From positions 1-39,137 of the forward strand of contig CACMYE010000008.1 in NCBI GenBank assembly GCA_902617825.1: a DNA stretch of 39,137 nucleotides, written 5' to 3'. The stretch comes from an uncultured Pelagibacteraceae bacterium (GTDB lineage: Bacteria > Pseudomonadota > Alphaproteobacteria > Pelagibacterales > Pelagibacteraceae). Below the pieces are notes generated by a model, which was not told where the DNA came from, did no database searches, and saw only the letters and a program-made list of their open reading frames with translations. This document shows, piece after piece, positions 1 through 39,137 of the stretch (the stretch's first letter is position 1; the number at the start of each line of letters is the position of its first letter). The translations under genes were made by a program, and so were the position numbers.

Positions 1-730
1 AATAAATGTTAATTAATGAATAAAAATCAGCATCTCTAATGTACCCTTTTTGAAGTGATAATTGTATTGGTTCAAAAAAGTTTATCAATGGATCTGAATT
101 AGTAAAAGAAAAATAAACAAACCAGCCGATTAAATAAGGTATAATAGAAATTAAAAAATTTTTATATTCTTTATTAGCTATAAAGTTTAAAAAAATAACG
201 TATCCCGAACTATATTTTATATATGAAAATCCAGAAAAAAAATTTGCTAACCTTGAATTTGCAATGAAGGGCAACATCATAAAAAACATCACAAATAGAC
301 TTTGCTGACCATAATTTAAAGTCATTCTTGTTGGATAACAGGTAATAAAAATTAAAATTAATAATATACTTTTATATTTTGATAATTTTAAATATCTGCA
401 GGCTGCAATTGGAATTAAAAAAGCAAACAAAATATTTGTAACCAACCACATTAACCTTGCTTTTTCCCATTCTAGAATAGAAAAAGGATATAAAATTACA
501 TGAAGTATATGCGCATACTCACCATTTTGACATAAAAAATCTCCCTTACCATTCAAAATAAACTTTTGGTAGTGGTTTACACCCTCCCAAAATAAAACTG
601 AAGGTTGCCATTGAAAATCGCATCCATTTACCAATCCCTTACTTATGGTGTTTATAAAAGACAAGATTGAAACAATAATGAGAAGATTTAAAAAGATTAA
701 TTTATTTTTAATAAAAAAATTTGATATCAT
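1..730 (-). CDS. GT87-like membrane glycosyltransferase, partial (N-terminal part)
   Basis: An open frame starts at ATG 728-730 and runs off the left edge, so about 243 N-terminal residues are visible. It opens with a short basic segment, a first membrane helix (about residues 10-28), a loop with a G-C-D-F-Q-W motif near residue 37, then several very hydrophobic Phe/Ile/Leu-rich helices. An acidic residue in the first loop followed by many membrane spans is the layout of GT-C fold, GT87/DUF2029-type polyprenyl-phosphate-dependent mannosyl/glucosyltransferases. Such enzymes transfer sugars to lipid or wall glycans at the inner membrane. The start codon directly abuts the stop codon of the upstream oxidoreductase gene (731-733), so the two are probably co-transcribed. 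The family call is from layout and composition only; the substrate is unknown. Another multi-spanning GT-C protein is possible. Confidence 0.55.
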   Translation of the reverse strand, partial: MISNFFIKNKLIFLNLLIIVSILSFINTISKGLVNGCDFQWQPSVLFWEGVNHYQKFILNGKGDFLCQNGEYAHILHVILYPFSILEWEKARLMWLVTNILFAFLIPIAACRYLKLSKYKSILLILIFITCYPTRMTLNYGQQSLFVMFFMMLPFIANSRLANFFSGFSYIKYSSGYVIFLNFIANKEYKNFLISIIPYLIGWFVYFSFTNSDPLINFFEPIQLSLQKGYIRDADFYSLINIY

Positions 731-2035
731 TTATCCCTGATTTTTAATCAACCCATACTGATAGTTTCTTGCTTCAGTTACTTCAGGTGGAAGACTTAGC
801 TCAACATCATCTAATCGTATAATCTCATCCTTACTTATATCTCTTTTTAATAAAGCATTATCTGTAAGGCCTAGAGGTAAAATCATTTCTTTTTTTGATT
901 TTTCTGAGGTAATTAATTTACCTCTTGCACAAAAACCACCTTCTCCATCAAGCTTGTCCCCTGCTTTTAGGTTTTTTTTAGCAAAACTTGCTACATCAGA
1001 ATTATAATTTTTTGTATATCCTGTTGCTCTATTGTCTAGTGCTATTGAATAAACTGATTGTGCCAACTCTAAACCAATATAATGATAAGGTCTCCAGATT
1101 GCTGAATAGTTTCCAGATGCGTCTGTAACCATTCCATAATCTTTAAAACAATTTTTTACATATTCGTTCTGTGCTTTAATAACAATATACACACCCCATC
1201 TTAAATCATTTGGAATATCTTTTTTTTCTAAATCTATACTTGAAATAACTTCCACTTGCCCATCAAATTCAATTAATCCACCGTCATTTTTTGGAATCAT
1301 TTTTTTTGCAATATCATAAACACCAACTGGTGGAAAAGTTAATCCGTTACTTGGGCACTTAAGATTAGCTGCATTACTAACTGCACACATTTCAATTGCA
1401 GATTTATCTCCGCATAAAAAACTATTAAACATTTTTGGGTTCATTCCAGACTCTTTCTCAGCTCTCTCTTTAGTTAAACCATAATGACCCCAAACAGTAT
1501 CTGGTGTGGAATATTCAAAAGTTGGGTGATATTTTGTTCCTTTACCAGCACAAACTATTGAGAAACCATTTAATCTTGCCCATTCTATTTGTTCAAGAAT
1601 TAATGATGGTTGATCTCCATAAGCCATTGAGCAAATTACCCCTTTGTCTTTTGCAAGATCAGATAAATATTTCCCACAAGTTATATCTGCTTCTACATTT
1701 ACTAATATAACATGTTTCTTGTTTTTAATTATTTTCGTTGCATGTACAGTGCCAACTATTGGATTTCCTGTTGCCTCAATAAAAATTTCTATATCTCTAT
1801 CAAGAACTTCATCTAATGAATTTGAAAAATTAATCTCATCAATTATTTGTTCGTTTAATCCACTTTTTAGACAATTCTTCTTTGCTTGATCTATATTGAT
1901 ATCAACTATGGTATCTATTTGGATTTTATCTAAATGATTATATTGTGCCAAAAACATACTCACAAATTTACCACACCCAATAAAACAAATTTTTATTGAG
2001 TTTTTTCGATTTTCTAATTTTGTGTGTAAAAACAT
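731..2035 (-). CDS. Homoserine dehydrogenase-like NAD(P)-dependent oxidoreductase with C-terminal SAF domain (COG4091 type)
   Basis: 434 residues. The N-terminus is a Rossmann nucleotide-binding fold with the glycine-rich turn I-C-F-I-G-C-G-K-F at about residues 16-24, followed by the strand ending V-D-I-N and the E-A-T-G-N-P motif near residue 88 typical of homoserine dehydrogenase-like proteins. The middle holds a G-D-Q-P segment and a G-K-G-T-K-Y-H-P motif. The last 90 residues (G-D-K-L-D-G-E-G-G-F... to the end) look like an SAF domain. This is the architecture of COG4091 'predicted homoserine dehydrogenase' proteins. It lacks the C-terminal regulatory ACT domain of biosynthetic homoserine dehydrogenase, so a role in a sugar-acid or polyol pathway is at least as likely. 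The gene is followed without a gap by the GT87-like gene. Substrate unassigned. Confidence 0.75.
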   Translation of the reverse strand: MFLHTKLENRKNSIKICFIGCGKFVSMFLAQYNHLDKIQIDTIVDINIDQAKKNCLKSGLNEQIIDEINFSNSLDEVLDRDIEIFIEATGNPIVGTVHATKIIKNKKHVILVNVEADITCGKYLSDLAKDKGVICSMAYGDQPSLILEQIEWARLNGFSIVCAGKGTKYHPTFEYSTPDTVWGHYGLTKERAEKESGMNPKMFNSFLCGDKSAIEMCAVSNAANLKCPSNGLTFPPVGVYDIAKKMIPKNDGGLIEFDGQVEVISSIDLEKKDIPNDLRWGVYIVIKAQNEYVKNCFKDYGMVTDASGNYSAIWRPYHYIGLELAQSVYSIALDNRATGYTKNYNSDVASFAKKNLKAGDKLDGEGGFCARGKLITSEKSKKEMILPLGLTDNALLKRDISKDEIIRLDDVELSLPPEVTEARNYQYGLIKNQG

Positions 2036-2043
2036 AAAAAATT

Positions 2044-2445
2044 TTAAGGTTTCAATGCTTTATTAAGATACATTTTATTAAGTTTACAATCTCTATATCC
2101 TTTTTTAACAACATTTAAATACCTTTCTGTTGGAAACTTAAATGGTGATTTTTTAACCATTGTATAAGTCATTACTTTTTTTCCATAATAATAAAAATAA
2201 TATTTTTTATAAAGTATAGGAAAGTCCTCATATACGTCTAATTTTTTTTCATCACTTTTTGAAATTTCAAAAAGAGCTCCAGGTACAATTGAGTTTTTTT
2301 TAATTTCGATATCAGCAGCTCTGTATTTGCTTCTAAAAGTTAGTCTGAAGTCTTTTAAATTAATTTTTTTTAAAAAAATACTATCCTTACATCTTCGTTT
2401 CATCTGGAAGTGATGTAGATTACTACCATAAGCAAAATAAAGCAT
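2044..2445 (-). CDS. Gamma-glutamylcyclotransferase (GGCT/AIG2-like) family protein
   Basis: 133 residues. The N-terminal L-Y-F-A-Y-G-S-N-L motif (Y-G-S-N at residues 6-9) is the substrate-binding loop of the GGCT-like fold, and Glu73 in V-Y-E-D-F-P sits where the family has its catalytic glutamate. Members of the fold release 5-oxoproline from gamma-glutamyl compounds; many bacterial members have no proven substrate. The start ATG shares one base with the stop of the upstream CinA-like gene (TAATG at 2443-2447 read on the minus strand), showing translational coupling. The next gene downstream begins after an 8-bp gap. The fold call is good; the reaction is inferred from the family. Confidence 0.75.
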   Translation of the reverse strand: MLYFAYGSNLHHFQMKRRCKDSIFLKKINLKDFRLTFRSKYRAADIEIKKNSIVPGALFEISKSDEKKLDVYEDFPILYKKYYFYYYGKKVMTYTMVKKSPFKFPTERYLNVVKKGYRDCKLNKMYLNKALKP

Positions 2446-3194
2446 TACCTCTCTACTACTTCAATTTTTTTTGCATTAACAAATTTTAAAATTTGCGAAT
2501 TGCATAAATCTATTTTCGATTGATCCTCAGATCTAATTACAATTGAAACACCTAATTTTCCTGCATGGAAAAAAGGATAACTACCTATCTCAACATCTTG
2601 ATTATCATTTTGTACTTTAGTTAATGAGTTTGCTATTTCACTTTCAACTGTTCTTAAACTTATTGTATGACTTTTAATTGGTTCTCCACCAACTATAGTA
2701 TTCGTCAAACCACCTAACATCGATTTTAAAATAGATGGTACACCTGGCAAACAAAATACATTCTCAATATTAAATCCAGGAGCACCACTTGTTGGGTTTA
2801 AAATTAAATTTGCGTTTTCAGGCATCCAACACATTTTTTGTCGCCCTTCATTAAATTCGCCTGGTTTGTAGTATGCTTCTAAAATTTTAAATGCTTCTTT
2901 GTGTATTTCGTATTTTATTCCAAAGGTTTTTGAAACAGATTGAGCAGTGATATCATCATGCGTAGGGCCTATACCTCCAGTTGTAAAAACATAATCATAA
3001 GTTGTTTTTAAGAAAGATAATGTATCTACAATTGTTTTTTCAATATCTGGTATTACTCTAACCTCCTCTACTTTTACACCAATTGAATTGAGCCAAACTG
3101 CTATTGTTGACGTATTGGTATCTTGTGTTCTGCCTGACAATATTTCGTTACCGATTATTAGTATAGCGGCATTAACTTTTGTTTTTTTGCTCAT
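2445..3194 (-). CDS. cinA: CinA-like protein, molybdopterin-binding-domain family (COG1058), N-terminal domain only
   Basis: 249 residues. The N-terminal A-A-I-L-I-I-G-N-E-I-L-S-G-R stretch and T-T-G-G-I-G-P-T-H-D-D (71-81) are the hallmarks of the MoCF/MogA-like domain at the front of CinA. Full CinA proteins are about 400 residues and carry a C-terminal nicotinamide-nucleotide deamidase domain; that domain is absent here, so this is the stand-alone COG1058 form. Such proteins have been linked to ADP-ribose/NAD-related pyrophosphatase activity; the exact role here is inferred. It is divergent from sfsA with only 20 bp between the two start codons, and is translationally coupled to the downstream GGCT gene. 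No Shine-Dalgarno sequence precedes the start. Confidence 0.8.
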   Translation of the reverse strand: MSKKTKVNAAILIIGNEILSGRTQDTNTSTIAVWLNSIGVKVEEVRVIPDIEKTIVDTLSFLKTTYDYVFTTGGIGPTHDDITAQSVSKTFGIKYEIHKEAFKILEAYYKPGEFNEGRQKMCWMPENANLILNPTSGAPGFNIENVFCLPGVPSILKSMLGGLTNTIVGGEPIKSHTISLRTVESEIANSLTKVQNDNQDVEIGSYPFFHAGKLGVSIVIRSEDQSKIDLCNSQILKFVNAKKIEVVER

Positions 3195-3214
3195 ATTATA
3201 TGTATAATTTAGAG
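3195..3214. promoter_or_regulatory. 20-bp divergent promoter region between cinA and sfsA; both transcripts probably leaderless
   Basis: The whole gap between the two start codons is 20 bp. On the plus strand it holds a perfect TATAAT (3203-3208) six bases before the sfsA ATG, so transcription would begin at or next to the A of ATG. On the minus strand TATACA (3206-3201) lies six bases before the cinA ATG, with TTGGTA (3228-3223) 16 bp further upstream inside sfsA; a second TATAAT (3200-3195) touches the cinA ATG. There is no room for a Shine-Dalgarno sequence on either side. The boxes are seen directly; leaderless transcription is inferred. Confidence 0.55.
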
Positions 3215-3913
3215 ATGGAATTTACCAAGTCTTTAGTAAAAGGCAAATTAATCAGACGATATAAAAGATTTTTTACTGATGTAAAGTTGCAAAAAGAAAC
3301 TGTGACAGCACATTGTCCAAATACAGGATCTATGAAAGGATTATTAGAAGAAGGTAATGATGTTTATTTACTTCCAAATAATGATCCTAAAAAGAAGCTT
3401 AAGTATGGACTTGAAATTATAAGGTCACGGAAAAATTTAGTTGGTGTAAATACCCACATGGCAAACAAAATTGCTAAACATGGTCTAGAAAATAACCTGA
3501 TAAATGAACTTAAAAATATAGATTTAATAAAGCCAGAGGTATTTTTTAATAAGGAAACGCGTTTTGACTTTTTACTTGAGAAAGGTGACCAAAAAAGCTT
3601 TGTTGAAGTTAAAAATGTGACTTTATTCAGGAATATGGACACATCAGAATTTCCAGATGCTGTCACATCACGCGGATCAAAACATTTATTAACCCTTATT
3701 GATGCCATAAAAAAAGGCTATAAAACATATCTATTATTTTTAGTTCAAATTCAAAATATGAAATATTTTAAAATAGCTAAAGATATAGATGAACAGTATT
3801 ACAAAAACTACATTTTAGCTAAAAAAGCTGGAGTAAATTTTTTAGCTTACAGCTGTGATATTAGTTCAAAAAAAATTTTTATAGATAAAAAACTTAAAAT
3901 AATTGATGAATAA
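3215..3913 (+). CDS. sfsA: SfsA family protein (sugar fermentation stimulation protein)
   Basis: 232 residues from ATG 3215. This start is chosen because SfsA proteins characteristically begin M-E-F-x-x-x-L-x-x-x-x-L-I-x-R-Y-K-R-F; an in-frame start 36 bases upstream would add a non-conserved tail overlapping cinA. The T-V-T-A-H-C-P-N-T-G-S-M segment and the later F-V-E-V-K-N-V-T and F-P-D-A-V-T-S-R-G motifs match the family, which has an OB-like N-terminal part and a nuclease-like (PD-D/ExK-type) C-terminal core. E. coli SfsA affects maltose gene expression and binds DNA; the function here is not established. It is the first gene of the purine-synthesis run and overlaps the start of map by eight bases. 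Confidence 0.88.
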   Translation: MEFTKSLVKGKLIRRYKRFFTDVKLQKETVTAHCPNTGSMKGLLEEGNDVYLLPNNDPKKKLKYGLEIIRSRKNLVGVNTHMANKIAKHGLENNLINELKNIDLIKPEVFFNKETRFDFLLEKGDQKSFVEVKNVTLFRNMDTSEFPDAVTSRGSKHLLTLIDAIKKGYKTYLLFLVQIQNMKYFKIAKDIDEQYYKNYILAKKAGVNFLAYSCDISSKKIFIDKKLKIIDE

Positions 3914-4676
3914 TTATAAAGAAAAATTTGAAAAAATGAAAATTGCTGGGAACCTTGCAGCGAGAACTTTAGATATGTTAACTGAAAATATAAAAGAAGG
4001 AATTTCTACAGACTACATTGACAAATTAGGTTATGAATACATAAAAGATAATGGTGGTCATTCTGCACCACTTTACTATCGAGGGTTTACAAAATCTTTA
4101 TGTACCTCTTTAAATCATGTTGTTTGTCATGGAATACCTTCAGATAGAATTTTACAAGAAGGCGATGCAGTAAATGTAGATGTAACTGCAATAGTCGATG
4201 AACATTACGGTGATACGAGTAGAATGTTTTGCATTGGTAAAACACCAGTAAAGTTAAATAATCTTATAGATACAACATATGAGTCAATGATGAGAGCTAT
4301 TAAAATATTAAAACCGGGAATTAAGTTAGGAGATATTGGATATACAATTCAATCATTTGTTGAGGAGAAAGGTTTTTCTGTAGTGAGAGATTTTTGTGGT
4401 CATGGAATTAGCACAACATTTCATGAATCTCCAAATATATTACATTACGGAAGTAAAAATACAGGTATGGAACTTAGGCCTGGAATGACATTTACTATTG
4501 AGCCTATGATCAACTCAGGAAAATATGATGTAAAGATGTTAAATGATGGTTGGACAGCTGTTACAAAAGATAAATCTTTATCTGCACAATTTGAACATAC
4601 GTTAGGAATTACTGAAAATGGTTATGAAATCTTTACAGAATCTGCTAAAGGTTATTCAAAGCCTCCATACTTATAA
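3906..4676 (+). CDS. map: Type I methionine aminopeptidase
   Basis: 256 residues from ATG 3906; a TTG three bases upstream is in frame, but the ATG is the simpler start. The five metal ligands of the pita-bread fold are all visible and correctly spaced: Asp92, Asp103 (in G-D-T-S-R), His166 (C-G-H-G-I), Glu199 (T-I-E-P-M) and Glu230 (Q-F-E-H-T). His73 in N-H-V-V-C-H-G-I-P is the usual substrate-contact histidine. The enzyme removes the initiator methionine from nascent proteins in the cytosol. Its start lies inside the 3' end of sfsA and purB begins three bases after its stop, so it is embedded in the sfsA-pur transcript. Confidence 0.95.
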   Translation: MNNYKEKFEKMKIAGNLAARTLDMLTENIKEGISTDYIDKLGYEYIKDNGGHSAPLYYRGFTKSLCTSLNHVVCHGIPSDRILQEGDAVNVDVTAIVDEHYGDTSRMFCIGKTPVKLNNLIDTTYESMMRAIKILKPGIKLGDIGYTIQSFVEEKGFSVVRDFCGHGISTTFHESPNILHYGSKNTGMELRPGMTFTIEPMINSGKYDVKMLNDGWTAVTKDKSLSAQFEHTLGITENGYEIFTESAKGYSKPPYL

Positions 4677-4679
4677 TTA

Positions 4680-5972
4680 ATGATTAAAAGATACTCGCGT
4701 AAACAATTAACTGACATTTGGTCAGAGGAAAATAAATATAAAATTTGGCTAGATGTTGAAATTGCTGCAGCAGAAGCGATGGAAAAACTTGGCCAAATTC
4801 CAAGAGGAGTTGCTTCAACTGTAAAAAAAAAAGCTAAAATTAATGTTTCAAGAATTCATAAAATAGAGTCTGAAGTTAAACATGATGTAATAGCATTTTT
4901 AACATCTGTTACAGAAAAAGCTGGAATTAAAGCTAGATATCTTCACCTGGGAATGACATCTTCTGATGTGTTAGATACATCTTTCAATATTCAACTAGTT
5001 CAATCAGGAAAAATTATTCTAAATGATGTTGATCAAATTTTAAAAGTTTTAAAAAGACAGGCTAAAAAATATAAATTAACTCCTTGCATGGGTCGAAGCC
5101 ATGGAATTCACGCTGAGCCAGTAACCTTTGGGTTAAAATTGGCCTCTTTTTATGAGGAGTTTAAAAGAAATAGAAAAAGATTAAAGGATGCAATTGATGA
5201 AGTATCAACTTGTGCAATTTCTGGAGCTGTTGGGACATTTGCAAATGTTGATCCAAAAGTTGAAAAGCATGTAGCAAAAAAACTAGGTTTAAAAGTAGAG
5301 CCAATTTCATCTCAAGTAATACCAAGGGATAGACATGCATTCTATTTTTCAGTACTAGGAATTATTGCTGGTTCAATAGAAAGAGTTGCAATTGAAATTA
5401 GACACCTTCAGCGAACAGAAGTTTATGAATTGCAGGAATATTTTTCTAAAAATCAAAAAGGTTCATCAGCTATGCCTCACAAAAAAAATCCTATTTTAAG
5501 TGAAAACTTAACTGGACTTGCAAGGATGGTAAGAAGTGCAGTGATGCCAGCTTTAGAAAATATTGCTCTTTGGCATGAAAGAGACATTTCTCATTCAAGT
5601 GTAGAGAGAAATATTGGTCCAGATGCTAATATCACAACAGATTTTGCTTTAGCAAGACTTACAAACATTTTAGATAATATGATTGTATATCCAAAAAGAA
5701 TGCTAGAAAATTTAAACATAACTAGAGGATTAATTTTTTCTCAAGAAGTTATGTTAGAACTAACAAAATCTGGGCTGAGCAGAGAGAAATCCTATAAAAT
5801 GGTGCAAAACTATGCAAAAAGATGTTTTGCGGAAAATTTAAATTTATATGATGTTCTTTTAGAGGATAAATTGATTATGAATAAAATTTCACAAAGAAAA
5901 CTAAAAACTATTTTTAATTATTCTAAGCATTTTAAAAATGTAAATTTAATCTTTAGAAGAGTTTTTAAATAA
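4680..5972 (+). CDS. purB: Adenylosuccinate lyase
   Basis: 430 residues, the usual length. It begins M-I-K-R-Y-S-R... with the W-L-D-V-E helix of the family. The lyase signature [11 protein letters not shown] (about 261-271) carries the catalytic serine loop, and the H-L-G-M-T-S-S-D-V segment (about 90-98) and [10 protein letters not shown] give the other active-site residues. It catalyses both fumarate-releasing steps of purine synthesis: SAICAR to AICAR, and adenylosuccinate to AMP. Its stop codon overlaps the purC start by one base (TAATG), so product and substrate enzymes are translationally coupled. Confidence 0.95.
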
Positions 5973-6757
5973 TGAAAAAAGGAAAAAAAATATATGAAGG
6001 AAAGGCTAAAATTATTTATTCTACAAGTGATAAAGATTTAGTAATTCAATACTTTAAAGACGATGCTACAGCTTTTAATAATCAAAAAAAATCTACTATT
6101 GAGGGAAAAGGAGTTTTAAATAATAGAATTTCTGAACACATACTTTCAAAACTCTCACAAATTGGTATCAAAAATCACTTAGTTAAGAGACTAAATATGC
6201 GGGAACAAGTAGTTAAACTTGTTGAGATTATACCAATCGAATTTATTGTGAGAAATGTTGCAACAGGATCATTAACAAAAAGACTTGGAATTGAAGATGG
6301 CACTATATTAAAGGAGCCTTTAATTGAATATTGTTTAAAAGATGACAAGCTTGGCGATCCATTAATTGCTGAGGAACATATTCTTGCGTTTGATTGGGCA
6401 TCTAAAACAGAAATAGAAAAAGTTAAAAAAATGATTTTAAGAATTAATGATTTTATGATTGGCATGTTTGGAGGTGTTGGAATTAAACTAATAGACTTCA
6501 AATTAGAATTTGGAAGACTAACTTCCAATGGAAAGAAAGAAGTAATTTTAGCTGATGAAATTAGTCCAGATACTTGTAGATTATGGGATAGTGTCACAGA
6601 TAAAAAATTAGACAAAGACAGGTTCAGAAAGGATCTCGGAGACTTAATCCCGGCTTATACAGAAGTTGCTAAAAGACTTGGTATCCTTCACGAACAATCC
6701 AACTTAAGTGTAGTTAATGTAACAAAACTATCCTCAGTTAAAAGAAAACGTAAATGA
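5972..6757 (+). CDS. purC: Phosphoribosylaminoimidazole-succinocarboxamide (SAICAR) synthase
   Basis: 261 residues. It starts with the [12 protein letters not shown]-binding strand of PurC and contains the signature [14 protein letters not shown] at about 193-206, plus the conserved [11 protein letters not shown] region. It joins CAIR and aspartate using ATP to make SAICAR, the step just before PurB. A C-terminal basic tail (K-R-K-R-K) is present. It overlaps purB by one base upstream and purS by four bases downstream (ATGA at 6754-6757). Confidence 0.95.
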
Positions 6758-6996
6758 AAATATCAGTAATTATTACATTAAAAAAAGATGTGTTGGATCC
6801 TCAGGGTAAAGTTATTCATCAAGCTCTTGATGGAATGGGCTTTAATGATGTTAATGAAGTAAGACAAGGTAAATATTTCGAAATCGATACTAAAGAAACT
6901 AATCCTAAAAAAGCGAAAGATAAAGTTGAAGAAATGTGCAAAAAACTTTTAGCTAATCTTGTAATTGAAAATTACAAAATTATCGATGCACAATAA
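6754..6996 (+). CDS. purS: Phosphoribosylformylglycinamidine synthase subunit PurS
   Basis: 80 residues, the normal PurS size. The [11 protein letters not shown] turn and [10 protein letters not shown] segment are family features. PurS is the small dimeric subunit that bridges glutaminase PurQ and synthetase PurL in the three-part FGAM synthetase found in alphaproteobacteria and Gram-positives, where ammonia passes from PurQ to PurL. Its start overlaps the purC stop by four bases, and purQ starts three bases after its stop, so purS-purQ-purL are made together. Confidence 0.94.
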
Positions 6997-6999
6997 TTA

Positions 7000-7683
7000 A
7001 TGAAATCAGCAGTCATCACATTTCCAGGATCTAATTGTGATAGAGATATGGATGTTGCTTTAAAAAAATTTGGCTTCAGTAATAAGATGGTTTGGCATCA
7101 AGATGTCGAATTACCTAAAACTGATTTGGTAGTTTTGCCTGGTGGTTTTTCTTATGGAGATTATCTTAGATGTGGAAGTATGGCCTCTAAATCAAAAATT
7201 ATGCAATCAGTTATCAATTTTGCAAATTCTGGTGGAATGGTAATGGGTATTTGTAATGGTTTTCAAATTTTAGTTGAAACAGGATTGGTACCTGGAGTTT
7301 TGTTGAGAAATAAATACTTAGAGTTTATTTGTAAAAACGTTTTTGTTAAAATTAGTAACAAAAATAATTCTTATTTTAAAAATATTAATAAGAACATATT
7401 AGAACTTCATATTGCTCATAATGAGGGTAATTACTTTTGTACAAAAGATCAATTAAAGGAGATTGAGGATAACTCTCAAATTGCAATAAATTACTGCGAC
7501 CCAGAAGGTAAAATTGAAGAACCATTTAATCCGAATGGATCGATAAAAAATATTGCCGGAATTTTTAACAAAGAGAAAAATGTCTTGGGTATGATGCCTC
7601 ATCCTGAAAGAATGATTGACCCTTCTCTATCAGGTGACGATGGATCTATTTTTTTTAAAAACCTAATTAATAATTTAAAATGA
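7000..7683 (+). CDS. purQ: Phosphoribosylformylglycinamidine synthase, glutaminase subunit PurQ
   Basis: 227 residues, a class I glutamine amidotransferase. The nucleophile is Cys85 in M-G-I-C-N-G-F-Q, and the His201/Glu203 pair lies in M-P-H-P-E-R, completing the triad. The N-terminus [13 protein letters not shown] is diagnostic of PurQ. It releases ammonia from glutamine for PurL. The purQ stop TGA overlaps the purL ATG by four bases (7680-7683). Confidence 0.95.
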
Positions 7684-9872
7684 TTATAAACGAAAAAATA
7701 GCTATCGATCATGGATTGAAAAAAGAAGAATATCAAAAAATCTGTGAACTTTTAAAAAGAACTCCCAACATTACTGAACTTGGAATTTTTTCAGCAATGT
7801 GGAATGAACATTGTTCCTACAAATCTTCAAGACTTCATTTAAAAAAATTACCAACAAAAGGTAAACAAGTCATTCAAGGACCTGGCGAAAATGCTGGTGT
7901 AATAGATATAGGAGATAATGATGCAATAGTCTTTAAAATTGAAAGCCACAACCACCCCTCTTTCATTGAACCTTATCAAGGTGCTGCTACCGGTGTTGGT
8001 GGAATAATGCGAGATGTGTTTACAATGGGTGCAAGACCGATAGCTAATTTAAATTCAATACACTTTGGATCAACGCAACATAAAAAAACAAAAAATCTAT
8101 TAAGAGGTGTTGTTCATGGAATAGGAGGTTATGGAAACTGCATGGGTGTTCCAACCATTGCAGGACAAACCAGTTTTGACAGCTCATATAACGGAAATAT
8201 TTTAGTTAACGCAATGACTTTAGGGTTGGTCAAAAAAGATAAGATTTTTTACTCAAAAGCAGCAGGTTTAAACAAACCCGTAATATATGTGGGATCTAAA
8301 ACAGGTCGTGATGGTATCCACGGAGCAAGCATGGCTTCAGCTAGTTTTGATGACAAAATTGAGGAAAAAAAACCAACAGTACAAGTTGGTGATCCATTTA
8401 CAGAAAAACTTTTACTTGAGGCATGTTTAGAATTAATGAGTGGAGATTCAATCATTGCCATCCAAGATATGGGAGCAGCCGGTCTTACTTCATCAAGTAT
8501 TGAAATGGCTTCAAAAGGAAATCTTGGAATAGAAATTAATTTAAACAAAGTTCCATGTAGAGAAACTAAAATGACACCTTACGAAATTATGCTTTCTGAG
8601 AGTCAAGAAAGAATGTTGATTGTTTTAGAAAATGGAAAAGAAGAAATGGCCAAAAAGATATTTGATAAGTGGAACTTAGATTTTGCTGTCATTGGAAAAA
8701 CAACAAAATCTAAAAAAATTGAACTATATTTTGATAATAAGAGAGTTGCCGACATACCTGTAAATACCCTTGTTGAAAATTCACCGATGTATGATCGTAA
8801 ATGGAAAAAAGCAAAACTTCCGAAAAAAAACAAAATAAAAAAAGAAGATATAAATAATTTAAAAATAATAGATGTCCTAAAAAAAATTTTAGCTAATCCA
8901 AATATTTGTAGCAAGGAATGGATTTGGAGTCAGTATGATCACACTGTGATGGGAGATACTATTCAAAAACCTGGAGGAGACTCTGGTGTGGTAAGAGTTC
9001 ATGGGACCAATAAAGCAGTTGCTGCTTCGGTAGACTCGTCAGCAGTTTATTGTTGGGCTCATCCTTTAACTGGAGGAAAACAAGTGGTGTGTGAAAGTTT
9101 TAGAAATTTAATTTCTGTTGGAGCAAAACCAATTGCTATTACTAATTGTCTAAATTTTGGTAGTCCTGAAAATGAGGAAAACATGGGAGAATTTGTTGAA
9201 TGTGTTCAAGGAATTGGAGAAGCAAGTTCTTATTTGAAATTTCCTATCGTGTCTGGAAATGTTTCTTTTTACAATCAAACAAAAGATCAAGGCATCAAAC
9301 CCACTCCATCTATAGGTGGAGTTGGACTTATAAAAGATTATTCAAAAATGATTACTATGGATTTTAAAGAAGTTAATAATATTGTTCTAGTTATAGGTAA
9401 AACAGAGGGACACATTGATCAAAGTTTATTTGCAAGGGTTATATTGGATGAAAAAAATGGTCCCCCACCAGAAATAAATTTATTTAACGAAAAAAATAAT
9501 GGCGAAACATTATTGAAGTTAATTGATAGTAATTTAATTAAAAGTGCACATGATGTTTCTCTAGGTGGAATAATTACTGCAGTATCAAAAATGTGTATTA
9601 AGAGTAATAAAGGTATAAACCTTAAAAAACCAAAATATTTAATTAACGAAATAGAATACTTTTTTGCAGAAGATCAGGGAAGATACATCATTGAAATTTC
9701 TAAAAAAGACCAAAAAAAAGTAATTGATATATTGGATAAAAACGCTGTTCATTATGATGAACTAGGAACAATTAATGAAAATATGCTATTTTTAAGTCAA
9801 AAGTCAAAAGTTACAATTGACGAATTAAAAAGTTCAAATACAAATTGGTTAATTAAATATATGAGCAAATAA
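7680..9872 (+). CDS. purL: Phosphoribosylformylglycinamidine synthase, synthetase subunit (small PurL)
   Basis: 730 residues, the small PurL type that works with separate PurS and PurQ rather than the 1,300-residue fused enterobacterial form. The conserved [13 protein letters not shown] (around His44) and the glycine-rich [15 protein letters not shown] and Q-D-M-G-A-A-G loops belong to the AIRS/PurM-like ATP-binding halves, which occur twice. It converts FGAR plus ammonia and ATP to FGAM. It overlaps purQ by four bases and bolA by one base. Confidence 0.95.
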
Positions 9873-10102
9873 TGGCGATGGATTTAAAAGAAATTGAAGC
9901 AATGATAAAAGAAAGTTTACCAGATGCAATAGTTGAGATTCAAGATTTAGCAGGTGATGGAAATCACTATTCTGCTACTGTTACTTCTTCAAAGTTTTCT
10001 GGAAAAAGTAAGATAGAACAACATAAAATGGTTTATAATTCATTAAAAGGAAGAATGGGAAATGAATTACATGCTTTAGGAATCAAAACAAAGGAAAATT
10101 AA
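9872..10102 (+). CDS. bolA: BolA family protein
   Basis: 76 residues, a short BolA/IbaG-like protein. The [10 protein letters not shown] segment and the I-E-Q-H-K-M-V-Y helix with its histidine are the family's metal-cluster-related features. BolA proteins pair with CGFS monothiol glutaredoxins to hold a shared [2Fe-2S] cluster and take part in iron-sulfur delivery or iron sensing. A grxD gene begins one base after its stop, which strongly supports that role here. It starts one base inside the purL stop (TAATG), so it is expressed with the purine genes. Confidence 0.9.
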
Positions 10103-10103
10103 A

Positions 10104-10442
10104 ATGGACCAACAAACAAATGATCTAATTAAAAATGAAATTGAAAATAACGAAGTTTGCTTATTTATGAAAGGTACACCAGATGCTCCACAATGTGGTT
10201 TCTCAATGGCAACATCTAACATTTTAAAAGTGCTAGAAGTTAATTTCAAAGGTATAAATGTTTTAGAGGATCAAAAACTTAGAGAAGGTATCAAAGTTTT
10301 TAGTGATTGGCCTACAATCCCTCAACTATATGTTAAAAATGAATTTATTGGTGGATGTGACATCATAAAGGAGATGTTTGAGAGTGGTGAACTTGCTAAA
10401 CTGCTTGAAAGTAAAAATATTAATTTTAAAGCTAAAAACTAA
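10104..10442 (+). CDS. grxD: Monothiol glutaredoxin, Grx4/GrxD (CGFS) family
   Basis: 112 residues with the thioredoxin-like fold and the diagnostic C-G-F-S active site at 31-34 (P-Q-C-G-F-S). W-P-T-I-P-Q-L-Y and G-G-C-D-I are the glutathione-binding cis-proline and GG loops; the upstream L-F-M-K-G-T-P lysine is also conserved. Such proteins bind a glutathione-ligated [2Fe-2S] cluster rather than reducing disulfides. It directly follows bolA. Its stop codon TAA (10440-10442) abuts the stop codon of the convergent rpsD (10443-10445) with no base between them and no visible terminator. Confidence 0.94.
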
Positions 10443-11060
10443 TTATCTTGAATAATATTCAATAACTAGGTTAGGTTCCATTACAATTGGATAAGGAACC
10501 TCATCGAATTTTGGAGTTCTTACAAATTTAAGTTTTTTATTTTTTTCATCCATCTGAATATACTCTGGAGTTTCTCTTTCCTTATTTGCTAAGGCAATAT
10601 CAATAATAGCTAATTGTTTAGACTTGTCTCTTATTTCAATTGAATCTTCCTCTTTTAATAAATAACTTCCAACATTAACTTTTTTACCGTTAACTTTGAC
10701 ATGTCCATGGTTAATTAATTGTCTAGCTGAAAAAATTGTTGTTGCAAATTTTGCTCTGTAAATGACTGCGTCCAATCTTCTTTCAAGCAAACCTATTAAA
10801 TTTTCCCCAGTATCACCTTTAAGCATTACAGCTTTCTTATAAATATTTCTAAACTGTCTTTCATTGATATTTCCATAATAAGCTTTTAATTTTTGCTTAG
10901 CTTGTAACTGAATTCCATAATCTGAAGGTTTAGATGATCTAGTTTGACCGTGTTGTCCTGGACCATATGCCCTGGTATTAAATGGACTTTTTGGTCTTCC
11001 CCAAAGGTTGACCTTTAATCTTCTGTCTACTTTATGTTTAGAGTTTAATCTTTTTGTCAT
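10443..11060 (-). CDS. rpsD: 30S ribosomal protein S4
   Basis: 205 residues, normal length. It shows the S4 N-terminal domain with the [15 protein letters not shown] basic segment, then the S4 RNA-binding domain ([24 protein letters not shown]) at about 93-155. The zinc-binding cysteines of some bacterial S4 proteins are absent, so this is the Zn-free form. S4 nucleates 16S rRNA folding and commonly autoregulates by binding its own mRNA leader. Here the gene stands alone rather than in an alpha operon, and its promoter leaves almost no leader. It ends stop-to-stop against grxD. Confidence 0.97.
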
Positions 11061-11072
11061 ATAGTTGATGGG

Positions 11073-11100
11073 TTTATAAACCTACTCATTGTTTTGTCAA
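11073..11100 (-). promoter_or_regulatory. Sigma70-type promoter of rpsD
   Basis: Read on the minus strand, a perfect TTGACA (11100-11095) is followed after 16 bp by TATAAA (11078-11073). Transcription should begin around 11066, only about six bases before the rpsD ATG at 11060. No Shine-Dalgarno sequence is present in the bases before the start (C-C-C-A-T-C-A-A-C-T-A-T). The boxes are seen directly; the start site is inferred from normal spacing. Confidence 0.75.
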
Positions 11101-11142
11101 TCGACGATTTATCTAATATTAAAACCCTTATAAAATATAATT

Positions 11143-11511
11143 TTATCTAACTGGAATTGTAAAATTAGGAGTATAGGTTCTATGTTTGTCTGTGATGGAG
11201 TCAGTTATACCTAAATCAAAAAAAACAACACTTCCCGCAAGCTTGGCACCTTCGGTCTCACTAGGAATGCTTCCAAACGCAGTTTTGCCTTCAGCTGTCT
11301 TACAGTCAAATTTCAAAGCATCATCTGAACGTCTAACTCTGTGTGTTCCAGGAACTTCAACTTGATATTGAGCTCTTTTATTTGAAAGTTTACAGCTTCC
11401 AGAACTTCCGTCACTAAAAGAAAGTGTTATGGGAACCTCTGCATCATTTACTATAGTTGCACATGATGTCAAAAACAGTAGAATTAGAACTGATTATCCT
11501 ATTTTAATCAT
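11143..11511 (-). pseudogene. Small lipoprotein gene with a stop codon inside the signal peptide
   Basis: From ATG 11511-11509 the frame reads M-I-K-I-G-stop-S-V-L-I-L-L-F-L-T-S-C-A-T-I-V. Apart from the TAA at 11496-11494 this is an ideal lipoprotein signal: basic start, hydrophobic core and lipobox L-T-S-C with the lipidated Cys at codon 17. Downstream the frame stays open for 109 codons to 11143, counted from TTG 11472. The mature part (S-D-G-S-S-G-S-C, V-E-V-P-G-T-H-R-V-R-R-S-D-D, D-K-H-R-T-Y-T-P-N-F) looks conserved and intact. GC over 11221-11400 is about 42% by my count, clearly above the neighbours. Either a recent nonsense mutation (for example TTA to TAA), a sequencing error, or an unusual start is involved. 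A TTG or CTG start would give a signal without its basic end. Function unknown. Confidence 0.65.
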
Positions 11512-11563
11512 ATAAATAACCTGTAAAGGATTTAGTAGCTTAATTCAATAAAAAATAATTTTT

Positions 11564-12286
11564 TTATTTATTTATTTTTTTTTTACTCAAACTTGCAAAT
11601 ACGCTTGATAAAATGCGAGTTTCCTTTGAAGATAATTCCATCCTATAAAAAATATTCCTTAAGTTCTGAAGCATTATTGGTTTCTTTTCTTTAGGTTTGA
11701 AGAACCCTATATCTTCTAAATTTTTAATACATAAGTTAGTCATTGATAATATGTCTTTTTTTGAAGCTAATTTTACTTTTTTAGATTTTTTAAAACTAGG
11801 AACTTTTGAATTAATAACGCTATGTAAAACTTGAGCAATTATAATTAAACTGTGAGACAAGTTCAGAGATTTAAAATCTGGGTTAGTTGGTATCTGAAGG
11901 GTATAATTTGCATAACTTATCTCGTTATTTGAAAGTCCTGAAGCTTCAGATCCAAATAAGAAAGCCACTTTTTTTTTATAATCAATCTTTTTTAAATCTT
12001 GTAACTGAATATGTTTAATATTTTTATTTCTAAACCTAGCTGAAGTAGCAATTACTACATCAATATTTTTTAATGCGGACTCTAGGTTGTCAAAATTTTT
12101 ACTCTTACTGATAATATTTTTTGCACCTACAGATGTAGCTAAAATTTTATCATTTGGATATATGGGTTTAGGATCTACTACAATCATTTTTTGAAAATTA
12201 AAATTTTTCATCGCTCTTGCGCATGCACCAATGTTTTCTGATAATTGTGGTTTATGCAAAATAAATGAAATGTTATTGTTTGACAT
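11564..12286 (-). CDS. trmJ: TrmJ-like SpoU-family tRNA 2'-O-methyltransferase
   Basis: 240 residues. The SPOUT (trefoil-knot) methyltransferase motifs are present in order: L-S-E-N-I-G-A-C-A-R-A-M-K-N-F (15-29), F-G-S-E-A-S-G-L-S (111-119) and S-L-N-L-S-H-S (140-146), which form the SAM-binding knot. The N-terminal spacing fits TrmJ, which methylates the 2'-OH of nucleotide 32 in tRNA. A C-terminal helical extension of about 80 residues is also TrmJ-like. It is the last gene of the cysS-cimA-DUF1989-trmJ cluster, two bases behind the DUF1989 stop. Another SpoU-class RNA target cannot be excluded. Confidence 0.85.
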   Translation of the reverse strand: MSNNNISFILHKPQLSENIGACARAMKNFNFQKMIVVDPKPIYPNDKILATSVGAKNIISKSKNFDNLESALKNIDVVIATSARFRNKNIKHIQLQDLKKIDYKKKVAFLFGSEASGLSNNEISYANYTLQIPTNPDFKSLNLSHSLIIIAQVLHSVINSKVPSFKKSKKVKLASKKDILSMTNLCIKNLEDIGFFKPKEKKPIMLQNLRNIFYRMELSSKETRILSSVFASLSKKKINK

Positions 12287-12288
12287 AA

Positions 12289-13152
12289 TTAGTCTATGCC
12301 ATGACTTCTATCATAATTTGAAATTTCAGATGTATCTAAATCTCTTAAAAATTTTTCATCTGTTTGCCATATACTCACTTTCAATGGATAACATTTTGCA
12401 ACATCAGAGGAATGTTCAGATGCACAATCTCCACCAGGACAAGCTGATAGAGCTCCCAATAAATCAGTTTCTGCAAAAAATTCTAAATAATCACCAGGTC
12501 TTACAGGGCTTGCCTTCATAAAATATTGTTTAGTGTCATTGGTAAATCCAGTTAACATAAAAACATTTAAAACATCATGAACAATTTTTTCAGCTTCATC
12601 AATTTTAAGTTTTTTTTCTTTTACTAATGCTCTAGTTAAGTTTGAATGACAGCAATAATGATAGTCGTTACCTGTTAAAAGTTTTGAAGTATAAGGATCG
12701 CACCTAGTTCCAATTACATCATGTACTGATCCACCATCATTATCATAATCATACCAATCTAATGTATCCCATGTAATAGTTGCTAAGGATCTTAGATAAG
12801 GAAAACTACTAAACATTTTATCTCCTACTGAAAGATGTGTTCCATAAAGTGCTCTAGTTTTACCAGAATAAAATTTTTCATTTAAGTTATATAAATTAAA
12901 AATATTTAAGTCTCCTACTTGAGGTCCTTCGACACTTTCTATTCTAAAAAATTCTCCCCTTTTAACTCTAAATGTCTTGGCGTCTCTTGGAGGAATTATT
13001 ATTTCATTTTTTTTGTTCAAATTTTTTCTAGCTAAATGTAATATATTTAAGTTTTTTTCCTCTATATTATTATTTGGATAGCAAACAACTGGTTTGGCTC
13101 CAATTCTCTCATTTATATCTGAGGGTTTGGTAGAAAACTTTTTAATCTTCAT
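12289..13152 (-). CDS. DUF1989 / urea carboxylase-associated family protein
   Basis: 287 residues. It carries the DUF1989 landmarks: V-G-D-L-N-I-F near 79-85, H-D-V-I-G-T-R-C (144-151), C-C-H-S-N (167-171) and the C-P-G-G-D-C motif (238-243), a set of His/Cys residues suited to metal binding. In bacteria with urea carboxylase the related paired proteins (UcaA/UcaB, CgdA/CgdB) act as carboxyguanidine deiminase. Here there is one copy, with no urea carboxylase or guanidine gene in view. It lies two bases behind cimA and two bases ahead of trmJ, so it is co-transcribed with cysS and cimA. Its reaction in this setting is unknown. Confidence 0.8.
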   Translation of the reverse strand: MKIKKFSTKPSDINERIGAKPVVCYPNNNIEEKNLNILHLARKNLNKKNEIIIPPRDAKTFRVKRGEFFRIESVEGPQVGDLNIFNLYNLNEKFYSGKTRALYGTHLSVGDKMFSSFPYLRSLATITWDTLDWYDYDNDGGSVHDVIGTRCDPYTSKLLTGNDYHYCCHSNLTRALVKEKKLKIDEAEKIVHDVLNVFMLTGFTNDTKQYFMKASPVRPGDYLEFFAETDLLGALSACPGGDCASEHSSDVAKCYPLKVSIWQTDEKFLRDLDTSEISNYDRSHGID

Positions 13153-13154
13153 GC

Positions 13155-14756
13155 TTAAAGACTAGCAGGAGCTTTATCTTTATATAATTTATAATCTAAA
13201 CTATCGATAAGTGCTTTAAAGGATGCATCAATAATATTTGGTGAGACTCCTATTGTAAACCAATTTAATCCTTTGGAGTCTGTGCTTTCAATGCTAACTC
13301 TTGTTACTGCTTCAGTCCCTGTATTTAAGATTCTTACCTTGTAGTCAACTAATCTTAAATCTTTTAAATATTCAGAATACTTATCAAGTTTATTAACATT
13401 TTTTCTAATTGCGTTATCTAGAGCATTAACAGGTCCATTGCCATCTCCCTCACATAAAATTTTTTGGCCATCCACTTCTAATTTAGCCTTTGCATGAGAA
13501 ATAATTTCTCCTGATTTATCTTTTTTAACAGATACATCATATTCATTAATTAAAATATATCTTGGTATGTCACCCATCAATCTTCTTGCAAGTAATTCAA
13601 AAGAAGCATCTGCACCATCGTAACTATATCCTATAAATTCTCTATCTTTTACCTCTTCAAGAAGTTTTTTAATTTTAGGATCATTTTTCTCTACTTTTAT
13701 ACCTATTGAATTTAATCTAGACATAATATTTGACTGCCCTGATTGATCAGATACAACAATATTTCTCGAATTTCCAACTTCCTCTGGATTTATGTGTTCA
13801 TAAGTTTTTGGATCTTTTTGAACAGCAGAAACATGCATTCCTCCTTTATGAGAAAAAGCAGATGCACCAACATAAGGTAAATGTTTATTAGGTTTTCTAT
13901 TGAGTAATTCATCTAACAACCTTGAGCATTGTGTTAAATTTTTCAAATTTTCTTGTTTAATATTAAGTTTATAATTTTCGTAAAAATCTTTTTTTAAAAA
14001 AAAAGTTGGGATCAGAGATGTTAAGTTTGCATTACCACATCTTTCCCCTAATCCATTTATAGTTCCTTGAACTTGTCTCACACCAGCTTGAACTGCGGTT
14101 AAACTATTTGCAACAGCATTTTCTGTATCATTATGAGCATGAATTCCTAAATTTTTTCCTGGTATATGTTTAGCAACTTCCAAAATAATTTTTTCAATCT
14201 CATGAGGAAGTGTTCCTCCATTTGTATCACACAAAACAATCCATCTTGCTCCATTGTCATAAGCAGATTTTAAGCAAGCAAGTGCATATTCAGAATTTGC
14301 TTTATATCCATCAAAAAAATGTTCAGCATCAAACATAAATTCTTTGCCTGACTTAACGATATGTTTTGCACTGTCACTAATATTGGTAAGATTTTCCTGA
14401 TTTGATATACCAAGGGCTACGTCAACTTGGAAATCCCAAGATTTTCCAAACAAGCAAATTGATGAACTTTTCGAATTAATTAATGAGGATAACATTGGGT
14501 CATTTTCAGCGCTATGCTCTGATTTTTTTGTCATGCCAAAAGCAGTTAAATTAGCTGATTTAAAATTGTGATCTTTGTTAAAAAATTCTGTATCAGTTGG
14601 GTTTGCACCAGGCCAACCTCCTTCAATATAATCAACACCAAGCTCATCTAAAGCAGAAGAAATTTTCTCTTTATCATCAATTGAAAAATCAACACCTTGG
14701 GTTTGTGCTCCATCACGAAGAGTGGTATCAAATATATATAGCTGATCTTTACTCAT
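13155..14756 (-). CDS. cimA: (R)-citramalate synthase
   Basis: 533 residues. The HMGL-like TIM barrel begins with D-T-T-L-R-D-G-A-Q-T-Q-G (10-21), where Arg and Asp bind the keto acid and metal; H-A-H-N-D-T-E-N-A-V supplies the metal histidines and G-T-I-N-G-L-G-E-R-C-G-N-A-N is the loop used to tell CimA from LeuA. The C-terminal 130 residues form a LeuA-type dimerisation/regulatory domain. The G-A-Q-T-Q-G variant and total length match the CimA branch. It condenses pyruvate and acetyl-CoA to citramalate, giving isoleucine without threonine dehydratase. The start overlaps the cysS stop by four bases (ATGA, 14753-14756). Confidence 0.9.
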   Translation of the reverse strand: MSKDQLYIFDTTLRDGAQTQGVDFSIDDKEKISSALDELGVDYIEGGWPGANPTDTEFFNKDHNFKSANLTAFGMTKKSEHSAENDPMLSSLINSKSSSICLFGKSWDFQVDVALGISNQENLTNISDSAKHIVKSGKEFMFDAEHFFDGYKANSEYALACLKSAYDNGARWIVLCDTNGGTLPHEIEKIILEVAKHIPGKNLGIHAHNDTENAVANSLTAVQAGVRQVQGTINGLGERCGNANLTSLIPTFFLKKDFYENYKLNIKQENLKNLTQCSRLLDELLNRKPNKHLPYVGASAFSHKGGMHVSAVQKDPKTYEHINPEEVGNSRNIVVSDQSGQSNIMSRLNSIGIKVEKNDPKIKKLLEEVKDREFIGYSYDGADASFELLARRLMGDIPRYILINEYDVSVKKDKSGEIISHAKAKLEVDGQKILCEGDGNGPVNALDNAIRKNVNKLDKYSEYLKDLRLVDYKVRILNTGTEAVTRVSIESTDSKGLNWFTIGVSPNIIDASFKALIDSLDYKLYKDKAPASL

Positions 14757-16108
14757 TTAAATTTCCACGTCGTTTTATCATCTTTATCTTCTATTAAAAC
14801 ACCTTTGTCTAAAAGCTCATCTCTTAATTTATCAGCTTCTTCATAGTTTTTATCTTTTCTAGCTTTATTTCTTTGCTCAATTTTATCTAAAATTTCGGCT
14901 TCATTTATTGAAAGTTTATTTTTTTTAAACTCTAACCATTCTATTTCGGTTTCATTCAATAAACCTATAAAATTACATGCAGATATAAATAATGCTTTGT
15001 CGGTGGAATTACCTTTTTGTCCTTTCTCATACAGTTTATGAAGGTTAGCAATGTAACCTGGTGTATTTAAATCGTCGTAAAGTGGTTTTAGAATTTCATC
15101 ATCAACTTCTACCTTGTGATAATCAGACGAGTAAACATTATACCATTTACTAATTGTATTTTGACAATCATTTAAAAGTTTATCGTTCCAATCTAATGGT
15201 TGTTTGTAATGTGCACTCATTAAAGCTAATCTTAATACTTGACCACTTACCTTGTTCCTAAAATCCTTTATTTTTAAAATATTTCCTTGAGATTTTGCCA
15301 TTTTTTCATTCGACATTGTTATGAATGCATTATGCAACCAGAAATTTGCAAAAACTTTTGTATCATTTGCACATCTTGATTGAGCAATTTCATTTTCATG
15401 GTGTGGGAACAATAAGTCTATACCACCTCCATGAATATCAAACTCATTTCCAAGAAGCTTTTTTGACATAGCGGAACATTCTAAATGCCAACCAGGTCTT
15501 CCTTTGCCCCAAGGGGACTCCCAAGAAGGCTCATCATCTTTAGACGGTTTCCATAGAACAAAATCTTGTGAATTTTTTTTGTTATCACTTACTTCAACCC
15601 TTGAACCAGCAATTAATTCATCAAGATTTTTATTTGAAAGTTTTCCATAATCTTTAAATTTATTTACTTCAAAATACACATGCTGATTTTCCTCATAAGC
15701 AAATCCTTTTTTTGTTAAATCAGAAATCATTTCAATCATTATATCAATATGTTCTGTTGCTTTGGGTTGATGTGTGGGAATATCACAATTTAAATAATTA
15801 CAATCTTTATCAAAACTCTTAATAACTGTATTGGTTAAATCAGAAATTGAAATATTTTTTTCCTTTGATGAATTAATAATTTTATCATCAACATCAGTTA
15901 TATTTCTAACATAAGTAACTTTAGGATATTTTTTTTTAAAAATTTTAAAAAGAATATCAAAAACAACAATAGGTCTTGCATTGCCAATATGAGGATCGTC
16001 GTATACAGTCGGGCCACAAACATACATCCTAATATTTTTTTCATCTATAGGAACAAATTTTTCTTTTTTGTTACTCAGATTATTAGTTAAAAAAATATCA
16101 TTACTCAT
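14753..16108 (-). CDS. cysS: Cysteinyl-tRNA synthetase
   Basis: 451 residues, normal length. The class I signatures are H-I-G-N (40-43) and K-M-A-K-S (269-273). The zinc ligands are visible as Cys31 in Y-V-C-G-P-T-V-Y, the Cys in W-H-L-E-C-S-A-M-S and the H-H-E of F-P-H-H-E-N-E-I-A-Q. The anticodon-binding DALR-like domain occupies the C-terminus. It charges tRNA-Cys. It heads the cluster cysS-cimA-DUF1989-trmJ. A -10-like TATATT (16123-16118) lies 9 bp before the ATG with no clear -35 box. Confidence 0.96.
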   Translation of the reverse strand: MSNDIFLTNNLSNKKEKFVPIDEKNIRMYVCGPTVYDDPHIGNARPIVVFDILFKIFKKKYPKVTYVRNITDVDDKIINSSKEKNISISDLTNTVIKSFDKDCNYLNCDIPTHQPKATEHIDIMIEMISDLTKKGFAYEENQHVYFEVNKFKDYGKLSNKNLDELIAGSRVEVSDNKKNSQDFVLWKPSKDDEPSWESPWGKGRPGWHLECSAMSKKLLGNEFDIHGGGIDLLFPHHENEIAQSRCANDTKVFANFWLHNAFITMSNEKMAKSQGNILKIKDFRNKVSGQVLRLALMSAHYKQPLDWNDKLLNDCQNTISKWYNVYSSDYHKVEVDDEILKPLYDDLNTPGYIANLHKLYEKGQKGNSTDKALFISACNFIGLLNETEIEWLEFKKNKLSINEAEILDKIEQRNKARKDKNYEEADKLRDELLDKGVLIEDKDDKTTWKFK

Positions 16109-16129
16109 GATTTTAGGAATATACTTAAA

Positions 16130-16151
16130 AAATAGATTTGTGAATCTATTT
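16130..16151 (-). terminator. AT-rich hairpin after nadE, possible terminator
   Basis: A perfect 9-bp stem AAATAGATT/AATCTATTT with a 4-base loop starts two bases after the nadE stop. On the minus strand the 3' arm runs into a stretch of six T, as in Rho-independent terminators, but with only two G-C pairs the stem is weak. It separates nadE from the cysS cluster. Confidence 0.5.
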
Positions 16152-16153
16152 GA

Positions 16154-16891
16154 TTAATTTGGAATTATGCATACTGGAATTGGCTCCATTTTATGCATAT
16201 TTTGTTTTCTAATAGTTTCGTATTTAGATCGATTCGGGGAATTAGGATTGACCATAGCCTCTTCTAATTCTTTATATTTTAATCCTAGTTGGCCTTCATC
16301 TGTTCTTCCATCATCCCACAAACCATCAGTTGGTGCAGCCTCAATGATTTCTTTTAGAATTCCAAGTTCTTTTCCTAGTTCCCAAATTTGAGTTTTATTA
16401 CAGTCAGCTATTGGTGATATATCAACTCCACCATCACCATATTTTGTATAAAATCCAACTCCAAAATCCTCGACTTTATTTCCCGTTCCTACAACAATGC
16501 CTTTATTTGCTGCAGCTACCTGGTAAAGAGTTGTCATTCTTAATCTTGCTCTTGAATTTGCCATCCCATGTTCGTTATCAAATTTAGATAAGCTGGAGCT
16601 AAAAGCTAGAAATAGTTCATCTAAATTAACTGTATGTCCTTCAACATTTTTAAAATTTTTTACCAACCATTCTTGATGTTTTAAACTTAAATCATGCTGA
16701 TGCGATTTTTGCTTAATCGGCATTGACAAAACTATTGTCCTTAAACCTGTCATAGCACTTAAAGTACTTGATACTGAGGAGTCTATTCCCCCGGAAATAC
16801 CTATGATCAAAGACTCCGCCTTAGATGGCATATTATTTACGTAATCTTTAATCCAATTAGAAATAAACTTAACTTTTTCAGAACTATGCAT
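16154..16891 (-). CDS. nadE: NAD(+) synthase, ammonia-dependent type
   Basis: 245 residues. The PP-loop I-S-G-G-I-D-S-S (32-39) binds ATP, and the later R-A-R-L-R-M, G-T-G-N-K-V-E-D and A-P-T-D-G-L-W motifs are those of NadE. The N-terminal nitrilase-type glutaminase domain of the larger, glutamine-using enzyme is missing, so the protein should use ammonia directly or take it from another source. It adenylates nicotinate adenine dinucleotide and amidates it to NAD. It follows the class II DAHP synthase gene by 38 bp and is followed by a hairpin. Confidence 0.93.
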   Translation of the reverse strand: MHSSEKVKFISNWIKDYVNNMPSKAESLIIGISGGIDSSVSSTLSAMTGLRTIVLSMPIKQKSHQHDLSLKHQEWLVKNFKNVEGHTVNLDELFLAFSSSLSKFDNEHGMANSRARLRMTTLYQVAAANKGIVVGTGNKVEDFGVGFYTKYGDGGVDISPIADCNKTQIWELGKELGILKEIIEAAPTDGLWDDGRTDEGQLGLKYKELEEAMVNPNSPNRSKYETIRKQNMHKMEPIPVCIIPN

Positions 16892-16929
16892 ATTATCTAA
16901 ATATTAATTTTTAAAGATTTTGCAATGTT

Positions 16930-18309
16930 TTAAGATGCCGCTCTATTTACATTTTTTGAATAAGAGCTATTCTTTTTAATCTCATCTGATATCAAAAAAG
17001 CTAATTCCAAAGCCTGATTTGAATTCAATCTTGGGTCGCAATGAGTATGATATCTTGAAGATAAATCTTGCTCAGATATTTTTTGAGCACCTCCTATACA
17101 TTCTGTCACATTTTGACCAGTAAGTTCAATATGAAGGCCTCCTGCATAACTTCCTTCACTTTGATGACAAGCAAAAACATCTTTAACTTCTTTTAAAACT
17201 CTATTGAAAGGTCTTGTTTTAAAACCAGTAACTGCTTGTATGGTGTTCCCGTGACATGGATCACACGACCAGATTACATTTAGTCCTTCTTTTTTAATTG
17301 CTCGAATAAGTTTTGGTAAATGTTTTGAAACGTTATCTGCACCAAATCTTGAAATTAATGTAATCTTACCTTTCTCATTTTTTGGATTAATTCTATTACA
17401 TAGATTTATTAGATCATCAGCTTTTAAAGTTGGTCCACATTTAATTCCGATTGGATTTTCTATACCTCTACAAAATTCAACATGTCCACCATCCAATTGT
17501 CTGGTTCTATCTCCAATCCAAACAAAATGAGCTGAGGTATCATGATTTTCACCAGTCAGAGAATCTGTTCTTGTCATAGACTCTTCAAAGGGTAATAATA
17601 AGGCCTCATGTGATGTCCAAAAATTAACCGTATACAATCTGTTGTTAAAATCTGATGTAATTCCACACGCTCTCATGAAAGCTATAGCATCAGCAATTTT
17701 ATCTTCAAGTTCTTTAAATTTTTTAGCTTGTGGACTTTTTTTAATATAATCTAAGTTCCATAAATGTACTTTATTTAAATCTGCAAAACCCCCTTTTGAA
17801 AAAGCTCTTATAAGATTAAGCGTTGCAGCTGATTGGGAATAAGCTTTAAATAATCTTTTTGGATCAGGAGTTCTTGATTTATCAGTAAATTCCATTCCAT
17901 TAATATTGTCTCCTAAATAACTAGGGAGCTCAACACCATTTTTTATTTCAACTGGTGAACTTCTCGGTTTTGAAAATTGACCAGCTATTCTTCCAAGTTT
18001 CACAACAGGTAAGGAAGCTGAATATGTTAAAACTAATGACATTTGCAACAGTAGTTTAAATGTGTCTCTTATATTATCCGGATTGAATTCAGCAAAACTT
18101 TCAGCGCAATCTCCACCTTGAAGAAGAAAGGCTTTTCCATCAACAACATCAGCAAGCTGATCTTTTAAATGTCTTGTCTCTCCTGCAAAAACTAGTGGTG
18201 GAAACGTTCCAATTTTTTCCAGAACTGTATCCAATTCTTTTTTATCTGGATAGTCTGGAATATGTTTTACTGGATATTTTCTCCAACTATTTTTTTTCCA
18301 ATTTTTCAT
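16930..18309 (-). CDS. Class II 3-deoxy-D-arabino-heptulosonate 7-phosphate (DAHP) synthase
   Basis: 459 residues from ATG 18309. That start is preferred because CAGG lies six bases ahead of it; a TTG two codons upstream is possible. The N-terminal W-R-K-Y-P segment, the G-G-D-C-A-E-S-F motif holding a metal cysteine, K-P-R-S-S-P, K-C-G-P-T and the closing H-T-H-C-D-P-R-L-N motif are features of type II (plant/actinobacterial-like) DAHP synthases, not of the shorter AroF/G/H enzymes. It condenses phosphoenolpyruvate and erythrose 4-phosphate, the first step of aromatic amino acid synthesis. It sits between glmS (35 bp upstream) and nadE on the same strand. Confidence 0.93.
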   Translation of the reverse strand: MKNWKKNSWRKYPVKHIPDYPDKKELDTVLEKIGTFPPLVFAGETRHLKDQLADVVDGKAFLLQGGDCAESFAEFNPDNIRDTFKLLLQMSLVLTYSASLPVVKLGRIAGQFSKPRSSPVEIKNGVELPSYLGDNINGMEFTDKSRTPDPKRLFKAYSQSAATLNLIRAFSKGGFADLNKVHLWNLDYIKKSPQAKKFKELEDKIADAIAFMRACGITSDFNNRLYTVNFWTSHEALLLPFEESMTRTDSLTGENHDTSAHFVWIGDRTRQLDGGHVEFCRGIENPIGIKCGPTLKADDLINLCNRINPKNEKGKITLISRFGADNVSKHLPKLIRAIKKEGLNVIWSCDPCHGNTIQAVTGFKTRPFNRVLKEVKDVFACHQSEGSYAGGLHIELTGQNVTECIGGAQKISEQDLSSRYHTHCDPRLNSNQALELAFLISDEIKKNSSYSKNVNRAAS

Positions 18310-18344
18310 ATTCAACCTGGAAGTGTTTTAACAGAGTTTATACT

Positions 18345-20165
18345 TTATTCAACAGTGACAGATTTAGCCAAATTTCTCGGCTTATCGATGTCATAACCTT
18401 TTTTAAGAGCTGAATAGTAAGCCAGTTTTTGAAGAGGAATAGTTAAAAGAAAGGGCAATAAGTCATCATTAGTATTTTCAACTTCAATAGTTTCCCAAAT
18501 ATTTTCAGAAGCAATCTCATCTTTACTCTTATTGGTTATTAATAAAACTTTTGCTCCTCTTGCTATTACTTCCTGCATATTTGAAATAGTTTTTTTATAA
18601 TAGCTATCTCTTGGAGCTAAAACTACCACTGGCATTCCATCCTCTATCAAAGCCAATGGACCATGTTTCATTTCTCCTGCTGGATAACCCTCAGCATGGA
18701 CGTAAGATAATTCTTTTAATTTTAAAGCACCCTCAAGTGCTATGGGGTATGAAAAACCTCTTCCTAAAAACATTGAACCTTTTGCCTCATTAAAAGTAGA
18801 AGATATTGCCTGTATATCATTATCTAATAATAAAGATTTTTCAATTAAACTTGGTAATTTCTGTAAGTCTTTAATCTTTTCTTTATAATTTTCTTTATTA
18901 ATTTCATTTCTCAAAGATCCAAGTTTCAAACCTAAAATATATAAAATTAGTATTTGACCTAAAAAAGCTTTTGTAGATGCAACGCCAATTTCTGGCCCAC
19001 AATGAATTGGTAATACAAAATTAGCATCTCTTGCAATTGAACTTTCAATTACATTTACTACAGCACAAGTTTTCATATTATTTTTGTTACACAGGTCTAG
19101 TGCTGCGTAAGTATCTGCTGTTTCTCCAGATTGTGAGACGAAAATATATAGAGTGTCTTTTTTAAATCTATTTTTTCGATACCTAAATTCTGATGCAATA
19201 TCTATAGAAACATCAAGTTGGGTTATTTCTTCAAACCAATATTTAGCCATTAGACATGAATGATATGCTGTTCCACAACCTATTAAGGTAACTGAATTAA
19301 TTTCACTTGTTTTCCAAGGAAAATTATAAATGTTTATCTCTGAATTTGTTTTATCTATATATTCTTTAATACCAGTCTTAATGGTAGTTGGTTGTTCTTC
19401 AATTTCCTTAGCCATAAAATGCTTAAAATCACCCTTTTCATAACTAGCTTCGTCAGATGAAAGTTCTAAGATTTTTTTATTTATTTTTTTTCCATCTTCG
19501 TTAAAAAAAAGAACTTGATCCTTTTTAATTATACAAAATTCACCATCATCAAGATAAGTAATTTTATTAGTCATTGCCTTTAGCGCATAAGAGTCTGAAC
19601 CTAAATAATTTTCATTTGGTCCATACCCAACGGCTAAAGGTGAGCCTCTTCTAGCTCCTACTATTAAGTCAGGAATATCCTTAAAAACAATTCCTAACGC
19701 AAAACTACCGTGAAGTTGTTTTAATGTTTTGGTTATAGCTTCTTCTAATTCGTCAGTTTTCAAATTTTCAGTAATTAAATGCACTATTACCTCAGTGTCT
19801 GTTTGAGATTTAAATATATGGCTTTTAGTTGTTAAAAATTTTTTTAATATTGTTGAATTTTCGATAATTCCATTATGAACAACAGACACATTGTGAGATG
19901 AGTGTGGATGAGCATTAATACTGTTTGGTACCCCGTGAGTAGCCCATCTAACATGACCAATTCCAATATTTCCTTTTAAATTTTTTAAATCAAAATTTTG
20001 TTCTAAGGTGTCTACTCTACCTTCAGACTTGACTTCTTTTATTTCACCCTCAAAAAGAGTTGCAATTCCAGCGGAGTCATAACCTCTATATTCAAGCTTT
20101 TTTAAAGAATTAATGATACTTACAGATACTGATTTGTTACTTGAAATTCCTATTATACCGCACAT
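18345..20165 (-). CDS. glmS: Glutamine-fructose-6-phosphate aminotransferase (isomerising)
   Basis: 606 residues, the expected length. The N-terminal glutaminase starts M-C-G-I-I-G-I with the catalytic Cys exposed after Met removal, and R-G-Y-D-S-A-G and H-T-R/W-A-T-H-G-type motifs follow. Two SIS sugar-isomerase domains occupy the rest, with S-Q-S-G-E-T-A-D-T in the first. The C-terminus ends L-A-K-S-V-T-V-E as in other GlmS proteins. It makes glucosamine 6-phosphate for peptidoglycan and lipid A. It begins three bases after the stop of the GlmU acetyltransferase-domain gene, so both ends of the UDP-GlcNAc pathway are coupled. No glmS ribozyme has room here. Confidence 0.96.
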   Translation of the reverse strand: MCGIIGISSNKSVSVSIINSLKKLEYRGYDSAGIATLFEGEIKEVKSEGRVDTLEQNFDLKNLKGNIGIGHVRWATHGVPNSINAHPHSSHNVSVVHNGIIENSTILKKFLTTKSHIFKSQTDTEVIVHLITENLKTDELEEAITKTLKQLHGSFALGIVFKDIPDLIVGARRGSPLAVGYGPNENYLGSDSYALKAMTNKITYLDDGEFCIIKKDQVLFFNEDGKKINKKILELSSDEASYEKGDFKHFMAKEIEEQPTTIKTGIKEYIDKTNSEINIYNFPWKTSEINSVTLIGCGTAYHSCLMAKYWFEEITQLDVSIDIASEFRYRKNRFKKDTLYIFVSQSGETADTYAALDLCNKNNMKTCAVVNVIESSIARDANFVLPIHCGPEIGVASTKAFLGQILILYILGLKLGSLRNEINKENYKEKIKDLQKLPSLIEKSLLLDNDIQAISSTFNEAKGSMFLGRGFSYPIALEGALKLKELSYVHAEGYPAGEMKHGPLALIEDGMPVVVLAPRDSYYKKTISNMQEVIARGAKVLLITNKSKDEIASENIWETIEVENTNDDLLPFLLTIPLQKLAYYSALKKGYDIDKPRNLAKSVTVE

Positions 20166-20168
20166 AAT

Positions 20169-20789
20169 TTATTTTTTTCTCTTATAATTTTTGATTTCTG
20201 TTTGTAAAGATCTTGTTAAAGCCAATGATTTTTTAGATACATTTTTTGTTATAACTGAACCTGCTCCCACAATACTTTCATTCTCAATTGTAACTGGTGC
20301 AACTAATGAAGAATTAGACCCTATAAATACTTTATCTTTAATTTTTGTTATGCTTTTTTTTACGCCATCATAATTACAAGTTATTGTACCAGCTCCAACA
20401 TTTACAGCTTTACCAATTTCAGTATCACCTATATAAGATAAGTGGTTTACCTTTGATTTTCTACCGACAATACTTTTTTTAACTTCAACAAAATTCCCAA
20501 TTTTAGAACCTTCTTTTAGAATTGTTCCAGGTCTTATTCGTGCATAAGGACCAATCTCAACTTTGTTTTCAATTTTACAAGCCTCTAAATGAGAAAAAGA
20601 TTTAATTATAGCATTGTTTCCAATTTTTACTTTTGGGCCAAAAACAACATAAGGTTCAATGGAAACATTTTTTCCAATTTTTGTATCTTTAGAAAAGAAT
20701 ATTGTCTCAGGTCCTAACATTTTAACACCGGCTTTCAAAAATTTATTTCTTAACTTAATTTGAATTTTTTGTGAATTTAAAGGTTTCAT
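20169..20789 (-). CDS. glmU: GlmU acetyltransferase domain as a stand-alone protein
   Basis: 206 residues made of left-handed beta-helix hexapeptide repeats, matching only the C-terminal half of the roughly 450-residue GlmU. It starts at the linker helix (I-Q-I-K-L-R-N-K-F-L-K-A-G-V). The acetyltransferase active site is intact: Arg86 in A-R-I-R-P-G, Lys in V-E-V-K-K, His116 in N-H-L-S-Y-I-G-D, N-Y-D-G (139-142), and the closing basic tail. The N-terminal uridylyltransferase domain is not present upstream, where the divergent gph begins. It should make N-acetylglucosamine 1-phosphate from glucosamine 1-phosphate and acetyl-CoA. A -10-like TATACT (20814-20809) lies about 20 bp upstream. Confidence 0.87.
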   Translation of the reverse strand: MKPLNSQKIQIKLRNKFLKAGVKMLGPETIFFSKDTKIGKNVSIEPYVVFGPKVKIGNNAIIKSFSHLEACKIENKVEIGPYARIRPGTILKEGSKIGNFVEVKKSIVGRKSKVNHLSYIGDTEIGKAVNVGAGTITCNYDGVKKSITKIKDKVFIGSNSSLVAPVTIENESIVGAGSVITKNVSKKSLALTRSLQTEIKNYKRKK

Positions 20790-20858
20790 TTAATTTGGGT
20801 TTACATTAAGTATATAACTTAATTAATTCACAAATTATTTCTTTAAAATACTTTTATA

Positions 20859-21542
20859 ATGAAACAGAAATTCACTATTTTATTTGATTTAGACGGTACA
20901 CTTGTTGATACTGCGCCAGATTTAATGCATGCTCATAATCATGTCATGAAAAAATTTGGTTATCCAACTAAATCTACAGAACAAATAAGAAATTTAGTGG
21001 GTCAAGGCGCAGGTGCGATGCTAGGTAGATCTATTTGGGGACAAGCAAAAAAAGAATTTAGCAAAGTAAATGATGAAAAAATAAAAAAAGAAATGGTAAG
21101 TGAATTTGTCGATTTCTATGGAAAAAATATAATTAATGAAAGTACTTTAATTAATGGAGTAAAAGAATTTTTGAAATGGTGCAAAAAAGAAAATATATCA
21201 ATGGCAGTGTGTACAAATAAACAAGAGCATTTATCAAATGATTTATTAAAAAAAATTGGCATTTATGACTATTTTGAATATGTCGCTGGTTCAGATACCT
21301 TCGATTATTGTAAACCAGATCCAAGGCATCTAACTACAGTTGTTGAAATTTTAGATGGAGATTTAAAAAAAACAATCATGATTGGTGACAGTGAAACTGA
21401 TGCTAATGCTGCAAAAGCAGCAGAAATACCAATGATTTTATTAGAAGATGGATATACTGAAAAAAATATTGATGAAATTTATCATAATCACTTAATAAAA
21501 GACTTTATTGGTATTGAAAAAACAATATCTAATTATCTTTAA
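20859..21542 (+). CDS. gph: HAD-family phosphatase, probable phosphoglycolate phosphatase
   Basis: 227 residues. The HAD nucleophile motif is F-D-L-D-G-T-L-V-D (9-17, Asp10 and Asp12); C-T-N-K is motif II, the Lys of Y-C-K-P-D-P motif III, and I-G-D-S-E-T-D motif IV. The helical cap after motif I (D-L-M-H-A-H-N...R-N-L-V-G-Q-G) matches Gph, which removes phosphate from 2-phosphoglycolate. HAD phosphatases are easily over-named, so the exact substrate is inferred. No Shine-Dalgarno sequence precedes the ATG; a TAAAAT (20844-20849) ends nine bases before it, suggesting a near-leaderless mRNA. It lies 52 bp upstream of prpD. Confidence 0.82.
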   Translation: MKQKFTILFDLDGTLVDTAPDLMHAHNHVMKKFGYPTKSTEQIRNLVGQGAGAMLGRSIWGQAKKEFSKVNDEKIKKEMVSEFVDFYGKNIINESTLINGVKEFLKWCKKENISMAVCTNKQEHLSNDLLKKIGIYDYFEYVAGSDTFDYCKPDPRHLTTVVEILDGDLKKTIMIGDSETDANAAKAAEIPMILLEDGYTEKNIDEIYHNHLIKDFIGIEKTISNYL

Positions 21543-21582
21543 TATTGATTAATTTAATTTAACTATTAAAAACAAAAATCTT

Positions 21583-21590
21583 AAAGGAGA
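21583..21590 (+). promoter_or_regulatory. Strong Shine-Dalgarno sequence that fixes the prpD TTG start
   Basis: AAAGGAGA lies four bases before a TTG codon at 21595. No ATG or GTG occurs in frame nearby, and the strong ribosome-binding site makes TTG the convincing start. Confidence 0.8.
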
Positions 21591-21594
21591 TATT

Positions 21595-23097
21595 TTGTTA
21601 TTACACACTGTAAAAGTTTATCCATCGAAAATTAACTTACCAAAAAAGAAACAGCTTGCCTGGAAGATTGCTGAAATAGCTAATGATAATGCTAAATTAA
21701 ATAAAGATTCAATCGAAATGGTAATAAATAGAATTATTGATAACGCATCTGTTGCAGTTGCTTCTTTAAATAGGAGACCTGTAATATCTTCAAGAGAGAT
21801 GGCATTAAAACATTCAAGAAAAAATGGAGCAACTTTGTTTGGTGTAAACTCAAAATTAAAATTTGATTGTGAGTGGGCAGCTTGGTCAAATGGTACAGCT
21901 GTTAGAGAACTTGATTTTCATGATACTTTTTTAGCAGCTGATTACAGTCATCCAGGTGATAACATTCCACCAATATTAGCTGTTGCACAACAAAATAAAA
22001 AAAGTGGTTTAGACCTTTTAAGAGGAATTATTACTGCTTATGAAGTTCAAGTAAATCTAGTTAAAGGTATTTGCCTTCATAAACATAAGGTAGACCATAT
22101 CGCTCACCTTGGTCCAAGTGTGGCAGCAGGATTGGGCTCAATGTTAAAACTTAATACAGAAACTATTTATCAAGCGGTTCAACAAGCTCTTCATACAACT
22201 ATATCTACTAGACAATCTAGAAAAGGTGAAATATCAAGCTGGAAAGCGTATGCTCCTGCGCATGCCGGTAAACTTGCAATTGAGGCTGTAGACAGAGTCA
22301 TGAGAGGAGAAGGAGCTCCAAGTCCAATATACGAAGGTGAAGATAGTGTTATCGCAAGAATATTAGATGGGAAAAAAGCAAATTATAAAGTTCCACTACC
22401 GAGGAAAAAAGAGAGTAAAAAAGCAATATTAGAAACTTATACAAAAGAATATTCAGCCGAGTATCAATCTCAGGCTCTAATTGATCTAGCAAAAAAGTTA
22501 AAGACTAAAATACGAAATTTAAACTTAATAAAAAAAATTGATATATATACAAGTCATCATACACATTATGTAATTGGAAGTGGTGCGAATGATCCACAAA
22601 AAATGGACCCAAATGCAAGTCGAGAAACCCTTGACCATTCGATTATGTATATATTTGCTGTTGCATTAGAAGATGGGGATTGGCATCACGTAAAATCTTA
22701 TACTAAATCAAGAGCTAATAAGAAAAGTACTATAAAAATTTGGAGATCCATTAAAACTTATGAAGATAAAAAATGGACTAAGAAATATCATGATCCTAAT
22801 CCAAAATATAAATCCTTTGGTGCAAAAGTAGTAGTTACTCTAAATAATGGTAAGAAAATTACTGAAACACTTGATAAAGCTGATGCTCATCCATATGGCG
22901 CAAGACCTTTTAAAAGACAAAATTATATTAATAAATTTCTAACACTTACGGAGGGTATTCTTGATAAAAGAGAGAGTGACCGCTTTTTAAAAAATGTACA
23001 GAATTTAAAAAATTTAAAATCTGGTCAGTTAGATAAATTAAATTTAATAGTGAAAAAAAGTAAATTAAAACGAAATCTGAAAAGAGGAATTTTTTAA
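21595..23097 (+). CDS. prpD: 2-methylcitrate dehydratase, MmgE/PrpD family
   Basis: 500 residues from a TTG start backed by AAAGGAGA. Conserved MmgE/PrpD segments include [40 protein letters not shown] and, near the end, [10 protein letters not shown]. The length fits PrpD rather than the shorter generic MmgE proteins. It dehydrates 2-methylcitrate to 2-methyl-cis-aconitate. It overlaps prpB by one base (TAATG), and prpC follows, so the identity is strengthened by context. The methylcitrate cycle oxidises propionyl-CoA to pyruvate; prpE and an acnD are not in the window. Confidence 0.93.
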
Positions 23098-23993
23098 TGC
23101 ACTTTATTGAAAAAGAACCAGTCCAAAAAAGAATAGATTTTGACCAAAAGCTTAAATCTAACAAAATTTTGAGAATACCTGGTGCATACAACCCCTTAAC
23201 AGCAAAGTTAATCGAAGAAATAGGATATGATGCAGTTTATGTTTCTGGGGGTGTAATGGCAAATGACTTAGGCTTTCCTGATATAGGGCTAACTACTTTG
23301 CAAGATGTAAGTACTAGATCTTATTTGATATCAAGAGTTACAAATCTTCCAACTATTGTTGACATTGATACAGGATTTAAGTCTTGTAAAGAAACTATTG
23401 AAACATTTGAAGAGTTTGGAATTACAGGAGTTCATCTAGAAGATCAAATTGAGAGAAAAAGATGCGGGCACTTGGAAAATAAAGAATTAATTTCAACTGA
23501 AGCAATGGTTAAAAAGATAAAAGAATGTGTTGCTTCTAAAAAAGATCCAAATTTTAAAATTATTGCCCGATCAGATGCAAAAGGAGTTGAGGGCATTGAT
23601 AAAATGATTGAGAGATGTAAAGCATATATTGATGCTGGTGCAGAAATTATTTTTCCTGAAGCGCTTCAAGATGAAAAAGATTTTGAAAAGGTAAGGAAGG
23701 AACTTAAGAGTTATTTGCTAGCAAATATGACTGAATTTGGCAAATCAAAATTATTTAATTATAAAGATTTGGAAAATATGGGATTTAACATAGTTATTTA
23801 CCCAGTTACTACCCAAAGATTAGCAATGAAAAATGTTGAAGATGGATTAAGAGACATTTATGCACGTGGACATCAGAATAACATCATAGATAAGATGCAA
23901 ACTAGGAAGAGATTATATGAATTGGTTGAATATGAAAAATATAACTCTTTAGATGAAAAAATTTATAACTTTAGTACGGAAGGACACGAATAG
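23097..23993 (+). CDS. prpB: Methylisocitrate lyase
   Basis: 298 residues of the isocitrate lyase/PEP mutase TIM-barrel superfamily. The catalytic loop K-R-C-G-H lies at 121-125, and the metal/substrate motif V-D-I-D-T-G-F at 88-94. Y-V-S-G-G-V and G-V-H-L-E-D-Q are the other core strands. The K-R-C-G-H loop is shared by isocitrate and methylisocitrate lyases; the small size and the prpD/prpC neighbours select PrpB. It splits methylisocitrate into succinate and pyruvate. AGAGGA precedes the ATG, which overlaps the prpD stop by one base; prpC starts within its stop codon. Confidence 0.93.
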   Translation: MHFIEKEPVQKRIDFDQKLKSNKILRIPGAYNPLTAKLIEEIGYDAVYVSGGVMANDLGFPDIGLTTLQDVSTRSYLISRVTNLPTIVDIDTGFKSCKETIETFEEFGITGVHLEDQIERKRCGHLENKELISTEAMVKKIKECVASKKDPNFKIIARSDAKGVEGIDKMIERCKAYIDAGAEIIFPEALQDEKDFEKVRKELKSYLLANMTEFGKSKLFNYKDLENMGFNIVIYPVTTQRLAMKNVEDGLRDIYARGHQNNIIDKMQTRKRLYELVEYEKYNSLDEKIYNFSTEGHE

Positions 23994-25117
23994 TGAGTGA
24001 AGATATTAAAAAAGGTTTATTAGGAATTGTTGTGGATGAGACTGAAGTTTCTAAAGTAATGCCTGAAATTAATTCTCTAACCTATAGAGGGTATGCTGCA
24101 CAAGATTTATGTGAATATTGTAGATTTGAGGAAGTAGCTTATTTGATTTTAAATAAAGATTTACCAAACACAATAGAGCTAAGAAAATTTGAAAAAGAGG
24201 AAAAAGACAACAGAGAATTATCAAAGAATTTATATGAAATAATAAAACATATGCCCAAAAAATCTCATCCTATGGATGTAGCCAGAACAGCAGTAAGTGT
24301 AATGGGATTAGAAGATAAAGAAACTCAAGACTCCTCAATTAAAGCTAACAAGAGAAAAGCTTTAAGAATTTTTGCAAAGACCCCTACTGCTTTAGCTGCA
24401 TTTTATAGAATTAGAAAAGGTAAGAAAATAATAAAACCTAAGAAGAATTTAACTTTTGCTGAAAATTTCTTTTATATGTGCTTTGGTAAAGTTCCACAAA
24501 AAGAGATAGTAAAAGCTTTTGATGTATCTTTAATTCTGTATGCCGAACATAGTTTTAATGTATCAACTTTCACGGCTAGAACTATAACAAGCAGTTTATC
24601 AGATATACATGGAGCGATCACTGGAGCGATTGCAAGTTTAAAAGGACCGCTACATGGTGGGGCAAATGAAGAGGTTATGCATATGATGAATAAAATTAAA
24701 AAACCCGAAAATGCTTTAAAATGGATTAACAACGCTTTAAAAAACAAAGAAGTAGTTATGGGCTTTGGTCATAGAGTTTATAAATCTGGAGACTCAAGAG
24801 TTCCGACTATGAGAGAATATTTTAGAAAAGTTGCAAAACTTAAAAAAGATAAAAAATTTGAAAAAATTTACGACATAGTTGAGAAAGTCATGATTTCTGA
24901 AAAAAATATTCATCCTAATGTTGATTACCCAACAGGACCAACTTATCATTTAATGGGATTTGATACTGATTTTTTTACACCAATTTTTGTTATTTCAAGA
25001 ATAACTGGTTGGTCAGCTCACATAATGGAGCAGCATTCAGCAAATAAACTTATCAGACCACTAGCTAGTTACAAAGGTAATAAACATAGAAAGGTAATTG
25101 GATTAAACCACAGATAA
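23993..25117 (+). CDS. prpC: 2-methylcitrate synthase / citrate synthase family
   Basis: 374 residues, from a GTG overlapping the prpB stop (TAGTG). The active-site triad regions of citrate synthases are clear: G-P-L-H-G-G-A-N-E (first His), V-M-G-F-G-H-R-V-Y-K (second His) and the late G-F-D-T-D-F-F-T-P (Asp). The short N-terminus without the long extension of type II hexameric citrate synthase fits PrpC. It condenses propionyl-CoA with oxaloacetate. Context makes 2-methylcitrate synthase the best call, though these enzymes often also take acetyl-CoA. It is the last gene of the gph-prpDBC run; no terminator hairpin is visible in the 19 bp to the convergent gene. Confidence 0.92.
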   Translation: MSEDIKKGLLGIVVDETEVSKVMPEINSLTYRGYAAQDLCEYCRFEEVAYLILNKDLPNTIELRKFEKEEKDNRELSKNLYEIIKHMPKKSHPMDVARTAVSVMGLEDKETQDSSIKANKRKALRIFAKTPTALAAFYRIRKGKKIIKPKKNLTFAENFFYMCFGKVPQKEIVKAFDVSLILYAEHSFNVSTFTARTITSSLSDIHGAITGAIASLKGPLHGGANEEVMHMMNKIKKPENALKWINNALKNKEVVMGFGHRVYKSGDSRVPTMREYFRKVAKLKKDKKFEKIYDIVEKVMISEKNIHPNVDYPTGPTYHLMGFDTDFFTPIFVISRITGWSAHIMEQHSANKLIRPLASYKGNKHRKVIGLNHR

Positions 25118-25136
25118 ATACTCTACAGAAATTTCA

Positions 25137-25526
25137 TCATACAAGTAATAAAACTAAGAAAATTATCTGCACAAAATTAATAACAACAGATATAAAATGT
25201 GAGTATTTAAACTTTTTGTTCTGCTTCTCATCTCTATATTTATTAATTAATGGCATTAATAGATAATTTGATATAGCAAATAAAAAACTAATTGCTAATA
25301 TTAAGTAGAAATCGACTCCCAACTTACTTAAAAATATAAATGTTAATACAACAATTAAACTTATCCCTAAATTAACATTATAATAGAAGGGAAATATTCT
25401 TCTTATAAACCTTCGAGCATTATCTTCATCCAAGGTAGTAAATACTACTGGAGCAATTACAAATGAAAAAAACAGCATAATTCCTAAAACCATTGCCGTT
25501 AAATAAATACTAACTTGTTCTATCAT
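25137..25526 (-). CDS. Small four-helix inner membrane protein, DUF4149-like
   Basis: 129 residues, almost all membrane helices: about 7-30, 48-68, 72-92 and 108-129. A basic stretch (R-R-F-I-R-R-I-F-P-F-Y-Y) follows the first helix, which contains F-S-F-V-I-A-P-V-V-F; this A-P-x-x-F plus R-x-x-x-x-F-P-x-Y-Y pattern is that of DUF4149/TMEM205-like proteins. No function is known for the bacterial members. It lies 60 bp downstream of nrdB on the same strand and may be read through from it. Confidence 0.65.
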   Translation of the reverse strand: MIEQVSIYLTAMVLGIMLFFSFVIAPVVFTTLDEDNARRFIRRIFPFYYNVNLGISLIVVLTFIFLSKLGVDFYLILAISFLFAISNYLLMPLINKYRDEKQNKKFKYSHFISVVINFVQIIFLVLLLV

Positions 25527-25586
25527 ATCATTGCTATCAACATTAGAAAATGCTCATCTGATATTTATGTGTATGTAATTAATATA

Positions 25587-26618
25587 TTAACTAAAAGCTT
25601 CGACCCATGTTCCTTGTGTAGATGCTTTAGAATATTCAGTTGCACGACCTTCAAAAAAATTCATGTGTTCTACAGCATTTAACATAGTATCTAACCATCC
25701 TAATGGATTTTTTTGAACATCATAAATAGCCTCTAAACCTAACTGGTCTAGTCTTCTATTTGCAATAAATCTTATATAGTCCTTAACATCTCTTGCAGTT
25801 AAACCTTCCATTGGACCCATTTCAAAAGCTAAGTCAATAAAAGCATCTTCGTGCTCAATTATTGTTCTACAAGCTTCATAAATTTCTTTCTTCAACTTTG
25901 GTGTCCATATTTCAGGGTTTTCGTTAATGAATTCTTTAAAAATTCTTATCATAGAATTACAGTGAAGAGTTTCATCTCTGACTGACCAAGTAACAATCTG
26001 ACCCATACCTTTCATCTTGTTATGTCTTGGAAAGTTTAACAAGATCGCAAAACTTGCAAATAACTGAAGACCTTCAGTGAATGCACTAAATACAGCAACC
26101 GTTTTAGCAATATCTTCTTTTGAATTTACATTAAAGTTTTGCATGTAATCATATTTGTCTTTCATTTCTTTATACTTCATGAAGGCAGAGTATTCAGACT
26201 CTGGCATTCCAATAGTATCCAGAAGATGTGAGTAAGCAGCCACATGAACAGTTTCCATTGAAGCAAAAGCAGTCATCATCATTAAAACTTCAGTTGGTTT
26301 AAAAACTGTTGTGTAATGTCTCAAGTAACAATTATTTACCTCAACATCAGCTTGAGTAAAAAATCTAAAAATTTGTGTTAATAAATTTTTTTCTGATTGT
26401 GATAAGTTTTTTTGCCAATCTCTTACATCGTCTCCTAAAGGAACCTCTTCTGGTAACCAATGAATTCTTTGTTGAGTTAGCCAAGCATCATAACACCAAG
26501 GATATCTGAACGGTTTATAAACAGGATTCTCCACTAGTAATCCCATTTTTTTTGGTTGAATAATTTCTTTCTTTTCTGGTTGAATAATTTCTGAATTAAT
26601 TTTTTCTGCTACTGACAT
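25587..26618 (-). CDS. nrdB: Class Ia ribonucleotide reductase, small (radical) subunit
   Basis: 343 residues from ATG 26618. This start is chosen over an in-frame GTG nine bases upstream because GAGGAG ends eight bases before the ATG; that ribosome-binding site is itself encoded by the Glu-Glu pair near the NrdA C-terminus. Di-iron ligands are Asp91, Glu122, His125, Glu182, Glu216 and His219, and the radical tyrosine is Tyr129 in E-T-V-H-V-A-A-Y, so this is the tyrosyl-radical class rather than the Tyr-less class Ic. The N-terminus carries an eight-residue tandem repeat and no ATP-cone. It overlaps nrdA by ten bases. Confidence 0.95.
   Translation of the reverse strand: MSVAEKINSEIIQPEKKEIIQPKKMGLLVENPVYKPFRYPWCYDAWLTQQRIHWLPEEVPLGDDVRDWQKNLSQSEKNLLTQIFRFFTQADVEVNNCYLRHYTTVFKPTEVLMMMTAFASMETVHVAAYSHLLDTIGMPESEYSAFMKYKEMKDKYDYMQNFNVNSKEDIAKTVAVFSAFTEGLQLFASFAILLNFPRHNKMKGMGQIVTWSVRDETLHCNSMIRIFKEFINENPEIWTPKLKKEIYEACRTIIEHEDAFIDLAFEMGPMEGLTARDVKDYIRFIANRRLDQLGLEAIYDVQKNPLGWLDTMLNAVEHMNFFEGRATEYSKASTQGTWVEAFS
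26554..26592 (-). repeat. 24-bp tandem duplication in the nrdB N-terminus
   Basis: The 15-base string GGTTGAATAATTTCT occurs at 26554-26568 and 26578-26592, exactly 24 bp apart, giving the protein repeat E-I-I-Q-P-E-K-K / E-I-I-Q-P-K-K-M. Being a multiple of three, it keeps the frame and lies in a likely flexible N-terminal tail. Confidence 0.8.
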
Positions 26619-28546
26619 GATAGGCACTCCTCGTATTCTGTTTCTTCAGTTTTGGTTGATTTATTTTTATAAACGTTCGCCAAAATATCAGTAGATTTTG
26701 CATCATTGATATTTTCAGCTCTTTGAATTGATTTTGATCTACAGTAATAAAGGCTCTTTAAACCTTTTTTCCAAGCATCAAAATGAATTTTATGAAGTTC
26801 TCTTTTATGTACATCAGCAGGTAAAAATAAATTTACTGATTGAGCTTGTGATATAAATGGAGTTCTGTCACCACTTAACTCAATAATCCAATTTTGGTTA
26901 AGCTCAAATGCTGTCTTAAATACATCTTTCTCTAATTCAGTTAAAAAATTTAAATGTGATATAGAGCCTTGATTTGTTGTTATACTTGACCAGGTTTCAT
27001 CATCATTTTTTCCATGGTTCTCTAATATTTCCTCTAAATATCTATTTTTAACGTTAAATGAGCCTGACAAAGTCTTGTGAGTGTAGCTGTTAGCTGCAAT
27101 AGGTTCTACTCCTGGTGATGCACCGCCACAAATAATAGAAATCGAAGCTGTTGGTGCTATTGCAGTTTTATTTGAGAATCTCTCTTGATATCCATACTCT
27201 GCAGCATCAGGACATGCGCCTCTTTCTTCTGCTAAATCTTTAGATGCCTGATTTACTTTAGCATCTATATCCTTAAATATTTTTTTGTTCCATGACTTGG
27301 CCATTACAGACTCTAGAGGAATTCTATTTTTTTGCAGAAATGAATGAAAACCCATAACACCTAATCCAACACTTCGCTCTCTTTCAGCTGAGTACTTTGC
27401 GTCTTTAAATTGTTCAGGAGCTTTGTTAATAAAGTCAGATAAAACATTGTCTAAAAATCTCATAACATCATTAATCATGTTAGGATCATCTTTCCATTCA
27501 TCATATTTTTCTAAATTTAAAGATGATAAACAACAAACTGCTGTTCTATCTCTGCCATCTTTATCTATTCCTGTTGGTAGAGTAATTTCACTGCATAAGT
27601 TAGATGTTTTTACTGTGAGATTAGCTAATTTATGATGTTGTGGTATTTGTCTATTAACAGTATCAATATAAATTATGTATGGTTCACCAGTTTCTATTCT
27701 GGCAGTTAATAATCTTATCCATAGATTCCTCGCAGAAATAGTTTGTTGAACTGTTCCGTCTGCAGGACTTTTTAATGCCCATTGTTCGTCTGTTTCTACG
27801 GCTCTCATGAATGCATCTGAAACTAAAACACCGTGATGTAAATTTAACGCTTTTCTATTTGGATCACCACCTGTTGGTCTTCTCATTTCTATGAATTCTT
27901 CTATTTCTGGGTGATCAACTGGAAGATAACAAGCAGCTGAACCTCTTCTTAAAGAACCTTGGCTAATTGCCATAGTTAATGAGTCCATTACTTTAATAAA
28001 TGGAATTATCCCTGAAGTCTTTCCAACTTTGCCAATTTTTTCACCAATAGATCTTAGATTGCCCCAATAACTTCCAATACCACCACCTTTAGCAGCAAGC
28101 CAAACATTTTCACTCCATAAATTTAAAATGCCACCTAAACTATCCGATGCCTCATTTAAAAAACAGGAAATTGGCAATCCTCTTTTGGTTCCACCATTTG
28201 ATAAAACTGGAGTTGCAGGCATAAACCAAAGGTTACTTATATAATTATAAATTCTTTGAGCATGAAGATTGTCATCAGCATATGAACTTGCAACTCTAGC
28301 AAATAAATCTTGGAATGATTCGTTGTGACCAAGATACCTGTCTTTCAGAGTCGCTTTACCAAAGTCAGTTAAATTTGCATCTTTTGAACGATCAATTTTA
28401 ATAATGATGCCCTTGTCATTTTGAAATAGTTCTGTTTCGTTGTTTAGTGAAAAAAGATCAGGTCTTTTATCCTTTGAAACTTCATTATCTTGAGGGGTAT
28501 ATTCAGAGACAGCTTTCTTTAGGGCCTGCGATAAAATTTTGTTCAT
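26609..28546 (-). CDS. nrdA: Class I ribonucleotide reductase, large (catalytic) subunit
   Basis: 645 residues from ATG 28546; a TTG 36 bases upstream is in frame but would add a non-conserved tail. Catalytic residues are Cys128 (P-I-S-C-F-L), Asn316/Cys318/Glu320 (N-L-C-S-E-I), Cys338 (V-C-C-L-S-S) and the radical-transfer tyrosine pair in L-Y-Y-C-R-S. The C-terminal redox tail ends C-L-S-C-Q. The roughly 90-residue N-terminal ATP-cone of E. coli NrdA (761 residues) is missing, so dATP feedback inhibition is probably absent. It reduces ribonucleoside diphosphates to deoxy forms for DNA synthesis. The upstream region holds a good promoter overlapped by an SOS box. Confidence 0.95.
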   Translation of the reverse strand: MNKILSQALKKAVSEYTPQDNEVSKDKRPDLFSLNNETELFQNDKGIIIKIDRSKDANLTDFGKATLKDRYLGHNESFQDLFARVASSYADDNLHAQRIYNYISNLWFMPATPVLSNGGTKRGLPISCFLNEASDSLGGILNLWSENVWLAAKGGGIGSYWGNLRSIGEKIGKVGKTSGIIPFIKVMDSLTMAISQGSLRRGSAACYLPVDHPEIEEFIEMRRPTGGDPNRKALNLHHGVLVSDAFMRAVETDEQWALKSPADGTVQQTISARNLWIRLLTARIETGEPYIIYIDTVNRQIPQHHKLANLTVKTSNLCSEITLPTGIDKDGRDRTAVCCLSSLNLEKYDEWKDDPNMINDVMRFLDNVLSDFINKAPEQFKDAKYSAERERSVGLGVMGFHSFLQKNRIPLESVMAKSWNKKIFKDIDAKVNQASKDLAEERGACPDAAEYGYQERFSNKTAIAPTASISIICGGASPGVEPIAANSYTHKTLSGSFNVKNRYLEEILENHGKNDDETWSSITTNQGSISHLNFLTELEKDVFKTAFELNQNWIIELSGDRTPFISQAQSVNLFLPADVHKRELHKIHFDAWKKGLKSLYYCRSKSIQRAENINDAKSTDILANVYKNKSTKTEETEYEECLSCQ

Positions 28547-28635
28547 AAATCTTGTTATATTTAGTTTATTTAACGAAAACAACTACATGTTGTAGGCGTT
28601 TTGACTTAATATACTATATAATCAGTAAATCAATA

Positions 28636-28650
28636 GAACATTTATAGAAC
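28636..28650. promoter_or_regulatory. LexA-type SOS operator (GAAC-N7-GAAC) in front of nrdA
   Basis: GAAC (28636-28639), seven bases, GAAC (28647-28650); on the minus strand GTTC-TATAAAT-GTTC. It lies in a larger 9-bp direct repeat, ATAGAACAT at 28633-28641 and 28644-28652, 11 bp apart, one helical turn. This matches the directly repeated LexA box described for alphaproteobacteria (GTTC-N7-GTTC). The seven-base spacer contains the nrdA -10 element, so a bound repressor would block RNA polymerase. Match seen; regulation inferred. Confidence 0.72.
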
Positions 28651-28669
28651 ATGATAAATTATATATCAA
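28641..28669 (-). promoter_or_regulatory. Sigma70-type promoter of nrdAB
   Basis: Minus strand: TTGATA (28669-28664), 17-bp spacer, TATAAA (28646-28641). The start site would be near 28634, giving a leader of about 88 bases before the nrdA ATG. The leader holds a short inverted repeat, ACAAC/GTTGT at 28580-28594. A TATAAT at 28663-28658 on the same strand is an alternative but lacks a -35 box. Confidence 0.65.
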
Positions 28670-28725
28670 CAAAAAAAATTAAAAAATTGGAGATAATTAA
28701 CATAAAAGAGATAAAAAATTAAGTA

Positions 28726-30180
28726 ATGACACAAAATATCAAAATTGATCCCTATGGTTTTAGAGAATATGACGCGCGATGGTTGTACGAAGAAAGCATA
28801 AATAAAGCAGGGATAGAGAATCTTGGAAAAGGTTTAGGAACTCAGATAATTAATCATACCAAAAAAGATAATCCCACAGTTATAGTTGGACACGACTATC
28901 GTTCTTATAGTGAGGAAATAAAAAAAGCTTTAAAAAAGGGTTTGATATCGACTGGATGCAATATTGAAGATGTTGGATTGTCGTTATCTCCAATGGTTTA
29001 TTTTGCACAATTTAATTTAAATTCTGATGCTGTTGCCATGGTAACTGCAAGTCATAATGAAAATGGATGGACTGGTGTTAAAATGGGTATCAAGAAAGGA
29101 TTAACTCATGCACCTGACGAGATGAAAGAGCTAAAAGAAATAACATTAAATGAAAATTTTATATTAGGCCAGGGAAGTGAAAAACAAATTAAAAATTTTC
29201 AGCAGGTTTACAAAGAAGATTTAATCAAAAATAATAAAATTAATAAAAAAATAAAAGCAGTTGTTGCATGTGGTAACGGAACTGCAGGTATATTCGCTCC
29301 AGATATTTTAAGAGGTATAGGGTGTGAGGTAATCGAACTTGATTGTAATCTAGACTGGACATTTCCAAAATATAATCCTAATCCTGAGGATTTAAAGATG
29401 CTTCATGAGATAGCAAAATCTGTAAGAGATAATAATGCAGATATAGGGTTTGGTTTTGATGGAGATGGTGACAGAGTTGGAGTAATTGATAATAAGGGTA
29501 ACGAAATATTTTCCGATAAAATTGGTTTATTAATTGCTAGAAATTTATCTACAAAACATCAGAATTCAAAGTTTGTGGTAGATGTTAAGTCTACAGGTTT
29601 GTACTCAAAAGATAAGGTATTACTAAAAAATAAATGTAATACAATTTATTGGAAAACAGGTCATTCACATATTAAAAGAAAAGTTAACTCAGAAAAAGCT
29701 TTAGCTGGCTTTGAAAAAAGTGGACATTTCTTTTTTAATCAACCATTAGGTTATGGATATGATGATGGCATTAATTCTGCAATTCAAGTATGTCATTTAT
29801 TAAATAATCAAAATAAAGAAATGAATGAAATTATTAACGAACTACCTATCACTTATCAATCACCTACCATGGCCCCTTTTTGTAAAGATGAAGAAAAATA
29901 TCAAGTGGTTGAAGCATTAGTGAAACAAGTTGAGAAAGTCAAAGATGAAAAAATAAAAATTGATAATCAAGTCATAACAGAGATTTTAACAGTCAATGGA
30001 ATCAGATTTTCTTTTGAAGATGGTTCGTGGGGTTTAATCAGGGCCTCATCTAATAAACCATCTTTAGTTGTTGTTACTGAAAGTCCAACTTCAGATGAAA
30101 GAAAGAAAGAAATCTTTAATTTTATTGATGATTTACTCCAAAAAACTGGAAAAATTGGTGATTATGACCAAAAAATCTAA
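28726..30180 (+). CDS. Phosphomannomutase/phosphoglucomutase (AlgC-like)
   Basis: 484 residues of the alpha-D-phosphohexomutase superfamily. The phosphoserine loop is T-A-S-H-N-E-N-G-W-T-G with Ser109; the Mg-binding loop is F-D-G-D-G-D-R (Asp245, 247, 249); the sugar-binding loop G-F-E-K-S-G-H follows near residue 328, and the C-terminal phosphate-binding domain has R-A-S-S-N-K-P. The G-F-E-K-S-G-H form with Glu and Ser is typical of enzymes acting on mannose/glucose phosphates rather than the glucosamine-specific GlmM. It would feed GDP-mannose or UDP-glucose synthesis. It is divergent from nrdA across a 179-bp gap and followed by a terminator. Confidence 0.88.
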   Translation: MTQNIKIDPYGFREYDARWLYEESINKAGIENLGKGLGTQIINHTKKDNPTVIVGHDYRSYSEEIKKALKKGLISTGCNIEDVGLSLSPMVYFAQFNLNSDAVAMVTASHNENGWTGVKMGIKKGLTHAPDEMKELKEITLNENFILGQGSEKQIKNFQQVYKEDLIKNNKINKKIKAVVACGNGTAGIFAPDILRGIGCEVIELDCNLDWTFPKYNPNPEDLKMLHEIAKSVRDNNADIGFGFDGDGDRVGVIDNKGNEIFSDKIGLLIARNLSTKHQNSKFVVDVKSTGLYSKDKVLLKNKCNTIYWKTGHSHIKRKVNSEKALAGFEKSGHFFFNQPLGYGYDDGINSAIQVCHLLNNQNKEMNEIINELPITYQSPTMAPFCKDEEKYQVVEALVKQVEKVKDEKIKIDNQVITEILTVNGIRFSFEDGSWGLIRASSNKPSLVVVTESPTSDERKKEIFNFIDDLLQKTGKIGDYDQKI

Positions 30181-30251
30181 AGGTTAATAAACGTCATTTT
30201 CAACCAATAAGTGTTCATAAAATTTAAAAGAATCGTTTATTTTGGCTGTGT

Positions 30252-30289
30252 GAGGTGATGGAGGGAGACTGAAATCACCTCTTTTTTTT
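30252..30289 (+). terminator. Rho-independent terminator after the phosphohexomutase gene
   Basis: An 8-bp stem GAGGTGAT (30252-30259)/ATCACCTC (30274-30281) with a 14-base purine-rich loop is followed at once by eight T (30282-30289). It sits 72 bp after the mutase stop in a 149-bp gap. Nothing else recognisable is seen in that gap, although the large loop and long 3' UTR would also fit a small RNA end. Confidence 0.75.
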
Positions 30290-30329
30290 GCTAGATTTAT
30301 AAAATCTATTATTCCTATATAAATGATTA

Positions 30330-30530
30330 ATGGCAGATAAAAAAATAAGATCAGTTGCAAAAACTTTTTCTTGGAGACTTTTTATTTTTATTTATTGGGT
30401 GATATTTGGCTACATTTATACAGGCACCTTTGTGGGAGCTGGAATACTAGGAGTCGGATCAATTATTCCACTTTTTTTCTATTACTTACACGAAAGAATT
30501 TGGAACAAAGTTAAATGGGGCACCAATTAA
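30330..30530 (+). CDS. DUF2061 small membrane protein
   Basis: 66 residues. R-S-V-A-K-T-F-S-W-R near the N-terminus and the closing Y-Y-L-H-E-R-I-W-N-K-V-K-W-G are the conserved ends of DUF2061 proteins, with two membrane helices between them (about 15-30 and 33-51). The function of the family is unknown. Its stop TAA (30528-30530) overlaps the stop of the convergent malonyl-CoA decarboxylase gene (30527-30529) by two bases. It is separated from the mutase gene by a terminator, so it should have its own promoter, but none is clear. Confidence 0.85.
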   Translation: MADKKIRSVAKTFSWRLFIFIYWVIFGYIYTGTFVGAGILGVGSIIPLFFYYLHERIWNKVKWGTN

Positions 30531-31840
30531 ATAAACCTTTTGAGTTTATCTGAGATTATTACTTTTTTATTATTGATATAATCTTCATGATTTTTTTCAA
30601 TATTCTTAAGCTCATAAAGATAATTAACCATAACACCAAATGATCTATTAAAACCAACTTCAGATACATTTGCATTTATATTAATATCTTCGATTGTAGC
30701 TCCGTTGCCTAAATGAAATCTTGTTACATCGTTAATGGGCAATTGCTTGTGATTTTTTTCATTTATTAAATAATGAGCTACTAATTTTAAAATAGCATCT
30801 TTATTTGAAACAATTCTAGTATCTCCTACTTTTAAATCTGAAGATTTTAAAAAAGAAATATTTTCTAAAGGCGTATTACCTAAAATATTTTTAATTTTAT
30901 TATCTTTTAAATATGAAAACCAATCTCTAAATCCTGGTATAGGTGATAATGTTCCGAATTTTTTAATATTAGGTAATTCTTCCTGAATTTCATAAACTAC
31001 TCTTTTTATTAAAAAGTTTCCCAACGTTACTCTCGACAAACCATCTTGGCAGTTACTGATTGAATAAAAAGTTGCAGTATCAAGATTTTTACCTCCAACA
31101 GTATGTGGTTTTGTAATTTCTTGAATTGATTTACTTAAACCATTAGTAAGTGCTACTTCAACAAATATTATCGGTTCGTCTTCTAATGCAGGATGAAAAT
31201 AGGAAAAAAATCTTCTATCATCGCCTAGTCTTCTCTTAAGTTCGTCCATATCCTTAATCTTATGAACTCTTTCATATTTCATAATTTTTTCTAAAACAGC
31301 TGCTTTAGTATCCCAAGTAATTTTAGCCAATCTTAAAAATCCTGGATTAAACCAAGATTTAAATAATTCTCGTAAATCATTATCTAAAGGCTTTAGTTCT
31401 GGATTTTTTTCTAATACTTTCAATAAATCCTCTCTTAATGAAACTATCGTAGAAATACCATTTGGAGCCATATTCATTCTTCTAAACAATTCTCTTCTCT
31501 TTCCTTCAGAAACTATGAAGAGTTTAAATAAATTCTTGTCATTCTGTGTTTTTTGATAAATTTCTATGGCTTCTGATACCTTGGTGTGACTAGGTTTAAA
31601 TTTCTCATTAATTTTCTTAAAAAAGAACAATTTATTCTCGGGTGTAAGAGTTTGATAAAGATCTGTCACGTCTCTTGCAACTGTGATACCAAAAGCTGCA
31701 CCTTTGTTGGAAATTAAGTCATCACATAATGATAATATGGTTTCTAAATCATTTTTTTTAAGCTCTTTTTTCTTAAATAGCTTTTGACCAACATCAGCAA
31801 TAGATGAAATGATATCTTTTAATTTAAATATGTTTTTCAT
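30527..31840 (-). CDS. Malonyl-CoA decarboxylase
   Basis: 437 residues with the two-part layout of MCD: an N-terminal helical domain (about 1-170) and a C-terminal acetyltransferase-like catalytic domain. Family landmarks are R-R-F-F-S-Y-F-H-P-A-L-E-D-E-P-I-I-F-V-E-V-A-L, the T-L-S-P-I-P-G-F motif with the catalytic Ser, and R-F-H-L-G-N-G-A with the catalytic His. It converts malonyl-CoA to acetyl-CoA and CO2. It is the last gene of the TRAP-dusA-permease run, two bases behind the TauE-type gene. No malonyl-CoA synthetase (MatB) is in view, but a CoA-transferase lies divergent from the same cluster. Confidence 0.93.
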   Translation of the reverse strand: MKNIFKLKDIISSIADVGQKLFKKKELKKNDLETILSLCDDLISNKGAAFGITVARDVTDLYQTLTPENKLFFFKKINEKFKPSHTKVSEAIEIYQKTQNDKNLFKLFIVSEGKRRELFRRMNMAPNGISTIVSLREDLLKVLEKNPELKPLDNDLRELFKSWFNPGFLRLAKITWDTKAAVLEKIMKYERVHKIKDMDELKRRLGDDRRFFSYFHPALEDEPIIFVEVALTNGLSKSIQEITKPHTVGGKNLDTATFYSISNCQDGLSRVTLGNFLIKRVVYEIQEELPNIKKFGTLSPIPGFRDWFSYLKDNKIKNILGNTPLENISFLKSSDLKVGDTRIVSNKDAILKLVAHYLINEKNHKQLPINDVTRFHLGNGATIEDININANVSEVGFNRSFGVMVNYLYELKNIEKNHEDYINNKKVIISDKLKRFI

Positions 31841-31842
31841 AA

Positions 31843-32679
31843 TTAACTTATACTTAGATATTCAAAAAAGGATCTAATTGAAACAATTATTAAAAATGTC
31901 CCGAAAATTTTACTTAATAGGCTTTTATTAATTTTATACACTGACTTAGCACCTAGGCGTGCCATAAACATCGTCACAGGCACAAAAACAATAAAACCGA
32001 CCATGTTAATATATCCAATGCTATAAGGTGTGTTTACATTATCTATTATTTTTCCACCAGTTACCATCATAATTGTGCCACTTACTGCTATTAAAAAACC
32101 TATTGCTGCAGCTGTGCCAATTGATGTTCTAATATCGTAACCAAAAGTTCTCATAAATGGTACCATTAAAGATCCACCCCCAATGCCTAATGGTACTGAA
32201 ATTACACCTATTATAGTTCCAGAAATTTTTTTAACTATTTCTGATATTTTTTTTGGATTTTCTAAAAGGCTTTCTCTAAAAAAAATAAAAAATAATCCAA
32301 CCATAAAAGCAAAAATTGAAAAAAATAAAACTAATGCTGAAGTTTTTAAATTTACAGCTAAGAAAGTTCCTGCAACTACACCAATTAGTATAAATACTCC
32401 GAATGATTTTACCATTTTAAAATCTACTGCATTATGCTCCATATGAGTTCTGGTTGAAATAATAGAGGTTGGTATAATAATTGCTAAGGAGGTGCCTACT
32501 GATAAATGCATCCTAGTTAAAATATCAAATTCTAATACAGTAAATGCATAATAAAGAGCTGGCACCATCACAATTCCACCTCCCACACCCAAAAGACCTG
32601 CCATGAAACCAGCAACTGATGCAGCAATTCCTAATACAAACAGTAGATTTAAAATTTCATTTATATTTGAGATTTCCAT
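31843..32679 (-). CDS. TauE/SafE-family membrane transporter
   Basis: 278 residues with about eight membrane helices and the family's internal duplication: G-L-L-G-V-G-G-G-I-V-M-V-P near the N-terminus and G-I-G-G-G-S-L-M-V-P in the second half. TauE/SafE proteins are thought to export small anions such as sulfite, sulfoacetate or other organic acids. Its start shares one base with the dusA stop (TAATG), and the malonyl-CoA decarboxylase gene follows after two bases. The context suggests a role in anion balance for the imported substrate, but sequence alone gives neither substrate nor direction. Confidence 0.9.
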   Translation of the reverse strand: MEISNINEILNLLFVLGIAASVAGFMAGLLGVGGGIVMVPALYYAFTVLEFDILTRMHLSVGTSLAIIIPTSIISTRTHMEHNAVDFKMVKSFGVFILIGVVAGTFLAVNLKTSALVLFFSIFAFMVGLFFIFFRESLLENPKKISEIVKKISGTIIGVISVPLGIGGGSLMVPFMRTFGYDIRTSIGTAAAIGFLIAVSGTIMMVTGGKIIDNVNTPYSIGYINMVGFIVFVPVTMFMARLGAKSVYKINKSLLSKIFGTFLIIVSIRSFFEYLSIS

Positions 32680-33683
32680 TAAGAACTTGCTTGTATGGCT
32701 TTCTCATTATTTTGAACGATTGTCATAATATGTTTAGTTTTTTGAAAATCAGACTCTCTTGCCATTAAATTATCACTCAAATATCTTTTCCAATCTTTTG
32801 AACCTACTTGACCATGGTATAATCCAACAGTGTGTCTCATAATATGATTTACTTTAGTTCCAGACCTAACTTCTTTATCCACATACTCTAAAAGTTTCTT
32901 AACTATCTCCTCCCTAGTTGGATTATTATTAGTGTTAAATACCTCTTTTTCTATTTCAACTAAAGAATAGGGGTTTTGATAAATTGATCTTCCAATCATA
33001 ACTCCATCACAGAAATTTAAATGATGATTAATTTCACTTACCTTTGAAATACCTCCATTAATTATTATTTCAAGCTCAGGATTTTGTTTCTTTACTTCAT
33101 AAACCATTTCGTAATTTAACTTTGGAATATTAAGGTTTTGTTTCGGTGATAATCCTGTAAGCATTGCTTTTCGGGCATGTAAAATGAAAGTTTTAGTTCC
33201 TGCATCTCGCATTTTATGAATAAAATTATTCAAATAGTTAAAATCCTCAGTTTGATCAAATCCTATTCTTGTTTTAGCTGTCACTGGTATATTGCAAGAA
33301 TTTACCATTGAATTAATACACTCTGCAACAAGATCTGGTTCCTTCATCAAACAAGCTCCAAACATATTTTTTTGAACTTTCTTGCTTGGGCAACCTAAAT
33401 TAATATTAATTTCATCGTAGCCCATATCTTCTGCAATTTTTGCAACCTCTGATAATTCATCTTTGTTTGATCCTCCAACTTGTAATGCTAACGGTTTTTC
33501 TTCGGGACTATAAGATAGGATTTTTTTTCTATCCCCATGAATTGCAGACTTTGTTGCAACCATTTCAGTATAAAGCATTACATTCTTACTCATTAACCTT
33601 AAGAAAAAACGATCATGTCTATCTGTACAATCCATCATTGGTGCGACAGAGATTTTTCGATTAATTTTATTATCAGTATCCAA
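32679..33683 (-). CDS. dusA: tRNA-dihydrouridine(20/20a) synthase
   Basis: 334 residues. The FMN-binding TIM barrel starts S-V-A-P-M-M-D-C-T-D-R-H-D-R, the DusA-type form. N-L-G-C-P-S-K-K-V-Q-K carries the catalytic Cys, and K-T-R-I-G-F and N-G-G-I bind flavin and phosphate; the D-R-R-F-F-S-type C-terminal tRNA-binding part follows. The start is the TTG at 33683, 11 bases inside the end of dctM: the next in-frame Met codons lie inside the conserved P-M-M motif and are too late. It reduces uridines in the tRNA D-loop and seems to have been caught in the transporter operon without a metabolic link. Confidence 0.92.
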   Translation of the reverse strand: MDTDNKINRKISVAPMMDCTDRHDRFFLRLMSKNVMLYTEMVATKSAIHGDRKKILSYSPEEKPLALQVGGSNKDELSEVAKIAEDMGYDEININLGCPSKKVQKNMFGACLMKEPDLVAECINSMVNSCNIPVTAKTRIGFDQTEDFNYLNNFIHKMRDAGTKTFILHARKAMLTGLSPKQNLNIPKLNYEMVYEVKKQNPELEIIINGGISKVSEINHHLNFCDGVMIGRSIYQNPYSLVEIEKEVFNTNNNPTREEIVKKLLEYVDKEVRSGTKVNHIMRHTVGLYHGQVGSKDWKRYLSDNLMARESDFQKTKHIMTIVQNNEKAIQASS

Positions 33684-35004
33684 GAGGTTTACCCATAATT
33701 TTATCAGGTAGCCATGTCACTATCTCTGGAAAAATACATAAAATTAAAATAGCTAAGGCCATAATAATCATAAATGGTATAGAGCCTTTTAAAATCTCTG
33801 ATAAACTTACGTCTGGGGTAATTCCTTTTATTATATAAAGATTTAATCCAACTGGCGGTGTGATTAATCCTATTTCCATATTAATAGTAAATACGATTGC
33901 AAACCAATAAGGATCAAAACCTAAAGTTGTTATAACAGGCAATAATATTGCTGAGGTCATTACAATCACTGCCACTGGAGGTAAAAAGAAACCAGCAATC
34001 AAAAGAAATATATTTATTAAAAGAAATACAACCCATTTATTAGAGCTTAATTCTACCATACTTTGAGCTAAAGACTGAGTGACGTAAAGTTGTGAAAGTG
34101 TAAATGCAAAAAGATAAGAAGCTGCAATGATAAACATGATCATCACACTTTCTTTCATTGAAACCTTAACAATGTTCCATATCTTTTTTGGTTGATAAAT
34201 TTTGTAAACAATAGCGATCAGTACAAAAACTAAAAAAGCTCCAACACCTGAAGCTTCTGATGGGGTTGCAACACCTCCATATAAAACATATAAGACACCA
34301 GCTATGATGGCTAAAAAAGGAAGTATTCTTGGTAACACTTCAAGTTTTTCTTTTAAAGTGGGTGGTGTCTTATTCCTTAGAGCTTTTGCAGCATCTTTGT
34401 CTATGAAGTAACTGTGTATTAGGGCCCAAATTGCAAACATACCCGCCAACATAAAACCAGGAACTAAACCACATAAAAATAATCTACCAATCGATGTTCC
34501 TGTTGCAATTCCATAAACAATTAAAACAATACTTGGTGGAATTAAAACTCCCAATGTTCCACCTGCCGCGATTGTACCTGTAGCAATTTGATCAGAATAG
34601 CCCCTTTTTCTCATCTCAGGTATACCCATTGTTCCAATAGCAGCACAGGTAGCTGGACTTGATCCACTTAAAGCAGCAAAAATTGAACAAGCACCTATGT
34701 TAGAAATCACTAAACCTCCTGGTACTCGCCAAAGCCATCTATCCAATCCTGTATACAAATCTTTTCCAGCGGGTGAGTTAGCTACTGCCATTCCCATCAA
34801 AATAAACATTGGTATCGAGAGCAAAACAAAAGAGTTGAGTCCCGCATAAAAAGTTTCTGCAAAAACATCCAACATTTGAAAACCTTCAAATGATACAAGT
34901 AGAACTATAGATACGAAACTTAAACCAAATGCTATTGGAATTCCTGAAAACAAAACTATCAAAGTAAAAACAGCAACAATTATTGCTATTATTAATGGAT
35001 CCAT
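33673..35004 (-). CDS. dctM: TRAP transporter large permease subunit (DctM)
   Basis: 443 residues, 12 or so membrane helices, typical DctM length. Conserved features include L-S-I-P-M-F-I-L-M-G near residue 60, the S-G-S-S-P-A-T-C-A-A-I-G-T-M-G-I-P-E-M loop (sodium/substrate region) and the late T-P-P-V-G-L-N-L-Y segment. It drives sodium-coupled uptake of organic acids together with DctQ and the periplasmic DctP. The start overlaps the dctQ stop by one base, and the end overlaps dusA by 11 bases. Confidence 0.95.
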   Translation of the reverse strand: MDPLIIAIIVAVFTLIVLFSGIPIAFGLSFVSIVLLVSFEGFQMLDVFAETFYAGLNSFVLLSIPMFILMGMAVANSPAGKDLYTGLDRWLWRVPGGLVISNIGACSIFAALSGSSPATCAAIGTMGIPEMRKRGYSDQIATGTIAAGGTLGVLIPPSIVLIVYGIATGTSIGRLFLCGLVPGFMLAGMFAIWALIHSYFIDKDAAKALRNKTPPTLKEKLEVLPRILPFLAIIAGVLYVLYGGVATPSEASGVGAFLVFVLIAIVYKIYQPKKIWNIVKVSMKESVMIMFIIAASYLFAFTLSQLYVTQSLAQSMVELSSNKWVVFLLINIFLLIAGFFLPPVAVIVMTSAILLPVITTLGFDPYWFAIVFTINMEIGLITPPVGLNLYIIKGITPDVSLSEILKGSIPFMIIMALAILILCIFPEIVTWLPDKIMGKPLGY

Positions 35005-35498
35005 TAATTACCATCCTTTTCATCAGTAAGTTTCATTATTTCAGCTATATATTGAAGGATCATCAATGCAGCACCAATCATCATGGATGAATATGGTACC
35101 CATAACGGTGGATCCCAAACGGTTCCGGTTGTATAGTTTTTTGTAAAAGCTTCCTCAACCATTAAGAATCCAAAATAAAATAGAATTAGGAAGAATAATA
35201 AGCTCAAAAAGGACGTAAAAATTTTCAATTTTACAATATTTTTTTCAGATAAAAAATCATATATCCATTCCATACTAACATGAGCTTTTTCACTCAAAAC
35301 ATATGCACTTCCAATAAAGGTAGATGCAACTAAAAGCATGGTTACAAGTTCAGTTTGCCAAGTTATAGCTCTTTGAAAAAAATATCTTTCAAAAACTAAT
35401 TCAACAATAATCAAAATTGACAAAAGTAATGCTGTTACAGCAAAAGCCCCACAAACCTGGGCTATCATATTACAAAATTTATAATAATTTTTTTTCAT
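35004..35498 (-). CDS. dctQ: TRAP transporter small permease subunit (DctQ)
   Basis: 164 residues with four membrane helices. The W-Q-T-E-L-V-T-M-L-L motif between helices one and two and the H-V-S-M-E-W-I-Y segment are standard DctQ features. It forms the membrane scaffold for DctM. The start codon comes eight T after a strong hairpin whose 3' arm supplies the only purine-rich candidate ribosome-binding site (AGGGG), so its translation is probably limited relative to dctP. Confidence 0.93.
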   Translation of the reverse strand: MKKNYYKFCNMIAQVCGAFAVTALLLSILIIVELVFERYFFQRAITWQTELVTMLLVASTFIGSAYVLSEKAHVSMEWIYDFLSEKNIVKLKIFTSFLSLLFFLILFYFGFLMVEEAFTKNYTTGTVWDPPLWVPYSSMMIGAALMILQYIAEIMKLTDEKDGN

Positions 35499-35532
35499 AA
35501 AAAAAACCCCTGTTTAAAAATAAACAGGGGTT
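35499..35532 (-). terminator. Intra-operon terminator/attenuator hairpin between dctP and dctQ
   Basis: Perfect 12-bp inverted repeat AACCCCTGTTTA (35505-35516)/TAAACAGGGGTT (35521-35532) with a 4-base loop. On the minus strand it begins 14 bases after the dctP stop, and its 3' arm runs into eight T immediately followed by the dctQ ATG. It can act as a partial terminator or 3' stabiliser for dctP mRNA, and the 3' arm hides the AGGGG in front of dctQ. On the plus strand the flanking A-run gives no terminator. Confidence 0.85.
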
Positions 35533-35546
35533 CTTTATATATTAAT

Positions 35547-36557
35547 TTATTTAACTGCTAAAGCCATTTCCATAAGCTTGGCACCACCTGGTACTTGCTC
35601 TGCAAATGCTTTATGAGATGATTTTTTAGCAATTTCGATCCATGCTGCATGATCTTCTGCAGTCATATACACAAGCTCAACACCAGCAGCCTTATAAGCA
35701 TCTTCAAATTTCTTATCAAGATTAGCTACTTGCTCAGTCATGTATTGTTCTGCAACTTTTCCAGCATCCATTAAAGCTTTTTGTTGCTTAGAACTCAAAG
35801 CATCAAAAGATTTTTTAGACATCAAAATCGGCTCATACATAAACCATAAACCAAATTTTCCTGGAGGTGTTGCGCATTTAACTTGTTCATAAATTTTGTA
35901 ACTTACAAAACTTCCTGAGCTTGTATTTGCACCTGTTAAAACTCCGGTTTGTAGACCAGTATATATTTCAGATGAAGGCATACTTTGAATACCTGCACCA
36001 GCAGCTTCTAGCATTTGGTTAAACGCTTTTCCTGCAGCTCTCATCACTTGTCCTTTAACATCGCTAGGATTTCTAATACATTTTGATTTAGAAGCAAAAC
36101 CACCACCTAACCAAGCATCAGACAATACAACTACTCCTGCATCATTAATAATTTTTTTAATCTCTGTCATCATTGGAGACTTATTAAATCTTAATGCATG
36201 ATCGTGATTTTTAACTGTACCTGGCATTAGTGTTGCGCTAAATTCTGGATGAAATTTAGATGCGTACCCTAATGGGAATGCAGAAATATCTAATTGACCT
36301 GTGGTCATAGGTTTCCACTGTTCTTTTGGTTTATATAAAGATTTAGCAGGATAAATTCTAATATCGATATCAACATTAGCTTTTTTAACCTCGTCAGCAA
36401 TAATTTGAACCATTTCATGACGCGGATCGTAAGATCCATCAGCTCTAGGTGTTCCTGGCCATTGGTGGCTTGCTTTTAATGTAACTGCATAAGCAGAACC
36501 AATCATAGTGAACGCCAAAACTAATGAAGTAAAATATAAAGATAATTTTTTAAACAT
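35547..36557 (-). CDS. dctP: TRAP transporter periplasmic substrate-binding protein (DctP)
   Basis: 336 residues with a clear Sec signal peptide: K-K near the start, a hydrophobic core and an S-A-Y-A cleavage site at 21-24. The mature protein has the DctP fold; Arg173 in G-Q-V-M-R-A-A-G occupies the place of the conserved arginine that clamps a substrate carboxylate. The extra P-G-T-P-R-A-D-G-S-Y-D-P-R segment after the first strand is seen in a DctP subgroup. The start is supported by AGAGGA (36570-36565) seven bases upstream and a good promoter. The substrate is probably a small carboxylate; the neighbours suggest malonate or a related acid. Confidence 0.94.
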   Translation of the reverse strand: MFKKLSLYFTSLVLAFTMIGSAYAVTLKASHQWPGTPRADGSYDPRHEMVQIIADEVKKANVDIDIRIYPAKSLYKPKEQWKPMTTGQLDISAFPLGYASKFHPEFSATLMPGTVKNHDHALRFNKSPMMTEIKKIINDAGVVVLSDAWLGGGFASKSKCIRNPSDVKGQVMRAAGKAFNQMLEAAGAGIQSMPSSEIYTGLQTGVLTGANTSSGSFVSYKIYEQVKCATPPGKFGLWFMYEPILMSKKSFDALSSKQQKALMDAGKVAEQYMTEQVANLDKKFEDAYKAAGVELVYMTAEDHAAWIEIAKKSSHKAFAEQVPGGAKLMEMALAVK

Positions 36558-36591
36558 TATTTTTTCCTCTCAATTGTTATTTAATCCGTGC

Positions 36592-36620
36592 ATTAAAATG
36601 AAGATGTTGATAAGAGTCAA
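36592..36620 (-). promoter_or_regulatory. Sigma70-type promoter of the dctPQM operon
   Basis: Minus strand: TTGACT (36620-36615), 17-bp spacer, TTTAAT (36597-36592). The start site near 36585 gives a leader of about 28 bases that carries the AGAGGA ribosome-binding site of dctP. The divergent CoA-transferase gene starts only 26 bp beyond the -35 box, so its promoter must overlap this one. Confidence 0.7.
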
Positions 36621-36645
36621 GGCTTCAAAATAACTGCAAAAATTT

Positions 36646-37788
36646 ATGGATGGACCTTTAAAAGACTTATTAGTAGTTGATTTAACTAGAGTATTAGTCG
36701 GCCCTTATTGTACAATGATTTTGTCTGATCTTGGTGCAAGAGTAATCAAAGTTGAAGCACCAGAAATTGGCGATGACTCGAGGGGGTTTGGCCCATTTAT
36801 TCAAGACTATTCTGCTTATTTCATGTCACTAAATAGAGGAAAAGAAAGTATAGCCTTAAATTTAAAAAATGATGATGATAAAAAAATCTTCAATAAAATA
36901 TTATCAAAAGCAGATATTTTAGTAGAAAATTTTAAGCCAGGTACTTTAAAAAAATGGGGGTATGGTTGGGATGAAGTGAGTAAAAAATATCCTAAACTAA
37001 TTTACGCTTCTGCATCTGGTTTTGGGCAAACAGGTCCATTAAAAGAATTACCCGCATATGACATGGTTGTTCAAGGTATGGGTGGATTAATGAGTGTTAC
37101 CGGCCAACCTGATTCTGAACCCACTAGGGTTGGTACATCAATTGGCGATATCACAGCGGGATTATTTACTGCTATTGGTATTAATGCAGCTTTGTATGAT
37201 AGGCAAAAAACTGGCAAAGGAATGTTTATCGATATCTCAATGCTCGATTGTCAGATAGCTATACTTGAAAATGCAATTGCAAGATATCTGTCAAAAAATG
37301 AAATTCCCAAACCAATGGGATCTAGACATCCCTCAATTGCTCCATTTGAAGCATTCAAAACTAAAGACAGCTACATAATCATTGCAGCTGGAAATGATAA
37401 ATTGTTTGAAAAACTTTGTAATATTTTAGATGTGCCTAAAATTTTCACTGATGAAAAATTTAATACAAATTCTGCAAGAGCAAAAAATATGGGTGAGCTA
37501 AAAATTATTCTTGAAAATAAACTTTCTGCAAAATCTACAAATGAATGGGTCAATCAAATGGAAATTGAAAAAATACCTTGTGGTCCTATATACAATATTA
37601 AAGAAGCAGTCGAAAATCCTCAGGTAGAGGCAAGAAACATGATAGTCAAAGCTTATCATAAAGTTATTGGAGATTTTAAATTAGCAGGTAACCCAATAAA
37701 GATGTCAACTTACGAGGATCCAAACAAAAGAGGTGATATTCCTGATTTAGATGAACACCGGGAAAAAATACTTAAAGAATTTGTTTAA
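36646..37788 (+). CDS. Family III (CaiB/BaiF-type) CoA-transferase
   Basis: 380 residues. It starts P-L-K-D-L-L-V-V-D-L-T-R-V-L-V-G-P-Y-C with the R-V-I-K-V-E-A-P strand of the family. Asp168 in S-I-G-D-I-T-A-G aligns with the catalytic aspartate of formyl-CoA transferase (Asp169), which forms the acyl-enzyme intermediate. S-G-F-G-Q-T-G-P, G-Q-P-D-S-E-P-T-R-V-G and C-G-P-I-Y-N are further landmarks. Such enzymes move CoA between small organic acids. It is divergent from dctP and lies 21 bp ahead of the aldehyde dehydrogenase. No Shine-Dalgarno sequence is seen. Which acids it uses cannot be read from the sequence. Confidence 0.92.
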   Translation: MDGPLKDLLVVDLTRVLVGPYCTMILSDLGARVIKVEAPEIGDDSRGFGPFIQDYSAYFMSLNRGKESIALNLKNDDDKKIFNKILSKADILVENFKPGTLKKWGYGWDEVSKKYPKLIYASASGFGQTGPLKELPAYDMVVQGMGGLMSVTGQPDSEPTRVGTSIGDITAGLFTAIGINAALYDRQKTGKGMFIDISMLDCQIAILENAIARYLSKNEIPKPMGSRHPSIAPFEAFKTKDSYIIIAAGNDKLFEKLCNILDVPKIFTDEKFNTNSARAKNMGELKIILENKLSAKSTNEWVNQMEIEKIPCGPIYNIKEAVENPQVEARNMIVKAYHKVIGDFKLAGNPIKMSTYEDPNKRGDIPDLDEHREKILKEFV

Positions 37789-37809
37789 ATAAATTATAAG
37801 GAATGAATT

Positions 37810-39137
37810 ATGTTAGATAAAAGAAAATTTTATATTAATGGGAAATGGGTTGCTCCCAGTAAACCAAATGATCTTCAGGTAATCAATCCTTCTACAGAAG
37901 AAGCTTTCGCAACTATATCTCTTGGTTCAAAAGATGATACTAACAATGCAGTGAATGCAGCTAAACAAGCACTGGTCTCGTGGAGTGAAAGTTCAAAAGA
38001 AGAAAGAATAAACCTTCTTGAAAAATTGTTAGATATATACAAAAAAAGATATTCTGAAATGGTAGAAGCAATATCCATGGAAATGGGAGCCCCTATGGAT
38101 TGGTCTAGAGACTCACAAACATCAAGTGGCCAATCTCACCTGGAAGATTTCATAGTCAGATTAAAAGAATTTAAATTTGATGAACAATTTAGTCCTGGGT
38201 CAAATAACAGAATTTGTTACGAGCCTATAGGAGTATGTGGTTTAATTACTCCATGGAACTGGCCAATTAATCAGATAGCTTTAAAAGTTGTTCCTGCATT
38301 CGCAACTGGATGCACTATGATCCATAAACCTTCTGAAATTGCTCCTATGTCAGCAATGTTGTTTGCTGAAATGATTGATGAAGCTGGCTTTCCACCAGGC
38401 GTTTTTAATCTAGTTAATGGAGATGGTGTTGGTGTTGGCACTGATATTTCAACTCATCCTGATATTGATTTAGTATCATTTACAGGATCAACTCGTGCAG
38501 GAAAATTAATATTGAAGAATGGGGCCGACACGATCAAAAGAGTATGTCTTGAGCTAGGTGGTAAAGGTGGAAACATTGTTTTTGCAGACTCATACCCAAA
38601 TGCAGTTCGTGATGGTATTAGAAATGTAATGAGTAATTCAGGCCAATCATGTGATGCACCAACAAGAATGCTTGTAGAAAAATCAATTTATGAAAGAGCT
38701 GTTAAAGAAGCTGCTGAAGAAGCTAACTTAATTAAAGTAGATCATGCTTCTAAAGAGGGAGATCACATAGGTCCAGTTGTTTCAAAAGTTCAATACGATA
38801 AAATTATTAGCCTAATACAAAGTGGTATAGATGAGGGTGCTACTTTGGCTGCTGGTGGTCCAGAACTTCCTAACGGTATGAATAAAGGTTACTTTATTAA
38901 GCCGACTATTTTTACAGATGTAACTAATAATATGAGAGTAGCTAAAGAGGAAATATTTGGCCCTGTTCTTTCAATTATTCCATTTGAAACCGAAGAAGAA
39001 GCTATCAAAATTGTAAATGAAACAGAATATGGTCTTGGAAATTATTTACAAACTGAAGACAAAGAAAAAGCTAAGAGAGTGTCTAGAAAACTTAAAGCAG
39101 GAACAATTTATGTTAATGGAAATGGTGCAGACCCAGG
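37810..39137 (+). CDS. NAD(P)-dependent aldehyde dehydrogenase, partial (C-terminus beyond window)
   Basis: 442 codons are visible; the gene runs off the right edge, about 30-40 residues short of the family's usual length. The start ATG follows AAGGAAT by a few bases. Active-site residues are Asn150 (T-P-W-N-W-P), Glu248 (L-E-L-G-G-K) and the nucleophile Cys281 (S-G-Q-S-C-D-A-P-T-R); F-T-G-S-T-R-A-G is the cofactor loop and E-E-I-F-G-P-V a late core motif. This is the general acid-forming ALDH type, not the CoA-acylating methylmalonate semialdehyde type. Its product acid may be passed to the CoA-transferase in front of it. The aldehyde is unknown. Confidence 0.93.
   Translation, partial: MLDKRKFYINGKWVAPSKPNDLQVINPSTEEAFATISLGSKDDTNNAVNAAKQALVSWSESSKEERINLLEKLLDIYKKRYSEMVEAISMEMGAPMDWSRDSQTSSGQSHLEDFIVRLKEFKFDEQFSPGSNNRICYEPIGVCGLITPWNWPINQIALKVVPAFATGCTMIHKPSEIAPMSAMLFAEMIDEAGFPPGVFNLVNGDGVGVGTDISTHPDIDLVSFTGSTRAGKLILKNGADTIKRVCLELGGKGGNIVFADSYPNAVRDGIRNVMSNSGQSCDAPTRMLVEKSIYERAVKEAAEEANLIKVDHASKEGDHIGPVVSKVQYDKIISLIQSGIDEGATLAAGGPELPNGMNKGYFIKPTIFTDVTNNMRVAKEEIFGPVLSIIPFETEEEAIKIVNETEYGLGNYLQTEDKEKAKRVSRKLKAGTIYVNGNGADP

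Follow-up and report, generated by a model that had tools for sequence, protein, structure and literature searches.

LexA-type boxes in SAR11 bacteria look like a very small SOS regulon that includes nrdAB

The nrdA upstream region

The window, here meaning the entire stretch of 39,137 nucleotides that was analysed, is a SAR11 (Pelagibacteraceae) contig that carries nrdA and nrdB on the minus strand and a divergent phosphoglucomutase-like gene on the plus strand (Table 1). The nrdA start at 28546 faces the divergent gene, which begins at 28726, across an intergenic stretch of 179 bp. Within this stretch lies a LexA-type box, separated by 89 bp from the ATG of nrdA and by 75 bp from the phosphoglucomutase start. 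On the plus strand, the box reads as two GAAC half sites (28636-28639 and 28647-28650) around the spacer ATTTATA (28640-28646), and both half sites are held within the two copies of ATAGAACAT, a 9-bp repeat with a period of 11 bp. A preliminary description of this DNA had pointed to a GAAC-N7-GAAC direct repeat at 28636-28650, to its place in a 9-bp direct repeat with an 11-bp period, and to a TTGATA hexamer 17 bp upstream of TATAAA on the minus strand; all three are exact in the sequence. A palindromic SOS box of the E. coli type is ruled out, as the halves form a direct repeat. GTTC-N7-GTTC is given as the LexA motif of Alphaproteobacteria (PMC8565304).

Table 1. Genes and candidate regulatory features around the nrdA start (coordinates are those of the window).
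Feature	Position	Strand	Basis
nrdA, ribonucleotide reductase alpha subunit	26609..28546	-	PF02867 8.8e-118; best NCBIfam model PRK09102, 1008.8 bits, over cut-off
nrdB, ribonucleotide reductase beta subunit	25587..26627	-	PF00268 1e-77; start codon provisional
Divergent phosphoglucomutase/phosphomannomutase-like gene	28726..30180	+	PF02878-PF02880
LexA-type box GTTC-TATAAAT-GTTC, GTTCTATAAATGTTC, upstream of nrdA	28636..28650	-	Sequence and conservation
ATAGAACAT twice (28633-28641 and 28644-28652), holding both half sites	28633..28652	+	Sequence
Candidate -10 TATAAA of P1, within the LexA box spacer	28641..28646	-	Sequence; TATAAT in g8
Candidate -35 TTGATA of P1, 17 bp upstream of the -10	28664..28669	-	Sequence
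Candidate -35 TTGATT of alternative P2, 2 bp downstream of the LexA box	28628..28633	-	Sequence
Candidate -10 TATTAA of P2	28606..28611	-	Sequence
Possible NrdR box 1	28611..28626	-	Partial match to the NrdR consensus
Probable NrdR box 2, core ACAACATGTAGTTG	28580..28595	-	Core conservation; overlapping palindrome arms

The frequency of the motif must be separated from its placement. GAACN7GAAC matches once in the 39-kb window against 0.49 expected, which is not significant because 39 of 100 shuffles hold at least one match. A match within the 179-bp intergenic region is notable, as 5 of 5000 dinucleotide shuffles contain the motif there. Genome-wide enrichment is absent in the window's own genome, where 7 motif sites stand against 14 for the reversed pattern; of these 7, five fall within open frames, and the remaining two are intergenic, one at nrdA and one at lexA. 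Motif counts over all genomes examined likewise show no excess over the reversed-pattern control, and the case for a LexA operator therefore rests on location.

Conservation of the box upstream of nrdA

The repeat is kept upstream of nrdA orthologues. All 80 named Pelagibacteraceae loci, the best 80 of 591 confirmed stretches, carry the box with its far end 103-106 bp before the ATG, and the spacer is TATAAAT in 77 of them. The box is also present in 30/30 loci of a single genus, the window included, at 93-111 bp before the ATG, and in 20/20 loci of a multi-genus set drawn from g1 (3), g5 (2), g6 (2), g7 (2), g8 (10), and g9 (1); the three sets may share lineages and are not additive as independent evidence. 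Eight spacers occur across these six genera (TATAAAT, TTATAAT, GTGTAAT, GATATAT, ATTATAT, ATATTAT, TATTAAT, and TAATAAT, all resembling a -10 by eye), whereas the two GTTC halves are constant in the 20 loci. Location and conservation are the non-random features of the motif, and together they rule out a chance match at nrdA.

Outside the family, the distribution is uneven. Among sister-family order-mates, whose reductase is about 1200 aa long, the box is found upstream of the reductase in 0/3; these reductases, represented by partial proteins, match B12-dependent models best. One order-mate, G037, retains boxes at lexA, recA, and umuD. The nrdA gene itself was not found in 7 of 37 genus genomes, a set that includes the window's own genome. 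A NrdA match at 1e-60 is absent in 11 listed family genomes, all more than 90% complete, and same-genus genomes of this kind include G004, G103, G114, and others. Genomes that lack such a match may use another reductase class.

In other Alphaproteobacteria, GTTCN7GTTC or GAACN7GAAC occurs within 500 bp upstream of nrdA in 8 of 28 loci (L298-L325, the best-scoring of 75 non-SAR11 genomes with a match). The same 28 upstream regions yield 1 match to the reversed pattern, and shuffles give a mean of 0.42 and a largest value of 5. The position is plausible in five of the 8 matches (G258, G336, G264, G324, and G192, the last two from one family); two others lie more than 430 bp away and one possibly falls within a coding start. 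A LexA box at nrdA may be an arrangement common to some other Alphaproteobacteria.

LexA and its other sites

The repressor that the preliminary description presupposed is encoded in the window's own genome, where lexA lies on contig 27 (TIGR00498 over cut-off). Its product combines HTH and self-cleaving S24 domains; the Ala-Gly, Ser, and Lys positions were assessed by visual inspection of the protein sequence. In this genome, GAACTTTTATAGAAC starts 39 bp before the lexA ATG, and the operator as a whole, GAAC-N7-GAAC-N7-GTAC-N7-GTTC (L009 4955-4991), ends 2 bp before it. The operator comprises two facing boxes, its four half sites being set on an 11-bp grid, and the downstream box read on the opposite strand has the recA-type form GAAC-N7-GTAC. 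Among 30 lexA loci, 21 show the four-half-site form, another 7 carry N6 as the middle spacer, and 2 have neither, one lying at a contig end and the other being a sister-family locus with the first box only. The first box is present in 29/29 testable loci; the thirtieth, L059, has 2 bp of upstream DNA. The expectation that the motif would recur at the recA and lexA promoters is also borne out at recA, in variant form, with GAAC-N7-GTAC upstream of the gene in 13/13 relatives. In the window's own assembly, which is 75% complete, recA was not found beyond a weak match below the cut-off.

Surveys of whole genomes place the sites before a small group of genes. The complete genome G012 has 13 GTTCN7GTTC sites, of which 10 are intragenic and the 3 intergenic ones precede umuD, nrdA, and lexA. 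The flanked pattern AGAACN7GWACA occurs at 163 places in 30 genomes. Sixty of these places, which are not a random draw from the 163 and in which the two lexA boxes are counted separately, were classified: 46 lie before lexA (13), umuD (10), nrdA (10), recA (9), or mraZ (4), 14 lie within genes, and 0 lie elsewhere. In G033, all five matches fall by coordinates at nrdA, lexA (two), umuD, and recA, and in another single-contig genome the six matches correspond to umuD, recA, lexA (two), nrdA, and one intragenic place. For G012 and G066, the matches with an assigned position include no intergenic site upstream of a uvr gene.

Two of these targets show features of their own. The umuD box abuts the predicted ATG (L170 1501-1516, L202), which implies either a very short transcript leader or a start codon deeper in the gene. 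Five genomes from g5, g6, and g7 carry AGAACN7GAACA about 90-145 bp before mraZ (L346 1041-1057 in G061, L290 in G064, L289 in G089, L344 992-1008 in G065, and L293 in G075), and mraZ is followed by ftsZ in G061, as identified by Pfam, and in G065, as judged by resemblance. The placement of this box suggests that division genes might be under LexA control in these genomes. From gut metagenomes, a LexA-bound site has been reported for a homologue of mraZ (PMC3998124).

Promoter anatomy and NrdR boxes

The preliminary description had taken the box spacer to be exactly the -10 of a promoter. This remains a good reading in g1 and g8, but g5, g6, and g9 do not share its -35, and a second candidate promoter starts 2 bp past the box. 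P1 (TTGATA-17-TATAAA) matches the consensus at 10/12 positions and P2 (TTGATT-16-TATTAA) at 8/12. A sigma-70 scan of 28540-28760, which requires T at -10 position 6, called no promoter, and shuffles of the region average 2.2. In g1, a TTG hexamer precedes the box spacer by 16 or 17 bp in all loci of both sets (30/30 and 80/80), so that a constant 17-bp spacing between -35 and -10 is rejected; the hexamer begins TTGA in 26/30 and 77/80 loci. In g8, TTGC is found in 10/10 loci, with TTGCAA-17-TATAAT among the loci listed. A TTG at 15-19 bp upstream of the spacer occurs in 1 of 2 loci in g7 and in none of the 5 loci of g5, g6, and g9. The promoter evidence is weaker than the evidence for the box. 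LexA at the box should hinder either P1 or P2.

Further into the nrdA leader lie two candidate NrdR boxes, partly palindromic and 31 bp apart in the window as judged by eye, a pair that the preliminary description had missed. The TATATAGTATA core of box 1 is largely kept in the genus alignment, and the box 2 core ACAACATNTAGTTG is kept in 20/20 multi-genus and 25/30 genus loci. The nrdR gene was detected in 9/10 genomes searched; the window's own assembly, 75% complete, yielded none. In the published NrdR layout, two boxes stand in tandem at a spacing of about 31-32 bp (PMC2892513). Despite the conserved box 2 core, NrdR control of nrdAB is rated only as probable because a spacing of 31 scores best in just 30/50 loci.

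Proposed regulation and alternative explanations

The site is best read as an operator for SAR11 LexA at the nrdAB promoter, through which LexA would repress nrdAB directly; we assign this reading a probability of roughly 0.88. The LexA-operator interpretation of the preliminary description is supported. We infer that LexA binds and represses at nrdAB, that the operon is induced by damage, and that NrdR binds there as well. As long as damage is absent, LexA bound as a dimer to GTTC-N7-GTTC would cover the P1 -10 or abut the P2 -35 and would keep nrdAB expression low. Accumulating single-stranded DNA would give rise to RecA filaments, which would prompt LexA self-cleavage and the joint derepression of lexA, recA, umuDC, and nrdAB. 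The supply of dNTPs would then rise along with repair and translesion synthesis, and the probable NrdR box pair would lower nrdAB expression when dNTPs are plentiful.

Published expression data from infected cells support this model indirectly. In HTCC1062 under the lytic phage HTVC027P, recA, lexA, umuD, and umuC are upregulated (PMC12753301). Between 9 and 15 h of infection, nrdA rises 3.12-8.87-fold and nrdB 2.53-5.83-fold (PMC12753301). The agreement between the genes with sites and the phage-induced genes is striking. Yet co-induction is no proof of LexA control, because many other genes rise as well, including dnaE, dnaN, dnaG, rpo genes, and excinuclease subunits (PMC12753301), and no box was seen at the excinuclease genes among the sites assigned in G012 and G066. 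The authors of that study ascribed the rise of nrdAB to phage DNA replication and its need for dNTPs and treated the rise of the SOS genes separately (PMC12753301).

The best-surviving alternative, though an unlikely one, is that nrdAB rises in infected cells through relief of NrdR repression or some other route, with LexA playing a minor part. The probable box pair in the leader, its agreement with the published tandem layout, and the occurrence of nrdR in nearly all genomes searched are in its favour, but it leaves the conserved LexA-type box unexplained, and the inconstant spacing of the pair weakens it.

A second alternative, which we consider very unlikely, assigns the box to the divergent phosphoglucomutase-like gene, with or without nrdAB as a further target. 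The box does lie between two divergent starts, slightly closer to that of the phosphoglucomutase gene, and divergent neighbours of the phosphoglucomutase type recur in several genera. In G029 (L192), however, a different gene occupies the divergent position and nrdA retains the box, which rules out the phosphoglucomutase gene as the sole target and makes nrdA the likely one; the near-constant distance from the far end of the box to the nrdA ATG in the 80- and 30-locus sets also argues against this alternative. The divergent gene is probably not a target of the box.

Least probable of all is the view that the box is simply fixed nrdA promoter sequence, a conserved -10 with its flanks, unbound by LexA: the spacer is a -10-like hexamer that is identical in nearly all of the named loci, and further parts of the nrdA upstream region are conserved as well, but the spacer varies across genera while the GTTC halves are kept even though they should be dispensable for RNA polymerase, the box persists where the P1 -35 is lost (g5, g6, and g9), and the same half sites occur with other spacers at lexA, recA, and umuD.

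Under the preferred reading of the box as a LexA operator, the LexA operators of SAR11 look like a very small SOS regulon that includes nrdAB. A bolder extension, which we hold tentatively and at somewhat less than even odds, is a near-minimal regulon of about four operons (lexA, recA, umuDC, and nrdAB, joined in some genera by mraZ-ftsZ) that would wire the supply of dNTPs directly to LexA, with gating by NrdR. Infection might trip this switch, and a lytic phage that encodes no ribonucleotide reductase might thereby gain dNTPs; the published induction of host nrdAB would then be an SOS output instead of phage-specific reprogramming.

SAR11 bacteria, which are highly abundant in the ocean, are usually regarded as weakly regulated. 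A LexA box at nrdAB in all six family genera checked would make this site one of their few switches, through which damage to DNA is linked with dNTP synthesis. The supply of DNA precursors in SAR11 is predicted to rise upon DNA damage, and perhaps upon infection by phage, which offers an alternative explanation for the induction of host nrdAB in pelagiphage infection. Class I ribonucleotide reductase requires iron. For this reason, the box at nrdAB perhaps also bears on a lexA/recA/mucA cluster described under iron limitation (PMC2864753).

Comparison with known systems

The SAR11 sites share several features with the alphaproteobacterial LexA operator, namely the direct-repeat motif, a site for lexA autoregulation, recA and umuDC as targets, and a LexA with HTH and S24 domains. 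They differ from it in the predicted direct targeting of nrdAB, in the apparently very small regulon, in the GAAC-N7-GTAC form of the recA site and the second lexA site, and in the two facing boxes at lexA. The candidate NrdR pair resembles that of known nrd operons in its two partly palindromic boxes upstream of nrdA and in the presence of nrdR in relatives; unlike those pairs, the SAR11 boxes lie downstream of the P1-predicted start and share their promoter with a LexA box.

The mechanism of the LexA box is ordinary, whereas nrdAB as a direct LexA target appears new; a search of the open-access literature found no report of it in SAR11. Damage induces nrdAB in both E. coli and V. cholerae, reportedly outside the LexA regulon, and EMSA with V. 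cholerae LexA showed no binding to a LexA-like sequence close to the nrdA promoter (PMC5963079). SAR11 contrasts with both, in that its nrdAB carries a LexA box through which damage induction is predicted to act.
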